Positions 1-64,000 of a DNA stretch of 64,000 bases are shown here, one piece after another. The translations under genes and the position numbers were made by a program. This DNA is from Prevotella scopos JCM 17725. Its GTDB lineage: Bacteria > Bacteroidota > Bacteroidia > Bacteroidales > Bacteroidaceae. The notes beneath the pieces are model-generated. The model saw nothing but the letters and a program-made list of their open reading frames with translations. It searched no databases and was not told where the DNA came from. Positions within the stretch are counted from its first letter, which is position 1. Every line of letters starts with the position of its first letter. The stretch is from contig NZ_CP072390.1 in assembly GCF_018127785.1 (NCBI RefSeq), positions 1,674,001 to 1,738,000 on the forward strand, in the 5' to 3' direction.

Positions 1-98
1 GGACCTGCCATTTTCTGCAGTGCCTCACTCATTGCCTTCATTCCGAACATCAGCAAAGCTAATGCACCAATGAGCTTAAAGAAAATCCAAATCGACAT
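1..98 (-). CDS. Na/Pi cotransporter family protein, N-terminal fragment
   Basis: The reverse complement opens at an ATG at 98 and runs off the window edge. The 33 visible residues form a hydrophobic first helix (MSIWIFFKLIGALALLMFGM) followed by KAMSEALQKMAGP. That pattern is characteristic of the first transmembrane segment of the NptA/YjbB-type Na+/phosphate symporters, whose Bacteroidales members carry a C-terminal PhoU-like domain. Known members import phosphate across the inner membrane. Only the N-terminus is present, so the call rests on similarity of this short stretch. The divergent kinase gene starts at 212. Confidence 0.7.
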   Translation of the reverse strand, partial: MSIWIFFKLIGALALLMFGMKAMSEALQKMAG

Positions 99-211
99 AT
101 AGTTACTTAAAATTGTGATGTCTGTTTCTTGGATATCTACAAAACTTTCTCTACCTTTACAATCCTATTTACCAAAGAACAATATTGTTCCAAAAATATC
201 TTTAACCATAA

Positions 212-1879
212 ATGATTATGAGACAAGTACTGCATATCCGTTGCAAAAATAATAAAAAAACTCAAGAAGTCACAATAGGAAGTACACTTTCTGACATTTA
301 TAAGGAAATTAATCTCGAAATACCTTATGGTCCAGTGAGTGCTAAAGTGAATAATAAGGTGGAAGGCCTTCATTATCGTGTCTATCATAACAAGGATATA
401 GAATTCCTCAACTTGCAAACCCCATCAGGTATTCGCACCTATACGCGCTCACTCTTCTTAGTACTTTGCAAGGCTGTTCACGACCTCTATCCCACCAGTT
501 CTGTGGTCATAGATATCCCTGTTTCAAATGGTTACTACTGTAACTTGCAGCTCGGACATGAGATTACAACAGAAGATGTTGACCGTATCCGTACACGAAT
601 GCAGGAGATTATCGACGCTAAGATGCCTATCCAGCGTTACGAAACAACCACCGAGGAGGCTGTTAAGATGTTCACTGAATTAGGCGATATACAAAAGGCT
701 AAACTCCTTAAAAGCAGCGGTAGCCTTTATTGTGTCTATTATGTGCTTGACGATTACAAGGATTATTACTATGGTTCGATGCTTACCAACACTGCACAAC
801 TCCATCTTTTCGGTTTGGAGCCTTACTTTGATGGAGTCCTCTTGCGCATCCCTTCCGTACAAGATCCTTCTAAATTAGGTGAATTAATACGCCAAGACAA
901 GATGTTCGAGGTGTTCAAAGAGCATCATAGATGGCAGAGTATCTTAGGTATTAAGACGGTAGGCGACTTCAACGAAGCTGTAAAAAATGGTCAGGCAACC
1001 GACCTAATCAATGTCAGTGAGGCTCTACAAGAAAAGAAGATATCGCAGATTGCTGACACAATTGCTGAACGAAAAGAGATTAAAGTAGTACTCATTGCTG
1101 GTCCTTCATCAAGCGGTAAGACAACATTCTGCAAACGCCTTTCTGTCCAACTATTAGCAAGTGGTGTGAAACCTGTACAGATATCCTTAGATGATTACTT
1201 CGTTAACAGAGTGGAAACACCGAAAGATGAGAACGGGGAACTTGATTATGAGAGTATCTATGCACTGAACATTCCACTCATCAACGAGCAATTTAATGCA
1301 CTTTTCCGTGGTGAAGAGGTGGAATTACCAAAGTATAATTTCCAAACAGGAAAGAGTGAAAAGAGTGGTGAAAAACTGCATCTTGGAGAGAATAACATAC
1401 TCCTTGTAGAAGGTATTCATGCCCTCAATCCTCTGCTAACAGAGCAGATTGCAGACGATAAGAAGTTCAAAATCTACGCATCTGCCCTTACTACGATTCT
1501 GTTGGACGACCATAACTATATCCCAACAACCGACAATCGACTGCTTCGTCGTATTGTTCGTGATTACAAATATCGTGGTTGTTCGGCACAAGACACCATT
1601 CACCGCTGGCCAAGTGTACGTGCTGGCGAGAACAAGTGGATTTTCCCTTATCAAGAACAGGCAGATGTAATGTTCAACACTGCCCTCCTCTTTGAACTTG
1701 CCGTTATCAAACCGCAGGCGGAAGAAGTGCTGGAACAAGTGCCTGAGAACTGCGAAGAGTATGCTGAAGCCTATCGCCTACGCAAGTTCCTCAAGTATTT
1801 TGCGCCATTACCTTTCCGCAATCTCCCTCCAACCTCCCTACTCAGAGAGTTCTTAGGAGGTAGTTCGTTTAAGTATTAG
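212..1879 (+). CDS. Nucleoside (uridine-type) kinase with N-terminal TGS and tRNA-synthetase-like domains
   Basis: This 555-residue protein has three parts. Residues about 1-65 look like a TGS domain, residues about 70-250 resemble the editing/SAD-like region of threonyl-tRNA synthetase, and residues about 285-480 form a P-loop kinase of the phosphoribulokinase/uridine kinase family. The Walker A motif GPSSSGKTT lies near residue 296, and LDDYF follows as in uridine kinases. The multi-domain architecture is common in Bacteroidetes and Firmicutes, where it is annotated as uridine kinase or nucleoside kinase. The expected reaction is NTP-dependent phosphorylation of a nucleoside in the cytoplasm; the exact substrate is inferred. 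An alternative start lies two codons downstream at 218. A strong terminator hairpin follows the stop. Confidence 0.85.
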   Translation: MIMRQVLHIRCKNNKKTQEVTIGSTLSDIYKEINLEIPYGPVSAKVNNKVEGLHYRVYHNKDIEFLNLQTPSGIRTYTRSLFLVLCKAVHDLYPTSSVVIDIPVSNGYYCNLQLGHEITTEDVDRIRTRMQEIIDAKMPIQRYETTTEEAVKMFTELGDIQKAKLLKSSGSLYCVYYVLDDYKDYYYGSMLTNTAQLHLFGLEPYFDGVLLRIPSVQDPSKLGELIRQDKMFEVFKEHHRWQSILGIKTVGDFNEAVKNGQATDLINVSEALQEKKISQIADTIAERKEIKVVLIAGPSSSGKTTFCKRLSVQLLASGVKPVQISLDDYFVNRVETPKDENGELDYESIYALNIPLINEQFNALFRGEEVELPKYNFQTGKSEKSGEKLHLGENNILLVEGIHALNPLLTEQIADDKKFKIYASALTTILLDDHNYIPTTDNRLLRRIVRDYKYRGCSAQDTIHRWPSVRAGENKWIFPYQEQADVMFNTALLFELAVIKPQAEEVLEQVPENCEEYAEAYRLRKFLKYFAPLPFRNLPPTSLLREFLGGSSFKY

Positions 1880-1896
1880 ATACGCTTCTAACATAT

Positions 1897-1939
1897 AAAA
1901 GGTGCGCCTTTGACTCTCAAAAGCGCACCTTTTATTTTA
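1897..1939 (+). terminator. Rho-independent terminator after the nucleoside kinase gene
   Basis: AAAAGGTGCGC (1897-1907) pairs perfectly with GCGCACCTTTT (1923-1933) around a 15-nt loop and is followed by a T-rich stretch. It sits 17 nt after the kinase stop. The A/T flanks are near-symmetric, so it could also end transcription of the convergent gene that stops at 1998. Confidence 0.85.
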
Positions 1940-1997
1940 TTAGCTATCATCAGTTTCTCATTGTTCATTGACCTTAGCACACAAAGAGACAAAGCTA

Positions 1998-2684
1998 TTA
2001 CTTTATTTTACGTTCCAACACTTTCAGCAAATCAAGAGGGTGTCTCTTCATATCTTTCAGTGAGAATCCATCACTCTGCAAGTACTCATCCATCTTTGGG
2101 AAACGATCAAAACAAGCACGGAGTGTTTTCTTCGCAGCCAGACGTATTCCTGTTTCAGGAACATAATAAGTCACAACAACTTCGTCACCTTTAAGACAAT
2201 AAGTATAAGCCCATGACTCTTCAGTATAAAATGTTGTCCCAGAACTACTATAGCATACTGTTGGAGATAAAAAACCAAGTACTTCTCTTCCCTCATAAAC
2301 CAGTTCCCAAAAGTACCGATGATTTGTTGGCTTCAAATTTTTAGGTAACGTTAATATCTTGCATGCATATAAAGACAAGTATTTACGTTGCTTCCCATCT
2401 ACTGTTAACTCCATTTCTTTTGCATCATCAGCTACATACTTTGTTCCCTTACCCGTTGGTGTAGGTGAGATAAACAATGTCTGCATATTAATAACGACCT
2501 GCCCATACACACTTGCCATAACCTTTGCATTCTTTACATCAACCAAATAGCCTGACACTTTGCTACCATCTTTGAGCGTAAGGACGCATGGTAAAGGTTT
2601 GAACTCCTTTTTCTTAGCACTTACTGAGACGATGCCAATCAACAACATTAGCATCATCAACATGAGTACATTAATCTTTTTCAT
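1998..2684 (-). CDS. Secreted protein of unknown function
   Basis: This is a 228-residue protein with a clear Sec signal peptide (MKKINVLMLMMLMLLIGIVSVSA, cleavage after SA) and a predicted beta-rich mature part. The segment after the signal (CVLTLKDGSKVSGYLVD) resembles the short beta domain seen in secreted Bacteroidetes proteins that begin with a KDG-x-V-x-G-x-L motif. No catalytic motif is recognisable. A good -7 box (TATCTTTG read on the minus strand, 2729-2736) lies about 45 nt upstream of the ATG. Function is unknown; the product should be periplasmic or surface-exposed. Confidence 0.7.
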   Translation of the reverse strand: MKKINVLMLMMLMLLIGIVSVSAKKKEFKPLPCVLTLKDGSKVSGYLVDVKNAKVMASVYGQVVINMQTLFISPTPTGKGTKYVADDAKEMELTVDGKQRKYLSLYACKILTLPKNLKPTNHRYFWELVYEGREVLGFLSPTVCYSSSGTTFYTEESWAYTYCLKGDEVVVTYYVPETGIRLAAKKTLRACFDRFPKMDEYLQSDGFSLKDMKRHPLDLLKVLERKIK

Positions 2685-2728
2685 AACTCATTTTATTGTT
2701 TTTAGTTAAAGTTCTTTCGTTAACAATA

Positions 2729-2736
2729 CAAAGATA
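2729..2736 (-). promoter_or_regulatory. Bacteroidetes -7 box upstream of the secreted protein gene
   Basis: On the minus strand this reads TATCTTTG, an exact match to the Bacteroidetes TAnnTTTG -7 element, about 45 nt before the start codon at 2684. A matching -33 TTTG at the usual 19-21 nt spacing is not obvious. Confidence 0.5.
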
Positions 2737-2983
2737 TACAACAAATGTGAAACAGAGAAAGAAACTTCTAAAGTTTTGCTAATCTTTTTTTATAATATTG
2801 CTATCTAATAAAAGTGAAAAAGAATAGCTCTATTGCTGTATCTTTGTAGTTACCTCTATGGTATTACCTTTGATAAAACAAGTCTCCTCTAACCAAATAA
2901 TGTTAGTTACTTTTACGTAATACAACTCTTTTCTGACATTAAATTAATTCCACATTAATAGCCTATTGCAAGGTGTTTAGGCA

Positions 2984-3049
2984 TCCGCACCATTCGTGCG
3001 AACCAACAACACCATTCGTGCGAACCAACAACACGACACGTGCGGTATA
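2984..3049. repeat. 22-nt periodic array with GCAC-N5-GTGC cores (three units)
   Basis: Three consecutive 22-nt units start at 2984, 3006 and 3028. Columns 13-16 are GTGC in all three and columns 5-7 are CAC. The first two units share CACCATTCGTGCGAACCA. Arrays with the same period and column pattern occur at 9921-10008 and 18036-18101. The surrounding 700-nt gap (2700-3410) shows no gene. Confidence 0.75.
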
Positions 3050-3235
3050 ACAATAGTACCTCTAAAGATGACAAAAAAGGAGACATTATGTTCATTATAA
3101 CGAATATAATAAACTACAAAACAAAGTATCTTTACTCTGTTTTAAAATGCAAAAAGCAAAGGAATAAAAAGGTAAAAACCAAACTTTAAAACTTAGAAAC
3201 TAACCTTTACTGATTTACTTTCATACAAAAAAGAA

Positions 3236-3307
3236 ATTATTTTCACGAGAAGAAGAATTTATTTTCATGAAAAGAAATATTTTTCTTCATGAAAATAATT
3301 CGGAAAA
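3236..3307. repeat. 22-nt periodic array of TTTTCATGAAAA palindromes (three units)
   Basis: Palindromic cores start at 3240 (degenerate TTTTCACGAGAA), 3262 (TTTTCATGAAAA) and 3284 (TCTTCATGAAAA), exactly 22 nt apart. The array ends with AATTCGGAAAA. A second locus at 40350-40444 shares a 38-nt identical block (here 3261-3298) and the same ending, so this is a dispersed repeat family. Confidence 0.75.
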
Positions 3308-3410
3308 CAGATTTATTATACTTCTAACACATACTGTCACGTTTGTAAAAATGGCATTTACAACACATTAAAAGGCTCCGTCTCCTATCTTACTCAGACC
3401 TACTCTGTCA

Positions 3411-4376
3411 CTATCCTTCAATAGTTACCGGCTCAATATCGTCCGATGGTTCTATATCTGGGTCTGTTGTACCGTATTGCATAATATAATAATGCCCGTT
3501 TCGTTTTCCAACATTCACATAATATCCTTCGTAAGTAGCTGCGCCCTCTGGTATGACAAAGTATCCTTCCCCTTCTTTATTGGGAACAATGGAAAAGGAA
3601 GGAATATCTGAAAGATAATCAATACCGGGACTATCCAACCAGTCTATTTGATAATTACCAGAATACTGGCTCGTATAAACTCCTGCTCCATCTTTCACAA
3701 ACTTCTCACAAAGATACTTTCTATAAGCAGGCGCATTGAGGTCTATCGTCAGATTCAGCGAGAGATAAGAACGGATAAAAGCCTTTAGAAAAGCGATTTC
3801 ATCCTTTGGATGTTCATCCATCTTCACAAGTTTCTTATAAATATCTGCATCCGAAAACTCCGAAGCTTGACCATATTGATAGGCATATCCAATCCTTCTC
3901 TGCCCATCTTTGTCAGTTACCATACGCAGAGCAAGATTACAATCACTCTTTAGTTTGTGATCATATAACTGTATGCTATACCAGCTTCCACCCGCTGATC
4001 GTATCTTTAAGTCATCCAACGACCATCTTGGGTCCCTATTGTCTTTCAACGGAAACAAAGGTAAAAAGGTGGTTCCATCACGATAACACAGTTTATCAAT
4101 CAATGTCTGAGTGAGAAACCTACGCTCTTCACGCATAGAAATATCCTGACCATCTGCTCTTTTAAGATAGAGACGATAATACTCTCTGATGACATTTATA
4201 TCCTTTGTCGTGTCATCTACAACAGCTTTCGGCTGTACGAAAACAACTGAATCCGAGTCTTTTGCAATCGTTACTGGCTTAGTAGTCTGCTTAGCAGGAA
4301 GTAACCAAAAGAGTAAGCCAAGCCCTACCAGCACGGTTATCAAGCAAGAAAGGAGAAGAGTCTTTTTTCGTTTCAT
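3411..4376 (-). CDS. Membrane-anchored or secreted protein of unknown function
   Basis: This 321-residue protein opens with MKRKK and a hydrophobic helix (about residues 7-26), acting as a signal peptide or uncleaved anchor; the rest is soluble and probably periplasmic. The mature part holds two similar halves. One begins near INVIREYYRLYLKR and the other near IAFLKAFIRSYLSL, each followed by a conserved-looking LCxxF/LCYRD segment. The repeat resembles the internal duplication of DUF3828-type secreted proteins of Bacteroidales, but that family call is tentative. No enzymatic motif is visible. The gene is isolated between cysS and a repeat-rich gap. Confidence 0.6.
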   Translation of the reverse strand: MKRKKTLLLSCLITVLVGLGLLFWLLPAKQTTKPVTIAKDSDSVVFVQPKAVVDDTTKDINVIREYYRLYLKRADGQDISMREERRFLTQTLIDKLCYRDGTTFLPLFPLKDNRDPRWSLDDLKIRSAGGSWYSIQLYDHKLKSDCNLALRMVTDKDGQRRIGYAYQYGQASEFSDADIYKKLVKMDEHPKDEIAFLKAFIRSYLSLNLTIDLNAPAYRKYLCEKFVKDGAGVYTSQYSGNYQIDWLDSPGIDYLSDIPSFSIVPNKEGEGYFVIPEGAATYEGYYVNVGKRNGHYYIMQYGTTDPDIEPSDDIEPVTIEG

Positions 4377-4602
4377 ATTGTTCTGGTGGTTTTTATCCCT
4401 CTAATAATTGAATAAAAAATAAGGATAGGCATTCCTAATACACTGCGTATTACCGCTGACACATACTAAGAATATCTATCCTTACAGGAATGGATATGAG
4501 CAACACATAGATTAGTGTCCACTCTTTATCCTTTTATCTACTTCTTACTCCACTGACAAACAGCGTTTACGCTCATCAAAGAAGTAATCTGAAGTTTACG
4601 TT

Positions 4603-6090
4603 TTATCGGTCAAGTTTCCACGTAACACCGTCCTTGGTGTCCTTAACTTGGAAGCCTGCATCAGCAAGCGCATCACGAATCTGGTCGCTAACAGCCCAGT
4701 TCTTCTCTGCTTTCGCCTTTGCACGAAGGTCGAGCACCATATCGACTACCTTTCCGTAAGCCTCCTCACGAGCATCGTTATTAACTCCTCGTTCATTCTG
4801 AAGACCAAGGATATCGAAGGCAAAGAGCTGCATCGCCTCTGTAAGTTCCTTGAGGTCGTCAGCTGAAATCTGCGCCTTGTGGTCGATGAGGATGTTCACC
4901 AAGTGGCAAGCTTCAAAGAGAGTGGAGATAACGGCAGGCGTCATCAAGTCATCGTTCATTGCATCATAGCACTTCTGACGGAAGCCTGCAACAAACTTCT
5001 TTGTATTCTCATCTGACGCAGCAGCAGGCTGAATGCGTGCCAAGTCTTCAATACCATTCATCAAACGCTCATATCCCTTCTCAGCAGCCTGTAGTGCCTC
5101 GTTAGAGAAGTCGACTGTTCCACGATAGTGAGCAGAGAGGATGAAGAAGCGAATTGTCATTGGAGAGTAAGCCTGTGTGAGCGTGTCATGCTCGCCAGTA
5201 AAGAACTGCTCAAGCGTAATGAAGTTGCCAAGCGACTTGCCCATCTTCTGTCCGTTGATGGTAATCATATTGTTATGCATCCAATACTTCACCATTTCAT
5301 CACCCTGTGAAGCTACAGCTTGTGCAATCTCGCACTCATGGTGTGGGAAGATAAGGTCCATACCGCCACCATGGATATCAAAGTGATCGCCCAAATACTT
5401 GCGTCCCATCGCTGTACACTCACAATGCCAGCCTGGGAAACCATCGCTCCAAGGCGATGGCCAACGCATGATATGCTCTGGCATAGCACGCTTCCAAAGG
5501 GCAAAGTCAATCTGATTACGCTTCTCACCAACGCCTGCCAACTCACGAGAATTGTTTATCATGTCAGTGATGTTACGACCAGAAAGAATGCCATAGTGGT
5601 GGTCTTTATCGTATTTCTCTACATCGAAGTAGATACTTCCATTGCTTTCATAGGCATAACCATTGGCAAGAATCTGTTTTACTAACTCTTCCTGCTCTAT
5701 GATATGACCTGTTGCATGTGGCTCAATGCTTGGTGGAAGAACGTTGAGCGAACGCATAGCATCATGGTAGCGGTTGGTATAGTGCTGCGCAATCTCCATT
5801 GGCTCCAACTGCTCAAGACGTGCTTTCTTCTCAATCTTGTCATCACCTTCGTCAGCATCATGCTCCAAATGGCCTACGTCCGTGATGTTACGAACATAAC
5901 GAACCTTGTACCCTATGTGTTTAAGATAGCGGAAAAGAATGTCAAAGGTGATAGCAGGACGTGCGTGTCCGAGGTGTGGATCGCCATAAACAGTTGGTCC
6001 ACAGACATACATTCCTACGTTAGGAGCTGCAATCGGCTGGAAGAGTTCCTTCTTACGATGCAGTGTATTGTAAATTACTAAGTCTTGCAT
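4603..6090 (-). CDS. cysS: Cysteinyl-tRNA synthetase
   Basis: This is a 495-residue class I aminoacyl-tRNA synthetase that charges tRNA-Cys with cysteine using ATP. The zinc ligand Cys30 lies in [10 protein letters not shown], the HIGH-type signature is HLGH (residues 39-42), and further zinc ligands lie in GWHCEC and HHECE. The adenylate-binding KMSKS-type loop is KMGKSLGN. The C-terminal part forms the DALR/anticodon-binding helical domain and ends in the expected short tail. Length and motif order are typical. It is transcribed alone, divergently from the YbjQ-like gene at 6246. Confidence 0.97.
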
Positions 6091-6245
6091 AATGCCGTTG
6101 TTTATATCTTAATGATGCAAAATTACAAAATTATTGTCAGCCATGATGCGTCTACATAGAATTTTTATTATCTTTGTCATGTATTTGTAAGACATCAAGT
6201 AATAAGTCTACATATCAATTATATTATTAATACTGACAAAAGATT

Positions 6246-6563
6246 ATGATTATCACAACAACCCCAACCATTGAAGGTCGTCCTATCAAAGAGTATAAAG
6301 GAATTGTCACAGGAGAAACAATTATCGGTGCTAACTTCCTAAAAGACTTCCTTGCCGGCATCAGGGACTTCATCGGAGGACGCAGTGAAGCCTATGAAAA
6401 GGTGCTGCGCGAAGGCAAAGAAACCTCTATTCAAGAAATGAAGCAACATGCAGAAGCACTTGGTGCTAACGCTATCGTTGGTATTGACCTCGATTATGAG
6501 ACTGTCGGACAGGGTGGATCTATGCTCATGGTCACCTGTTCTGGTACTGCCGTTGTTATATAA
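6246..6563 (+). CDS. YbjQ/UPF0145 family protein
   Basis: This 105-residue protein matches the YbjQ (UPF0145, heavy-metal-binding-like) family. It has the N-terminal strand [13 protein letters not shown], the [14 protein letters not shown] segment, and the conserved middle helix with [15 protein letters not shown]. The family folds as a pentameric beta-alpha ring; its physiological role is not established. A TATCTTTG -7 box lies at 6169-6176, giving a leader of roughly 65 nt. The gene converges on the DUF4250 gene, with a shared terminator at 6657-6698. Confidence 0.9.
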
Positions 6564-6656
6564 GAGGCGGTTGTCGCAAGTCTTAAAAGGCTCTGAAATA
6601 CAGAAAAGAGTACTTTCCCTTCGCTGAAGAATAGTGGGGAAACATATAGAACACAT

Positions 6657-6698
6657 AAATAAAGCACGCCATGCAGGTTTGTATGGCGTGCTTTATTT
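6657..6698. terminator. Bidirectional terminator between convergent genes
   Basis: The 16-nt left arm AAATAAAGCACGCCAT (6657-6672) pairs perfectly with the right arm at 6683-6698 around a 10-nt loop. A/T-rich flanks on both sides allow it to end transcripts from the YbjQ-like gene (+) and from the DUF4250/cdd genes (-). Confidence 0.9.
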
Positions 6699-6714
6699 AT
6701 CTACTATTATCTAT

Positions 6715-6915
6715 TTATTCATCAAAACCTATCGGGCGAAACTGGCGCTGTTCTTCGCTATATACATAGCCTGCTTCACGCAAGTTAGCTTTGAGCTTAT
6801 CTATATCTTCATTGAAATTGTAACACAATGATTCTAAAGAATCGAACTCTTCATCACGTAACAGCATATTTACGCTGCTTACTAATATTGCTGGGTCTTT
6901 TGGTAAATACTCCAT
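6715..6915 (-). CDS. DUF4250 domain-containing small protein
   Basis: This is a 66-residue cytoplasmic protein. It starts with LPKDPAILVSSVNMLLRDE and ends with the aromatic segment GYVYSEEQRQF, the conserved opening and closing motifs of DUF4250. The predicted fold is a small helical bundle of unknown function. It lies 27 nt downstream of cdd on the same strand and is probably co-transcribed with it. Confidence 0.85.
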   Translation of the reverse strand: MEYLPKDPAILVSSVNMLLRDEEFDSLESLCYNFNEDIDKLKANLREAGYVYSEEQRQFRPIGFDE

Positions 6916-6942
6916 AATTACTATTGATTGAAAACGAAAGGG

Positions 6943-7422
6943 CTACTTCATGGACTCTCCTAAGAACTGGAGAGGCAATAGGTCCTTTACACTATTGATA
7001 ACATATATGCCTGCCGTACCATAAAGAAGGATACGAATAGGCTGTTTATAACGATCTTCTATTTCTAAAATAACTTGCCGACAGGCCCCACAAGGCACTA
7101 TTGGGTCACGCATCAAACCATACTCATTAGCCGCAGCAATAGCAAGCGTGGTCACTGCTTGGTCTGGATAGACAGACTGAGCTGCAAAGATAGCTGAGCG
7201 TTCAGCACATAAGCCTGATGGAAAAGCAGCATTCTCCTGATTTGCTCCAATAACCTCTGTGCCATCGGCAAGCAACAAAGCAGCCCCAACACGAAAGCGA
7301 CTATAGGGAGAATAACTATTACCAGTTGCCTCCACGGCCCTTTGAATGAGGTGCTGATCAGCCTCAGAGAGTTCCTCTTGTTGGCAAAAACCAATCTTGA
7401 TGCTTATGTCTATTGTTTTCAT
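6943..7422 (-). CDS. cdd: Cytidine deaminase
   Basis: This 159-residue homotetrameric-type cytidine deaminase converts (deoxy)cytidine to (deoxy)uridine for pyrimidine salvage. The zinc site is complete. Cys72 and the catalytic Glu74 lie in the CAE motif, and Cys111 and Cys114 lie in PCGACRQ. The substrate-binding FRVGAALL and NQENAAFPSGLCAE segments are also present. It precedes the DUF4250 gene. A 9-nt-period array occupies the gap between the upstream lipoprotein gene and this one. Confidence 0.95.
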   Translation of the reverse strand: MKTIDISIKIGFCQQEELSEADQHLIQRAVEATGNSYSPYSRFRVGAALLLADGTEVIGANQENAAFPSGLCAERSAIFAAQSVYPDQAVTTLAIAAANEYGLMRDPIVPCGACRQVILEIEDRYKQPIRILLYGTAGIYVINSVKDLLPLQFLGESMK

Positions 7423-7449
7423 TGTTGATATTTATTGGTGGTGGTGGGA

Positions 7450-7512
7450 CTTATTGGGCTTATAAGGCTTATAAGGCTAATTGGGCAAATAAGACAACTA
7501 AGCCTAATAATC
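7450..7512. repeat. 9-nt periodic intergenic array (seven units)
   Basis: Seven consecutive 9-nt units start at 7450, 7459, 7468, 7477, 7486, 7495 and 7504. The best units are CTTATAAGG (twice) and CTTATTGGG; later units drift (CTAATTGGG, CAAATAAGA, CAACTAAGC, CTAATAATC). The array fills the space between the stop of the gene ending at 7513 and the cdd start region. It has the same period and the same kind of position as the arrays at 10672 and 11329. Confidence 0.75.
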
Positions 7513-8979
7513 TTAATTAGCTATCAGCTCATAACAGCCAATATCTGGCTTACTATCACGCTGCTTACCATCATGATCAGTTGCAAAACGAGTATCGCCA
7601 AGAGCAAGTCCTGCATCAATAGCAGGATATTTCTCACTTTTTTCAGCCTTCTTCAGATGGAAATCATACTTCTGTTTGTCTCCATCTACGAGTATAAACT
7701 GCTTTGAACCGCCATCAGGATAATCCTTACTATTCTCCCAAATGACATCTGTGAAACTTGCTAATAAAGCCGAATCCTTAGGTTTTGGCGCACGAAGAAT
7801 ACAATTATAGAAGTGATAGTTGGCTGTAACACCATCCTTATTACTGCCCATTAATACATCATCAGCATATCCTGTCACAAGCGAGTTCACAACGTGGAAG
7901 GTCTGAAGAGGATAGTCTTTATCGTCAATATGATTGCCAAAACTCAATGCAGCGCCACGATTACTATCGAAAGGATAAAACTGTGCGAAGGTACAATGCG
8001 TCAAAATCACGTCTCCACCCACAAAGGCTGCACAGTCCATCAACGTGTTAGAAAACTGAGAGTTATAAGCAATAACCTTACTATTTATCGCTTGTAAACC
8101 ATAGCCCTGACAGTTATGAACAGTAGAGTTAGCAATCGTCAACTTCGTACGTGAAGTCGTTGCAGTATCACAGAGAATACCATTATAGGTTGAATGAATA
8201 TCAGTATGGATAAGAACATTATCGTAACTATCCTTATGAAAGCGTACTCCCTGCCACTGACCACTGACCCTATCATAAGGAAGATACTTAAACATCTTGT
8301 CTAAACGATCGCCCCGCAGCGTTACAGGTTTGTCTGCTGTACCCTCACAACGCAGCGTTCCATAAACATCAAGGGCTGCCTTCTGAGAGAAATAAACAGT
8401 TGTTCCGGCAGGAATTGTCAGTGTAGCACCTGCCTCTACCTTCAATGTATCTTGGAAAACGATAGGTTTCGTACTAGTCAAAATGGTGTTCGAGGTTATC
8501 TTACGTCCTTTTATCAATTCTGCATCCCAGCTGTAAACACGTAGGTTCACCTTCTGCTGTACACCGCTTTCGAGCGTAAAGACAAGGTTATCAGCCACCT
8601 CTTGTGGAGTTACTGCGTTATTAAGGGGTGACGTCATCTCAACAAACACCTGGATACTATCCTTATTACGCACTTCCAAACCACCAACCTGATAGCCGTT
8701 GGCAGCCGAGAGTTCCACACCATCTACATTCACACGGAAACCCGTTTGGTTACCTTGTGCCAGACGGACGTTAGTTAATCGTAGTCCATCGCCCGACTTA
8801 TTATACACCCAGAAAATCTTAGTAGATGTCGGAACATTTGAGAATGTCGTGTCGAGTCGTAGGGTATCAGTCGAGAATGTGAGCAGATTGCTCCGTGATG
8901 TTGTAAAAGCATCGTCATCAGAACAGGCTACCATCATCATGACGGCTGACAATAATAACAAAAAGGATAATTTCTTCAT
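7513..8979 (-). CDS. Lipoprotein with right-handed beta-helix domain
   Basis: This is a 488-residue surface or periplasmic lipoprotein. The signal peptide ends in the lipobox VACS (lipidated Cys about residue 19), followed by SDDD, an acidic stretch of the kind linked to surface export in Bacteroidetes. The first third is Ig-like beta. The region from about residue 180 onward has the repeating short strands and small polar turns of a pectin-lyase-like parallel beta-helix (IPAGTTVYF, LHCEG-like turns, ANSTVHNCQGYGLQAIN). It ends with IDAGLALGD and DIGCYE, the closing motif often seen in choice-of-anchor/beta-helix proteins. The ligand is unknown; sugar binding is an inference. Confidence 0.8.
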   Translation of the reverse strand: MKKLSFLLLLSAVMMMVACSDDDAFTTSRSNLLTFSTDTLRLDTTFSNVPTSTKIFWVYNKSGDGLRLTNVRLAQGNQTGFRVNVDGVELSAANGYQVGGLEVRNKDSIQVFVEMTSPLNNAVTPQEVADNLVFTLESGVQQKVNLRVYSWDAELIKGRKITSNTILTSTKPIVFQDTLKVEAGATLTIPAGTTVYFSQKAALDVYGTLRCEGTADKPVTLRGDRLDKMFKYLPYDRVSGQWQGVRFHKDSYDNVLIHTDIHSTYNGILCDTATTSRTKLTIANSTVHNCQGYGLQAINSKVIAYNSQFSNTLMDCAAFVGGDVILTHCTFAQFYPFDSNRGAALSFGNHIDDKDYPLQTFHVVNSLVTGYADDVLMGSNKDGVTANYHFYNCILRAPKPKDSALLASFTDVIWENSKDYPDGGSKQFILVDGDKQKYDFHLKKAEKSEKYPAIDAGLALGDTRFATDHDGKQRDSKPDIGCYELIAN

Positions 8980-9040
8980 TCTTTTCTTTTTATGTTCTTA
9001 TCTAACGACTCAATAGGCTGTTTTATTGCCTTTCAGATGT

Positions 9041-9880
9041 TTACTCCAAGTCAACATGCTCGACATTCACTTGTTCATGCAGAAAGATACGTGCCGTCTC
9101 CTCAAACTTCTCGGGATTTTCCGTAGTGAAATACTTCACAGTGGCACGCTTGGTACAGCGTGCATCCATGTCAGGATGCCGACGGAGATAATCCTTAAGG
9201 CTCTCTGCCACATACTCACCCTGTGGCACAATCCGCACGCCACGTGGTACATGCTTTAATATCTTTGGCATGAGGATAGGATAATGCGTGCAGCCGAGGA
9301 TAAGCGTATCAATTTCTGGATCAAGTCGCATGATATGATCAAGACGCTTTTTCACAAAATAGTCGGCACCGGGACTGTCTGCCTCGTTGTTTTCAATGAT
9401 TGGCACCCAGAGCGGACAAGGAACACCCGTCACCTTCACATCATCCCATAGCTTTTGTATTTCAAGTTTATAACTATCACTCTTGATGGTTCCCTCGGTA
9501 GCCAAGACACCTACATGGCGGGACTGTGTAAGCTTACCGATCACCTCTGCCGTAGGACGAATCACACCAAGTACGCGTCTTTCAGGATCAAGATGGGGCA
9601 AATCGTTCTGTTGGATCGTACGGAGTGCCTTGGCAGAAGCTGTGTTACAACCTAAGATAACCAATTGGCAACCGAGTTCGAAGAGCTTCATCACAGCCTG
9701 GCGTGTAAACTGATAGACCACATCGAAAGAGCGTGAACCGTATGGTGCACGCGCATTATCACCTAAATATATATAATCGTATTCGGGAAGTAGCTGACGA
9801 ATACCATGCAGAATGGTCAGTCCTCCATACCCTGAGTCGAAGATACCGATTGGCCCTGGCTGTTTAGAATACTTTGTCAT
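9041..9880 (-). CDS. murI: Glutamate racemase
   Basis: This 279-residue enzyme interconverts L- and D-glutamate for peptidoglycan synthesis without a cofactor. The N-terminal IGIFDSGYGGLTIL motif, LGDNARAPYG, and both catalytic cysteines are present: Cys78 in LGCNTAS and Cys197 in LGCTHYP. It lies at the downstream end of the bamA/skp cluster on the minus strand, separated from the last skp gene by a 22-nt-period array. Location in this envelope cluster fits its cell-wall role. Confidence 0.96.
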   Translation of the reverse strand: MTKYSKQPGPIGIFDSGYGGLTILHGIRQLLPEYDYIYLGDNARAPYGSRSFDVVYQFTRQAVMKLFELGCQLVILGCNTASAKALRTIQQNDLPHLDPERRVLGVIRPTAEVIGKLTQSRHVGVLATEGTIKSDSYKLEIQKLWDDVKVTGVPCPLWVPIIENNEADSPGADYFVKKRLDHIMRLDPEIDTLILGCTHYPILMPKILKHVPRGVRIVPQGEYVAESLKDYLRRHPDMDARCTKRATVKYFTTENPEKFEETARIFLHEQVNVEHVDLE

Positions 9881-9920
9881 GATTCTTTTCTATTACAATT
9901 AATCGTTATCCTATTCACCT

Positions 9921-10008
9921 ACTTACAGATTGGTGCGGACGCCCAACACATCATGTGCGGATGATGGACACCAAACGTGCTGAGCATCCGCACCATACGT
10001 GCAGAGCC
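9921..10008. repeat. 22-nt periodic array with CAC-N5-GTGC cores (four units)
   Basis: Four 22-nt units start at 9921, 9943, 9965 and 9987. GTGC occupies columns 13-16 in every unit and CAC columns 5-7 in the last three. The outer ends form an inverted pair, TGGTGCGGA (9931-9939) and TCCGCACCA (9987-9995). It lies between murI and the third skp gene and belongs to the same family as 2984-3049 and 18036-18101. Confidence 0.75.
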
Positions 10009-10027
10009 TTCTCTGCTGTAAAGACAA

Positions 10028-10543
10028 TTACTTCAAGGCTGTTATCAAAGCATCAGTTACATCCTCTCCCATCGCTGTATTAACGAAAGGAACAGTGTTG
10101 TTGTCAGTATTCAGGATGAAAGCGTAACCACTTTCCTTGCCCATCTGACGTACAGTGTTGTTTAACTTTGTGCGAACAGGTGCGTAGATATCCTCTTCAG
10201 CCTTCTTCAGCAGTCGTTCAGACTCCTTACGAAAAGCAATGTTACGTTCCATCAGTTCCTCTAATTCAGCCTGACGTTTACGAAGAATAGATGGTTCCAA
10301 TTTACGTTGTACCTCAAGGAAGTCCTCATATCGGCTATTGAAATCATCAACTGAACGCTTCGTCTCAGCATCATACTTCGCTTTCAATTCATTAAAAGTA
10401 CGTGTTGCCGTTGCATAGTCAGACATTGCGTGCAACACTTTATCATAGCTAAAGTAAGCAAACTTAAAAGCAGTAACACTCTGCTGTGCTGCCGCCAAGA
10501 GTGGCAAGAGCATAAAAGCAAGGGATAAGAATAGCTTTTTCAT
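10028..10543 (-). CDS. OmpH/Skp family periplasmic chaperone (third copy)
   Basis: This 171-residue protein has a Sec signal peptide (MKKLFLSLAFMLLPLLAAAQ) and the Skp layout: a short beta segment (FAYFSYDKVLHAM), a long charged coiled coil (about residues 50-125), then a returning strand (GYAFILNTDNN). Skp-type proteins hold unfolded outer-membrane proteins in the periplasm for BamA. It is the most downstream of three tandem paralogues. A terminator-like hairpin (10576-10615) separates it from the second copy, so its expression may be partly independent. Confidence 0.88.
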   Translation of the reverse strand: MKKLFLSLAFMLLPLLAAAQQSVTAFKFAYFSYDKVLHAMSDYATATRTFNELKAKYDAETKRSVDDFNSRYEDFLEVQRKLEPSILRKRQAELEELMERNIAFRKESERLLKKAEEDIYAPVRTKLNNTVRQMGKESGYAFILNTDNNTVPFVNTAMGEDVTDALITALK

Positions 10544-10575
10544 TATTTCTTTTATTATCTCTATATAAACAAAAA

Positions 10576-10615
10576 TGAGGTCATCGCAAGAACAAATATC
10601 CGTGCGGTGACCTCA
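10576..10615 (-). terminator. Terminator or attenuator between the second and third skp genes
   Basis: TGAGGTCATCGC (10576-10587) pairs with GCGGTGACCTCA (10604-10615) with one G-U type mismatch. Read on the minus strand, the hairpin is followed by TTTTTG. It lies after the second skp gene and before the third, so it probably reduces read-through into the third skp gene and murI. Confidence 0.75.
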
Positions 10616-10671
10616 CCCTTTTATCTCCTCTTAAATATGAATGGAAAGAACCTTTCCAGCTTATTCGACAA

Positions 10672-10725
10672 CTAGCCCCCCTAGGAACCCTAGGCTACCT
10701 AGGAAAGCTAGAAATACTAGGAAAG
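10672..10725. repeat. 9-nt periodic CTAG array (six units)
   Basis: Six 9-nt units, each starting with CTAG, begin at 10672, 10681, 10690, 10699, 10708 and 10717 (for example CTAGGAACC, CTAGGCTAC, CTAGGAAAG). The stop codons and the location between two skp genes argue against coding. CTAG is normally a scarce tetranucleotide in bacteria, so six in 54 nt is striking. It matches the array at 11329-11382. Confidence 0.8.
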
Positions 10726-10783
10726 CTTCACTCCACCATAAATCAAGGAGAATGAACCACGGGGCAAAGGCACCCGCAATGTT

Positions 10784-11287
10784 TTACTTCATCTTAGCCA
10801 ACTGAGCCTTTACCTCAGCAGTAACATCCTTGCTGAGTGCCTCGTTGATGTACAATGGCTGACCAGCAGCTTTCTCCATGATGTAAACATAGTTACCTGT
10901 CTTAGCTACAGCTGCGATGGCGTTGCGAACCTTCTCAAGAACAGGGCCGAGTTGCTTCTGCTGTGCTTCGTTGAAGGCCTTCTGGTTGTCCTGAGCAGTC
11001 TGCTGGATCTTAGTGTACATATCCTGCAAATTCTTCTCTGTCTCAGCCTGTTTTGTAGCGTTCATAGTGCTCTTAGACTTGTCGTAAGCCTCAGCCTGAC
11101 GCTGCAATTCAGCCTGCATGTCTTCAATCTGCTTCTGGTACTCCTTACCTTTAGCTTCTAACTTACTCTGAATAGCTATAGCCTCTGGAAGTGACTGGAG
11201 GAGAGCCTGTGAGTCAAGGTGACCAAACTTCTGTGCGAACAATGTCATTGGCGCACAGAGCATCAACATCAAAAATAACTTTTTCAT
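10784..11287 (-). CDS. OmpH/Skp family periplasmic chaperone (second copy)
   Basis: This is a 167-residue protein with a signal peptide (MKKLFLMLMLCAPMTLFAQ), the Skp start motif FGHLDSQALLQSLPEA, a highly charged Gln/Lys/Glu-rich coiled coil (about residues 40-115) and the closing segment YVYIMEKAAGQPLYIN. The expected role is escorting unfolded outer-membrane proteins. It is flanked on both sides by 9-nt CTAG arrays and lies in the bamA/skp operon on the minus strand. Confidence 0.92.
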   Translation of the reverse strand: MKKLFLMLMLCAPMTLFAQKFGHLDSQALLQSLPEAIAIQSKLEAKGKEYQKQIEDMQAELQRQAEAYDKSKSTMNATKQAETEKNLQDMYTKIQQTAQDNQKAFNEAQQKQLGPVLEKVRNAIAAVAKTGNYVYIMEKAAGQPLYINEALSKDVTAEVKAQLAKMK

Positions 11288-11328
11288 TTCTTTTTATTGT
11301 TTAATTGTTTATTATTTTTCTTGATTTC

Positions 11329-11382
11329 CTAGGGTTACTAGGGAGTCTAGGATTACTAGGGTACCTAGAGCTCCTAGAAAAG
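11329..11382. repeat. 9-nt periodic CTAG array (six units)
   Basis: Six perfect-phase 9-nt units begin at 11329, 11338, 11347, 11356, 11365 and 11374: CTAGGGTTA, CTAGGGAGT, CTAGGATTA, CTAGGGTAC, CTAGAGCTC, CTAGAAAAG. The array occupies the gap between the first and second skp genes, directly after the first one's stop codon region. Confidence 0.8.
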
Positions 11383-11398
11383 CTATCTAAAATTTTCT

Positions 11399-11944
11399 TT
11401 ACTGATAAGAATATCCTAACTTCTGCAATACCTCATTACTTATGTCCACCTTTGGCGAACCATAGATAATACCAGCAGCATTGCTTGAACGATCAATTAC
11501 CAAACTATAACCACGCTGGTCGGAGATATCCTTTACAGCATTGTAAATCTCATCTTGTATAGGGGTAATCAGACTGGTACGCTTCTTAAAGAGCTCACCT
11601 TCTGGACCAAAGTACTTACGCTTAAGATCAGATGCCTGCTTCTCCTTTGCAAGAATAGCTTCCTGTCTTTTCTTTTTCTGGTCTTGAGAAAGGAAAACAA
11701 CCTCGTTCTGATAATTCTTATACATAGTAGAAGCCTCCGTATTGAGAGCCTCTACCTCAGCCTGCCACTTCTTACTTACCTGATTTAACTGCTCATTAGC
11801 ACGCTCGTAAGCTGGCACATTCTTGAGAATATACTCCATATCAATCAGTGCAAACTTCTGTGCAGAAGCTGTCAAAGGTGAGAAAGCAAATAGGTAAAGA
11901 AGAAACATTACTCCTAAACCTTTCTTTAATATACATTTTCTCAT
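11399..11944 (-). CDS. OmpH/Skp family periplasmic chaperone (first copy)
   Basis: This 181-residue protein has a signal peptide ending in SAQ, the FALIDMEYILKNVPAYE opening shared by Bacteroidetes OmpH proteins, a long Lys/Glu/Gln coiled coil (about residues 50-130) and a final DRSSNAAGIIYG strand. It lies about 70 nt downstream of bamA on the same strand. That is the canonical bamA-skp order, consistent with delivery of clients to the BAM complex. Confidence 0.92.
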   Translation of the reverse strand: MRKCILKKGLGVMFLLYLFAFSPLTASAQKFALIDMEYILKNVPAYERANEQLNQVSKKWQAEVEALNTEASTMYKNYQNEVVFLSQDQKKKRQEAILAKEKQASDLKRKYFGPEGELFKKRTSLITPIQDEIYNAVKDISDQRGYSLVIDRSSNAAGIIYGSPKVDISNEVLQKLGYSYQ

Positions 11945-12015
11945 ACAATTTTCTTCTTTTAATAATTCTATTTCAGGGCAATCCTGCAGTTATATCTTTA
12001 CCCTTTGACTTCTGC

Positions 12016-14631
12016 TTAGAATTCTTGTCCAAGGATAAAGTGGAACTGGCTACCGCCCCTCGTACCAAATACCTTATCGAAGCCATAAGCCCAGTCAATA
12101 CCCATCATACCAACCATTGGGAGGAAGATACGGACACCAAGACCAGCTGAACGCTTCATGTCAAATGGATTAAACTTACTTGTATCGGTCCATGCATTAC
12201 CAGCCTCAACAAAACCAAGACCATAAATAGTCGTGTTACCCAAGAGGAATGGGTAGCGAAGCTCCAATGACATACGAGTGTAAGCATAACCTTCAGCACC
12301 ATATGGAGTGAGTGAACCATTCTCGTAACCACGAAGACCAATTGTCTCCTCAGCGTAACCCGTAGAGTATCCACTCATACCATCACCACCCATGTAGTAG
12401 GTTTCAAACGGACTTTTCTTATTTTTATTATAGCTACCCAACAATCCAAGTTCAACACGGGTCATCAAGACGAAGCATTTCTGACCACTTGTGAGGGCTG
12501 TAAAGGTGCGAGCCTTAAACTTCCACTTATGATACTCAACCCAACGATACTTCTCCTGCTGCTCCTGTGAGTAAGTTGGAGAGTTACGGTCAGTTGCCAA
12601 GTGTGCATAGTCCTTACCATCCCACTTAGACCATGGCGGAGTAATGGTCAATGATACTGAGAAGTCTGAACCACGACGTGGGAAGAGTTGGTTATCTGTT
12701 GACGTACGATTAAGCGCAATGTTGAAGTTCAAGTTGTTGGCTGAACCATTCGACATAATGAAGTAACGCCAATTACGCAACATGTAACGTTGGTACTGCA
12801 ATTGGAGTGACAAGGTGAAATAGTCATCAGGCCAGTTTAGACGCTTTCCCCAACCTGCATAGACACTCAAGAGTTTCACATACTTGTCTGGGTCATAATA
12901 ATTCTCATAACTGTTATAATTGTAGTTTCCATAACCATAACGATAGTTGTTATAGTTATTTAAGTAACCACTATTATAATAGTTGCTTGACACATCTGTC
13001 TGCTTTGAATACGACATACCCACATTAAACTGGATAGGACGCTTACCGCCCAACCAGTTGGTTGAGTACTGAGCATTGTATGACTGGTAGTAAGTACCAT
13101 TCGTCTGTGCACCTAATGAAAGTGTCTCACCATCACCGATTGGCATAATACCACGATGTTCACGATTTCTACGGAAGAGGTTCGCCATTGAGAAGTTATT
13201 CAACTTCAAGCCGACACGACCAATAACACCTGTCTGACCCCAACCCAATGAAAGCTCAACTTGGTCGTTTGACTTCTGCTTGAGGTTATAATTGATGTCA
13301 ACAGTTCCGTCCTCATAGTTTGGCTCTGGTACTGGGTTGATAGCTTCTGGGTCGAAGTGTCCCATTGACGCCAACTCACGTGCAGAACGCTGGAGTGCCT
13401 CCTTAGAGAAGAGGTCGCCTGGCTTTGTACGCAATTCACGACGCACTACATTCTCGTAAAGACGATCGTTACCATTAATCTTCACTCGGTTGATATGTGC
13501 CTGCTGTCCTTCTGTAATACGCATCTCAAGGTCAATAGAGTCGCCGACAATATTCACCTCTGTTGGTTGCAAGTTATAGAAGAGATATCCATTATTCCAA
13601 TAAGCATTACCCACAGCATCCTCATCCTGTGAAAGACGCTTGTTTAAATAGGTCTGATTATACACGTCGCCCTTCTTCATATCGAGCAAACGAGACAAAT
13701 AGTCGGTTGAGTAAACGGTATTACCTACCCATTTGATGTTACGGATATAATACTTCTTACCCTCATCAACCTTAACATAGATATCTACATGCTTTGGGTC
13801 AACATTCCAAACGCTATCCTTCAGAATAGTGGCATCACGGAAACCATACTCGTTGTACTTTGTGATAAGGTTCTTCTTATCCTCAGCCCAACGCTCTGGT
13901 GTGAATTTCTTCGACTTTAAGAGATTTGACAGTTTTCTTGCCTCATGGGTCTTCGAAAAAGCACCCTTGCTAAACAAGGTACCCTTAATCTTCTTATCAC
14001 CCAATAGGCTGTCACCATCAATAATGATCGAGCGCACCTTCAGCTTCTCCTTCTTGTCTACATCGATATCAAGGATAACCTGATTCTTTGCTGCAACGTC
14101 GTCACGCTGACGAATAAAGACCTCAGCATTCTTGTAACCCTTTTCGTCGAAGTATTTCTTAGCAAGTATCTTCGCACGATCAAGCATGTTTGGCGTAATC
14201 TGTCCACCCTTCAAAAGACCGAGTTTCTTCTCTAAATCATCACGTTCTGTCTTCTTCAAACCATTGTAGTTGATGGTTGAGATACGAGGACGCGGTGCGA
14301 GATGTATCTTCAGATAGATATTATCTCCTACGATAGAGTCAGCTGTAATGGAAACATCAGAGAAGAGTCCATGTTTCCAGTAACGCTTCACAGCGTCTGT
14401 GATTGCCGTACCTGGAACCTCCAACTCCTGTCCTACAGCAAGTCCAGAGATACCAGTGAGGACATAATCCTCATAGCCATCAATGCCCGTAACGGTCAGT
14501 CCTACCAACTTGTAAGTCTTAGGACTACCAGTATAAGTGATGTCAGGGTTTACAATCTTCTGCTGTGCACTCGCCACAAGTGAAACTCCGGAGAATGCAA
14601 GGAGCATCAATACCTTATTAATTTTAGTCAT
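12016..14631 (-). CDS. bamA: Outer membrane protein assembly factor BamA
   Basis: This is an 871-residue Omp85 protein, the central insertase of the BAM complex in the outer membrane. After a signal peptide (ending VASAQQ) there are about five POTRA domains (residues about 45-470), then a 16-stranded barrel rich in Tyr/Asn (YNNYRYGYGNYNYN loop). Loop 6 carries the conserved (V/I)RGF-like signature in the form GLRGYENGSL. The C-terminus is SQFHFILGQEF, a barrel closing strand ending in Phe. It is slightly longer than the E. coli protein because of extended extracellular loops. It sits between uppS (12-nt gap) and skp. Confidence 0.96.
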   Translation of the reverse strand: MTKINKVLMLLAFSGVSLVASAQQKIVNPDITYTGSPKTYKLVGLTVTGIDGYEDYVLTGISGLAVGQELEVPGTAITDAVKRYWKHGLFSDVSITADSIVGDNIYLKIHLAPRPRISTINYNGLKKTERDDLEKKLGLLKGGQITPNMLDRAKILAKKYFDEKGYKNAEVFIRQRDDVAAKNQVILDIDVDKKEKLKVRSIIIDGDSLLGDKKIKGTLFSKGAFSKTHEARKLSNLLKSKKFTPERWAEDKKNLITKYNEYGFRDATILKDSVWNVDPKHVDIYVKVDEGKKYYIRNIKWVGNTVYSTDYLSRLLDMKKGDVYNQTYLNKRLSQDEDAVGNAYWNNGYLFYNLQPTEVNIVGDSIDLEMRITEGQQAHINRVKINGNDRLYENVVRRELRTKPGDLFSKEALQRSARELASMGHFDPEAINPVPEPNYEDGTVDINYNLKQKSNDQVELSLGWGQTGVIGRVGLKLNNFSMANLFRRNREHRGIMPIGDGETLSLGAQTNGTYYQSYNAQYSTNWLGGKRPIQFNVGMSYSKQTDVSSNYYNSGYLNNYNNYRYGYGNYNYNSYENYYDPDKYVKLLSVYAGWGKRLNWPDDYFTLSLQLQYQRYMLRNWRYFIMSNGSANNLNFNIALNRTSTDNQLFPRRGSDFSVSLTITPPWSKWDGKDYAHLATDRNSPTYSQEQQEKYRWVEYHKWKFKARTFTALTSGQKCFVLMTRVELGLLGSYNKNKKSPFETYYMGGDGMSGYSTGYAEETIGLRGYENGSLTPYGAEGYAYTRMSLELRYPFLLGNTTIYGLGFVEAGNAWTDTSKFNPFDMKRSAGLGVRIFLPMVGMMGIDWAYGFDKVFGTRGGSQFHFILGQEF

Positions 14632-14643
14632 CTATTGCGTAAC

Positions 14644-15396
14644 TTAATTGTTTTCGTTTTCTTCTATTTGTTTCTCAGTCTTTCCAAAGCGACGCTGTCT
14701 GCTCTGGAAACTTGCTATGGCTTTCTGCAAATCCTGCTCGTTGAAGTCAGGCCAATAGGTATCACAGAAGTATAGCTCAGAATAAGCTATCTGCCATAAG
14801 AGGTAATTGGAGATGCGAAGCTCGCCACCCGTCCTTATCAAGAGGTCAGGATCAGGCATGAAGTTTGTTTCCAAATGCTCGCTAATCATCTCTTCTGTAA
14901 TCATTTCGGAAAGCAAAGGTTCAGAGCTGTTAGCCTGATATTCTGCAACAATCTCCCTCATCGCTTTTGTTATCTCCCAACGTGCACTGTAGCTAAGAGC
15001 CACAACCATCGTCATTGCGGAGTTCTTTGCGGTATGTTCTTCCGTCTCACGCAATTTCTTCTGCACTTCTTCTGGCAGACGTGCCATATCACCAATAACA
15101 CGGAAACGCACATTATTCTTCATGAAGATTTCATCTTCTAAAGACGTAAGCACAAGTCCCATCAACGCTGCAATTTCATCGGTAGGACGATTCCAATTCT
15201 CAGTTGAAAAGGTATAGAGCGTGAGAAACTTCACTCCCAATCGTACACATTCAGATGTGATGCGACGTACGGTATCAACTCCTGCCTGATGTCCGTAGGA
15301 GCGTGGCTTGTTCCGTTCTGTTGCCCAACGTCCATTACCATCCATTGTGATAGCAATGTGCTGGGGTATTCGTGTCATATCTAATTCTTCTGCCAT
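14644..15396 (-). CDS. uppS: Isoprenyl transferase (undecaprenyl diphosphate synthase)
   Basis: This is a cis-prenyltransferase making the C55 lipid carrier for peptidoglycan and glycans by adding isopentenyl units to farnesyl diphosphate. The MDGNGRWA motif carries the catalytic Asp, followed by GHQAG. Later motifs are [14 protein letters not shown] and the dimer/IPP-binding [19 protein letters not shown]. The reading frame extends to 15438, but the start at 15396 ([13 protein letters not shown]) gives the usual N-terminus of about 250 residues. Only 12 nt separate it from bamA. Confidence 0.95.
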
Positions 15397-15494
15397 ATCT
15401 ATTGAAGAGATAAACCTTTGTTTTGTCCTGTACAGCACTTATGTCTGCACACTTTAGACATTACCTTATATAACAAGGTCGGAACTAACTTCCC

Positions 15495-16187
15495 TTACTC
15501 GTCCTCATTATGACAAGTCTTACACTTTGTCATAAAACTATAAGAGAACGTCAGCTGTAGGGTTGAATAGCTGTCTGTATTCTTAAATAGTCCGCTACTC
15601 TTAATGCCGTAGGGATCTTTCTGTCCGTCTAACTCATCGCTCAACGAGAAGTGTAATGCCCACTGCAAACCGACATTCATACGCTCACTGACCTTATACT
15701 TCACACCCAATCCGATTGGAAGATTCGCTGTGAGCACCGACTTGCGGTCACCGCCTTTAATATTAACATAGGTGGCACCTAATCCTATTGTCACGTATGG
15801 TGACAAGCGCTGTGCACCACGATAGTCACGACCTGTACCATATGGAAGGAAGTTATATTCGTAAGCAACACCAACGTCAACCAATGAGTTGTCAAATGTA
15901 TAGGGAGCTGAAGCAAAACGTGGATAGTAAGTCTTGACATCAGCTGACGAACCTTTCATCTTTCCAAACGATACGTTCATCTTTAATCCCATGTATGGGC
16001 TGAAATTATATCTTGCTAACACCGTTCCCATCGGCTGCAGGTCCTTCAGCAACGACTCATTAAAGTCGCCTAAGTACCCCATCATACCGACACCAGCACC
16101 AATCTCCATCTTATACTCTGCGTCAGACTGCGCCCAGAGAGGTGTAGCTGCAAGGACAAGTAGGAGGTTGATGACGAAACGTTTCAT
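15495..16187 (-). CDS. PorG-like outer-membrane protein (DUF6089), type IX secretion
   Basis: This 230-residue protein has a signal peptide (ending PLWAQ), EIGAGVGMMGYLGDFN, a beta-barrel pattern with alternating strands, and a C-terminal CKTC pair. That fits the DUF6089/PorG family. In Porphyromonas gingivalis PorG is an outer-membrane protein linked to the PorK/PorN ring of the type IX secretion system, and its gene sits beside uppS, bamA and ompH as here. The synteny strengthens the call. The type IX sorting-domain protein at 54162-54578 is a likely client of this secretion system. Confidence 0.8.
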   Translation of the reverse strand: MKRFVINLLLVLAATPLWAQSDAEYKMEIGAGVGMMGYLGDFNESLLKDLQPMGTVLARYNFSPYMGLKMNVSFGKMKGSSADVKTYYPRFASAPYTFDNSLVDVGVAYEYNFLPYGTGRDYRGAQRLSPYVTIGLGATYVNIKGGDRKSVLTANLPIGLGVKYKVSERMNVGLQWALHFSLSDELDGQKDPYGIKSSGLFKNTDSYSTLQLTFSYSFMTKCKTCHNEDE

Positions 16188-16214
16188 TGTTGCTCAATGT
16201 TTTTTGTCGTAATC

Positions 16215-17570
16215 TTACAGACGACTAAGGTTCAACTCCCAGCCTACTCTATTGAGTCTTCCACGCCAAACCTTTGTACCACTGATTATCCAGAGGAACT
16301 CATCACTATCTACAGTTGCTGTGAAAGCAGTTGCTGGTTGTAAGTCGGTTGGATAAATGAAATCCTTATCACTCTTCCATGTGATACCACCATCGCGTGA
16401 GAGGAGCATAGAAGCCAGCTTACCATTTGTATCAACGCCCAAGGCAAGTGTTGCCTTATCATAGCCTACTACTGCAAGGGTCTTATAAAGTGGGAGCTGG
16501 AACTTATCAGCATTGCTCACTACATAACTCCAAGCCTCATTCTGACGATAAGAAAGTTTCGTCCAAGAAACATTCTTTGTTCCATCTGCCAATGTCCCAA
16601 CGAGCTGAACTCGATACATATCAGCTGTTAGGGCTGTGAGCGAAGCGTTGATATTGTTTACTGGAAGCAGTGATGCGTTACTATCTAATGACTCATTCGT
16701 CCACGTTGTACCATTGTCCTTTGACGCTAATAATGTACCACTAGTTGACAATGCGAATAACTCTGCTGGTGATGCTGCCACCAACAGCTTCAGGTTGCTG
16801 TTGGTTGCGACTGTTGTCCAACTGCTACCATCTGTAGAGCTATATACCACGCCATTATCGATAACAAAAAGCTTTGTACCCTGCACGGCTACACTCTTAT
16901 AAGCATTTGCAGTAAAAACCTTACTGAGTTTTGTCCAGTTATTGCCATTGTCCTTATCAGCAGCGTAAGCAATAGTCTGACTACCATTTGAACCAAAGAC
17001 AAATACCTTACTCCCCGTACTAACAGCCTTCATTGCCGTAAACGAACTGAAGTTACTATTTGCTTGCAGTGCTTGCCAGCTAAAGACATTACCCTTCTGC
17101 TTGTGGACATTCACAGAAATTTTATAATCTCTATACTCGCTTCCTTGGTTTGAATAAACACGGAAGAAACGTGGAGTACTAAAATTGATGGAATCATTGC
17201 TGTTGTAATAAGAGTACTTCTCGTCAGTTGTTGACTTAATAACAACCGTTCCACTATTCTTAGTTACAATCTTCGCTAAGACATTGCTTGCCTTTGTGCC
17301 GTATGGTAAAGAGTCAGGGTTATAAATCAAGCCCTGTTCCTGATCGATATAAAACTTTACCTTAGCAGCATTGAAGTTTGCTGTATAAGAACTATCGCTA
17401 CCATTCTTGGCAACAGTGTCGCGAACTTGCTTCAACTGCCCCAAAGAAAAGCTCAAAATAGCCGTGTCTTTGTAACTTACGCTGTTTTTCTCGTCGTCGT
17501 CCTTAAGACAAGAAGTCATTGTCAAAGTAGCCATCATTAAAGCTACGAGAGTATATATCTTATTACGCAT
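16215..17570 (-). CDS. DUF6242 lipoprotein
   Basis: This is a 451-residue lipoprotein with signal lipobox TMTSC (Cys about residue 21) followed by LKDDDE. The N-terminal part (SYKDTAILSFSLGQLKQ ... YNPDSLPYGTKAS) matches the conserved start of DUF6242 proteins of Bacteroidales. The C-terminal two thirds repeat BNR/sialidase-like turns (SxDxGxxW forms such as SSTDGSSWTTV, ASKDNGTTWTN, LSRDGGITWKS), indicating a beta-propeller. Function is unknown. It lies 27 nt upstream of the PorG-like gene, probably in one operon. A -7 box (TAAATTTG on the minus strand) lies at 17597-17604. Confidence 0.85.
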   Translation of the reverse strand: MRNKIYTLVALMMATLTMTSCLKDDDEKNSVSYKDTAILSFSLGQLKQVRDTVAKNGSDSSYTANFNAAKVKFYIDQEQGLIYNPDSLPYGTKASNVLAKIVTKNSGTVVIKSTTDEKYSYYNSNDSINFSTPRFFRVYSNQGSEYRDYKISVNVHKQKGNVFSWQALQANSNFSSFTAMKAVSTGSKVFVFGSNGSQTIAYAADKDNGNNWTKLSKVFTANAYKSVAVQGTKLFVIDNGVVYSSTDGSSWTTVATNSNLKLLVAASPAELFALSTSGTLLASKDNGTTWTNESLDSNASLLPVNNINASLTALTADMYRVQLVGTLADGTKNVSWTKLSYRQNEAWSYVVSNADKFQLPLYKTLAVVGYDKATLALGVDTNGKLASMLLSRDGGITWKSDKDFIYPTDLQPATAFTATVDSDEFLWIISGTKVWRGRLNRVGWELNLSRL

Positions 17571-18035
17571 CAGATACTAATAATTGAATTTAGCTGCAAA
17601 TTTAATCAGAATTCTTCAGATTCAACGCCTTTAAGGGGGTTAATTATGTAAAATATGGAAAATAACCACTTTTTTTTAAGTTTGTTTAGTAAGTATTGCC
17701 AAAGTAACGATAAACTTGAAGAAAAAAGACCAATAAATCACATCTGATAAGCTTCTGCTATCTTACTTACCTTCACCTAAACTTTTCGATTGACATTATA
17801 GTCTTTTTACTCATCTTCTTCCGACTTAAAACCTAATCCTTCTTCTACTTTTCTACGACTTTAATTGTTTACTTATTTCGCATTGCATAGCTAACTGATT
17901 ACCATTGAAAAGAAGGATGAAACACTAAGATAAGATAAGGTCTTTCCCAAATCAAACTTACTTTTTTAACCTACTGAAGATCAGCTAAATATCATTCAAA
18001 TACATCTCTACATCTTTCTATGAACATGCTAATGG
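17571..18035. other. Gene-free intergenic stretch
   Basis: This AT-rich region between the DUF6242 gene start and the 18036 array shows only short open frames without start context or recognisable protein motifs. The DUF6242 promoter elements occupy its left end (-7 box 17597-17604; possible -33 CAA/TTG at 17624-17626). Confidence 0.6.
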
Positions 18036-18101
18036 TCCGCACCACTCGTGCTAAGCCTCCGCACGACCTGTGCGGAGGCTTAGCACGAGTGGTGCGGATA
18101 C
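18036..18101. repeat. 22-nt periodic array forming a perfect 29-bp hairpin
   Basis: Three 22-nt units start at 18036, 18058 and 18080, each with GCAC in columns 4-7 and GTGC in columns 13-16. Because the core is palindromic, the array folds on itself: 18036-18064 is the exact reverse complement of 18070-18098, with a 5-nt loop. It is the most symmetric member of the family also seen at 2984 and 9921. It has no adjoining T-run, so a terminator role is unlikely. Confidence 0.85.
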
Positions 18102-18474
18102 TCTTCACATTTCGCCACAATTGCCATCAGAAGTTTAATATTCAGATGAGAATCACAAAGCAAGCCTACTACATGATAAACCATACTGAGAAGTAGAGGA
18201 AAATGGAGGTTGAATGTACATAATAAGAGATGATAGTAGAGACATCCTAACTAAAAATTTATTCACAAACAAAGACGGATAACCTTACCAAAACAAACTT
18301 TGCTGTCACTCCTGTCACTCAAAACCATTACATAACTCATTAACAATCAGCACTATTACACGAAGTGTTAAAAGTGACAGCAAAACAAAATTAAAATTAC
18401 TGTAGTAAAAGTACGTTATATTTCTACCTAAAATTATCAGTCTTATTATTCTCTATTACAGCAGGACAAACAAA

Positions 18475-18505
18475 AACTCCCACCCGTATTGCTACGGATG
18501 GGAGT
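18475..18505 (-). terminator. Rho-independent terminator of pckA
   Basis: ACTCCCACCCGTA (18476-18488) pairs with TACGGATGGGAGT (18493-18505) with one mismatch and a 4-nt loop. Read on the minus strand it is followed by TTTTTG. It lies 33 nt past the pckA stop codon. Confidence 0.85.
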
Positions 18506-18538
18506 CATTATTATCTATTCAGAAGTATTCCGAAAGGA

Positions 18539-20152
18539 TTAGAGCTGTGGACCAGCTGCTACGAGAGCCTTACCAGCCTCGTTTGTCTCGTACTTCTTGA
18601 AGTTCTTGATGAAACGCTCTGCGAGGTCTTTAGCCTTCTTATCCCACTCAGCAGCATCAGCGTAAGTGTCACGTGGATCGAGGATCTCTGTTGCAACACC
18701 TTCGAGCTTTGTAGGAACAGTGAAGTCGAAGTAAGGAATCTGCTTTGTTGGAGCAGCGTCGATTGAGTGGTTCAAGATAGCGTCGATGATACCACGAGTA
18801 TCGCGGATAGAGATACGCTTGCCTGTACCATTCCAACCAGTGTTAACCAAGTAAGCCTTAGCACCACTCTGCTGCATCTTCTTAACCAACTCCTCAGCAT
18901 ACTTTGTTGGGTGGAGCTCCAAGAATGCCTGACCGAAGCAAGCAGAGAATGTTGGAGTAGGCTCAGTGATACCACGCTCTGTACCAGCCAACTTAGCTGT
19001 GAAACCAGAGAGGAAGTAGTACTTAGTCTGCTCTGGAGTCAAGATAGATACTGGAGGCAATACACCGAATGCATCAGCTGAAAGGAAGATAACCTGCTTA
19101 GCAGCTGGACCCTGAGACTCAGGACGCTGGATGTTCTTAATGTGGTAGATTGGGTAAGAAACACGAGTGTTCTCAGTTACGCTCTTATCAGCGAAGTCAA
19201 TCTTACCATTCTCGTCAACTGTTACATTCTCGAGGAGAGCATCACGTGTGATAGCGCCATAGATGTCTGGCTCAGACTCCTTGTCAAGGTTGATAACCTT
19301 AGCATAGCAACCACCCTCGTAGTTGAAGATACCCTTGTCATCCCATCCGTGCTCGTCATCACCGATGAGCTTACGCTTTGGATCGGTAGAAAGAGTAGTC
19401 TTACCTGTACCAGAAAGACCGAAGAAGATAGCTGTGTTCTCACCATTCATGTCAGTGTTAGCAGAGCAGTGCATAGAAGCCATACCCTTCAATGGCAAGA
19501 AGTAGTTCATCATAGAGAACATACCCTTCTTCATCTCACCACCATACCATGTGTTAACGATTACCTGCTCCTTAGTTGTTACGTTGAACATAACGCAAGT
19601 CTCTGAATGAAGACCGAGTTCCTTCCAGTTCTCAACCTTAGCCTTAGAAGCGTTGTAAACGATGAAGTCTGGCTCCTGATCGAAGTCTGCCTCTGACTTT
19701 GGACGGATGAACATGTTTGTTACAAAGTGAGCCTGCCAAGCAACCTCAACGATGAAACGAATCTTCATACGTGTATCCTTGTGAGTACCGCAGAAACCAT
19801 CAACTACGAAAAGACGCTTGTTAGAAAGCTCCTTCTTAGCGATGTCCTTAACAGCTGTCCAAGCTTCCTTAGAAGCACGGTGGTTGTCGTTATGGTATTC
19901 CTCTGAATCCCACCATACTGTATCGTGAGAGTTCTCATCATCAACGATGAACTTATCCTTAGGAGAACGACCAGTGTAGATACCAGTCATTACGTTTACT
20001 GCACCAAGCTCAGTCTCCTGACCTCTTTCATAGCCCTGAAGACTCTCTTTTGTTTCTTCATTGAACAATACTTCGTAAGAAGGATTGTAAAGTACTTCTG
20101 TTGTACCTGTAATACCGTACTTCTCAAGTACGCTCTTATCAAACTTTGCCAT
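18539..20152 (-). CDS. pckA: Phosphoenolpyruvate carboxykinase (ATP)
   Basis: This 537-residue ATP-dependent PEP carboxykinase reversibly converts oxaloacetate and ATP to PEP, CO2 and ADP. The nucleotide-binding loop [14 protein letters not shown] is at residues 245-258. The metal-binding GDDEHGWDD follows, and the substrate-binding TGRSPKDKF is near residue 60. In saccharolytic Bacteroidales the enzyme usually runs in the CO2-fixing direction toward oxaloacetate and succinate. It has its own promoter (20222-20253) and terminator. Confidence 0.97.
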
Positions 20153-20221
20153 TTCTTATAAATGTATTTAGTTGAAAATTGATTTGTTCACTGTTTTTAT
20201 GTCCTATTTACTAAGACACCG

Positions 20222-20253
20222 CAAAGGTAATATATTTATTAAATTCACACAAA
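20222..20253 (-). promoter_or_regulatory. Bacteroidetes promoter of pckA
   Basis: On the minus strand: TTTG (20250-20253), a 20-nt spacer, then TACCTTTG (20222-20229), a full match to the -33/-7 consensus. It predicts an mRNA leader of about 65 nt before the pckA ATG. Confidence 0.8.
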
Positions 20254-20432
20254 AAATACCGAAGAAAAAGTATCAAAGTATTTGCTTAGAAGGTTAAAGA
20301 AATAAAAAAAACAAGAAGCATGGCTATATTTGCAAATCAGACTTTGCAAAACCTCAGATTTATTTCTTACTTTTGCCGAAATTTTGCAGAGCAAGTTGCT
20401 AACTTGCTTATCTATAACACCTAAGACTTAAA

Positions 20433-21092
20433 ATGGACATCATTAATTTTTCAGAGCAGAACTCTATTATCAATCAGTATTTAGCAGAAATCCGTGATAA
20501 GGATTATCAGAAGAATCGTTTGCTCTTCCGCAACAATGTTATGCGTATCGGAGAGTTCGAAGCTTTTGAAATTTCTAAAACACTGAACTACGAACCAAAG
20601 GATGTTGTTACTCCATTAGGTACGGCTCAGGTTAATGTACCAACTGACAAGATTGTTTTGGCTACTATTTTCCGTGCTGGATTGCCTTTCCATAACGGTT
20701 TCCTTAACATATTCGACCATGCTGGTAATGCCTTCGTTAGTGCTTATCGAGAATATACGGATGCTGAACATCATGAGGTAGGTATTCACGTTGAATATCT
20801 TGCTACACCTGATATCAATGGTAAGACACTTATCATCGCTGACCCAATGTTGGCTACGGGTGGTTCTATGGAGCTTGGCTACAAAGCCATCCTTTCAAAA
20901 GGAACACCTCGTCATGTGCATGTTGCTTGTCTTTTGGCTACACCAGAAGGTATCGCACATATCCGCAAAACTTTCCCTGAAGACTCTACCACCATCTGGT
21001 GTGCAGCAATTGACGAAGGACTGAACGAGCATAAGTACATTGTTCCTGGCTTCGGTGATGCTGGCGACTTGTGCTATGGTGAGAAGTTATAA
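20433..21092 (+). CDS. upp: Uracil phosphoribosyltransferase
   Basis: This is a 219-residue type I phosphoribosyltransferase converting uracil and PRPP to UMP in pyrimidine salvage. The PRPP-binding motif appears as IIADPMLATGGSM, and the uracil-binding loop near the C-terminus as IVPGFGDAGDLCYG. FRAGLPFHNGF corresponds to the conserved dimer/active-site segment. Length and motifs are typical for the Bacteroidetes enzyme. It stands alone, with the divergent pckA gene on its left. Confidence 0.95.
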   Translation: MDIINFSEQNSIINQYLAEIRDKDYQKNRLLFRNNVMRIGEFEAFEISKTLNYEPKDVVTPLGTAQVNVPTDKIVLATIFRAGLPFHNGFLNIFDHAGNAFVSAYREYTDAEHHEVGIHVEYLATPDINGKTLIIADPMLATGGSMELGYKAILSKGTPRHVHVACLLATPEGIAHIRKTFPEDSTTIWCAAIDEGLNEHKYIVPGFGDAGDLCYGEKL

Positions 21093-21279
21093 AGATACTC
21101 TATAAATCTTCAAATCGGTTCATTAGAGATATATAGAAGCTGATTTTCATAAATCCTTACGTCTAACGTATGAAGCACTTACAACTCATATTTTAGCTTC
21201 AAAAGGAAGTCTATGACCAATCAAAGCTTTCTCTCTTATGAACCGATTTAGTATTACATTACTTTTACATAAGTGCATT

Positions 21280-22542
21280 ATGAAGAAGTCTGTTGTATTG
21301 ATGATTGTTACCTTTGGATTAATAGTATCTATATTTGCAGTGTTTGCTCTAAATAGATGGTATCCAACGCATGGGCATGCAGACTGGGATGAGGTTCAAC
21401 AATTCACAGCAGGCAAGATACCTGTTAATCCAAAAGACTTCCGAAGTGATTTTGAAGAGATATTCGAACAGGTCAAAAAGAAATACCCATATATTACTAA
21501 GAAACACATCAACCTTGATTCGATTCACGCCACCTGCCTTCAACGAATTGACACCATGCAATCGAAAGTGGCTTATTCATTACTTATAATGGAATTCTTT
21601 GCCAATTTGAAATGCACTCATGCAAATAATGAAAGCATACTATATCCTTGGTTCATACAAGGGGATAATATCACAGTCATTGAGAATCGTGTGTTTATTA
21701 ATCACCCTTCAGTCTTTGCTATAAAGGCAGGATTGCAAGATAAAGACGAGATTGTAACTGTTGATGGTGTATCTACAAATAAATGGGTGATGCATAATAG
21801 CAAATATGTCTCAGCTTCAACAGATGCCACTCGCTATCTACTATCAGCTTTGACCATACTCTGTAGTTATACAAGTTCTATAAAGACACTTGGAATTATT
21901 CGCCATGGAAGACCCATAACTATCACCATTCATCTACAATCGAAGTCTTTTCCCACAAAGGAAGAGGAACAAAATGTAACTTGGAGGATGGTTTCTTCAA
22001 AGGTTGGATATATAAATGTGAAAAGCATGCAAGACAATGCTTACACTGAATTCACCAAAGCTTTGAAGCATCTAAGCAAACTTCCATACTTGATAGTTGA
22101 TGTGCGTCAGAATGGGGGAGGCAACAGTTGGATAGGAGATAATATTGCGCAGAATTTAATAAAAGGTAAACGACGTAATTGGAATGGGTCTACAATTTCT
22201 CCTTCCCCTAACAGCTATAAGGGAAAAGTAATCATCTTGATGGGTAATTACTCCTGTTCTTCCGCTGAGACTTTTCTCATTACAATGAAAGAAAGTGGTG
22301 ATGCCGTGTTGGTTGGTACATCTTCAGCTGGTGATACAGGTGGTGTTATTTGTCTTTTTAAGACTTCACACGGAATATTCTATCGACTTCCTGTAGGACA
22401 TTCGTCAGGTTCTTCTCCCAAGGGTTTCCCATTAGAAGGGAAAGGAATAAGCCCGAACTATTTGGTACCAATGAAAGTTAATGATTTCTTATCAGGGAAA
22501 GATACTCAATTGTCTTATGCTCTTCAACTGTTTCAAAAATAG
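21280..22542 (+). CDS. S41 family (C-terminal processing-like) peptidase
   Basis: The start at 21280 gives MKKSVVLMIVTFGLIVSIFAVFAL, a signal or anchor helix; an in-frame ATG at 21238 would add 14 residues ahead of it. A helical domain (about residues 45-110) is followed by a degenerate PDZ-like segment and the S41 catalytic core. The core carries VDVRQNGGGN and GNYSCSSAETF, in which the central Ser is the nucleophile, then SSAGDTGG. The expected location is the periplasm, acting on unidentified proteins. A 12-bp inverted repeat brackets the upstream region. Confidence 0.85.
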   Translation: MKKSVVLMIVTFGLIVSIFAVFALNRWYPTHGHADWDEVQQFTAGKIPVNPKDFRSDFEEIFEQVKKKYPYITKKHINLDSIHATCLQRIDTMQSKVAYSLLIMEFFANLKCTHANNESILYPWFIQGDNITVIENRVFINHPSVFAIKAGLQDKDEIVTVDGVSTNKWVMHNSKYVSASTDATRYLLSALTILCSYTSSIKTLGIIRHGRPITITIHLQSKSFPTKEEEQNVTWRMVSSKVGYINVKSMQDNAYTEFTKALKHLSKLPYLIVDVRQNGGGNSWIGDNIAQNLIKGKRRNWNGSTISPSPNSYKGKVIILMGNYSCSSAETFLITMKESGDAVLVGTSSAGDTGGVICLFKTSHGIFYRLPVGHSSGSSPKGFPLEGKGISPNYLVPMKVNDFLSGKDTQLSYALQLFQK

Positions 22543-22641
22543 CAGTCAGCATTAGAAAGTTTATATGTATGCTTGTTCTCGAATATATTATCGAATCTAA
22601 GGCAAGCGCTTCACTTCTACTCAAGACTCCCCTTACATAAA

Positions 22642-22681
22642 CAAAGGACGATAAAAGCGAAATACTTCTATCGTCCCTTTG
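22642..22681. terminator. Bidirectional terminator between convergent genes
   Basis: CAAAGGACGATA (22642-22653) pairs with TATCGTCCCTTTG (22669-22681) with one bulged base. It lies between the S41 peptidase stop and the stop of the convergent LemA-partner gene. Confidence 0.75.
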
Positions 22682-22704
22682 CTATTCATTCTTGCTTTCT
22701 CTGC

Positions 22705-24435
22705 TTATATCTTAGAGACAATATGCCTTCTATAAACATCCAAGTGCGATTTCTGTAAGACTTCACTAATATGATTCATACGCAGTTTCTGACTCATGTC
22801 AGTATCGTTTTGCGTCTCATCCTCCTGCATCATAATACGACCATTGCCCTCAACAGGTAAGAACTCATACCACTCCACAGGTACATCATGCCATGAACCG
22901 TCACCACCATACTTACTAATATAAGACATACGACGTTCTGAACGGAAGCCATAAGCTGTCACGTTAATCAGCGTACTGCCATCGCCCTGTGCCGCAGAAG
23001 AAGTCTTCATGATACAAGGAGTCACACAATCAGGATGCTGGAAATTCTCCTGTCCCCAAAAGTTAGCCAATGCTTCATGTTCCCAGAACGAACTCTTCTG
23101 TTCCATATCATGTCCGTAGATATCCTTCTGTGGACGTATCTGCTGATACATCGGTACACACAACAAGGGTGCAAAACTAAAGTAGATAGCACGGAAGTAT
23201 CTCTCATTGATTTCGTAAAAGTCTTTCTTAGCCTTCTCAAAGTCAAAACTGCGATACTGAGCAGGGTTCATATCGAGGTCTAACACTTGTAAATGTTCTG
23301 GCATGATAGTGTTTATCATGTAATGCTTATCGAAATCAAAGTCATCACCATAGCCCTCTTTCTCGTCCATCAACAGTGCCATCATACTCTGTTGTGCCAA
23401 TGGTGTGAAAAGTAAAGCATATTGCTGATTGTTATTACGATTACTTGTATTGAACGCAACCTCAAACTCTTCATTCGTCAACATCGCAAAGTCGCCACTC
23501 TCAAGGTTGCGTGCTTTACGTCTCAACATAAACCGATCCCACTTATAACGTAACGAACCTTCTTTTCCTGCCAGCCCACTCGGCTTACGATAGAAGGTCA
23601 AGTCGGGTGCTGCTGTATTACCATAGATAAGCCTTGTACGCTCAAAATAATTAGGATAAGGCGCTGTTACACTGGCATGTAAGGTTTCTGAGTGAGACAC
23701 AGTACGTGGCTTTCCATCAGGACCCGTCTCTGTTGTTGTCCAGAAAATGGTTTTCTGACCGTGATAAGTCTTCTCTCCCATCTCCATCTTTCGTGTTCGA
23801 CAGATGACGAAAGGATTACCATTAATAAGTCCTGAATGGGAATAAAGCACAGAACGCTCAGCATTAAAGGAGTCGTTCCATCCGTATGTTTTACGAAGGT
23901 CTGCCAGTCGTTGTATCGTAAAATAAGGGTCAAATTCCAGTCTGGGAACAGTCTTCGACATCATACGCGTAAAGACATCCCAGTCGTAAAGCCTATTCAG
24001 AGCAGCCATCTGATTCCATGCCTGTTCCTTCAAAGTTTTCACCTTATTGTCTAATTCATTATGCTGAGTACGTAAGGACTTCAATTTTGGATGTACCTTG
24101 AGTAATAGAAAGACAAGCAGTAAGACCGCCCCTCCACCTATCATCAAGAGATGCTCCATAGGAAACTCGTTCCACTTCACATAAACAACGGCACCACCTG
24201 CCACCACAGCTATCCACAGAATGACACATAAGATAGTCCACATCGTGATACGACCAGACACATCCGTGAGTTGCTTCTCACCTGCATAGATTTGCCTACA
24301 CGTCTCACGATTAGCCTCAACATCAACCTGCGCCTCGTCAGCAAGTGCATTAAAGGTTTCATCAGCCACCTTCTTGAACTTATCTTTGAAGGTGCTGATG
24401 TATTCGTTTAGTGGATCATATATATCCTCTATCAT
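22705..24435 (-). CDS. LemA-associated two-helix membrane protein of unknown function
   Basis: This 576-residue protein has an N-terminal helical segment, two transmembrane helices (about residues 64-83 and 95-113), then a short coiled coil (LRTQHNELDNKVKTLKEQ). A long cytoplasmic domain follows with a conserved-looking core (SVLYSHSGLINGNPFVICRTRKMEMGE). It starts 14 nt after lemA and is certainly co-transcribed with it. Such lemA-linked proteins recur in Bacteroidales, but I know of no assigned function; a role in membrane stress or organisation is inference from the pairing only. Confidence 0.65.
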   Translation of the reverse strand: MIEDIYDPLNEYISTFKDKFKKVADETFNALADEAQVDVEANRETCRQIYAGEKQLTDVSGRITMWTILCVILWIAVVAGGAVVYVKWNEFPMEHLLMIGGGAVLLLVFLLLKVHPKLKSLRTQHNELDNKVKTLKEQAWNQMAALNRLYDWDVFTRMMSKTVPRLEFDPYFTIQRLADLRKTYGWNDSFNAERSVLYSHSGLINGNPFVICRTRKMEMGEKTYHGQKTIFWTTTETGPDGKPRTVSHSETLHASVTAPYPNYFERTRLIYGNTAAPDLTFYRKPSGLAGKEGSLRYKWDRFMLRRKARNLESGDFAMLTNEEFEVAFNTSNRNNNQQYALLFTPLAQQSMMALLMDEKEGYGDDFDFDKHYMINTIMPEHLQVLDLDMNPAQYRSFDFEKAKKDFYEINERYFRAIYFSFAPLLCVPMYQQIRPQKDIYGHDMEQKSSFWEHEALANFWGQENFQHPDCVTPCIMKTSSAAQGDGSTLINVTAYGFRSERRMSYISKYGGDGSWHDVPVEWYEFLPVEGNGRIMMQEDETQNDTDMSQKLRMNHISEVLQKSHLDVYRRHIVSKI

Positions 24436-24449
24436 TTACTTCTGTAGTA

Positions 24450-25199
24450 TTAGAAGAACTTACCTCTCGCTGCCTCTCGTGTTTCTGCTGTTGCAGTAAA
24501 TGGTATGCGAGTTGTATAACCCTGCTGAGCAGCAACAATCATCTTTGTTGGCCAAGAGAAGATATCAGTATTCCATTGTGTTACACGACTGTTATAAACA
24601 GTACGAGCTGCCGTAATCTCACGCTGCAAGTAGTTATTCTGCTGCATCGCATCAGCAATGGCATTGTGTGCTTTCAACTCTGGATAAGCCTCAACCTGTG
24701 GAAAGAGTCGACCGAAGGCTGTATTTACTTGTGCATTCACATCACTTCTATTTCCCTCGTTCACACTACCACTACGAAGGGCTGCAACGGCTTTCATCAC
24801 GTCTTTGTCAAGGTCGATAGCACGCTCTACCAACCCAACTACGTTCTGCAGTATCTGCACTCGCTGTTCCAAATAGTTGTCTATATTAGATGCCTCAGCC
24901 TGAATACGCTGTTCTAACTTCTGAAAATAGTTACGTGCTGATATCTTCATAAAGATAAAGATAACACCAGGAAGGATTCCCACCAAACAGCCTACAACAC
25001 CTACAAGCAATGGATTTGTCATCGTACTATCCAATAACAGCACAAACAACAATACCAACACCGGACCAACTACCCACAAAGCAATCTGGAAAAGGGTTGA
25101 ACCAAAACCTACTTCAACTGGCAATTGCTTGTCTATTACATGTACGTCACGACCTGCATCATTCACAGGTCCTGTCACTTCGTCTAATGAATTTGCCAT
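24450..25199 (-). CDS. lemA: LemA family protein
   Basis: This is a 249-residue protein with two membrane helices (about residues 38-60 and 66-86), then the LemA helical core: AEASNIDNYLEQRVQILQNVVGLVE, DVNAQVNTAFGRLFPQVEAYPELKA and RTVYNSRVTQWNTDIFSWP. The FGRLF-x-EAYPxLKA segment is the family signature. LemA proteins are anchored in the inner membrane and are of unclear role. This version has an extra hydrophobic N-terminus compared with the usual single-helix form. A near-perfect promoter lies upstream at 25245-25276. Confidence 0.9.
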   Translation of the reverse strand: MANSLDEVTGPVNDAGRDVHVIDKQLPVEVGFGSTLFQIALWVVGPVLVLLFVLLLDSTMTNPLLVGVVGCLVGILPGVIFIFMKISARNYFQKLEQRIQAEASNIDNYLEQRVQILQNVVGLVERAIDLDKDVMKAVAALRSGSVNEGNRSDVNAQVNTAFGRLFPQVEAYPELKAHNAIADAMQQNNYLQREITAARTVYNSRVTQWNTDIFSWPTKMIVAAQQGYTTRIPFTATAETREAARGKFF

Positions 25200-25244
25200 A
25201 GCTTAAATCGTTCTTTGTTTTCAATAATATCTGTTTTTAGGCTT

Positions 25245-25276
25245 CAAAGATACATTTTTTTCTTAAAGAGAGCAAA
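25245..25276 (-). promoter_or_regulatory. Bacteroidetes promoter of the lemA operon
   Basis: On the minus strand: TTTG (25273-25276), 20-nt spacer, TATCTTTG (25245-25252), an exact -33/-7 consensus about 45 nt before the lemA start. Confidence 0.8.
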
Positions 25277-25366
25277 TCTATACTCCTTATCTTCGCTTTT
25301 ATGAATACTTGATGACAATTTATAGTATCTATTAGCATAATTCCTTTGTATGATAAAGGACCTCAC

Positions 25367-25404
25367 AAAGATAGGGGCGTACGATTAATACACCCCACAT
25401 CTTT
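25367..25404 (-). terminator. Probable terminator of the secreted protein gene at 25434
   Basis: AAAGAT (25367-25372) and GGGG (25374-25377) pair with CCCC (25393-25396) and ATCTTT (25399-25404), giving an interrupted stem. It lies just past the stop at 25434 on the minus strand. The T-run is short, so the call is moderate. Confidence 0.5.
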
Positions 25405-25433
25405 ATGAGTTTAATGTCTTCAGCAGATTACTT

Positions 25434-26069
25434 TTACTTGCAATATTCTATCAGGTTACGTCCCCACGCAGGCTGTAGACCAGTCTGCTTTTCCTTAGCA
25501 AAGAGCTCTTTAATAGTCTCTAAATCCTTTGGACTATTCATACTTGGCTGTCCGGTCTGCTTACTCATATTATCAAAGAACATGTAAAGAAGAACACGAG
25601 GACGAGGGTTCGTTGGGTTGATGCCAATGGCTGACTTGTAACAGCAGATTGCATCGATAAAATAAAGCCTACCATTCTCAACAGGGTTTTGTGTAATAAG
25701 GGCTGTGTAATAGAATCCTTTCAATGTGTACTGTTCTGAACGGTCAACTCCCTTCTTTGTCTGTAAAGCCTCAAGATCAGCCTTCACCGCATCTAAGAAT
25801 AAGGAGGAATAATCACTCTGTGGGTTGCGAGCAGCATACTGAAGGGCATAGAACACACGATAATAGGTAGGGAGCCAAGCATCTGGATACTGAACTTCCA
25901 TACGCTTCAATTCATCCATTCCTTTTACAATAGATGTAGCTTCGTCTGCCTTGACGTTACTTAAAGTGGTTTTTAACTGTGCATCGAACTGATTGTTGTT
26001 CTGTGCATTCATACTGGTTGCAAACATAAGAGCAACGATAACGACGATTTTAGAAACTAAAGTTTTCAT
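25434..26069 (-). CDS. Secreted helical (TPR-like) protein of unknown function
   Basis: The start at 26069 gives MKTLVSKIVVIVALMFATSMNAQ, a clean signal peptide. The longer frame to 26159 is rejected because the promoter (26109-26140) lies inside it. The 211-residue product is helix-rich with a TPR-like spacing (YPDAWLPTYYRVFYALQYAARNP and DAICCYKSAIGINPTNPRPRVLLYMF). This is a recurrent Bacteroidales periplasmic protein without assigned function. Confidence 0.75.
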   Translation of the reverse strand: MKTLVSKIVVIVALMFATSMNAQNNNQFDAQLKTTLSNVKADEATSIVKGMDELKRMEVQYPDAWLPTYYRVFYALQYAARNPQSDYSSLFLDAVKADLEALQTKKGVDRSEQYTLKGFYYTALITQNPVENGRLYFIDAICCYKSAIGINPTNPRPRVLLYMFFDNMSKQTGQPSMNSPKDLETIKELFAKEKQTGLQPAWGRNLIEYCK

Positions 26070-26108
26070 ACGCTTTGATTTTAAAAAGTGAAACAATGAT
26101 TTCTGTTG

Positions 26109-26140
26109 CAAATGTATCAAAGCTTTTGATTGCCTCCAAA
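26109..26140 (-). promoter_or_regulatory. Bacteroidetes promoter of the secreted TPR-like gene
   Basis: On the minus strand: TTTG (26137-26140), 20-nt spacer, TACATTTG (26109-26116). It places transcription initiation about 33 nt before the ATG at 26069 and decides that start. Confidence 0.8.
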
Positions 26141-26522
26141 TAATAGGGACAGACAGCAAAAAAGTGGTTTAGATAACTATCAAGCCCGCTGAAATACTAT
26201 CTTTTGGGACGAATAACTAACACGCTTAGTTCGTTGGATAGTTAAGAGAATGATGTAATATTTCTGACTAAAGTAAGAAGACACACACTACTCATTTCTA
26301 CAATAATAATTTTTATTTCAGTTTGCAGTCACTCTTAACACTTCGCATAATCCTACTGTAATTTAACAAGTTAAGTCATAATAATGAATGACAGGAAACT
26401 CAATTATAAAGGAATATATAGAGAAAAAGATAAGATGAAGATGAAATATTGACAATACTATATGACACTTGACCTGATATATACCAGCCCAAGTGCCATA
26501 TTTTGAATAGACACCTACATCT

Positions 26523-27053
26523 TTAATTCTCAGGTAAACCTATTTCTGGATTGAATTTTACAGAGACTTTTCTATTCTGAACAATATTTACTTGTCCATT
26601 ATATGCAATATTAGATTCATCATATTTCATATTTGGATTAGCATAGTACACCCTTAGCTTATAATTACCAGATGTAAATTTGCTAATCTTAAAATTAACG
26701 TCGTATTTGCAAATACAATCGGCCAGTGCATCAAGGACATTATGGTACACGATAAGGGTTATCTGATTATCTTGATTAGCAATATTCACATAAATCTTTC
26801 TTACGGAACAGTTGGCTTTCAAATCTTCCAGTAGACACTGGGCTATACCGTCTTTGTCCAACTCTATACTTAATTTTGCTGGAATAGAATTGTTTTCTGC
26901 ATAGAAGTCAGGACGTGTATCTGTCGGTGAGATGCTTAACTTACAATTAGAATTTGCAACATCATAAATTCTTAATGGCTCAAGAGATACCTTCTCAGAG
27001 GAACATGCAGATAATCCACAGAAAAGGATTAGGCTGTAAAATACTTTTTTCAT
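26523..27053 (-). CDS. Small lipoprotein with CxC motif, sigma/radical-SAM locus
   Basis: This is a 176-residue lipoprotein with lipobox GLSACSS (Cys about residue 17). The mature part is predicted beta-rich and holds a conserved-looking SNCK near residue 37, an NCS pair and CICKYDVNFKI followed by SGNYKLRVYY. It ends in a polar tail. The CxC followed by a long strand resembles small Bacteroidales lipoproteins encoded with envelope sigma factors, but no function is known to me. It is the last gene of the five-gene minus-strand locus, 129 nt after the preceding lipoprotein gene. Confidence 0.6.
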   Translation of the reverse strand: MKKVFYSLILFCGLSACSSEKVSLEPLRIYDVANSNCKLSISPTDTRPDFYAENNSIPAKLSIELDKDGIAQCLLEDLKANCSVRKIYVNIANQDNQITLIVYHNVLDALADCICKYDVNFKISKFTSGNYKLRVYYANPNMKYDESNIAYNGQVNIVQNRKVSVKFNPEIGLPEN

Positions 27054-27182
27054 AATTACAAGGATTTTATATGTTGATATTTATATAAACGTAATTACAA
27101 GTTATTTCTTGCTTATATTATTACGTATTTCTGTTATTGCTGAAATCCGCAATAAAGACATACATTTTATGGATAGTGTTTA

Positions 27183-27710
27183 CTATTCAATCAACTTCCC
27201 GTGTTTTTTGAGTATTGAGAGAAACTCTCCCCATTCTGCCGCTCTTTTTTCTTTTGCTTTTTGAATGGCCTTGTTCTCTTTAACATATTGACTATTGTCC
27301 TCAATATTACGTGGGTAACAGTCACTCAGATAAAACTTGCCAGATTCTGAAACTAATGATAAGTCTGTGAAGATTTGACTATTGAAAGATGACACAAACG
27401 TTGAGATATGGAGTAGAACCTTACCATACGAATGTATTTCTATGTTACGATAAATGGGAAAAAGCAGACTTGTCGGCTCAAAATCTTGAAAAATAATCTC
27501 ACGCGTCTGCGCGTTGAAAGACTTGATGTTGTCAAGTGTAAAGAGATAGGGGCTTAAAGCGGCTCTTGTCATTCGGGCTGTCCCTATAGCAAACAATTCC
27601 GTTTTCGATGCTTGCACTGTGGGAGTTGAAGCAGACTCATCTTCATTGCTGCAACCTATAAACAGCAACGAGAAGATGAACGCCTGTAATACACAAAAGT
27701 ACCTTTTCAT
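27183..27710 (-). CDS. Small lipoprotein, sigma/radical-SAM locus
   Basis: This 175-residue lipoprotein has lipobox LFIGCSNED (Cys about residue 20), then an acidic/Ser-rich tether. The middle part (FTLDNIKSFNAQTREIIFQD) is a short beta segment seen in several small Bacteroidales lipoproteins. A charged helical C-terminus (NKAIQKAKEKRAAEWGEFL) follows. It lies 23 nt after the oxidoreductase gene and so is probably co-transcribed. Function is unknown; it may be surface or periplasmic and could be a ligand or partner of the sigma-linked barrel (inference). Confidence 0.6.
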   Translation of the reverse strand: MKRYFCVLQAFIFSLLFIGCSNEDESASTPTVQASKTELFAIGTARMTRAALSPYLFTLDNIKSFNAQTREIIFQDFEPTSLLFPIYRNIEIHSYGKVLLHISTFVSSFNSQIFTDLSLVSESGKFYLSDCYPRNIEDNSQYVKENKAIQKAKEKRAAEWGEFLSILKKHGKLIE

Positions 27711-27733
27711 AATTTGTTGGATTTAATTAGTTA

Positions 27734-28813
27734 TTATAATATGTGGTCGTCAATTATGTTCATATACTTCTTTATTTCTGCCATTAAGGAATAAACATGA
27801 TTAACACTTTCCAAACCCAAAGCATAATTAGCCTCATGTTTGTTTTCAATCATGTCGGCAAAAGTCTTGATTTCAGAAAAGAACCCTTGTGAAACGATTT
27901 GGTTATTCCCAATAGTTGGGACAAAGTTGTTTCTTCCGTAGAGACAAATTGTTGCTCCATTGTTTGGAAAGACTTTCTCCAACGGAATCCCTAACAATGC
28001 TGAGCGTCTCGGCATGAAATCAAGTCGCTCCATGTTTTCCAACACATAAAGTCCTTTATCTGTACTGATATTTAGCTGTTCCTGTGCTTCTTGCCAAGAA
28101 TAATCTGTTGATAGTTCCAACATTCCTGTTATATCTTGGTGCTCCAATACAAGAAATAAAGTTTGAGCACCATCTCTACTGCGAATAACATCCAAGCTCT
28201 TTATCTTTGCCTCTCCAAAAAGGAATGTTACATAGTCAAGAGGATGGATGAATAGGTCAAGTAAAGTATCTCCTTCAGGGAATAATCCTGTCAGATAGCG
28301 ATAATGATAATGCCGTTTGCCATCACCTTTCAATCGTTTTTTCAATACTTGAGTGGCAGGGGCAAAACGCCTTTGCAGTCCGACAACGATATGTTGTGAG
28401 CCATATAGCTTGATAGTATCGGTCAAAGACTTTAATTCTCTTTCATTCTCACAGGGTGGTTTCTCTATAAATAAGGACTTTCCTGCTTTTATAGTTTCGG
28501 TTGCAATCTGAAAGTGTGAATGGGGATTAGCTGCCACAAAAACACCAGAAACGGTATCATCAAGCAGTATATCCTGTAAAGAAGTTGTTCCTTTGACTCC
28601 TTTATACTTTTGAGAAATCAGTTCGGCTTTCTTCTCTGAGGTACAGCAGATATATTTCAGTGGTAACTGAAGATACTGTATGACGGGCAGAAGGTTGTTT
28701 GCACAATGATTGCCAAACCCAACAAGAGCATACTGTTGCGTGTAAGTATGACTCAACTCTCTCATACTGCGTATATACTTGTATCTGCCTATGATGTTAT
28801 CTAAATATCCCAT
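27734..28813 (-). CDS. Gfo/Idh/MocA-family NAD(P)-dependent oxidoreductase
   Basis: This 359-residue protein has a Rossmann segment near residues 28-40 (ALVGFGNHCANNLLP), the cofactor-associated EKPPC motif near residue 118 and VVGLQRRFAP following, as in Gfo/Idh/MocA oxidoreductases. The catalytic-type segment LFIHPLDYVTFLFGEA resembles the DxxxH region of the family. About 28 extra N-terminal residues precede the Rossmann fold. The first 13 nt overlap the end of the radical SAM gene, so the two are translationally coupled. The substrate is unknown; a sugar or modified small molecule is possible. Confidence 0.8.
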   Translation of the reverse strand: MGYLDNIIGRYKYIRSMRELSHTYTQQYALVGFGNHCANNLLPVIQYLQLPLKYICCTSEKKAELISQKYKGVKGTTSLQDILLDDTVSGVFVAANPHSHFQIATETIKAGKSLFIEKPPCENERELKSLTDTIKLYGSQHIVVGLQRRFAPATQVLKKRLKGDGKRHYHYRYLTGLFPEGDTLLDLFIHPLDYVTFLFGEAKIKSLDVIRSRDGAQTLFLVLEHQDITGMLELSTDYSWQEAQEQLNISTDKGLYVLENMERLDFMPRRSALLGIPLEKVFPNNGATICLYGRNNFVPTIGNNQIVSQGFFSEIKTFADMIENKHEANYALGLESVNHVYSLMAEIKKYMNIIDDHIL

Positions 28814-29886
28814 TTTAGCTTTGCTTTTATTCGTTTGAAATGTTTATTATAGGTAGTTTGCCTGTTGCTGGTCCATTGATACTTCCCATAAAACAACTCT
28901 ATCAACCGTTTGGGGATTATCTTTTCTATATTTCTTAACAGGATAATGTCATATTTTCGGTGATAGTTGATCCAACATTGATTGCATTCTTTGGAGTACT
29001 GACATTGAATTTTGCACGTATTCCTTGAATTGAATATCTCATCGAGCGTATTCTCGTGAATATTACCCAAGATTACATCTAAATTCTGGCATAAGGGGAC
29101 ATCCCCATTAGAATGTATGACCAATTCACTGAATATGCTATGACACCGTAACTTCAGTCTATTATTCTTCCACTCGTCATACATAGCTACAAAGTCAAAG
29201 TTCTCATATGTTTGATGTATGGAAGAGGGTATCTGGCTGATGAAATCCGCATCATTGGATTCTATTAAATCTTTGGTTGTGTCGAAGAATGACATTGTGC
29301 TATAAATGCCAATACGTACATCAATGTTATATTGTTTAGCACAATCTATGACATGCTTCATATCCTCAAACGAGTTCCACGGAGAAAGACAAAACATCAA
29401 GGAAATAGGAACAATATCCCTACACGCCTCTATAACTTCGATAACCTTATCATATCCATCCCTGCCACGCATATAGAGATAGGTTTCTCTGGTGCCGTCA
29501 AGTGAAATATACAGATGCTTGGGGTGATGATTTTTTACAGCAGATATTACCTTGTTTACCGCAAGACAATTAGACAGCAGCGTATAGTTAGGATGATGAG
29601 TGTCAAACCATCCCAATATCTTGTCTGCTTCGGGATGAAGGATAAACTCACCTCCCTCCAAGCCGACCGTCGTGCGTTTCGTTATACATTTGCTGTTCAT
29701 TATCTTGATGATGTGGTCTAATCTTAAATTTTCCGTAGGTTTCTTCCAAATGGAACAGTGCTTGCAACGTGACTGGCAGTTGGTAGTGGAATATATCATC
29801 AAGGAGGTAAGTTCCTTATGCTGTCTGCGTACTACATTGTTGACAAATACCATTCCATTGTGGATGTAGTCATAAATACTGTACAT
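28801..29886 (-). CDS. Radical SAM protein with SPASM-type C-terminal cluster domain
   Basis: This 361-residue protein carries the radical SAM CX3CX2C motif at Cys37, Cys41 and Cys44 (NCQSRCKHCS). A GGE motif follows (VGLEGGEFILH), and a Cys-rich SPASM-like C-terminus begins near residue 250 (CHSIF, VPLCQNLD, CKIQCQYSKECNQCW). SPASM proteins bind auxiliary Fe-S clusters and modify peptides, proteins or small molecules. It is coupled to the oxidoreductase downstream and lies 91 nt after the sigma-barrel gene. A 29-nt motif 44 nt upstream of its start is duplicated upstream of that sigma gene. The substrate is unknown; no precursor peptide was seen nearby. Confidence 0.85.
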   Translation of the reverse strand: MYSIYDYIHNGMVFVNNVVRRQHKELTSLMIYSTTNCQSRCKHCSIWKKPTENLRLDHIIKIMNSKCITKRTTVGLEGGEFILHPEADKILGWFDTHHPNYTLLSNCLAVNKVISAVKNHHPKHLYISLDGTRETYLYMRGRDGYDKVIEVIEACRDIVPISLMFCLSPWNSFEDMKHVIDCAKQYNIDVRIGIYSTMSFFDTTKDLIESNDADFISQIPSSIHQTYENFDFVAMYDEWKNNRLKLRCHSIFSELVIHSNGDVPLCQNLDVILGNIHENTLDEIFNSRNTCKIQCQYSKECNQCWINYHRKYDIILLRNIEKIIPKRLIELFYGKYQWTSNRQTTYNKHFKRIKAKLKWDI

Positions 29887-29929
29887 ATTTTTTAAGTTTT
29901 GTCTTTTATTGTAAGAGTAGAAAACAGAA

Positions 29930-29958
29930 AAAAGACTGCACAGTTTTATAACCTTTTT
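29930..29958 (-). promoter_or_regulatory. Putative ECF-type promoter of the radical SAM operon
   Basis: Read on the minus strand, AAAAAGG-TTATAAAACT-GTGCAGTC-TTTT lies 44 nt before the radical SAM start. Of 29 positions, 24 (including 12 in a row) are identical to the site at 31730-31758, 43 nt before the sigma-barrel start. The pair does not match the housekeeping TTTG/TAnnTTTG pattern, which suggests an alternative sigma promoter or operator. Confidence 0.6.
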
Positions 29959-29977
29959 ATCAATTCATTCTCTCCAT

Positions 29978-31687
29978 TTACCAAGTAAGCCGTAATCCGA
30001 ATGGTACGGTAATAATAAACGGATGCTCTGTACGGTAAGTTTCGAGACTACTACCATTTCTAAAATAATAGAACATATTTGGTTCTATATACAGGCTGAA
30101 AGGTTTGAATAGCTTGTACTGCACACCGGCACCTAAGTTTACAGACCACTGATAACGTGGCTTGATGTCACCCTTCAGAGTGTAGGACGAGTCAGACGTT
30201 ATGATATACTTCTTATCAAGTGAACTGTGAACTGGCATCTCGAATGTCACTCCACCGGTCGTATAGGCATTGAATCGTCCCTTGCTCCATATACGATAGG
30301 TCAATCGCAATGGTATGCCTATATAATCAATTTTCTGACTCTTCAACAAAGTCGCACCATTAAACTCGCTCTCAAAATCAGACTTCAACCTTGTATAGGT
30401 CAATCCTGTGCCAAAAGTCCAATGCTGACTTAATTGCTTATTAAGCGATAAACCAAATGTTTTTGGGCGGTAGTGATGCGCCTTCTCACCTAAAGACGCA
30501 TTGCCCTCTGTTGCATTATTCAGTGCAATCCATGACATTTTTGCCCTCTCTACAGAATCCATCAGCGCATTGTTCCTGACTAAATAATTTACATAATCAT
30601 CCCAGGTATATAGTTTGGCAGCCGCACCGCCGTTAGCATAATCTACCACCGAGAGATAGTTCAAATTAGACATAGTTCCATTGGCTCCAGCATTGGAGGA
30701 ATAGCCGAAGTTGAATGTCCACGGGTATTTCTTCTTATGGTTTACATCGAGGTTCATGTTTCCATTCGATGCCAACATTTTATCTTCTGAAATTTGTGGA
30801 ATACGGAGCACGGAGTCGTCTATACTGATTTCACCAGTAGCCAAATACTTTGGCAAGGAATCTACATGGAAGAATACTGGCTGCTGCTCTGATTCAACAC
30901 TGTCTGTTATGATCTGTGAAGAAATATCTTCAGTAGAAAGAGTCTTTTCTGCCAAAACACGCCTATCATTTTCAGTAGCACTTGAAGGTATAGAATACCT
31001 TGGCTGCCCATTCTTTTGAGAAGCAGCTCTATTTTGTTGAACTCGTTTTGGAAAGTTATGATGAGTATCTAAAGCCGTTGATCTATTATGAGATGTGTCA
31101 ACGAACTTGTCCCTCATTACGAAATAGATATAGACAGGTATCAGGATGGGAAGCAAGAACAGCATCCAATACTTAATCAATATGACACGCAGCATTTTCT
31201 TTGCCCGAGCCAACTGCGAAGAAGAACTATGTGGATTGATACCAAGCAGATTCCCTATTTCCTTATGTGAAAGACCGTCCAACACTGAGAGTTTGAATAT
31301 TTCTCGGTTCCCCTCTGGTAACAGTTCTATCGCTGACAGCAACAACTCCAGTTCTATATTCTTTTCTTTATCGTCTTCTTCGCTCAACAAATCTTTCCCC
31401 AGACTGGATAAAAGAATATTACTTTTTTCTGTACTTTGTAGGAATCTCAACGAAAGGTTTCTCACAATCGTTATCATCCATCCTTCCAATTTTGAGTTGT
31501 CCTTCAGCGAATTAATAGAGGTAAAAATGATGATAAAAGCATCGTGCAAAATATCTTCTGCCGTACTTTCATCTTCCACGTAGTGCAGGCATATTCTCTT
31601 TAATCTGTCGGAATATGCCTTATATAAATTTCCGAGAGCCTCACGTTCTCCCTGTTTACATGCGTCTATATTAACATCTATATTCAT
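29978..31687 (-). CDS. ECF sigma factor fused to an outer-membrane beta-barrel
   Basis: One uninterrupted frame joins four parts (numbering from the longer start at 31741). Sigma region 2 is at about residues 30-103 (ALGNLYKAYSDRLKRI, STAEDILHDAFI). Sigma region 4 is at about 130-187 (LPEGNREIFKLSVLDGLSHKEIG, HTH ending SQLARAKKML). A transmembrane helix follows at about 191-208 (WMLFLLPILIPVYIYFVM). A polar, probably disordered linker spans about 209-339, and a barrel about 340-587 with amphipathic strands and a closing strand ending VPFGLRLTW. The start at 31687 is preferred because it places the upstream motif at the same distance as for the radical SAM gene. The product would span the cytoplasm, inner membrane, periplasm and outer membrane. 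Separate sigma and barrel/anti-sigma genes are the usual arrangement; the fusion is unusual. Confidence 0.82.
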   Translation of the reverse strand: MNIDVNIDACKQGEREALGNLYKAYSDRLKRICLHYVEDESTAEDILHDAFIIIFTSINSLKDNSKLEGWMITIVRNLSLRFLQSTEKSNILLSSLGKDLLSEEDDKEKNIELELLLSAIELLPEGNREIFKLSVLDGLSHKEIGNLLGINPHSSSSQLARAKKMLRVILIKYWMLFLLPILIPVYIYFVMRDKFVDTSHNRSTALDTHHNFPKRVQQNRAASQKNGQPRYSIPSSATENDRRVLAEKTLSTEDISSQIITDSVESEQQPVFFHVDSLPKYLATGEISIDDSVLRIPQISEDKMLASNGNMNLDVNHKKKYPWTFNFGYSSNAGANGTMSNLNYLSVVDYANGGAAAKLYTWDDYVNYLVRNNALMDSVERAKMSWIALNNATEGNASLGEKAHHYRPKTFGLSLNKQLSQHWTFGTGLTYTRLKSDFESEFNGATLLKSQKIDYIGIPLRLTYRIWSKGRFNAYTTGGVTFEMPVHSSLDKKYIITSDSSYTLKGDIKPRYQWSVNLGAGVQYKLFKPFSLYIEPNMFYYFRNGSSLETYRTEHPFIITVPFGLRLTW

Positions 31688-31729
31688 AGATATACCATAC
31701 CTTTTTATTAAAAGGAGCATGTTTTGCTT

Positions 31730-31758
31730 AAAAGACTGCACGGATTTAGGAACTTTTT
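31730..31758 (-). promoter_or_regulatory. Putative autoregulated promoter of the sigma-barrel gene
   Basis: Minus-strand sequence AAAAAGTTCCTAAATCC-GTGCAGTC-TTTT is a near copy of the site at 29930-29958, exactly 1800 nt away and equally far from its gene's start (43 against 44 nt). This fits positive autoregulation, as is common for ECF sigma factors. Confidence 0.6.
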
Positions 31759-32264
31759 TTGAGAAACTTAGAAAAATATTTAAAAGATATGACTAAAACC
31801 TCTTTTTAATAGCTGTTTCGTTATCTAAAAGAGATAGTTGCCACCTTGATTTATAGAAAACACTTCATGCCGTATCGCAACACCTACAACAAGCGAAAAT
31901 AACGTATCTTTCTCATATTTCTAATTTCTTTGAAGTATTTTTTAGTTTAGATTTATCATTACATTCGATTTCAGAATATCACCTTACAAAGGTAAGAATA
32001 TAATAGCAAACAGTATGTTTTTATGGGAAGATTACCAGTATTTTTTTTATAGTAACCTCTATATAAAATGGATAAACCAAATTTTATCCACGTTTATTAC
32101 CTAATAATAAAAATAAAAATGTTAATTTTATAGCGTGTTTCTTCAGAGGCACAATGACATCGTTGAAAAATAAGAGGCGTTATGCTTATCTTGTAAAACT
32201 CAATATTTTAGAATAGGTGGCAAAATTGAATAATTATAATTGAGAGTACATAATTGCTTAAAAT
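31759..32264. other. AT-rich intergenic region between divergent genes
   Basis: No gene, RNA or repeat is recognisable. It separates the sigma-barrel locus (minus) from the UDG-like gene (plus) and should contain the latter's promoter, but no full consensus is visible. Confidence 0.5.
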
Positions 32265-33449
32265 ATGACAAAAGAAGAGTTATTGCTATGGGGAGAGAAA
32301 ACGGTTCAGCTGTATAATAAGATAGCAGACGAACGTGGTAGAGAAAAGACTCCTGCATTCTATACTCAATCTAACTTAAACAAAATTATAGGAGTAAATT
32401 CTGTTGATATTTTAATAGCAGGTATTAACCCTGGTTCTGGCGGTACTTACCAACAAATGATTGAGAATCCAAACTGGGGAATAAGCTCGGCTACAGGGAT
32501 GACAGCAGAACAACTTATATCAGGGAACTTCGGTAGAGCTCCCCAGTATGGGAATTGTACAAATTGGAGTCGTCATCATACTTGGCATTATTTTATGAAT
32601 TTAAAGAGATTCTTTAAAGATGTTGAGGAACCGAATATTCTTGACGACGAAAGAAGATTTGTCCTGACGAATGCCACTTTTTTCAACACTGTTAAGGAGA
32701 AAGAACTGAGCCAATCACTATTAAAGACTACGTTTCCACAGACTATAGATTTAGTCAGAAGAATTAAGCCTAAGATGATTGTATGGTTAAGTGGTAGGAA
32801 TGCGTTCTACAGATTAGCTTCGATTTCGATAGATGGCTTTTCTTTCAAGTATGATAAGACACGTAATCCGATAATGGCGCGTATATATATGGGTACATTC
32901 AATGGTATACCATGTTTTGGGATTCCCCACCCTGGAGCGTTCCTAACTACAGAAGAAAGGACTTTAATAGCAAAATTCTTTTCTTATGTCTTTAATTATA
33001 AAAGTATTGACGAGATAGACCTTAATAACTTGGAGTCTTTCTGTATAAATGAAATTCAAGCATATCATAAGCGTTTAAAAGAGAAGAAACCTGTTTCTAA
33101 AAAAAATAATATTGATATAAAAAGTATAGAACATTCTATCCTCGAAAGGAAGAAAACCTATATTTACAATAATGGAAATAGGATACGCAAAGATGAAAAT
33201 GCCCAATATGGAATTACAATAGCTGAGAGTTATATTTTTGTCCGTCAGGCTTATGAAGATAAATATAAGACTCCTCAAATCAACCCAAATGATGACATTG
33301 TCATAGAAAAGCTAAAAGAAAAAGGATATAAAAGCCGTAAAGGATGGCTTGGATCTCGAAAACTTATGGAATTTGGTAGTACTGAGAAAGAAATAGAACA
33401 GAAAGTTATAGAGGAAATAAATCTCCTATTTGAGTTGTTAGATGTCTAA
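32265..33449 (+). CDS. Uracil-DNA glycosylase superfamily-like protein with C-terminal extension
   Basis: This is a 394-residue cytoplasmic protein. Residues about 45-235 contain the outline of a UDG-superfamily fold: motif A-like ILIAGINPGSGG, a central MIVWLSGRNAF strand, and motif C-like FGIPHPGAF with the His of the family. The remaining about 150 residues are Lys/Glu-rich and end in a small helical domain (KEKGYKSRKGWLGSRKLMEFG). Real UDG activity is not certain, because motif A lacks the usual catalytic Asp/Asn context. The AT-rich codon use and isolated setting beside an IS suggest acquisition. DNA base excision or a defence role are both possible. Confidence 0.55.
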   Translation: MTKEELLLWGEKTVQLYNKIADERGREKTPAFYTQSNLNKIIGVNSVDILIAGINPGSGGTYQQMIENPNWGISSATGMTAEQLISGNFGRAPQYGNCTNWSRHHTWHYFMNLKRFFKDVEEPNILDDERRFVLTNATFFNTVKEKELSQSLLKTTFPQTIDLVRRIKPKMIVWLSGRNAFYRLASISIDGFSFKYDKTRNPIMARIYMGTFNGIPCFGIPHPGAFLTTEERTLIAKFFSYVFNYKSIDEIDLNNLESFCINEIQAYHKRLKEKKPVSKKNNIDIKSIEHSILERKKTYIYNNGNRIRKDENAQYGITIAESYIFVRQAYEDKYKTPQINPNDDIVIEKLKEKGYKSRKGWLGSRKLMEFGSTEKEIEQKVIEEINLLFELLDV

Positions 33450-33797
33450 TTTATAAGATATAATGTCATTCCTTATGGGATGAAGCAAGTAATTTTGCTA
33501 ACAGCCACATCATATTAATCAATACAAATAGTTTTTCGTTAAATGTATGAATACTTTTCGTATACCTTTGACGGAAAAACCGAAGTTGCTCATTAAACAA
33601 AAGCATAGCTAAGTCTCTCAGCTTTCTATTCTATTATCATCCTCCGACACAGAGCCTCTTATTTACTTTAATAATTCAAAAGATAGCTACCTGAAAAATC
33701 ATTACATATTATCAAACAAAACAGCTATAAATCAGGATAATAACACGGATAAAAAGTAGGTTTGTAACCAACAGGAAATCAATTGCTTATAAAGGTG
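33450..33797. other. Intergenic stretch without recognisable features
   Basis: AT-rich sequence between the UDG-like gene and the 22-nt array; no open frame with protein-like composition and no clear hairpin. Confidence 0.5.
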
Positions 33798-33907
33798 TAG
33801 AAGAAAAGGTGCTTAATTGGACTTCAAAAGGGCGTTAGTTAGACTTCAAAAGGGCACCTATTGCAAGTCAATTAGGCGTCTTTTAGAACCCAAAAGAGCA
33901 TGGATTG
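33798..33907. repeat. 22-nt periodic array (five units) abutting an IS element
   Basis: Units start at 33798, 33820, 33842, 33864 and 33886. Columns 6-10 read GAAAA, CAAAA, CAAAA, CAATT, CAAAA, and columns 11-14 read GGTG, GGGC, GGGC, AGGC, GAGC. Two adjacent units share GACTTCAAAAGGGC. The last unit runs into the 26-bp sequence duplicated across the IS. The period matches the GCAC and TTTTCATGAAAA arrays elsewhere in the window. Confidence 0.7.
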
Positions 33908-34144
33908 ATTTTGAGTTGACTATGCCTAAATTTACTTCACACTTTTCTGGTTATTGTTACTAAATTGGTTTACACATTTTTTACTTGCTTCCTGAACAGC
34001 TTTACACCCCCATGGAAACTTTACTGATTCGCTTTACATAGTCATAAATCTTGACAATGAAGTCTGAACGTGTGTAGCACATGTTCAAAGTTATATTTTT
34101 CCTTCAACTTACAAAATTTAATACCATGAAACGCACAGAAACCC

Positions 34145-34921
34145 TTATGCTACATTGCAGTGCTTTTCTCTCATTTGTCTTGGCGTAAGCATGCCGTTGC
34201 TCATATGGGGTCTCTTATTGTTGTAGAAGTCTATGATACCAGCAATAGTGCATCGTGCATCATCGAGGTTCTTCGGTCGTTTCATGTGGTAGAGCCACTC
34301 TTGCTTTATTATTCCGTTCACTCTTTCGGCGATTGCATTATCTGTAGGGTTGTAGTCTTCAGTCATGCTTATGCCCGAGCGTATACTCTCCAGCCTTGCC
34401 ACGTAGGCGTTGCTGCAGTATTGAACCCCACGATCAGAGTGGTGCGTCATCAGCGAGAGATTCATACCCTGTGAATGTTCTATTGCCATGTCTAGGGCAG
34501 CAAGCGTATTGACAGCCTGCAGACTGTCAGAAAGCTTCCATCCGATTATCTCATGAGTGAATGCATCGGTTATGAGGTGAAGATAGACCACACCATCCTC
34601 AGTATCTATATATGTGATGTCTGCTACCCAGAGTTGTGCAGGACGTGTAAGAACCATTCCTTTTGCCGTGTTCTTATACTTGAAATAGTTGTGATTGGAG
34701 TTCGTGGTGTGGCGACATCTGGATGGCTTCAGCATAAGGTGATGCTTGTGCATTAGCTGGTAGAACCTGTCGCGCCCAAGCATTAAGCCAGGATAGATAT
34801 CCATAAGCATGTGCAAAAGTTTCTGTGCACCTATTCGAGGAGCATCTGCACGAACATCCATTACTGCACGTACGACAATTTTCTCAGTAAGTTTACGATG
34901 CTCCCTCTTCTCTTTACTCAC
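34145..34921 (-). CDS. IS3-family transposase OrfB (DDE integrase domain)
   Basis: The visible frame starts at a GTG (34921) and gives 258 residues, but the same frame is open upstream to the A7 run at 35023-35029. It encodes there KSWRQAVDSLRVSN and LSGLFGKTREGYYSV, normal OrfB N-terminal sequence. The true product is therefore probably an OrfAB fusion made by -1 frameshifting. The rve core is present with DDE residues in WVADITYIDT, HHSDRGVQYCS and NAIAERVNGIIKQEW. The C-terminus (NNKRPHMSNGMLTPRQM) is typical. Confidence 0.93.
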   Translation of the reverse strand: MSKEKREHRKLTEKIVVRAVMDVRADAPRIGAQKLLHMLMDIYPGLMLGRDRFYQLMHKHHLMLKPSRCRHTTNSNHNYFKYKNTAKGMVLTRPAQLWVADITYIDTEDGVVYLHLITDAFTHEIIGWKLSDSLQAVNTLAALDMAIEHSQGMNLSLMTHHSDRGVQYCSNAYVARLESIRSGISMTEDYNPTDNAIAERVNGIIKQEWLYHMKRPKNLDDARCTIAGIIDFYNNKRPHMSNGMLTPRQMREKHCNVA

Positions 34922-35004
34922 AGAGTAATAGCCTTCACGAGTCTTGCCAAACAGTCCACTCAGCAGCCCAATTGATAAACAAGGGTTGCTGACTCGAAGG
35001 CTGT

Positions 35005-35402
35005 CTACTGCTTGGCGCCAGCTTTTTTTAGCAAATCCTCACCATATTCCTTACTGCTTATCTCTATGACTTTCATCAAACCTTGATTGCGAAGTTCAGA
35101 ATACTCCAAAGCTTTCTTCAAATTCGATACTTGTTCTTCAAGCTCTTCCTCACGAGTTAGAGGGGCTTTCTCCATAGCTTTCTTACTACGCATAGCTTTT
35201 AATTTAGTAATAATATCATGCGACAAAGATAGCTTTTTTTCATCTAAATCATACTTTTTTGCCATTGATAAAAGCTGGCACTATTAATGCCGTACTTACG
35301 ACAGATGAAATTAATTGACACTTCTGATGAGTAATACTCACGAAGTAAAGTGAGAATAAAGTCCTCACTGAATGTTCTGTGTTTAGAATGTTTACTCCCC
35401 AT
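35005..35402 (-). pseudogene. IS3-family OrfA, disrupted by a frameshift in an A6 run
   Basis: From an ATG at 35402 the frame encodes MGSKHSKHRTFSEDF and LREYYSSEVSINFICRKYG, then SASFYQWQK, a classic IS3 OrfA helix-turn-helix. It stops a few codons after an A6 run (35255-35260). The next frame continues without a break as KKYDLDEKKLSLSH and runs to the OrfA end at 35005. One missing base restores a single OrfA of about 132 residues. This is either a one-base deletion inactivating the IS, a slippage site, or a sequencing error. Confidence 0.75.
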
Positions 35403-35560
35403 TTTGAATTTTAAATGTTAAAATGATGTGAAGTAAATCTGCTATAAGACACAAAAGAGCATGGATTGATTTTGAGTCACATGAAAATAGTTTACAAATA
35501 TCTATTGATAAGGGAATAAGCTGCTTGTAAAAAACAGAAAAACATGCTAATGGATAGATA

Positions 35561-36394
35561 TTAACCAACGAAGTGGCGAAGGCCGGGAACAAAGGTGCGA
35601 GAGACTGGGATGATGTCTTCACAACCTAAAAGGCGCAGCTGATAGCCGTTGGAATTGCCTTTTGCAGAAGTAATATTATTGATATTCACAAGGAAGGAAC
35701 GATGACACTGAAAGATATTATCGTAAGGAAGGTCATCTTTTAAGGCTATCAACGTCGAACGGAGTTCAGCCTTTACCACTTTACCTTCTTTTAGATAACA
35801 TACGCAGACATTGTTTTTTCGGGCTTCAATATAGAGTAGATTGTTGATAGGTAAGGTGAGGTCGGTTCCCCGCAGGTTCTGGTCGTGCAGCGTGATAAGA
35901 ATACCTTCCTGTTCATCAGAGGTCTTCTTTATCATTTCTTCCAATCTACTATTCAACATACGATTATAGTTTACCAACGTAAAAATAGCCGTGACGATTA
36001 CCCAAACAAGGAAGGTCCAATAAAAGAATATACTGAATAGCCGCCATGTTAATGGCATCTGGAAGAAGAAGGCAGCATAGAGCGTCATAGAGATTGCCAT
36101 CGCCAACTCAATAGCAACACTATAAAGAATTACATAACCATTGGTGATTGGGACATTTTTTCGTAATGGTCTTTTGAAGAAAAGGAAAGCACAAAGCCAT
36201 TGAACGAAGATGGTCATGACACAAAAACCAAGACACATCAGGAAAGTATTACCCCGATACTGGCTAATCCCAAATGGCTGTAGGAGGTAAAGAAACAAGA
36301 AAATGCCAACTCCTAACGCAACACTCGTGCGCCAGGAAGTGGCATTTGTCTGTATCGTACACCTGCTATGTAGAAATGAGGTTAGTCTACTCAT
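35561..36394 (-). CDS. Membrane-bound LytTR-family transcriptional regulator
   Basis: This 277-residue protein has about four transmembrane helices in residues 25-145 and a short linker helix (RMLNSRLEEMIKK). A C-terminal LytTR DNA-binding domain follows (about 165-277), with LPINNLLYIEARKNNVCVCY, LRSTLIALKDDLP, FQCHRSFLVNINNI and VPVSRTFV-like elements. LytTR proteins bind direct-repeat promoters; membrane-fused versions are common in Bacteroidetes and lack a response-regulator receiver. The signal and targets are unknown. It has its own promoter (36420-36450) and sits downstream of korBA on the same strand. Confidence 0.85.
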   Translation of the reverse strand: MSRLTSFLHSRCTIQTNATSWRTSVALGVGIFLFLYLLQPFGISQYRGNTFLMCLGFCVMTIFVQWLCAFLFFKRPLRKNVPITNGYVILYSVAIELAMAISMTLYAAFFFQMPLTWRLFSIFFYWTFLVWVIVTAIFTLVNYNRMLNSRLEEMIKKTSDEQEGILITLHDQNLRGTDLTLPINNLLYIEARKNNVCVCYLKEGKVVKAELRSTLIALKDDLPYDNIFQCHRSFLVNINNITSAKGNSNGYQLRLLGCEDIIPVSRTFVPGLRHFVG

Positions 36395-36419
36395 GATGTC
36401 TTAAATGGTTGGTTGTCCA

Positions 36420-36450
36420 CAAAGATACATCTTTTCCTCTTTCTAAGCAA
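36420..36450 (-). promoter_or_regulatory. Bacteroidetes promoter of the LytTR regulator gene
   Basis: On the minus strand: TTG (36448-36450), 20-nt spacer, TATCTTTG (36420-36427). Start codon at 36394. The regulator can therefore be expressed independently of korBA. Confidence 0.65.
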
Positions 36451-36470
36451 GTATATTTTGTCTTAAATTC

Positions 36471-37481
36471 TTATTCCTTAACCTCCCAAATATCGTTAGT
36501 CTCGAGCATCTCCATGAAGGTGTGGTAATGCTTCTGCGCCTTCACCTCCTCTATCTGCTGGTTGACAGCAGCGTCATAGGTAGGTGCCTCAACATCACGA
36601 ATAACTCCGAGGGCTACAGGGAAGCCGTCTTCGTTGCTCATCATGGCGAGTTTCAGCTGTAAAGTATTGTCCTGACAATGAGCATCATGTACGAGGATAT
36701 CATCGCGAGTAATACCGTTCTCTCCGATTTTAACCACCTTCAATCCGAAGCCTTCTTGTACAAGTCCAAACTCTTGGTTGGGACCGAAGATCAATGGTTC
36801 GCCATGCTTGACGTAAATAGCATTCTCTTTACGACCTTGCGAGGTATAAACTGAGTTGTGACAACCATCATTGAAGATAACGCAGTTCTGCAAGATTTCG
36901 CATACAGCAGCACCCTTATGCTGATAAGCAGCCTTGAGAATGGCTATTGTCTCATTGTTGTCGCTAGCGACGCTACGTGCGAAGAAGTTGCCGCGAGCAC
37001 CGAAACAGAGTTCAGCAGGGCGGAACGGATCTTCCGTTGTACCAAAGGGACTCGACTTAGAGACGAACCCGCGAGGACTAGTTGGTGAATACTGTCCCTT
37101 TGTTAAACCATAGATACGATTGTTCAAAAGAATCATATTCAGATCTATGTTACGACGCATCGCATGGATGAAGTGGTTACCACCGATGGCGAGAGCGTCA
37201 CCATCACCTGATACCTGCCAGATCGTAAGGTTCGGATTCGTCACCTTTGCACCTGTAGAGATTGCTGCTGCACGACCATGAATGGTCTGCATAGCGTATG
37301 TATTAGCATAATAAGGTAATCGGCTTGAGCATCCGATACCACTGATAACGGCTGTTTCATAAGGTGGGACACCTAACTCTGCCATTGCTTTCTGCAAATT
37401 GGCTAGGAAGAAATGGTCACCACAGCCAGGACACCAGCGTGGCTGTCCTTTCTTGAAGTCTTGTGCTGTATATTGATTCAT
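36471..37481 (-). CDS. korB: 2-oxoacid:ferredoxin oxidoreductase subunit beta (2-oxoglutarate type)
   Basis: This is a 336-residue thiamine-diphosphate-binding subunit. It has the cluster/Cys motif RWCPGCGDHF near the N-terminus, GIGCSSRLPYY, the ThDP motif GDGDALAIGGNHF with the following NxN (MILLNNRIYGLTKGQ), and the long C-terminal region of the alpha-beta type. With KorA it oxidatively decarboxylates a 2-oxoacid, probably 2-oxoglutarate, to an acyl-CoA while reducing ferredoxin; run backwards it fixes CO2. The start at 37481 (MNQYTAQDF) fits homologues better than the in-frame ATG at 37508. Confidence 0.92.
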   Translation of the reverse strand: MNQYTAQDFKKGQPRWCPGCGDHFFLANLQKAMAELGVPPYETAVISGIGCSSRLPYYANTYAMQTIHGRAAAISTGAKVTNPNLTIWQVSGDGDALAIGGNHFIHAMRRNIDLNMILLNNRIYGLTKGQYSPTSPRGFVSKSSPFGTTEDPFRPAELCFGARGNFFARSVASDNNETIAILKAAYQHKGAAVCEILQNCVIFNDGCHNSVYTSQGRKENAIYVKHGEPLIFGPNQEFGLVQEGFGLKVVKIGENGITRDDILVHDAHCQDNTLQLKLAMMSNEDGFPVALGVIRDVEAPTYDAAVNQQIEEVKAQKHYHTFMEMLETNDIWEVKE

Positions 37482-37580
37482 GACTTTTTCATTTAATTCA
37501 CAATTCATAATTATGATTACTTCTATTGGCGGAGTCTATCGTTACAAACAACTTATTCACTTGTAAACTCGTCAACTCTC

Positions 37581-39479
37581 CTACTCGAGTATCTTCGTAT
37601 AGAAAGTACCTGTTTCTTCCTTTGGTAATGGAGCTTTAAGGAGCTTTTCAAAGGTTGTGACCAACTCAGTGACAACGAATGGTTGTCCCTTTACTTGGTT
37701 ATACTGATAAGGAGCAAAATGGTTGATACGAATACGGAGGAGGGCTGCAAGCTGTCCAAGGTTTTGTTCAGCAACAACAACCTTCTTATAGCGACTAAGC
37801 ACCTCTGCGGTGTTCTTTGGCAATGGGTTTATATACTTAAACTGTGCCAATGCAACCTTATGTCCCTTCCTGCGCAATTCTTCCATTGTAGAATAGAGGT
37901 GACCATACGTACTACCAAAGCCAACAATGAGCAAGTCGGCATCCTTCTCATCACCCAAAACCTTCAAATCAGGTACAGAGATACGAGCGACCTTTTCCCA
38001 ACGGATATGATCCATCTTGTCATGGTTCTCTGGATCGGTAGAGATAGCACCTGTCTCGCCGTCCTTCTCCAAACCACCAAGGATGTGTGAATAACCTTCC
38101 GTACCAGGAATAGCCCAGTAACGTGCCAATGTCTCAGGGTCACGTTTGTATGGAGTATATTTATACTTCTGGTCTTCTGTAACGAAGTGAGGATGAATTT
38201 CTGGTAACTCTTCTATATTAGGAAGTTTCCAAGCAGATGAGCCGTTAGCAATGAATGCATCAGTAAGGAGCACCACTGGTGTCATGTGTTCCAACGCAAT
38301 TTTACAAGCGTTGTAAGCAGCATCGAAGCAATCAGTAGGACTTGTAGCTGCAATAACTGGCATTGGGCTCTCACCATTACGACCATAAAGCACTTGCAAA
38401 AGGTCAGTCTGCTCGCTCTTAGTAGGCATACCCGTTGATGGACCACCACGCTGTACGTCAATAATAACCAATGGAAGCTCGTCGATAAGTGCAAGGTTCA
38501 TTGCCTCACTCTTCAGACAGATACCCGGACCAGAGGTTGAAGTAGCCGCCAAGGCACCTGCAAAGGCGGCACCAATAGCCGATGCACAACCCGCAATTTC
38601 GTCTTCACACTGTACTGTTGTCACACCCATTGACTTATGCTTAGCCAACTCGTGTAAGATATCCGTTGCAGGAGTGATTGGATAAGAACCCAAGAAAAGA
38701 CGTAATCCAGCACGTTCAGCAGCCGCCATCAATCCGTAAGCTGTAGCCTTATTACCTGTAATATCCATGTAACGTCCAGGTTCCTTCACTTTTGACTCAA
38801 TACGATAGGTATTTGGAACAGAAGCATGTACATTATGACCATAATCATAGCCTGCACGTACCACCTTAATATTTGCTTCAGCAATGGCAGGTTTCTTCTT
38901 GAACTTTGTTTCAAGATAGTTATTCACCAATTCCAAATCACGATTAAAGAGCCAGCAAACAAGACCTAAGGCAAACATATTACGGCACTTCAGCATGGAT
39001 TTATTGTCCATACCAGTATCAGCCAGACAATCTTTCACCATCTTTGTTATCGGACAAGCTACTACGCGATCAGGGTCAATACCCATCTCACCTAAATAGT
39101 CATCACTGCGGAATTCAGCCTTCTGAAGGTCACGCTGCCCGAAAGAATCGGTGTCAATAATGATTGTACTGTTAGGCTTGCAATGTTTGTACTGCATCTT
39201 TAATGCTGCAGCATTCATTGCCACGAGAACGTCACAGAGGTCACCAGGGGTGTAAACCTTAGCTGCACCGATATGAACCTGGAAACCACTAACACCAGTC
39301 AAGGAGCCTTGCGGGGCACGGATGTCTGCTGGATAGTCTGGGAACGTAGACACACCATTGCCGACAGAAGCCGAAACAGTGGTGAAAATGTTACCAGCAA
39401 GCTGCATTCCATCACCTGAGTCACCAGAAAAGTGTACTACAACACTGTCGAGTTCTTTCACTTCGATTTGTTCTTCCAT
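37581..39479 (-). CDS. korA: 2-oxoacid:ferredoxin oxidoreductase subunit alpha with fused gamma domain
   Basis: This 632-residue protein begins with the gamma (POR_N-like) domain. Its motif is HFSGDSGDGMQLAGN, with the CoA-related region up to about residue 200. The alpha domain follows (FLGSYPITPATDILHELAKH, ATSTSGPGICLKSEAMNLA, DVQRGGPSTGMPTKSEQTDL). The C-terminal segment DADLLIVGFGSTYGHL and VVVAEQNLGQLAALLR completes the fold. The gamma-alpha fusion is the standard Bacteroidetes arrangement. It precedes korB by about 100 nt on the same strand. Confidence 0.93.
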   Translation of the reverse strand: MEEQIEVKELDSVVVHFSGDSGDGMQLAGNIFTTVSASVGNGVSTFPDYPADIRAPQGSLTGVSGFQVHIGAAKVYTPGDLCDVLVAMNAAALKMQYKHCKPNSTIIIDTDSFGQRDLQKAEFRSDDYLGEMGIDPDRVVACPITKMVKDCLADTGMDNKSMLKCRNMFALGLVCWLFNRDLELVNNYLETKFKKKPAIAEANIKVVRAGYDYGHNVHASVPNTYRIESKVKEPGRYMDITGNKATAYGLMAAAERAGLRLFLGSYPITPATDILHELAKHKSMGVTTVQCEDEIAGCASAIGAAFAGALAATSTSGPGICLKSEAMNLALIDELPLVIIDVQRGGPSTGMPTKSEQTDLLQVLYGRNGESPMPVIAATSPTDCFDAAYNACKIALEHMTPVVLLTDAFIANGSSAWKLPNIEELPEIHPHFVTEDQKYKYTPYKRDPETLARYWAIPGTEGYSHILGGLEKDGETGAISTDPENHDKMDHIRWEKVARISVPDLKVLGDEKDADLLIVGFGSTYGHLYSTMEELRRKGHKVALAQFKYINPLPKNTAEVLSRYKKVVVAEQNLGQLAALLRIRINHFAPYQYNQVKGQPFVVTELVTTFEKLLKAPLPKEETGTFYTKILE

Positions 39480-40349
39480 AGATTATTTCTTGTTTATGTT
39501 AGTAAATCGTTTCTGTATTACTAATTGACCACATCAGTGATCGGTTTAACTTATAAGCGTCTAACCCATTAAAACATTGCATTCCTTAAGGTAAAACACG
39601 CTCATTGATTCTCTCTACATTGTCCTGCAAAGACTATTTCGTTGCCATTGATGCTTACTTGACATTTCGTCATCGTAGCACTAAGACTAATAGAGACATG
39701 TTGCTTCTGATTGATGGGTATCCATTTCATATACATGATTTGCATTAGATTCATCTCTAAAGACAAGTGCCTATTATGAGCCGAATGTCTCCTCATCAGA
39801 CGTAAATTTTTCTACACTCTTTGCCGTACTGGCAAGTTATGTTAAAGAAACTGCAGAGAACAATGTCGTTGCGAGTACTGCAAACATTCTCTTGTAGTTC
39901 TTTTTTCGTAACATAAATTCATTAAGATTCATCTGAAGAGGTATTATTGGAGAAGTTTAGAATTATCCTATATAACAGATGTTTACAGAAAGATTCTGAC
40001 AAATCAGCGGTTTTTCTTCTCCCCCATTGCTTCTCGATTTTGCCTTTCTTAGATTATCTTTTGTTTACGTTAGCGTATTCTGGGGACAAAAGTGCGAAAT
40101 ATTATTGAGATAACAAAATGTTTTGAGAAGAAAAAATATATTTTTATATCTTACGAGTAAAAAGCATCAGCAAAACAACACTGCAAATACTCTACAAGAG
40201 AAAAATATCTATAAAATTGATGGGTATTATGTAGATAATATTTATCAACTATCTATACCTTTCATTAAAACACATCATTCAACACCTAAATAACCACAAA
40301 TTTACATCACCAGCACCCAACATTCAACTCTCACAATCCTCCATCACCA
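39480..40349. other. Long intergenic region without recognisable genes
   Basis: About 870 nt upstream of korA with only short spurious frames. A minus-strand frame at 39602-39796 has no protein-like features. The korA promoter must lie here, but no full consensus stands out. Confidence 0.5.
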
Positions 40350-40444
40350 AATTATTTTCATGAAAAGAAATATTTTTCTTCATGAAAATAAATATTTCTT
40401 TTCACGTAAATAAATTCTTTTTTTCATGAAAATAATTCGGAAAA
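40350..40444. repeat. 22-nt periodic array of TTTTCATGAAAA palindromes (four units)
   Basis: Cores start at 40355 (TTTTCATGAAAA), 40377 (TCTTCATGAAAA), 40399 (TTTTCACGTAAA) and 40421 (TTTTCATGAAAA), exactly 22 nt apart. The block 40354-40391 is identical over 38 nt to 3261-3298, and both arrays end in AATTCGGAAAA. Within the window the two copies lie about 37 kb apart. Confidence 0.8.
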
Positions 40445-40695
40445 GACGACTTAATCCCTCAAAAAAGCAAATATAAAGACTCCTTTTTAACTCTCTTAAC
40501 ACGTTTTATTGATGGCTAATAAAAACCAAATAATTTCCTTCTTTAGATAATAAATGGTAGTTCTTCATAGTATCCTTCTTTAGTAGAGATTAGAAAATTA
40601 TCAAACTCTCTTATCAGAAAGTTTGTATCCTATGCTGGCTTCATCATGGATTTTTGTATCTTTGCAGCATTACTAACCCTTTAATTCTAATCAAT

Positions 40696-40806
40696 ATGAC
40701 AAAGTACGTAATTCAAGTGAAGAAGGACCCGCTGAAGAAATAAGAAGCGAAGGCTTATCCGCAGACCTCACCAACCACACCTATAAATCTGACTTCAATG
40801 ATTTAA
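40696..40806 (+). pseudogene. Remnant of an HU-like DNA-binding protein gene
   Basis: The frame reads MTKYVIQVKKDPLKK, an in-frame TAA (40741-40743), then EAKAYPQTSPTTPINLTSM before a second stop. This corresponds to the opening of the small HU-like/histone-like proteins of Bacteroidales, which normally continue for over 100 residues. A TATCTTTG -7 box (40657-40664) precedes it, so a former gene is likely. The rest of the HU fold is missing downstream. Confidence 0.45.
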
Positions 40807-40980
40807 AAACAAATATTTAAAATCGTTGCTAATCAGTATTTAGCAAAGAGCAGGAATTGTCTTACAAGATAATTTCAAGAGGATGCACAGCAAGGTGGTT
40901 TTTACTACATTTTTAATATAGTAGAAATTAGTGTAAATAAGTTAGTAAATAGAGATTAACATTAAATTATAAGATAAAAA

Positions 40981-41598
40981 ATGGACTGGATAAAAATAAC
41001 TAATATCTATCGGAAGGAAAAAGAAAATATAATCAATGTAATAGCTATTCTATCATTAATAGGAATAGGAATAGAGATTTTCTTAATGGGACAATTAGGA
41101 TTAGGACCAGTAGAAGCAACTTTAATAGTGGGAGTAATTACAACTTTTGCAAGCACTATAAATATGTCCGCAACTATAAAACAATCAAGTAAAAATACTT
41201 TTATCAATATTATAACAATTGCCCGAAAGGAATATATGACAGAACTCCGTAAAGCTGTTGAAGAGTTTTGTGTAACTGCTGAAAGAAACGATAATGATAA
41301 GTTGAAAGAATTGTCGTATAAATTAAAATTGTTGATGAATCCTGCTGATAAGGATAATGAGCTTTGGGATAGGAAAGCTATTGAAATGATTGATAAAATA
41401 GTCCAAGCAGAGAATAAAGCAGAAGAGATTGATAGGTTCATAACACTAATGCAATCATGGCTTACTCTTGAATGGCATGGGATGAGATATGAAGCTGAAA
41501 AAGGAATAATGAGCAAAGAAGATAAGAAAACTTTGCTGAAAACAGAATATGATAACTATGTAAAATGGATTGAAGAAAAAGACAATGGACAAGAATAG
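40981..41598 (+). CDS. Two-helix membrane protein of unknown function, overlaps dinD
   Basis: This 205-residue protein has two transmembrane helices (about residues 18-38 and 42-62) and a charged, helical cytoplasmic part of about 140 residues (ARKEYMTELRKAVEEF ... IDKIVQAENKAEEIDRFITL). The layout resembles SLATT/2TM effector proteins of defence systems, but no specific family is recognised. Its last 14 nt overlap the dinD start codon, so the two are translationally coupled. AT-rich codon use sets it apart from the housekeeping genes. Confidence 0.65.
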   Translation: MDWIKITNIYRKEKENIINVIAILSLIGIGIEIFLMGQLGLGPVEATLIVGVITTFASTINMSATIKQSSKNTFINIITIARKEYMTELRKAVEEFCVTAERNDNDKLKELSYKLKLLMNPADKDNELWDRKAIEMIDKIVQAENKAEEIDRFITLMQSWLTLEWHGMRYEAEKGIMSKEDKKTLLKTEYDNYVKWIEEKDNGQE

Positions 41599-42460
41599 TA
41601 TATTACAATATAAATTATCGTTCGACAGCATTGTCAGATACATTGAGAGCGACGATAGCAAAGAACAGATAGAAGTTTGGTTTGCCCGCGAACTACAAAC
41701 AATATTAGGCTATGCGCGATGGGAGAATTTTCTTGTTGCCATACGACGAGCAGTAGATTCGTGTAAGACACAAGGAATCAATGTTGATGATCATTTTCGT
41801 GAGGTCACGAAAATGATAGAAATAGGCAAAGGAGCAAAACGAGAAGTATCCGACTTTATGCTTACTCGCTATGCCTGCTATCTTATCGCCCAAAACGGTG
41901 ACCCAAAGAAAGAAGAAATTGCCTTTGCCCAAAGCTACTTTGCCGTACAAACACGAAAAGCTGAATTAATAGAAGAGCGACTGAATCTGCTATCTCGTTT
42001 AGAAACCCGTGATAAACTGAGAATGGCTGAAAAGCAATTATCGCAGAACATATATCAGCGAGGAGTTGATGACAAAGGCTTCGGCCGCATACGTTCTAAG
42101 GGTGACACGGCACTTTTTGGAGGACACACCACTGAAGATATGAAGAAACGATTGGGAGTGAAATCTAATAGACCGCTGGCAGACTTTCTACCCACCCTTA
42201 CCATAGCTGCCAAGAACCTTGCCACAGAGATGACCAACTACAACGTAGAAAACAAAGACCTGCACGGAGAACTACCTATTACGAGCGAACACATACAGAA
42301 CAATTATAGTGTGCGTAATCAGTCATTAAGAATTAAGGGAAACAGAGGGAAACGCAAGGAATGTAACTATTTGGAATATCATCATTTAGCATTTCTCTGC
42401 TATTATAAGGGTAAGCGAAAACGAGCATCAAACGGCAGGAGTTCCGTTACCAAATCGTAA
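41585..42460 (+). pseudogene. dinD: dinD, N-terminal part, interrupted by an integrated element
   Basis: The start ATG at 41585 gives MDKNSILQYKLSFDSI. Residues to about 245 match DNA-damage-inducible protein D (WFARELQTILGYARWENF, KREVSDFMLTRYACYLIAQNGDPKK, GHTTEDMKKRLGVKSNRPLADFLPT, EHIQNNYSVRN). After CGTAAT (42314-42319) the frame leaves the family and adds 46 unrelated residues before a stop. The missing C-terminus (MLGQRGIKPEDLPPAED...) is at 55232-55375. DinD in E. coli interacts with RecA. The truncated protein may be non-functional. Confidence 0.88.
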
Positions 42461-42465
42461 CCCAT
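42450..42465 (+). repeat. 16-bp direct repeat near the left end of the element
   Basis: CCAAATCGTAACCCAT is present here and at 55143-55158. A near-perfect inverted copy of its core (GGGGTTACGAATTG) lies at 42483-42496, just upstream of the first recombinase gene. These may be recombinase arm or core sites. Confidence 0.7.
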
Positions 42466-42574
42466 CAAGGAAAAAGCAAAAAGGGGTTACGAATTGAAGC
42501 TAAACAACTGTTTCATAGGTTTTTATTCCTCATCTTTCATTTTTTTGCATCGCTCAGGAATACTTGTTCATCTG

Positions 42575-42582
42575 TACCTTTG
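42575..42582 (+). promoter_or_regulatory. -7 box upstream of the first recombinase gene
   Basis: TACCTTTG matches TAnnTTTG and lies 34 nt before the ATG at 42617, supporting that start. No -33 element at ideal spacing is visible. Confidence 0.45.
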
Positions 42583-42616
42583 CAAGCAAAGGAAATTTAG
42601 AAAAAACGACAGAAAA

Positions 42617-43837
42617 ATGAAAGAAAACAAACTCAAAGTATCGTTCTTCGTTCAGGCGAAACGAACCGACAAGAAAGGACTTGTGCCTGTCATCGGGCGA
42701 ATCTCCGTTGGCAGAACCCATTCGGGCTTCTCCACCAAGTGCAAGACTCCGCTCACTCTTTGGGACAGCCGTAAGCAACGGCTCATCGGTAAGAGCAGCA
42801 TGGCTGTGTCCGTCAATCAGAAACTCGGTGAATGCACCGCACTCATCCACGCACGCTTTCATGAACTCTGTGAAAGAGAAGAATCTTTTACCGCCACAGA
42901 CGTGAGGGATGCCTATCAGGGGCAAATCCACCGTCAGGCCTTGCTCTTGGAGAGTTTTGGGGAGTATCTCACACAGACAAAGGAACGTGTCGGTATCGAC
43001 CGAGCCTTAAAGACATTCAAACTCCGTACCTACCAACTCTCCCTGCTTCGTGAGTATGTGCAGAAGAAGCACAGGGTAAGCGACGTTCCCCTTTCACAGT
43101 TGGACAAAGCCTTTATCGAGGGCTTCGAGTATTATCTCACTATTGACCGCAAACTGAAACGCAGCAGCATATCGAGTACCGTGTCTACTTTGCAGACCAT
43201 CGTCCGCATGGCGGTGAAGAAAGGTGTGCTGGACTTCTATCCGTTCTTGGGCTACAGTTACGAGCGACCAAAAGGCGAACCGAGAAGCATTACGCAGGAA
43301 GAACTTGAGCACATCATCGACTTGGAGATTAAATGGGAGAACTACCGCATTGTCCGTGATTTGTTCGTCTTCTCCTGCTTTTCAGGACTGGCTATCTCTG
43401 ACGTGCGCAATCTCAGAGAGGAAAACATCGTCCTTGAAGAGGGTGAACTCTGCATCAAGGGCAGGCGAATGAAAACCAAGACCCCATATCGTGTACAAGT
43501 ACTTCCTCCTGCTTGGGCGATAATAGAGCGGTACAGGGGAAAGCGTGCAGACTTTGTCTTTGACGTGCCGACCACCGACATTGTCCTCAATGGCATGCAC
43601 TACATACAACAAAACATTGGCATGGAAAGCCCGCTAACCTTTCATATGGCTCGCCATACCTTTGCGTCGCTTATCACGCTCTCGGCAGGTGTACCTATCG
43701 AAACGGTGAGCCGTATGCTCGGACACACCAACCTGAGAACAACACAGGTATATGCAGCGGTTTCCTCCGAAAGAATCCATCGGGATATGCAAGCGATACA
43801 GCAGCGAATACAAGATACATTCACCTTAAAACTTTGA
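42617..43837 (+). CDS. Tyrosine recombinase (integrase) 1
   Basis: The start at 42617 (MKENKLKVSFFVQAKRTDKK) yields 406 residues; the longer frame back to 42494 lacks family sequence. The N-terminal arm-binding domain (LWDSRKQRLIGKSS) precedes a SAM-like core-binding domain (about 105-200). The catalytic domain shows the first Arg near FSGLAISDVRNL, HMARHTFASLI for the H-x-x-R box, LGHTNLRTTQVYA with the nucleophilic Tyr, and the final helix. This is the Bacteroidetes integrase class of CTn-like elements. It is followed after 4 nt by a second recombinase. Confidence 0.93.
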   Translation: MKENKLKVSFFVQAKRTDKKGLVPVIGRISVGRTHSGFSTKCKTPLTLWDSRKQRLIGKSSMAVSVNQKLGECTALIHARFHELCEREESFTATDVRDAYQGQIHRQALLLESFGEYLTQTKERVGIDRALKTFKLRTYQLSLLREYVQKKHRVSDVPLSQLDKAFIEGFEYYLTIDRKLKRSSISSTVSTLQTIVRMAVKKGVLDFYPFLGYSYERPKGEPRSITQEELEHIIDLEIKWENYRIVRDLFVFSCFSGLAISDVRNLREENIVLEEGELCIKGRRMKTKTPYRVQVLPPAWAIIERYRGKRADFVFDVPTTDIVLNGMHYIQQNIGMESPLTFHMARHTFASLITLSAGVPIETVSRMLGHTNLRTTQVYAAVSSERIHRDMQAIQQRIQDTFTLKL

Positions 43838-43841
43838 CATT

Positions 43842-45110
43842 ATGGCACGAAGTACATTCAAGACACTCTTTTATATTAATCGCTCCAAAGAGAAAAAGAA
43901 CGGCAGCTGCCCGATTATGGGACGCATCACCATAGACGGTGAGCAGGTGCAATACAGCACGGGCAAGGAAATCGCTCCCGAACTTTGGGACAGTCGTAAG
44001 GGACGATGCAAGGGAACAGGCGAAGAGATAAAGGAAATTAACCGCTATTTGCAAACCAAAGAGGAACAAGCCAAAGCGAAGTATCAAGAATTAGTCTGGC
44101 AACGTGGCTATATTACTGCTGAGTTGCTGAAGCGTGAACTCATGGAAGAAGACAAGCCCAAAGGTTTTCTTATGGAGGAAGCGCGACTTTTCATAGAGGA
44201 AAAGCGTCCTTGCGTAGGAATAACGGTAGCCAAGCCGACCTTTGCCAACTACATCTATGCCACACAACTCATTGAGGCTTATTTGCGTGAACGCTTGGGG
44301 CTGGAGGATATTCGCTACTCATCGCTTGACTATGGTTTTATCGAAGGGATGGACTTCTACCTTAAATCAGAGCGCAACCTTTCTCTTGCCACTATTCAGG
44401 TAGCGGTCATCTTCCTTAGAAAACTCATCGGCATCGGTCAGCAGAAGAAGTATATCCGCATCGATCCGTTTGCAGACTACAAAGCAGAACTTCCACACCG
44501 CACAAGGCGTTATCTCACTACAGAGGAGCTGCAACGAGTATTACAAACGCCCATCATTGACAGGCAATTTGAGCGAGCAAGGCAACTATTCCTTTTCTGT
44601 GCCTTCACCGGTTTGGCTCGTGTGGACATGCAACGGCTCAAACCGAAGCATATCATCTATAATGCAGACGGCACAGAGGAAATCCGCATCAAAAGGCAGA
44701 AAACAGACGTGGAAGCCATCATTCCACTCCTGCCCATTGCCAAGCAAATCCTTTCGCTTTATATCAAGGATAAGAAAGCGGACGACTTGATATTCCCCAA
44801 TCTCACAATAAGGAAAGCATCCTTTGCATGTGTGAACATCGGGCAGATATGCCAGATAGATAAGGGCTTGACCTTTCACATGGCTCGCCACACATTCTCA
44901 ACCACGATATGCCTATCCAACGGCATATCAATGGAAACGCTCAGCAAAATGCTCGGACACAGCAATATCGGCACGACACAAATCTACGGAAAGATAACCG
45001 ACCACAAGATACAGGAGGATATGACTGCACTCACTGACAGGGAGCATTCTGTATTTGAGGGTTATTGTGAGTCGATAGCACGGCAGAACGTTCCATTGCA
45101 ACAAGCATAA
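43842..45110 (+). CDS. Tyrosine recombinase (integrase) 2
   Basis: This is a 422-residue protein with the same three-part architecture: an arm domain with LWDSRKGRCKGTG, a core-binding domain, and a catalytic domain with FTGLARVDMQRL, HMARHTFSTTICL and LGHSNIGTTQIYGKI. It is a distant paralogue of the preceding gene. Tandem recombinase pairs of this type occur at the ends of Bacteroidales mobilisable and conjugative elements and may act together on the att sites. The 4-nt spacing shows an operon. Confidence 0.93.
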   Translation: MARSTFKTLFYINRSKEKKNGSCPIMGRITIDGEQVQYSTGKEIAPELWDSRKGRCKGTGEEIKEINRYLQTKEEQAKAKYQELVWQRGYITAELLKRELMEEDKPKGFLMEEARLFIEEKRPCVGITVAKPTFANYIYATQLIEAYLRERLGLEDIRYSSLDYGFIEGMDFYLKSERNLSLATIQVAVIFLRKLIGIGQQKKYIRIDPFADYKAELPHRTRRYLTTEELQRVLQTPIIDRQFERARQLFLFCAFTGLARVDMQRLKPKHIIYNADGTEEIRIKRQKTDVEAIIPLLPIAKQILSLYIKDKKADDLIFPNLTIRKASFACVNIGQICQIDKGLTFHMARHTFSTTICLSNGISMETLSKMLGHSNIGTTQIYGKITDHKIQEDMTALTDREHSVFEGYCESIARQNVPLQQA

Positions 45111-45162
45111 AAAGGAAGTAATTACCAAACATTTATTATTCACGATTGAAAACCAAACGATT

Positions 45163-45630
45163 ATGAAAGAGAACAACAAACAGGAACTTTCCTACTTTCG
45201 GTTGAAATTAAGAAGTTATATGAGTGAGCATCACCCCGAAAAATTGCACGACACGGAGTTTATCACCACACGAGCAGACATGGCTCTCACTACTTACTGC
45301 GATGCTGTGGCACAAGGTTTTTCGCACCTCGAAGCGGAGAGCATAGCAAGTGAGGTATTGTATCAAGGTTTGCACTTTTCCAAGTACGACACGCTTGTTT
45401 CTGTCTTGGAGAACGAGTTTGAGAGGGAACTGCCTGCACCACTCCCTGAGAAGCTTGCACCCATATTGTTGTCGAACAAGGCTGTTCAAGCCACATTCGA
45501 CAAGTTCGGTTTGACGGACACATTTGCTTCTGACGAGCAATACGGCCGTCTTTACACCGAACTCACAGGCACGATAGTGCTGCTTACCAAGAGCAATCAT
45601 TTGCCAATAATCGGTCAGACGGAGGGGTAA
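45163..45630 (+). CDS. DUF1896 family protein
   Basis: This 155-residue cytoplasmic protein matches DUF1896 (ELSYFRLKLRSYMSEHHPEKL, RADMALTTYCDAVAQGFSHLEAE, LYQGLHFSKYDTL, LPEKLAPILLSN). The family is carried by conjugative transposons of Bacteroidales, usually just ahead of helicase/methylase genes, which are absent here. Function is unknown. A strong terminator at 45731-45775 closes the recombinase/DUF1896 operon. Confidence 0.85.
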   Translation: MKENNKQELSYFRLKLRSYMSEHHPEKLHDTEFITTRADMALTTYCDAVAQGFSHLEAESIASEVLYQGLHFSKYDTLVSVLENEFERELPAPLPEKLAPILLSNKAVQATFDKFGLTDTFASDEQYGRLYTELTGTIVLLTKSNHLPIIGQTEG

Positions 45631-45730
45631 GCCCAAAGGCGTTGTAAGCAAAGGCGCACGCAAAGTCCCTGATGCCGTTTCTTATCGTGCAAAGGTACAA
45701 CGGCAGCCAATCTGCCCTGACAAGGTCAAG

Positions 45731-45775
45731 TCCTGCGGATGGAGAGAAGAATCTCCACCGCAGGATTTTTCTTTT
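45731..45775 (+). terminator. Rho-independent terminator after the DUF1896 gene
   Basis: TCCTGCGG (45731-45738) and TGGAGA (45740-45745) pair with TCTCCA (45752-45757) and CCGCAGGA (45758-45765), followed by TTTTTCTTTTT. Confidence 0.9.
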
Positions 45776-45985
45776 TCAAGGCGGTACTACAATTCTCAAT
45801 ATCCGTGCGGTCGTATTCATCTCTCCCAACCTTGCAGGGCAGGGCTGCCGTAGAGAGATAGGCACGACAAGAATACGGCATACTCAGGCTCTTTGGACGC
45901 AAAAGCGAATTATAGAAACAATAGTTAGAACTAACGATTGTCTTGACAATCTTATTATATGACAAGCCTTTTTTTGTACAACTTA

Positions 45986-46129
45986 TTGTCTGTACAATTT
46001 GTTGTCATAACAATTTGTTGTCATAACAATTTGTTGTCATAACAATTTGTTGTCATAACAATTTATTGTCATAACAATTTATTGTCAAGACTATCTGTTG
46101 TCAAGACAAACTATCGTCAAAACAAACTA
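45986..46129. repeat. 16-nt iteron-like tandem array (nine units)
   Basis: TTGTC recurs every 16 nt at 45986, 46002, 46018, 46034, 46050, 46066, 46082 and 46098, then TCGTC at 46114. The consensus unit is TTGTCATAACAATTTG; later units drift (AAGACTATC, AAGACAAAC). The array lies between the DUF1896 terminator and the excisionase-like genes, and runs into a 12-bp dyad. The form suits a replication origin or multiple arm sites for a recombinase or excisionase. Confidence 0.85.
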
Positions 46130-46131
46130 TT

Positions 46132-46163
46132 GATAGTTCGACATCTCGATTTGTCGAACTATC
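46132..46163. promoter_or_regulatory. Perfect 12-bp dyad next to the 16-nt array
   Basis: GATAGTTCGACA (46132-46143) and TGTCGAACTATC (46152-46163) form a perfect inverted repeat with an 8-nt loop. A further CTATCGAACTGTCGATAG quasi-palindrome continues to the right. It may be a protein-binding site or an origin hairpin. It is about 250 nt upstream of the first HTH gene. Confidence 0.7.
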
Positions 46164-46410
46164 GAACTGTCGATAGACCAACAAATATGCAATAAAAGGA
46201 AAGAGCCGGCACCTCATCTCATTACCGCAATAACGCTGAGGAATTTTCTCGTGGTCTTTTCTCTTGTTTTCCTAACATTTCCCTGCTTTTCCTCATTCCT
46301 TGCAGCGATGCTTTTGAGGACTTACTTTTGCATCCGATAAGTACGGCAACAGACTGCATAACAGTTTGTTTGCCGAGCAACAACAAAGTAATCAAAACAA
46401 AATTAAGGCA

Positions 46411-46680
46411 ATGAAACTTATTATCATCGACCGCAAAGCGTGGGAGCGACACCACTCCGACTTTGCAGACTTTGTCCATCGTATCGAACAACTCATCGGC
46501 AATCCGCCCGAAAAGGACGAATGGCTTGACAACGAAGCCGTGTGCAAGCATTTGGGCATCAGCAAGCGTACCCTGCAATCATACAGAGATACGGGAAAAA
46601 TCCCTTTTTCAATGATTGGACACAAGTGTTATTACAAGGAGAGCGACATCACGGAGTTACTGAATGCAAACAATGAATGA
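46411..46680 (+). CDS. Helix-turn-helix (excisionase-like) protein 1
   Basis: The start at 46411 (MKLIIIDRKAWERHHSDF) is chosen over the longer frame, whose first 15 residues lack family character. This gives 89 residues. The C-terminal half is a MerR/HTH_17-type winged helix (EWLDNEAVCKHLGISKRTLQSYRDTGKIPFSMIGHKCYYKESDI), as in excisionases of CTn elements. Proteins of this kind bend DNA for excision or act as regulators. It lies 3 nt before a paralogue. Confidence 0.85.
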   Translation: MKLIIIDRKAWERHHSDFADFVHRIEQLIGNPPEKDEWLDNEAVCKHLGISKRTLQSYRDTGKIPFSMIGHKCYYKESDITELLNANNE

Positions 46681-46683
46681 ATT

Positions 46684-47043
46684 ATGTCGGAGAATGAAAT
46701 CATTACGCAGGAAGACCCTCAGATGCAGATGTTTGCACAACTGATGGAGGGCATCTTAAAGAAACTGGAGCGTTATTGTGCTACCGCCCGTCCGATGCTG
46801 GGCGGAGAGGTTTACCTCACTGGTGAGGAGGTATGCAGCCAATTACGGCTCAGCACACGCACGCTCCAAGAGTACAGAAATGCAGGAATACTTCCTTTCT
46901 ACAAAATCGGAGGGAAGATACTTTACAAACAGAGCGACATACAGACTATGCTTGAAAGGTATTATAATCCAATACCGCAAACAGGTAAGTTACGAGTTAA
47001 GTTAAGAAATCAGTCGCGACTTAAGTCAAATGGTCAGTTATGA
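46684..47043 (+). CDS. Helix-turn-helix (excisionase-like) protein 2
   Basis: This is a 119-residue paralogue of the preceding gene with the same HTH_17 domain (YLTGEEVCSQLRLSTRTLQEYRNAGILPFYKIGGKILYKQSDIQ), an N-terminal acidic helix and a basic C-terminal tail. It is probably a recombination directionality factor or regulator of the element. It is translationally close (3 nt) to the first HTH gene. Confidence 0.85.
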   Translation: MSENEIITQEDPQMQMFAQLMEGILKKLERYCATARPMLGGEVYLTGEEVCSQLRLSTRTLQEYRNAGILPFYKIGGKILYKQSDIQTMLERYYNPIPQTGKLRVKLRNQSRLKSNGQL

Positions 47044-47470
47044 CTTTGGTCAAAAATATGTCAGCTCATAAAGTCAGTAAGTCAAGAAATTAGTCTAAAC
47101 TTATCTCTTGACTTACTTTTTGAACTTTGAACTCTCGCCTATCAAAAGCACCCCAGAAAGGTTACTTTATGGAACATAACAAACTTTCTCTTTCTTTATA
47201 CTGGCAAGGTGTGTCTTTGTACCACAAATTGCCATTTGTCCCACAAAGACCCTTGCCCCGAAAGGGGATTAAATCACTCCAAAGTCATGATTAGAGATAT
47301 AAAGAACATTTTAGCAGGTTAAGAAAGGCAGGTCAACTTTTGCCACAGAGGTTTACCTTACAGCAGGAATATGCAAAACCTCTAAAAGGCATCATACACT
47401 TAGAACATCACTATTTTGTGTTTGCTAGCACAATAATTGAATACTAAGTTAGCTTTCCAACATACCATTT
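47044..47470. other. Gap with a long interrupted inverted repeat (47203-47257)
   Basis: GGCAAGG (47203-47209), GTCTTTGT (47213-47220) and ACAAAT (47224-47229) pair in order with ATTTGT (47234-47239), ACAAAGAC (47243-47250) and CCTTGCC (47251-47257), forming one extended hairpin. In related elements such a sequence often lies just ahead of mobilisation genes. Here only a short frame (MIRDIKNILAG at 47287) follows, so a mobilisation module may have been lost. Confidence 0.55.
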
Positions 47471-48094
47471 CTATCTCAAGATCTTAATATTCATCAGTTT
47501 TAATTCTTCATCATTCATGCGAACCCATTCATTCCAGTCTCCGTCTAATGATTTTAGCAATGGGCTTGGATGTGCCCTTAATAGTTTTGACAAATAAATC
47601 TTTGCATTCTTCTCTCCATCACGCAGATAAATTGCTTTAATCTTATTAATAGCCATATCCTCGTTGTACTCATCATTCAAAGAACTGTCACAAACAGCAA
47701 TTGTCTTTTCAATGTAATAAGTAGCTGAGTCTTTATTATGTTCTCTTAAGTATTTTTCAGACAGAAAGATAAGCCGTAACGGATTGTTTTCTTGAAGGGT
47801 CAAAACTGCATGCTCAGCATTAGCCATAGCCTCATCCATGCGCCCCAATGAAAAGAAGATTATGGAACGATAATGATAATATTGTCTCTTATCGATATTC
47901 GAAGTATCAGCACTAAGTAAATAGTTCGAAAGTTCCAATGCTCTTTTAAACATTATTGTGTCGTTACGCACATAACCCATAAAGAACACATTGTCTAAAC
48001 TGTCACGAAGTTCTTTGAGATCTTCTTTATTCTGTCCTTTGGCGCATCCAATAATCAATACGAGGCCAATACAAATATACAATATCTTTCTCAT
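47471..48094 (-). CDS. TPR-like lipoprotein downstream of the RHS gene (possible immunity or accessory protein)
   Basis: This 207-residue lipoprotein has lipobox LIIGCAKGQ (Cys about residue 17). The mature part is all-helical with TPR-like pairs (MFKRALELSNYLLSADTS, MDEAMANAEHAVLTLQENNPL, SATYYIEKTIAVCDSS). It lies 17 nt after the stop of the 2014-residue RHS protein in the same operon. That position is typical of an immunity gene for a polymorphic toxin, but a lipoprotein with TPRs could equally be an assembly partner. No immunity family is recognised. Confidence 0.65.
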   Translation of the reverse strand: MRKILYICIGLVLIIGCAKGQNKEDLKELRDSLDNVFFMGYVRNDTIMFKRALELSNYLLSADTSNIDKRQYYHYRSIIFFSLGRMDEAMANAEHAVLTLQENNPLRLIFLSEKYLREHNKDSATYYIEKTIAVCDSSLNDEYNEDMAINKIKAIYLRDGEKNAKIYLSKLLRAHPSPLLKSLDGDWNEWVRMNDEELKLMNIKILR

Positions 48095-48111
48095 AGAAAC
48101 TTATTAGTTAG

Positions 48112-51100
48112 TTATTTTATTCTGAAATTATGATTATATCTTGCAGGTATAAGTAAACCTATAATAGTCGGTCTTGTAAGTGACCCACATCCCCCAGGTG
48201 TGCTATAATTCCAACCTCCAGATACGTTTAAATTTATTGGGAGTGCATTTCTATAGCTAACATTATCAATATGTACATCACCTGTAAAATTTGTTCCAGA
48301 AGGAACAACATATGTTCCGGTTGTTTTTTTAAAAGAGTATTCCGACTTCTTACTTCCTACTTTAAATTCTACTTCGAACGCACCTTCAACATCTATATCG
48401 GAAATATTAGAGTATGATGTTAGCATAACATGTGCATCGAGAATCTTGGCCTGTACATGATCATTTATATAAACATAAGTGTCAACTGTCATCAATGCAT
48501 TTCCAGCTCCGACTTTTTCATCAAAAGGAAAAGTGACAAGAATTTTACCTCTATGATGCATTTTTGTTTTTCTTAAATGCATATAATCGTTAAAAAGAAA
48601 TGAAAAGGCTCCTGTAACAGCTCCATTTGCAAATTTACCTCCACCTATTTCATCTATTGTTCCACTAACGATAGAAGCAGATATGATTTTTAATGCTTTT
48701 GTCATATCTGTAGCTTTGTTAATGCCATATCCGCCTGCTCCCGATACAGCCCCCATCATAAAACCATGGAACATATTACCTCCTTGTACTCCTTCTAACC
48801 AACCCTGAGAAAATGTATGTTTAAATAGTTGTTCCCATATAGTTCCACCACCTGAGGCAAAATTTAAGAAACCGCTTGCACCACCAACTACGGCTCCGAT
48901 AAAGGTGCTTTTTGCTATTTGTCCAATATTAGCCCCGTTAAGTAGGGCACCCGTCAATGCGCCAGCAGCACCTCCTACTGCACCAGCAATGATAGCAGCT
49001 CCTAGGGTAGTGCCAGACCCAAGTGTTACGACAGAGACTGCTATACCAACTATAGACGCAGTAATTGTTTTCCAGTTTTTGCTAAACCAGCTATATCCGG
49101 ATGGATCTATCAGGGAAAGAGGGTTGTTTATACAATACGCATAGCGGTTCAGGCTTTGTGTAAAGTCTGGGCTCTGTATAAACGGGTCAGCAGAAATAAA
49201 ACGTCCCACGACAGGGTCATACATTCTACCGTCCATATTGACCAGTTCAAACAGGTCAATATGTTCATGCCCGCCGAAGCCATGATCATTATAAGCATTG
49301 CTTGATGCCACCACATCAAATACTACCCATGTCTCCGGGTTACGCCTTAATCCCCATGCATCATAGCTTAGTTCCTGATACAGCTTGCCGAGTTCATCAG
49401 AATAAACCTGAATGGAGCCTAAGTGGTCATGATGTAGGTATTTTACATCTTCAATGTCATTAGCATCCTGTGAGAGTATTGCCACAGCCTTTCCAAATAC
49501 AAAGATATAGTTTGTGCCACTTATCTTGCCATTTTCAACCGTCTGCTCAAACAGATTATCCACATAATATTTCCGCACTCCCTGAATGTCTACCAATACT
49601 CTCGATTTGTCTGGACCGTATTCTATCAGCATTGTTTTATCGCCTGATACAATCTTGGCTACTTTGTCGAAAGAGTTATAGCTGATTTCATCCCAAGTCG
49701 CAATGGAACGCTTGCAATCCGTAATGGAAGACAACTTGTTGGAACCGTCTGTATAGATATATGTTCCGACATCAGACTTGCTAGTTATATTGCCAGCGTT
49801 GTCATAAGTCATGGACTGCGTCACCTGACCGTTCTTACGAACATTTGTCAGACGATACAAACCATCATACGAGAAGGATTCCGATAGATTTCTCTTTAAA
49901 TCACGACGTGTGACAAGATTGCCCACGGCATCAAAACTGTATGTCCAATTTTGAATTCCGGGTGTCAATATGCTGGAGATGGTACCTTTTTGGGGATCAT
50001 GAGCTGTTGTTGTGATGAGACCGTTTCCGAATTCTTCCTTCTCTATCTGTCCCCTTGCATCCAAGTCATGGAGCTTCCAATAGAGTTTCTGGTTGTCGGC
50101 ATTTGAAACTGATATCTGTATTCCGCAGGCATCATACCCATTCTTAACTTTCAGTCCTTTGGGATATTTTATGGTCTCAACCTGATTTGCCAAGTTGTAT
50201 GTATACGACGTCTCATACGCCCTGTCATCTATGACAGTATTTTTCTTGATAACCCGTCCGTAATTATCATAAGTATATGTCTCTGAATACTGTATGGAAC
50301 CCACAGAAACGACTTCGTCAACAGCACCCTTCCATCCTTTGTCATATGTAGTTGAAATCGTTACCTCCGGTCGGACTTCCTGTATGATACGTCCACCAGT
50401 GTCATATTCAAATCGGGTCTCCCCGTGACCGTCTTGATGGGCAATGAGCTCTCCAAACGCATTGTATGTGTCCTGGGAATGCCCTAAATCCGGATCATCC
50501 AAGCTTATTCGGTTTCCTGCTATGTCATAGGAACAGTGAATGGTCGTCCTTGGTCCCTTAGTTTCTATGCACTTTCCATCCGCATCATATTTGTAAGTAA
50601 TGCCTGTACCAGCATTGTCAATACTGGAAGCCAGCAAGCCGTTAAGATTGCTAATTTTTGTACTGATGCTTCCAAGTGGGTCCGTTGCCGTAGTCTTAAG
50701 TCCACTATATGCGAAGATGTGGCGGCTTCCATCAGGGGCAGTTTGCGCAGTAGTCCTGCCCACAGCATCGTATTCATTCTTGCTCCAATACTGTTGTCCG
50801 CCGACATAATATGGCTCAGAAGTCCTTTCGACAAGCCCCTTCTTATCATAAGTCCGGTCTATGTAGACCTTCTTTCCGTTAACCGACTCCGTAACTTTTC
50901 TCAACAGACGTCCTAAACAGTCGTAGAACTCGATGGAAGAAGGCTCTCCTGTAGTCTTGTTCCACTCAAAATACAATGCGTTCGCTGGTGCATCAGACAT
51001 TCCGGCACTCCACCCCGTAGTTTTCAATGTTTTTGAGATAGGGGTAGATGCTGTAACAAGATTACCAAATTTATCGTAAGTGTAATTAGTAACAATGCCG

Positions 51101-54100
51101 TTCTTATCCGTTGAAGCGGTAACAAGTCCCTCCACCTCGTTGTATTTCAATGTTTCAATAAATCCTAAACAGTTGGTAGAGGATACGATATATCTGCCCT
51201 TGGCATCATAGCGGGTTTGGGTAATCCTTTCTGATGAGTTGTCAAAAGGAGAAACAGTACTTTTAACGATATTTCCAAAGCCATCGTGGACGTATGTTTT
51301 TCTATAACCCAATTCGGTATTTCCCGGGGCAAACACTTCTGTGGTCAACAAGCCGGAATTTGGATCATATTCGAATGAGGACTTCCGAGTTGTTGTACCA
51401 CTCTCATTGGATTTGGAAACAGTACATTCCGTTAGTCTGCCCAAAAGCCATTTGTCAGTATTATTGATGAAAGTGCCGGTGGTGGTTGTCTCAATGCTTC
51501 CATCCTTAACAATGGTCTTTGTGGTATTCCCCCAAGTGTCATACTCATAGTCTGTCTTTACATCCTTGATTAGTTCACCGGTGTTAAACTCGTAGTTCTT
51601 CTGATGAACCGTCATCGGCATATAGGTATAGATGCTAGAATTATAGGACGACGAAGCATAGTTTGATTTAAGTGTATATGTATGGTAGCTCTCCTCAATC
51701 ACCTTGCCATTGACAGTGGTCCGGCTATGCTTGGGCGCAATCACATATTTTTCGGTGTTCACCGAATATTCCGTAGTGTTCAATGTATTGGTGGTCTCGT
51801 CTTTCACATAGCATTTTTCAAAGCCAAGCAAGCCACGCCCGTTTTTGTGGAATAACGCATTTTCATATCTGTATGATGTCACATTAGTCCCGCCAATTCC
51901 ATCAGGTGTTGAAACAGACGCCACTACAGGCCATGACAAACCTATGGAGACAAGAGGATATGAATTTGTCCTGCCTCTGGTAAATACACTTTCATCTGTC
52001 AGATATTTATAATCAATATTGGTGGAATTGCCCAAACCGTCTTTGATACCCGTCAAAAGACTATGTTTGTCAGATGGCATCAAATAAACCTGATAACCAT
52101 CCCAGTTGCTTTTATTCCAATTAGAGGTACAAACGAAATCGGCTTTGCCGTCACCGTTGAAATCGCCAACATAGAAATGCCACTTGTCCGTAGCATATAC
52201 ATTACCACCTTTTACCTGTTTATAAAAATTGCCTCTCCCGTCACTAAGGTAGGCCTGCGGTTGCGTCATATTACTTCCAGAAGATGTCTTGTCGATGGCC
52301 TGGAAGTCATCGAATCCATCACCGTTTAGATCCGCAATATACAGTTGCTTTGAACGTGCATCAAAGGGTTTTTCATAATACTCTGTGGTAAACTTGCCAT
52401 CCCCTTTTGAATAATTGATGCACCAAGTACTCCATCCTCCTCTATTGGGATTTTTTGTCCACCCAGTAAGCAGCATGTCAGTCTTTCCATCTCCATTGAA
52501 ATCTCCAAGTTCCAGATAATGGTTCTTATTAGGCCATGACGATTTATCCTCCTTAGTCATGGTTCCCGCACCATCGCAATACATGATACAGTTGCCGTTG
52601 TCATTAAGATTCATCACATCTGTCAGCCCATCTCCATTGAAATCGCCATATTCAACCCTGTCCCACTTTTCGGAACAATATCTAACCGCCGTATAATCTA
52701 AAGGTGTTAACCCATTTGCCCCCTCCTTTGAGCGGATTAGTTTACACTCCTTGGAATTCGAAAGCCATGCGAACAAGTCAGCAGCTCCATCGCCATTCAA
52801 TTCTACGGTTTGGATTGTATAATCTCTTGCAAGCGAGATGAAACATTTCGAGAAAGCAAGACTTATCTTTCCGTTGTTGTCCACCGATGTTGTGTATAAG
52901 TCGCAGTTATGCCATTTGCCGGAATGGCATCGTTTTGCAACAACATCGGCATAACCGTCACCGTTAAAGTCCCCACAGACAACCTGCTCAAGTTTATCGT
53001 CATTCCAGTTCCATGTCCCACTTGCGACCTGTTCAAAGTAAGTGCTATGACTTATAAAAAGTTTCCAGCCTTTCCAACCTGCTCTGTCATTCTCTGGAGT
53101 TGCTATGAAATCTGCCAATCCATCGCCATTGAAATCACCTACAGTCAAAGTCGCCTTGTGAATAAGTTTTGTCTGGGAGTAATTGTAATTCTGTACCTTA
53201 AAATCGCTAAGATTGGTCCACGTCAGTTGTGTCGGATTCTTATGTTCTCCTCCAGACGCGGTCTCTGTTACTTCTGAAAGTTGATATTTGCGTTTTTCGA
53301 CTTGATAATTAAACTGAAAGTTACGCACGACTTGGTCTCCCATGAACAGTGCTATAGAAAAAAGAAGTTGGCTCCTTTTAACTCTCGCGCCATTGACATA
53401 AGTAACCGGTGAATAAGGATTGCTCATGTAACTAAAACGGATTGAGGCATAAGGAGACAATCCTACCGTGGCATTTCCCGTATAGTCAATTCGTGAAGGA
53501 TAGAAATCATTGGTACTAGCCTCACCACCATATGTGACGGTGAAATAGTTACCTTTTGTGTCAGATACTTTTGACACAAGCCAAAACAGGGTTGAGTCTG
53601 TTTCTGCCTTACCTAATGCTTTTGATACGGTTACATAATCATATATCAATCCGGACTTGGTATATACCGTGAAAGATGTAGGGTTGGTACTTTTTCCATT
53701 TGCCAAGATTTTTGCGAAAGAATTGTTTTCTGTTCTATATTCTGTTTCCGTACCATAAGAATAGTTATATTTTATTAATCTCTGACCGTCCAATGCAAAA
53801 TGATCATGACTAGTAAAATCTATTGCTGTGGCCATCCCATCATGAAACCTGTCTGATGGAATTCGGCTTATAATGGATAGTCCCATAAGGTCAAAGCCAT
53901 ATCCAGCCAAACCATTTTTCGTGGAACTGTTGTAACATACTGATAAATTCGGCTTCATACCACCTGTTCCGGGAAGAGCTGGTATCGGGATTTCGTATGA
54001 CAGTTGTCCTGTAGGAGAAACATTTATCTCATCATTGATTTTGCCGAAAACTCCATTTCCGACTCCTCCGTGTTCTTTATCAGTATAAAGACGTTCCTGT

Positions 54101-54156
54101 GCAAGACTGCTTATCGTTATCAATAAATATATCAAAAGAAGTAAATGTTTTTTCAT
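48112..54156 (-). CDS. Giant secreted FG-GAP/RHS repeat protein with variable C-terminal domain
   Basis: This is a 2014-residue protein with a signal peptide (MKKHLLLLIYLLITISSLAQ). The order is a SpvB/TcdB-like N-terminal domain (VSPTGQLSYEIPIPALPG, GLAGYGFDLMGLS), then seven FG-GAP/VCBS calcium-type repeats (GDFNGDG and variants). Many YD/RHS repeats (TYDKKGL, EYDAVGRTT, TYDNAGNITSK) follow, then the RHS core DPVVGRFISADPF ... NNPLSLIDPSGYSW, ending near residue 1690. The last about 324 residues hold a Gly/Ala-rich, glycine-zipper-like segment and a beta-rich tip of about 155 residues of no known family. RHS shells enclose toxic or adhesive C-terminal tips. The gene follows the type IX sorting-domain protein by 5 nt. 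Confidence 0.9.
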   Translation of the reverse strand: MKKHLLLLIYLLITISSLAQERLYTDKEHGGVGNGVFGKINDEINVSPTGQLSYEIPIPALPGTGGMKPNLSVCYNSSTKNGLAGYGFDLMGLSIISRIPSDRFHDGMATAIDFTSHDHFALDGQRLIKYNYSYGTETEYRTENNSFAKILANGKSTNPTSFTVYTKSGLIYDYVTVSKALGKAETDSTLFWLVSKVSDTKGNYFTVTYGGEASTNDFYPSRIDYTGNATVGLSPYASIRFSYMSNPYSPVTYVNGARVKRSQLLFSIALFMGDQVVRNFQFNYQVEKRKYQLSEVTETASGGEHKNPTQLTWTNLSDFKVQNYNYSQTKLIHKATLTVGDFNGDGLADFIATPENDRAGWKGWKLFISHSTYFEQVASGTWNWNDDKLEQVVCGDFNGDGYADVVAKRCHSGKWHNCDLYTTSVDNNGKISLAFSKCFISLARDYTIQTVELNGDGAADLFAWLSNSKECKLIRSKEGANGLTPLDYTAVRYCSEKWDRVEYGDFNGDGLTDVMNLNDNGNCIMYCDGAGTMTKEDKSSWPNKNHYLELGDFNGDGKTDMLLTGWTKNPNRGGWSTWCINYSKGDGKFTTEYYEKPFDARSKQLYIADLNGDGFDDFQAIDKTSSGSNMTQPQAYLSDGRGNFYKQVKGGNVYATDKWHFYVGDFNGDGKADFVCTSNWNKSNWDGYQVYLMPSDKHSLLTGIKDGLGNSTNIDYKYLTDESVFTRGRTNSYPLVSIGLSWPVVASVSTPDGIGGTNVTSYRYENALFHKNGRGLLGFEKCYVKDETTNTLNTTEYSVNTEKYVIAPKHSRTTVNGKVIEESYHTYTLKSNYASSSYNSSIYTYMPMTVHQKNYEFNTGELIKDVKTDYEYDTWGNTTKTIVKDGSIETTTTGTFINNTDKWLLGRLTECTVSKSNESGTTTRKSSFEYDPNSGLLTTEVFAPGNTELGYRKTYVHDGFGNIVKSTVSPFDNSSERITQTRYDAKGRYIVSSTNCLGFIETLKYNEVEGLVTASTDKNGIVTNYTYDKFGNLVTASTPISKTLKTTGWSAGMSDAPANALYFEWNKTTGEPSSIEFYDCLGRLLRKVTESVNGKKVYIDRTYDKKGLVERTSEPYYVGGQQYWSKNEYDAVGRTTAQTAPDGSRHIFAYSGLKTTATDPLGSISTKISNLNGLLASSIDNAGTGITYKYDADGKCIETKGPRTTIHCSYDIAGNRISLDDPDLGHSQDTYNAFGELIAHQDGHGETRFEYDTGGRIIQEVRPEVTISTTYDKGWKGAVDEVVSVGSIQYSETYTYDNYGRVIKKNTVIDDRAYETSYTYNLANQVETIKYPKGLKVKNGYDACGIQISVSNADNQKLYWKLHDLDARGQIEKEEFGNGLITTTAHDPQKGTISSILTPGIQNWTYSFDAVGNLVTRRDLKRNLSESFSYDGLYRLTNVRKNGQVTQSMTYDNAGNITSKSDVGTYIYTDGSNKLSSITDCKRSIATWDEISYNSFDKVAKIVSGDKTMLIEYGPDKSRVLVDIQGVRKYYVDNLFEQTVENGKISGTNYIFVFGKAVAILSQDANDIEDVKYLHHDHLGSIQVYSDELGKLYQELSYDAWGLRRNPETWVVFDVVASSNAYNDHGFGGHEHIDLFELVNMDGRMYDPVVGRFISADPFIQSPDFTQSLNRYAYCINNPLSLIDPSGYSWFSKNWKTITASIVGIAVSVVTLGSGTTLGAAIIAGAVGGAAGALTGALLNGANIGQIAKSTFIGAVVGGASGFLNFASGGGTIWEQLFKHTFSQGWLEGVQGGNMFHGFMMGAVSGAGGYGINKATDMTKALKIISASIVSGTIDEIGGGKFANGAVTGAFSFLFNDYMHLRKTKMHHRGKILVTFPFDEKVGAGNALMTVDTYVYINDHVQAKILDAHVMLTSYSNISDIDVEGAFEVEFKVGSKKSEYSFKKTTGTYVVPSGTNFTGDVHIDNVSYRNALPINLNVSGGWNYSTPGGCGSLTRPTIIGLLIPARYNHNFRIK

Positions 54157-54161
54157 AAGCT

Positions 54162-54578
54162 CTAATTTTTAAGCAATTTATATGATTTTTCAAAGTCCTC
54201 TCCACTTACTTTAACAATGTAAATTCCTTTTGGCAGGTTTGTAGTCGTTAAGGTAGTAGTTCCATTCCCAATTAAATCATTGAAGACAACTTGACCTGAT
54301 ACATTTGCCATGATGTATGATAAATTATGGTCTGAAGGCAATCCCACAATTGAGATAGAAAGTTGATCTTGAAAAGTTGGTGCTGGAGAGAGGTCTACTT
54401 TTAACAGTTTCGTGTCTGTAGAAGTTTTTAGGGCTTTCTTGGCTTTGAGAAGTGTTCCCCTAATAACCCGGGAAGTACAACTACCTTGTGCATTATATGT
54501 GTAAACAACCGTCTGCCCCTGTGCCTTAGTATAAGTAAAGACAAACAGCAACATCAGTAAAATAACTTTATTTTTCAT
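54162..54578 (-). CDS. Small secreted protein with YD-like motif and type IX sorting domain
   Basis: This 138-residue protein has a signal peptide (ending TKAQGQ), then a single YD/RHS-like motif (VVYTYNAQGSCTSRVIRG). After a short linker comes a C-terminal type A sorting domain (about 65-138) closing with LPKGIYIVKVSGEDFEKSYKLLKN-like strands. Such domains direct export through the type IX secretion system and anchoring on the cell surface. It is the first gene of the RHS operon. The giant RHS protein has no such domain of its own, so this protein might complete or carry it (inference). Confidence 0.8.
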   Translation of the reverse strand: MKNKVILLMLLFVFTYTKAQGQTVVYTYNAQGSCTSRVIRGTLLKAKKALKTSTDTKLLKVDLSPAPTFQDQLSISIVGLPSDHNLSYIMANVSGQVVFNDLIGNGTTTLTTTNLPKGIYIVKVSGEDFEKSYKLLKN

Positions 54579-55225
54579 CGGTTTAAAATTTTAGTTAACT
54601 ATTAAATGGATGCTTATATAACATTTATGCTAATAAGAAATTAAGCTTATAGAGGATATTTTGGTAATATCCAGTATAAAGGCAAAAAGATACTATGGGA
54701 AGAAAAAGTTGTAATTGTGATAGACCAACCGAAAAGTCAAACGCCACGAATTGGAAAGATACGCGACATGTACAAGGCATATAGTAAAATAGTCCGCAGG
54801 TATTCCATACTCCAAAATCTTTTACTATTATATCGCAAAAATAAAGTATTAAAATGAAATTGCCAAGAAAATCGAAGAAAATTTCTGCAGAAAGTGCATT
54901 TTTAACATTTCGAGCACTTTAAATGCATGCAAACAGGGGAATGTCAGGTGTATACCCGCTGAAAATGGGACTCCGTTTTTCTGTAGGGGCATAAGCTATA
55001 TTCATTGACGGAAATAGCCCCTGATGGTAAAAGTTGATGTTCTCTTTTGTTTTCTTCAATAAATAAACTACCTTTGCATTGTTGAGTTAAATATTCTTTG
55101 AGACAATGCAGAATAAAGAAAGGGTAAGAAACTTGCTCGTTTCCAAATCGTAACCCATTTACCCTTTATTCATACTTATTTTATTGACTATCTGAAAGAT
55201 ACAAATATCTTGAATCTTTTGCGGG
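54579..55225. other. Right end of the element: promoter region and terminal sequences
   Basis: The left part should hold the promoter of the RHS operon (minus strand). On the plus strand, TACCTTTG (55069-55076) with an upstream TTTTG forms a Bacteroidetes-type promoter facing outward toward the element end. Only a 14-codon frame (MQNKERVRNLLVSK) follows before the 16-bp repeat. An inverted repeat, GAATAAAG-AAAGGGTAA against TTACCCTTTATTC (55159-55171), brackets that repeat. Confidence 0.5.
55143..55158 (+). repeat. 16-bp direct repeat near the right end of the element
   Basis: Exact copy of 42450-42465 (CCAAATCGTAACCCAT), with CGTT also shared upstream. It lies 73 nt inside the right dinD junction. 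It is a candidate recombinase site or a second, nested att pair. Confidence 0.7.
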
Positions 55226-55231
55226 CGTAAT

Positions 55232-55375
55232 ATGTTAGGACAGCGTGGTATCAAGCCAGAAGACCTTCCACCCGCAGAAGATATTAAGAAACTGGAACGC
55301 AAGGTTGCACGAGACGAGAAAAAGATAGAACAAATCTCACAAAAACTACCGAAGAACAAAAATAGTGATTCATAA
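55232..55375 (+). pseudogene. dinD: dinD, C-terminal part, separated by the integrated element
   Basis: An open frame of 47 codons (MLGQRGIKPEDLPPAEDI, LERKVARDEKKIEQ and onward) is the conserved C-terminus of DinD. It is continuous upstream in frame with CGT AAT (55226-55231), the same two codons that end the left part at 42319. Joining the two restores a protein of about 292 residues, close to the family length. The fragment by itself should not encode a functional protein. Confidence 0.88.
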
Positions 55376-55858
55376 TATACTTTAAGTCCGCAACGTTATT
55401 CCCTGCGAGAAAATTTTATCTATTAAAATATCTCTTTGAGGGACTCTATCAGTTGATTTCTGGATTTTTTAGAGTTATTTGAGGCTTGACTAAGTATGAA
55501 ATCCCCAATCCAATGGGAAGTATGACAACAACAATGAAATACTGTTTTATTCAAGGAAGAACTCAAAGTTGTATGCTTTATTTATATGTAGGTTCAGAAT
55601 ATTCAGACATATCCAAGTGACTTGAGAACTTTGTTTCTCAAACACTTGGCTTTCTTAAAAGATTTTACGCTGTAGAATTAAGAGATAATATCAGAGTTTT
55701 ATTGTAACTTTGCAATACTTTCCACAAATGAAAGCTTTCCACAATAAAACAAGACATGGTCAAAGCCGTTGTTAAGGCTATCCTCAAAAGGAAAAAGGGT
55801 TTGTAGAATAGCTTTCTTTTGATGAAGGAAACCGGACAAATAAAGAAACAGAAGAGAA
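55376..55858. other. Intergenic region right of dinD
   Basis: No gene is recognised. A TAACTTTG -7 box at 55705-55712 probably serves the deacetylase/glycosyltransferase operon, giving a leader of about 140 nt. Confidence 0.5.
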
Positions 55859-56638
55859 ATGATATTACTAAGCTTCGATACGGAAGAGTTTGATGTACCT
55901 CGCGAACATGGGGTAGATTTCTCGCTTGAAGAAGGTATGAAGGTATCAGTAGAGGGTACGAATCGCATCCTCGACATACTGAAGGCGAATAACGTTTGCG
56001 CTACCTTCTTCTGCACGGGCAACTTTGCTGAACTGGCGCCAGAAGTCATGGAGCGCATAAAAAACGAAGGTCACGAGGTCGCTTGTCATGGTGTTGACCA
56101 CTGGCAACCCAAGCCTGAGGACGTTTTCCGTTCTAAGGAAATCATCGAACGTGTAACAGGTGTGAAAGTTGCGGGCTATCGTCAGCCACGTATGTTCCCT
56201 GTATCAGATGAGGATATAGAGAAGGCTGGCTACCTTTATAACTCTTCTTTGAACCCTGCTTTCATACCGGGGCGATATATGCACCTCACCACTCCACGCA
56301 CATGGTTTATGCAAGGAAAGGTCATGCAGATACCTGCCAGCGTTAGTCCTCACCTGCGCATCCCGCTCTTTTGGCTGTCTATGCACAACTTCCCAGAGTG
56401 GTTCTATCTTCGTTTAGTTCGACAAGTATTGCACCATGATGGCTATTTCGTGACCTATTTCCACCCATGGGAGTTCTATGATCTCAAGTCACATCCAGAG
56501 TTTAAGATGCCATTTATCATTAAGAACAACAGTGGACACGATTTAGAACAGCGTCTCGACCGCTTTATCAAGGCAATGAAGGCAGACAAGCAGGAGTTTA
56601 TTACCTACGTTGACTTTGTCAACCGCCAGAAGAAATAA
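55859..56638 (+). CDS. Polysaccharide deacetylase family protein
   Basis: This is a 259-residue carbohydrate esterase 4 (NodB-like) domain. The metal-binding Asp pair appears as LSFDTEEFD at the N-terminus, the His motif as HEVACHGVDHW (HxxxH-like), and the later YRQPRMFPVSDEDIEKAGY segment carries the substrate Arg. The C-terminal FHPWEFYD His is also present. It has no signal peptide, so it should be cytoplasmic and act on a lipid-linked or nucleotide sugar. It begins an operon with a GtrB-like transferase and GtrA. Confidence 0.88.
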   Translation: MILLSFDTEEFDVPREHGVDFSLEEGMKVSVEGTNRILDILKANNVCATFFCTGNFAELAPEVMERIKNEGHEVACHGVDHWQPKPEDVFRSKEIIERVTGVKVAGYRQPRMFPVSDEDIEKAGYLYNSSLNPAFIPGRYMHLTTPRTWFMQGKVMQIPASVSPHLRIPLFWLSMHNFPEWFYLRLVRQVLHHDGYFVTYFHPWEFYDLKSHPEFKMPFIIKNNSGHDLEQRLDRFIKAMKADKQEFITYVDFVNRQKK

Positions 56639-56717
56639 GTTGAATTCCCGCTCTGAATAGCAGAAAGCAGGCTAAGAAACGCTCCCTATAAACACCTCAA
56701 CAAGCAGAATATAAGAT

Positions 56718-57662
56718 ATGATAAAACTCGCAACAGTCTCTCCATGTTACAACGAGGAAGAGGTTTTAGAACAGTCGGCAGCACAGCTCATGGAGCTATT
56801 CGACGAACTCATCAGTCAGGGAAAGATTTCCGATGACTCGATGATTGTGTTTGTCAATGACGGAAGCCGTGACCGAACATGGGAGATTATCCAACAGCTC
56901 CACAGCCAGCATCCACGTATAAAGGGTATCAACCTCGCTCATAATGTGGGTCACCAGAATGCTATTATGGCTGGTATGATGACAGCAAAGGACTGGGCTG
57001 ATGCTGTTATCACACTTGATGCCGACCTGCAAGACGACTATAAGAAATGTATTCCACAGATGGTTGAAGCCTTTAATGAAGGCAATGAGATTGTCTATGG
57101 TGTAAAGGTTTCGCGCAAAGCCGACCCAATCTTGAAGCGTATGTCTGCACAGGCGTTCTATCATCTACAAGAAACGATGGGCGTGAACAGTATCTTTAAC
57201 CATGCTGACTTCCGTCTGATGAGTCGTCAGTCCTTAGAGATACTCTCGCATTATAAGGAGCGCAACCTCTATTTACGTGGCCTCATCCCTTCTATTGGAC
57301 TCAAATCTACAACGGTTGACGACCGCATCAGCGAACGTAAGGCTGGTACGTCTAAGTACACTTTGCGTAAGATGCTCAGCTTGGCATTGGACGGTATCAC
57401 ATCATTCTCCGTGAAACCAATCTACTATGTCATCTACCTTGGTATCGCCTTCTTGTTCGTCACGCTCTGCATTGGTATCTATGTCGTCCATGCTTTCCTC
57501 AATCATACAGAGGTGGCAGGCTGGGCTTCACTCATTCTTAGTATTTGGCTTGTGGGTGCTATGCTGATGATTTCTATCGGTGCAGTGGGAGTTTATATTG
57601 CCAAAATATATGAAGAGGTAAAGCAGCGTCCGCTTTATAACATCAGTCAAATACTCGATTAA
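56718..57662 (+). CDS. GtrB-like family 2 glycosyltransferase (polyprenyl-phosphate sugar transferase)
   Basis: This 314-residue protein has an N-terminal GT-A domain (LATVSPCYNEEEVLEQ, VFVNDGSRDRTWEII, GINLAHNVGHQNAIMAGM, LDADLQDD with the DxD metal site) and two C-terminal transmembrane helices (about 235-258 and 268-292). This is the architecture of GtrB/DPM1-type enzymes, which transfer a sugar from a nucleotide donor to undecaprenyl phosphate at the inner membrane. The GtrA gene follows after 12 nt, as in known gtrAB cassettes. Confidence 0.9.
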   Translation: MIKLATVSPCYNEEEVLEQSAAQLMELFDELISQGKISDDSMIVFVNDGSRDRTWEIIQQLHSQHPRIKGINLAHNVGHQNAIMAGMMTAKDWADAVITLDADLQDDYKKCIPQMVEAFNEGNEIVYGVKVSRKADPILKRMSAQAFYHLQETMGVNSIFNHADFRLMSRQSLEILSHYKERNLYLRGLIPSIGLKSTTVDDRISERKAGTSKYTLRKMLSLALDGITSFSVKPIYYVIYLGIAFLFVTLCIGIYVVHAFLNHTEVAGWASLILSIWLVGAMLMISIGAVGVYIAKIYEEVKQRPLYNISQILD

Positions 57663-57674
57663 CAATCATTCTAT

Positions 57675-58082
57675 ATGGCACAACGTATAAAAGAGCTTTG
57701 GCAGCATTGGCAGAAAGACTTTTGGCGACTGTTTCGATTTGGCATAACAGGTACGCTGTGTTCGCTTATTCATTATGGTATTTACTGTCTGTGTCTGCTT
57801 TTCACGAACACAACCATTGCCTATACAGCTGGTTACGGAGTGGGACTTCTTTGTAACTACGGACTTACAACCTACTTTACTTTTAAGGGAAAACCAACAA
57901 AGAATAATGTTGCTGGCTTCGTTGGCAGTCACATACTCAATTATCTTTTAGAGATTGGACTGCTCCATCTCTTCCTTTGGATGGGTATAAACAAATGGCT
58001 TTCACCTATCCTTGTGATGGTGATAGTAGTACCTATCAACTTCGTTTTATTACGACTTGTATTCGTGAAAGGAAAGAAATAG
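57675..58082 (+). CDS. GtrA family membrane protein
   Basis: This is a 135-residue protein with four predicted helices and the family pattern FRFGITGTLCSLIHYGIY, YGVGLLCNYGLTTYFTFKG and VPINFVLLRLVFVK. GtrA proteins are proposed flippases or scaffolds that move lipid-linked sugars across the inner membrane together with the neighbouring GtrB-type transferase. Confidence 0.9.
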   Translation: MAQRIKELWQHWQKDFWRLFRFGITGTLCSLIHYGIYCLCLLFTNTTIAYTAGYGVGLLCNYGLTTYFTFKGKPTKNNVAGFVGSHILNYLLEIGLLHLFLWMGINKWLSPILVMVIVVPINFVLLRLVFVKGKK

Positions 58083-58174
58083 TTTGGGTGATGGGTGTTG
58101 GATGATTGGTGTTAATGGTTAGCGGGATTGGTGCTAAGCAGTAACACAACAATAGAAAAGGGAAGAATAAACTT

Positions 58175-58213
58175 ATCCCCAAGCTCTTTCTGACAAGAAA
58201 AGGGCTTGGGGAT
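58175..58213. terminator. Hairpin between convergent gtrA and glycosyltransferase genes
   Basis: ATCCCCAAGC (58175-58184) pairs perfectly with GCTTGGGGAT (58204-58213). There is no strong T-run, but the position between two convergent genes suggests a terminator. Confidence 0.55.
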
Positions 58214-58225
58214 GATGCTTTATAC

Positions 58226-58329
58226 CTTATCATATACCTCAAGAATCTGGGAGGCTACATCTTTATAGTGAAAACATTAAAATAGTGGTAACTTATCATA
58301 TACCTCAAGAATCTGGGAGGCTACATCTT
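58226..58329. repeat. 38-bp direct repeat: duplicated tail of the glycosyltransferase gene
   Basis: 58226-58263 and 58292-58329 are identical over 38 bp and 66 nt apart, a multiple of three. The right copy encodes DVASQILEVYDK near the C-terminus of the glycosyltransferase. The left copy lies after its stop and, in the same frame, reads CFHYKDVASQILEVYDKV followed by a stop. It is a relic of a tandem duplication or of recombination with a related gene. Confidence 0.85.
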
Positions 58330-59410
58330 GATTTTCGAATCGTTTTACGTAGAGTTGGCTTTTGCTGACTATTCCCTTACGATTCTCTATCGCTGAAAGG
58401 ATTGCAGCCGCATTGCCATCAACGTCATCTGGACCTACATAAAGACAACCAGGGCCACCTGCTTCCTCCAAACAGCTACCCGTAGCAGCTACTACCGGCA
58501 ATCCACTTTGTATGGCTTCAATGATTGGAATACCAAAGCCTTCGTAACGAGAAGGGTAAATGAAAGCCTCAGCCTGATTGTAAATAGCTGCAAGAAGATC
58601 GTTGGGTACACCTTGAAGGAAATGGATTCGCTCGCCAATTCCTAAGCGTTTGATTTCTGCATCAAGCTTCTTTTGATACTTAGTTTGCCGTCCTACGATG
58701 ACAAGATGTAAGTCGGAAGGTAGCTTTGCCATAGTGCGAATACCCAAAAGAATATTCTTTCGCACTTCTATCGTTCCTACATTCAAGATGTAACGTTGTG
58801 GGAGTTGGTATTTACGGCGGGCCTCTTCTATCAGTGATGGGTTGACCGACTGACTGAACTGCGTACTACAACTCTGATAAACAAGGTCTATCTTATCCTC
58901 AGGAAAGTCACCATAATATAAGATGTCACGCTTCGTACATTCGCTAATAGCAATGATGCGCGTAGCTTCCTGTAATGTCTGATAGAACTTCCGCTTATAG
59001 AAGAAAACGTCAATAGCCGGATAGAACTCTGGATGACGTAGGAAGATAAGGTCATGAATAGTGACAACACCAGGGATTCCTACTGCAGCTAAGCCTGAAG
59101 GAAGTTCACCCGAAAGCCCATGATAGAGTTGTACTCCATCCCTTTTCAAGTCTTTTACTACCCCTTTCACACGCCACCAGTCACGCTGCAGACGGAAACA
59201 AAGGTGGTCAGGATAGCAAAACTGCACGTTATCTCGCAATTCAACCTGATTGCGAAGGTCGTCACATCCAGCATCAGGAGCATAGAGTCGTAAGTTTGTG
59301 TCAGGCATCAATGGAGCAAGGTCGTTGATGAGTGTACGCCCATAGCTACCTAATCCGGTACCATTTCTTACGATTCGCTTAGCATCATAACCTATTATCT
59401 TCTTCCTCAT
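58277..59410 (-). CDS. Family 4 (GT-B fold) glycosyltransferase
   Basis: This protein of about 377 residues starts at MRKKIIGYDAKRI, with an in-frame ATG three codons earlier. It has the N-terminal Rossmann domain (GTGLGSYGRTLINDLAPLMP) and the acceptor-side LYHGLSGELPSG and VVTIHDLIFLRHPEF segments. The donor-binding domain follows (ILNVGTIEVRKNILLGIRTM, FIYPSRYEGFGIPIIEAIQSGLPVVAATGSCLEEAGG) with the E-x7-E motif. It transfers a sugar in cell-surface glycan synthesis; donor and acceptor are unknown. The start overlaps the end of the upstream GT87-like gene. Confidence 0.92.
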   Translation of the reverse strand: MRKKIIGYDAKRIVRNGTGLGSYGRTLINDLAPLMPDTNLRLYAPDAGCDDLRNQVELRDNVQFCYPDHLCFRLQRDWWRVKGVVKDLKRDGVQLYHGLSGELPSGLAAVGIPGVVTIHDLIFLRHPEFYPAIDVFFYKRKFYQTLQEATRIIAISECTKRDILYYGDFPEDKIDLVYQSCSTQFSQSVNPSLIEEARRKYQLPQRYILNVGTIEVRKNILLGIRTMAKLPSDLHLVIVGRQTKYQKKLDAEIKRLGIGERIHFLQGVPNDLLAAIYNQAEAFIYPSRYEGFGIPIIEAIQSGLPVVAATGSCLEEAGGPGCLYVGPDDVDGNAAAILSAIENRKGIVSKSQLYVKRFENQDVASQILEVYDKLPLF

Positions 59411-60587
59411 GGGCTTCAACCTTTTCTATTGGGGTGTAATCCTTCGTACATAACTCATAACAAAGCCATAACCAGAGAATGCTGATTGGCAACGCACGAA
59501 GGGCGTATGGCTTGATAAATTCCTGTCGGATGAACTTCGGGAAGAGGTCACTACTACCCATACCAGAGAGGAGGAAGACAAAGACCATCAATGCTATCGC
59601 CCACTTTCCACGCTTCCATGGAGCAGCCGTGTACCATATACAAACGCCTAACAAGGCTATCACGTATCCACTGGCTTCGCTACCGGTACTGAAAAGAATA
59701 ACAAACAAGAGTACAGACGCAAGTATTGTCTCACGGAAGGCAAGGTTCTTATACTGTGAAAAACGCAGGTAAGGAAGAGCAAGGAGTGTCATTCCAGGCA
59801 GAATCAGCCATAGGTCTGAATAGTTCATACAGCCTGTTGTGCGACGAACAAGCCCTAACAGAGAGATATTCTGTTGTATTGAGCCAAGGTTTTCTGCATT
59901 CTTTTCCACCAAACAAGTAAACCATTCGTGGTATTGTTCTATGACATACGAAGGCGAACTGATAGCCATTGGCACACAGAAGAGTACAACTGACCATACG
60001 ACAAGCCACATCAAGAAACGCAGCTTATGCCGAGAGAAGAGGAAGAAAGCCAATCCTACGATGCCATATAGCTTCACCAACGTTCCTAAGACGATGAAAA
60101 AAGCAGCCCAGCCGTCCTTCTCTTTCTCAATAAGAAAGAAAGAAGAGAGAATCATTGCAGCCACAGCAATATTGAACTGCTGCATAAAGAGGGCCGTTGG
60201 AAGTGTTATTCCACAGAACCAAAGTATGAATATCTTTTGTTGTTCACGTAGTCCTGAACGGACAATAACAACATATAGCCACGCTGTTAAGAACAATAAC
60301 CACAGCAACATACCTGCCCAAAGCGGCAAAAGTGCAAAGGGTGCGATGACAAGTGAGAACACAGGGCCATAATGGTTCACATCAGAATACTCTGCAGGAT
60401 AGGCCGCATAGAGTGAAGTTTGGTTCACTGTGTGCCAGTAAACACCACGAAAAATTAGGAAGTTATTGAAACTTCGATTGTACTTCAGCATTCCTGCGAG
60501 GGCAATGATAAACCATAAGCCCATCAAGAACCATCGGTTAGAGAGTAAAGGGTGGTGTAAGAGTTGCTTTATTCTATCTTTCATCAC
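59385..60587 (-). CDS. GT87-like (DUF2029) multi-pass membrane glycosyltransferase
   Basis: This 400-residue integral membrane protein has about ten hydrophobic helices and a periplasmic-loop motif NNFLIFRGVYWHTVNQ ... YPAEYSDVNHYGPVF. That resembles the acidic first loop of DUF2029/GT87 enzymes, polyprenyl-phosphate-dependent sugar transferases such as the mycobacterial mannosyltransferases. It lies 2 nt after the GT32-like gene and overlaps the GT4 gene, forming a three-gene operon. The sugar is unknown. Confidence 0.82.
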   Translation of the reverse strand: MMKDRIKQLLHHPLLSNRWFLMGLWFIIALAGMLKYNRSFNNFLIFRGVYWHTVNQTSLYAAYPAEYSDVNHYGPVFSLVIAPFALLPLWAGMLLWLLFLTAWLYVVIVRSGLREQQKIFILWFCGITLPTALFMQQFNIAVAAMILSSFFLIEKEKDGWAAFFIVLGTLVKLYGIVGLAFFLFSRHKLRFLMWLVVWSVVLFCVPMAISSPSYVIEQYHEWFTCLVEKNAENLGSIQQNISLLGLVRRTTGCMNYSDLWLILPGMTLLALPYLRFSQYKNLAFRETILASVLLFVILFSTGSEASGYVIALLGVCIWYTAAPWKRGKWAIALMVFVFLLSGMGSSDLFPKFIRQEFIKPYALRALPISILWLWLCYELCTKDYTPIEKVEAHEEEDNRL

Positions 60588-60589
60588 TT

Positions 60590-61360
60590 TTATTTCTTAG
60601 GAAACAGACAAGGGATATTCCTTTTCAACCATCGGTTTAACTTCTCCATCGGTGTTCGCTTCCAGCTATGAGCACAATAGTGGATGGCGTATGAAGCTGG
60701 TGTAGCCTCATACTTGTTACCTGCAAAGATTTCCGAACGGAACACCATCATATTGTCTTCGAGTGGTTGGTCCTTATCCAAGTACTTAAAGCCATACTTT
60801 TCCATTACTCGGGCATAGACAAATGGTGAGATTACCCCCTTACAAACTAATCTTGAACCTTCTGGATAAACAAACTCACGCTTTTCATAGTCATCCAAGA
60901 CATCTTTCACAAATTGACAGCCAGCCTCAGAACCCATCACTGCAGCCTGAATCTGTATGCCTGAAACGAAACCATCCTTAATACGATTTCCCTTATCATC
61001 AATCATATCCATCGCACCAGTCATCTCTATCTGCTTTGGATGATATTCCAAGGAGGTGAAGAAGTTATAGTGAAGAAACTCATCAAACGATTTCAAGACC
61101 TTTACATCAGAGTCAAGATAGATGCCACCTTCGGTATATAGCGCATACATACGGATATAATCGGCAGCGAAAGCCCACTTACGTTGTTCGAAAGCTTCAC
61201 GCACATAGACTGGTGCCTTTGACATATCAAAGTTCTCAGTGTTCCATAATTTTATCTCATAGTCAGGCAACACCTTCTTCCAAGTGTCCATACACTTCTG
61301 TATCTTAGCTGGATATGGGTCGTTGCTGAGCCAGCAGTAATGAATAACTTTGGGTATCAT
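60590..61360 (-). CDS. GT32-like glycosyltransferase (capsular polysaccharide type)
   Basis: This is a 256-residue protein with IPKVIHYCWLSNDPYP at the N-terminus, AFAADYIRMYALYTEGGIYLDSDVKVLK carrying the DxD metal motif, and the Cys/His-rich AIHYCAHSW near the C-terminus. This is the small glycosyltransferase family with a TcdA/TcdB-like sugar-binding DxD region, common in capsule and O-antigen loci. It starts the minus-strand operon and is divergent from the GT2 gene at 61453. Confidence 0.9.
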   Translation of the reverse strand: MIPKVIHYCWLSNDPYPAKIQKCMDTWKKVLPDYEIKLWNTENFDMSKAPVYVREAFEQRKWAFAADYIRMYALYTEGGIYLDSDVKVLKSFDEFLHYNFFTSLEYHPKQIEMTGAMDMIDDKGNRIKDGFVSGIQIQAAVMGSEAGCQFVKDVLDDYEKREFVYPEGSRLVCKGVISPFVYARVMEKYGFKYLDKDQPLEDNMMVFRSEIFAGNKYEATPASYAIHYCAHSWKRTPMEKLNRWLKRNIPCLFPKK

Positions 61361-61415
61361 AACTATATGCTTATTTATCGATTACTTCTTTATTATTTTT
61401 TCAATTGGTATGATG

Positions 61416-61444
61416 CAAATGTACAGAAAAAAATCGTATCTTTG
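61416..61444. promoter_or_regulatory. Divergent -7 boxes between two glycosyltransferase genes
   Basis: Minus strand: TACATTTG (61416-61423), about 56 nt upstream of the ATG at 61360. Plus strand: TATCTTTG (61437-61444), only 8 nt before the ATG at 61453, which would give an almost leaderless transcript. Confidence 0.55.
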
Positions 61445-61452
61445 CCCATAAG

Positions 61453-62232
61453 ATGGAAAAAAAAGAGATATCAGTTGTTATCAATACCTACAATGCAGAG
61501 AAATTCCTGCAGCGTGTACTCGACTCCGTTAAGGACTTCGATGAGGTTGTTATCTGCGATATGGAGAGTACTGACCATACCGTAGAGATTGCTCAACGTG
61601 CCGGATGTAAGGTTGTCACTTTCCCAAAAAAGAATCATACCTGCGTCGAACCAGCTCGAAACTTTGCCTTACAGAGTGCTAAAAGTCCCTGGCTACTCGT
61701 CGTTGATGCCGACGAATTGGTAACACCAGAACTGAGAACCTATCTATATCAGCATATCAATAAACCTAACTGTGCGAAAGGTCTTTATATTCCAAGGCAG
61801 AACCGATTTATGAACACTCCTAAGAAAGGTTTTTCAAAGGATTATCAGTTACGCTTCTTTATTCGTGAAGGAACCTTTTGGCCTCCACTAATACATGCCA
61901 TTCCACAAGTACAGGGGAAAGTAGAGTACATTGACAAACATCTTTACAACGTACAATTGATTCACTTAGCAGAAAACTATTTAGCTGATATGTTAGAGAA
62001 ATGTAACCGCTATACCACTAACGAAGTCCTCAAAAAACAGGGCAAGAACTATGGAGTTGGTGCATTACTCTTCCGTCCTTTCTGGCGTTTCTTCAAATCC
62101 TACTTTATGAATGGAGAAATAAGAAATGGCGTCACCGGCTTTATTGATAGCGTGATGACAGGTTTTTATCAGTTTATTGTAGTGGCCAAGATAATTGAAG
62201 CTAAGATAAAGAAACAGACAGAAGATGAATAA
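61453..62232 (+). CDS. Family 2 glycosyltransferase (WaaE/KdtX-like)
   Basis: This is a 259-residue GT-A enzyme with ISVVINTYNAEKFLQRVLDSV, VVICDMESTDHTVEIAQ, PARNFALQSAKSPWLLVVDADELV (DxD) and RFMNTPKKGFSKDYQLRFF. The pattern resembles WaaE/KdtX-like beta-1,4-glucosyltransferases acting on lipopolysaccharide core. No membrane helix is visible. A terminator follows at 62258-62291. Confidence 0.9.
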   Translation: MEKKEISVVINTYNAEKFLQRVLDSVKDFDEVVICDMESTDHTVEIAQRAGCKVVTFPKKNHTCVEPARNFALQSAKSPWLLVVDADELVTPELRTYLYQHINKPNCAKGLYIPRQNRFMNTPKKGFSKDYQLRFFIREGTFWPPLIHAIPQVQGKVEYIDKHLYNVQLIHLAENYLADMLEKCNRYTTNEVLKKQGKNYGVGALLFRPFWRFFKSYFMNGEIRNGVTGFIDSVMTGFYQFIVVAKIIEAKIKKQTEDE

Positions 62233-62257
62233 AAATAAACAAAAAAGGTCATAAAGA

Positions 62258-62291
62258 TAGAGGGTGTAAGCGTAAAAGCATACACCCTCTA
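62258..62291 (+). terminator. Terminator after the GT2 gene
   Basis: TAGAGGGTGTA (62258-62268) pairs perfectly with TACACCCTCTA (62281-62291), followed by TTT. The group II intron remnant begins directly after it. Confidence 0.8.
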
Positions 62292-62294
62292 TTT

Positions 62295-62700
62295 GGTACG
62301 CTCGGCATGAGCATTGTCTAGTGGGTGTAAGTCCCGAGTAAGCCCTAATATCGGGAATTATATAGGCAAGGGTGTTCATCGTGAGTTAAATCTGAAGGAA
62401 GCCATCGGCAAACATCTGACCTAACGGACAGAAACTTCATATAAGGCAAATGACCGTGGATGAGATTGCCAACCAAATCAAAGTCCCATAGCTATTCGGA
62501 ACGGTTGGTGGAGTTTCCTTGAGCGAAGCGAAAAAATGAAGTAGATATAAGGTGGAAAGACAATGCCCTTATCCGAGGAGGTCTCACGGACGTGAGGATT
62601 AGTTGTCTTTACGAAAGTCGCAGAGCAAAACTTGTCGTGAGAAGTCAGCGGAATCTCTGTCAACTGTGGCAGCCGCAACGAGGTGATCCCTACAGATGAA
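62295..62700 (+). ncRNA. Truncated group II intron (5' portion, domain I-like)
   Basis: From GGTACGCTCGGC onward the sequence carries conserved group II intron pieces: CTAGTGGGTGTAAGTCCC, AAGGAAGCCATCGGCAAAC, CTGACCTAACGGACAGAAAC, TTCATATAAGGCAAATGACC. No reverse transcriptase/maturase frame follows, and no domain V is seen before the next gene at 62964. It is therefore a 3'-truncated, immobile copy. Its position directly after a terminator stem matches the insertion preference of group IIC introns. Boundaries are approximate. Confidence 0.7.
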
Positions 62701-62963
62701 AGAATGGAAGAGCATTGAACTGGGTTATGAGAAATTCGATGTCACATCCATCAACATGAACAACTTAATAGAAGGAAGAACATACCTTTATGCTTTCAAA
62801 CTTCCCATTAGTTTTGGTGGGATATTTCGTGTATAGGCAAGAACCACGCCCACGCCCCCTCATATATCAATGTATAATGCTCCAAAAGACATCTCAATAT
62901 ATAAAATTATCTCACAAGCAGTAATGCTGCCACATTAAGGTACAACACTAACTCCTTGCAACT
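62701..62963. other. Sequence downstream of the intron remnant
   Basis: A short frame (MKEWKSIELGYEKF ... SFGGIFRV, starting near 62698) has no recognisable family and is probably intron-derived. Nothing else is seen before the stop of the glycosyltransferase at 62964. Confidence 0.4.
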
Positions 62964-63965
62964 TTATGAATATAAATCATCATTATTCCTCCTATTCTGA
63001 ATAGAGAATATTGCCGTTTTTTCCACAATATACTTGAATAGTTTTAAGTTCTTACAGAGCAATGTATATCGGATAAAATACTTTAAGCCTAACATTTTAT
63101 AAGGAGAAGAAATATGAACACGCTGAATTTCAGACAAAGCTAACCTTAATAAATTCAATTTAAACTCACTACTATACGGAGCACGAACTAGATCTTTTGC
63201 TCCTTTCACCAAGATACGAACATAAGCAACATTAAAACGGGAGATATTATCCTGTAGGAAGTTCGCACTTTTTATCAATTCATAACGCTCGATACTCGCA
63301 TTAAACCAATCTATATTATTTTGTTCCATATGATTATGAAGACAACTATAGACCGATTGTCTGTAATGATAAAGGGGAGTATGCAATAAGACAACTCTAC
63401 TGGCATGAACCATCCATGCAAAAACGATTGCATAATCCTCATAAGCATGATAAGTACCAAAACGTTCCTTTGCTATATATCTTCGCATAATCATTGCCCA
63501 CAGATAACTTTTTATCTTGTCTTGAAAAGATAGATAAAGAGCCTCTTCTCTATTCAGAACGTCTACAGAATGGTCTCCTTTACTTCGCATAACTGAATTC
63601 TGAGAATACTCTTGATAAAAATCGGATACAACAATATCTGCATCATATTCCTTTGCTGTTGTATACAAACGCTCCAACCAATCAGGCTCTACCCAGTCGT
63701 CACTATCAGCAAAAGCTAAAAACTCTCCTCTGGACATTTCAATCGCTTGATTACGAGCAGAAGCAACACCCCCATTGGCTTTATGGAAGACACGTATTCT
63801 TTTATCTTTTTGAGCATAACGATCGCAGATTTCTGCTGAACCATCCGTGCTACCATCGTCTATCAGCAGCAATTCCCAGTCACGGTATGTCTGATTAAGA
63901 ATAGAGTTTATAAGTTTTTCTAAGTATCTCTCACTTTGAAAAACAGGTGTTATTATACTTATCAT
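62964..63965 (-). CDS. Family 2 glycosyltransferase
   Basis: This 333-residue enzyme has a full GT-A domain: ISIITPVFQSERYLEKLINSI, LLIDDGSTDGSAEICD, VFHKANGGVASARNQAIEMSRGEFLAFADSDDWV (DxDD metal site), then a helical C-terminus typical of capsule/exopolysaccharide glycosyltransferases (EpsH/WcaA-like). The start at 63965 leaves 35 nt to the window end, so upstream partners cannot be judged. It belongs to the surface-glycan region. Confidence 0.92.
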   Translation of the reverse strand: MISIITPVFQSERYLEKLINSILNQTYRDWELLLIDDGSTDGSAEICDRYAQKDKRIRVFHKANGGVASARNQAIEMSRGEFLAFADSDDWVEPDWLERLYTTAKEYDADIVVSDFYQEYSQNSVMRSKGDHSVDVLNREEALYLSFQDKIKSYLWAMIMRRYIAKERFGTYHAYEDYAIVFAWMVHASRVVLLHTPLYHYRQSVYSCLHNHMEQNNIDWFNASIERYELIKSANFLQDNISRFNVAYVRILVKGAKDLVRAPYSSEFKLNLLRLALSEIQRVHISSPYKMLGLKYFIRYTLLCKNLKLFKYIVEKTAIFSIQNRRNNDDLYS

Positions 63966-64000
63966 CGTTTTTTATTATTTTAAGATGAATGAAAATAATC

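Follow-up and report, generated by a model that had tools for sequence, protein, structure and literature searches.

A Dma3-type sigma factor-barrel fusion in Prevotella scopos with a predicted promoter pair and adjoining target operon

In Prevotella scopos JCM 17725, a single gene (29978..31687, minus strand) joins an ECF sigma factor to a predicted outer-membrane beta-barrel in one polypeptide, and we assign a probability of about 0.6 to its product being a one-protein device of the Dma3 type, in which a sigma factor locked at the inner membrane would be freed by proteolysis to drive its own gene and the adjoining operon. All positions refer to the analyzed stretch of 64,000 nucleotides (contig NZ_CP072390.1, positions 1,674,001 to 1,738,000), from here on the window. 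The fusion design itself has already been described for Dma3 of Bacteroides thetaiotaomicron, reportedly introduced in a 2024 PNAS paper; new here are the absence of an anti-sigma segment, the pairing of promoters, the predicted target operon, and the recombination of sigma heads and barrels.

The gene begins with an ATG, ends with a stop codon at 29978-29980, and encodes 569 aa. An alternative upstream GTG start (587 aa) was judged unlikely because it falls inside the promoter core described below. From the N terminus, and always on the minus strand, the protein comprises ECF sigma region 2 (residues 21 to 86, 31430..31627), region 4 (residues 114 to 166, 31190..31348; Pfam PF08281, 49.3 bits), a single transmembrane helix located by hydropathy and alignment (residues 174 to 192, 31112..31168), a disordered polar linker of 129 residues with pLDDT values of ca. 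30 (residues 193 to 321, 30725..31111), and a predicted small outer-membrane beta-barrel (residues 322 to 569, 29981..30724). The first-pass annotation had read the C terminus as a barrel, and structure prediction agrees, with tryptophan as the terminal residue. The two structure models make the transmembrane helix continuous with the last helix of region 4 (helix 157-194 in one and 153-196 in the other); their confidence over region 4 and the junction was only moderate (pLDDT ca. 45 to 80), which weighs against the preferred reading. Sequence variability in the alignment peaks in the linker, and regions 2 and 4 rank with the best-conserved parts. Across 40 aligned members the linker spans 85 to 157 residues, a contour length of 31 to 57 nm at an assumed 0.36 nm per residue, so the earlier proposal that it could cross the periplasm holds for these members.

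The sigma domain content is restricted to regions 2 and 4, and among the NCBIfam matches listed only the sigma70-ECF superfamily model reached its cutoff; with regard to the ECF21 group, TIGR02985 gave 93 bits, for a cutoff of 126.4. That none of 25 specific sigma-subfamily models reached its cutoff among the matches listed would suit a sigma half that is a relic anchoring the barrel. This explanation is very improbable, given that both sigma domains score above the Pfam cutoffs and are highly conserved and that the paired promoter (see below) is kept where the proteins are only ca. 30% identical to that of the window. A Pfam search of the fusion gave no match to a periplasmic anti-sigma domain of the cell-surface-signaling type, the C-terminal part being the predicted barrel.

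Within the P. scopos genome, the 11 matches to the PF13568 barrel and the 13 matches to region 2 share a position at the fusion alone, and the next closest two are separated by ca. 11 kb; a separate sigma/barrel pair was therefore rejected, in a search restricted to PF13568 barrels. No separate cognate ECF sigma factor was found beside the fusion, as the other 12 region-2 matches all lie >100 kb away. Elsewhere in the genome (L002:1667-2869), a 400-residue protein combines an N-terminal membrane helix and an extended polar linker with a barrel match that falls short of the cutoff; it had no sigma or anti-sigma match. An integrase-core (rve) gene is located near the fusion (34148-34921), and a similar-looking one (L088:5029-5946), identified by reading only, lies near the fusion in another genome of the genus. 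The window also encodes a 2014-residue secreted repeat protein (48112-54156) that resembles an Rhs/YD-repeat protein on sequence reading.

A homology search retrieved 1322 homologs, and the 120 listed ones cover 86 to 100% of the query, one of them (P0088) without the region-2 domain. From 119 confirmed loci, a scan of genome contigs retained 80, of which 67 are of the fusion type (L004 to L070) and 13 have a stand-alone sigma gene (L071 to L083). The frame is unbroken in 61 of the 67 fusion-type loci, which come from isolates and metagenomes, with 498 to 606 aa as upper bounds, counted from the first possible start codon; the C-terminal residue of these intact fusions is tryptophan in 48 and phenylalanine in 13. 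The fusion is thus real and conserved, as first proposed, and the same open frame in so many loci refutes an assembly or sequencing artifact joining two genes, to which we attach a negligible chance. Among 199 genomes of the same family (that of P. scopos included), at least 36, counted by eye among the matches listed, had a near-full-length match in one frame, two of them with an internal stop, and the same listing held many adjoining pairs of a ca. 190-residue sigma frame and a ca. 430-residue barrel frame. Some genomes carry two sigma-barrel fusions (L015 and L035; G008, G039, G045, G145, and G146).

Six fusion-type loci failed the test for an intact frame (L023, L030, L056, L059, L062, and L065). 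L056 also meets a contig end, and the failure of L065 probably stems from frame choice, a 494-residue ORF of the family being present there. L023 has an in-frame stop just before the membrane helix and L030 a frame change within it. A stop between the halves had been named at the outset as a sign against the fusion; such breaks do occur in a minority of loci, but both loci are nested among the fusions in the tree, and the breaks look secondary. Interruptions at the sigma/membrane junction would leave a free sigma half, comparable to the active truncations of IutY (see below).

The sigma-domain tree had 80 rows, namely 62 fusion loci, the window, and 17 stand-alone sigma factors (L007, L009, L035, L056, and L065 were left out), and a single branch with support of 100/99 separated fusions from stand-alone sigma factors. 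Because the tree tool warned that long branches meet here and the tree was rooted at its midpoint, we only infer that, within the loci sampled, the fusion probably had a single origin from two-gene pairs of a sigma factor and a barrel-anti-sigma protein, with loss of the anti-sigma segment. As to the confinement to Bacteroidota that marks the Dma3 type, two of the 67 fusion loci come from MAGs labeled Lachnoclostridium (L036) and Fibrobacter (L053), and their position in the tree suggests that they are probably misbinned Bacteroidales contigs.

The first-pass annotation knew of no characterized example of such a fusion. This claim falls with Dma3, since a published study describes, at locus bt_2778-2779 of B. 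thetaiotaomicron, a Dma protein with its own cognate sigma factor as the N terminus (PMC13088901). Dma3 and the window protein share an N-terminal sigma factor and, by prediction for the window protein, a chain spanning both membranes, a tether, and a C-terminal barrel, and neither has a separate cognate sigma factor adjoining. In the literature searched on fused sigma-barrel proteins and the Dma family, which mostly excluded subscription papers, this architecture was found only there, and the same literature yielded no account of the absent anti-sigma segment, the paired promoters, or the operon. The same study reports that the dma3 locus is raised in both dma1 and dma2 mutants and that deletion of dma3 did not revert the hypervesiculation of either mutant (PMC13088901), the latter weighing against the reading preferred here. 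Another study lists BT2778 with a value of 2.3 among the iron-dependent stimulon, which we take to mean that it is raised in low iron (PMC10434189). The Bacteroides faecis fusion (L034), used as a stand-in for Dma3 (BT_2778) in sequence comparisons, falls inside the same tree group and is ca. 35% identical to the window protein; it differs from the window in that the next gene is a methyltransferase and not a radical SAM/Gfo-Idh set.

The characterized two-gene systems of a sigma factor and a barrel/anti-sigma protein are Dma1/Das1, Dma2/Das2, and EcfO/Reo (PMC13088901, PMC9308784, and PMC13114119), and in the first two of these sources the barrel half serves as the anti-sigma factor. Like the fusion, two-gene pairs have a transmembrane helix and a tether, and in same-family genomes their sigma and barrel halves are detectably homologous to it. 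They differ from the fusion in that sigma factor and barrel each have a gene of their own and in the cytoplasmic anti-sigma segment of the barrel protein (ca. 47 residues in L085 and L086). In 58 of the 67 fusion loci the membrane helix begins 2 to 11 residues past the region-4 motif, which therefore leaves no room for this segment; among the other nine, seven gave no match to the region-4 motif pattern and two (L023 and L030) are interrupted there. At the stand-alone-sigma loci, reading by eye placed ca. 40 to 57 residues before the membrane helix of the next protein in nine cases (L071, L074, L078 to L080, L082, L083, L085, and L086) and ca. 130 in L073, with L081 reading unlike the others. 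When the neighbors at three of the loci L071 to L083 were tested with Pfam, those of L071 and L078 gave barrel matches; that of L082 had no Pfam barrel match and groups with the fusion family by BLAST.

A further relative in design is IutY of Pseudomonas putida, described as a polypeptide with sigma, transmembrane, and periplasmic parts that is freed by Prc and RseP; the tested variants that were truncated behind the sigma part needed no signal and were constitutively active (PMC5411451). As in the fusion, a single chain carries the ECF sigma factor, the transmembrane helix, and the periplasmic part. IutY differs in that its periplasmic anti-sigma domain answers a separate outer-membrane receptor and the chain contains no barrel.

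A predicted ECF promoter precedes the fusion gene (31710..31741, minus strand), with the TGCAGTCTTT core within 31730-31741 and CTCCTTTT at 31710-31717, and a second copy precedes the radical SAM gene (29911..29941, minus strand), with the core within 29930-29941 and CTCTTAC at 29911-29917. The Prevotellaceae form is ECF-like and can be written TGCAGTCTTT-N13-CTCYT; in core-aligned copies of this family the second element, CTCCTTT or CTCTT, follows 13 nt further on, a gap that fits the usual ECF spacing. The sequence GTGCAGTCTTTT occurs twice in the window, directly before the fusion gene and directly before the next gene. The window alone proves little, since two or more matches within one mismatch also appeared in 10 of 100 shuffles, and the test is comparative. 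For the window and 66 loci (L056 left out), the exact core GCAGT[CA]TTT was found within 150 nt upstream of the fusion in 57/67 and within 150 nt past its stop in 50/67, against 11 of 6474 mostly coding background windows on the same strand and, as a fairer control, none of 762 stretches of 150 nt upstream of other ORFs at the same loci. With one mismatch allowed, the numbers rose to 64/67 upstream and 57/67 downstream versus 3.0% of 8107 background windows. The 10 loci without the exact core upstream and the 17 without it downstream weigh against the preferred reading.

These counts are not independent, because the motif was first spotted in the window and the loci are related. When related loci were reduced to a single one per 90% sigma identity, the exact core remained in 35/45 upstream and 30/45 downstream, and at 70% identity in 14/21 and 13/21. 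The core also recurs at loci of Bacteroides and Muribaculaceae where the protein has only ca. 30 to 35% identity to that of the window. The related TGCAGTATTT form lies before the sigma gene in all four sigma/barrel pairs fetched from the same family, pairs that are comparable in arrangement to Dma1/2 and EcfO/Reo. At the stand-alone loci L071 to L083 (130 nt inspected), GCAGTATTT was found only before L082, and L079 to L081 have GCAAC forms. In the P. scopos genome, TGCAGTCTTT-N11-15-CTC gave three matches, two of them at the fusion locus and the third inside a coding frame, with one match in the reversed control, and the TGCAGTATTT variant gave two matches versus six in the control; for these reasons a wider regulon was rejected and no further targets are claimed. 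By comparison across loci, the promoter pairing predicts that the sigma factor of the fusion drives its own gene and the adjoining operon.

The predicted operon, also on the minus strand, starts with a radical SAM/SPASM enzyme (28801..29886; PF04055 and PF13186). A Gfo/Idh/MocA-type oxidoreductase gene (27734..28813; PF01408) overlaps the end of this first gene and belongs to a family present in 28 loci, the window included. Two small putative lipoproteins follow, lipoprotein 1 (27183..27710), with matches in 13 loci, and lipoprotein 2 (26523..27053), with matches in 24 loci and an operon membership assumed from order and strand. Neither has a Pfam or NCBIfam match, and a relation to NigD, also sought in these two collections, was set aside. 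Over 67 loci including the window, the gene after the fusion most often encodes a radical SAM/SPASM enzyme (30 loci) or a class I methyltransferase (21 loci); small lipoproteins take this place at 4 loci, CotH-type proteins at 3, serpins at 2, and other products at 4, and no gene follows at 3 (families were named by Pfam from one representative each). In other Bacteroidales, groups F8 (L044, L045, L067, and others) and F14 (L040, L042, L043, L064, and L065) have a serpin or CotH-kinase-like lipoprotein gene directly, or one to two genes, after the fusion. We infer that the radical SAM/Gfo-Idh/lipoprotein operon probably alters the cell envelope because of its lipoproteins and because, under envelope stress, activation of a two-gene pair of Phocaeicola vulgatus leads to longer O-antigen and more NigD lipoproteins (PMC9308784 and PMC13114119).

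DNA identities of sigma heads and barrels were hardly correlated (r = 0.23; 171 pairs among 18 named-genome loci and the window). Hallella bergensis (L006) and Prevotella multiformis (L016) are 69% identical in the head but 97% identical in the barrel; for L004 and L015 the head value is 95% and the barrel value 66%. Protein pairs show the same mismatch. By these comparisons, heads and barrels recombine between species, and the barrel behaves as an exchangeable module. Of the 12 loci, named or MAG, in which lipoprotein 1 had a match, 10 showed 97 to 99% identity to that of the window and the other two 79 to 81%. Since the heads in the same loci are only 70 to 87% alike, copies with 98 to 99% identity to that of the window across Prevotella, Hoylesella, Hallella, and Alloprevotella (L004, L013, L016, L023, and L030) suggest recent transfer.

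Recombining halves are also what would be expected if each folded alone, as in a chain that is invariably processed, once made, into a free sigma factor and an ordinary outer-membrane barrel, whose fusion would have no signaling meaning; the few loci naturally interrupted between the halves fit this as well. We nevertheless regard constant cutting as quite improbable, because the frame is kept over ca. 500 to 600 residues in 61/67 loci, the tether is never shorter than 85 residues in the 40 aligned members, and two-gene relatives employ the barrel half as anti-sigma factor (PMC13088901 and PMC9308784).

In the preferred, Dma3-type reading, region 4 runs straight into the inner-membrane helix, which would hold the ECF sigma factor silent, and the disordered tether is predicted to span the periplasm to the small outer-membrane barrel. 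By analogy with IutY, a disturbance or ligand at the barrel may expose the tether to a first cut, after which an RseP-type protease could cut the membrane helix and free the sigma factor. The first-pass annotation had likewise proposed sensing at the outer membrane and proteolytic release of the sigma domain, which is plausible. The free sigma factor would then transcribe from TGCAGTCTTT-N13-CTCYT promoters both its own gene, replacing the spent sensor, and the radical SAM/Gfo-Idh/lipoprotein operon, with the presumed alteration of the envelope.

The tethered sigma factor could instead be active at the membrane uncut, with polymerase binding there and the barrel only setting accessibility. ToxR and CadC are membrane-bound regulators that could serve as a model for this. 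Cleavage is unnecessary for autoregulation and promoter pairing, and no conserved cut site is evident in the linker, the most variable part of the protein. We consider this alternative unlikely, although less so than constant cutting: with region 4 within 2 to 11 residues of the membrane, docking of polymerase and -35 DNA should be hindered, and proteolysis is what activates IutY, the closest design that has been tested (PMC5411451). Membrane locking with proteolytic release is favored because IutY is freed by Prc/RseP and the genome of P. scopos has an RseP-type protease (one match over the cutoff).

Taken further, and with somewhat less than even confidence, the fusion may be a self-contained surface-to-promoter switch without an anti-sigma factor, in which the membrane would act as the inhibitor, each cut molecule would fire once, the sigma factor would renew its own supply and turn on one envelope operon, and the barrel would be a sensor swapped between genera under one promoter code. 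If so, the same output could be rewired to new surface signals. For the Dma3 type, so far uncharacterized, the analysis supplies a broad family, a promoter that can be tested, a predicted target operon, and a proposed mechanism needing no anti-sigma factor. If true, one protein chain reaching from polymerase to surface would turn events at the outer membrane into transcription, and the barrels would be natural swappable sensors in the Bacteroidales.
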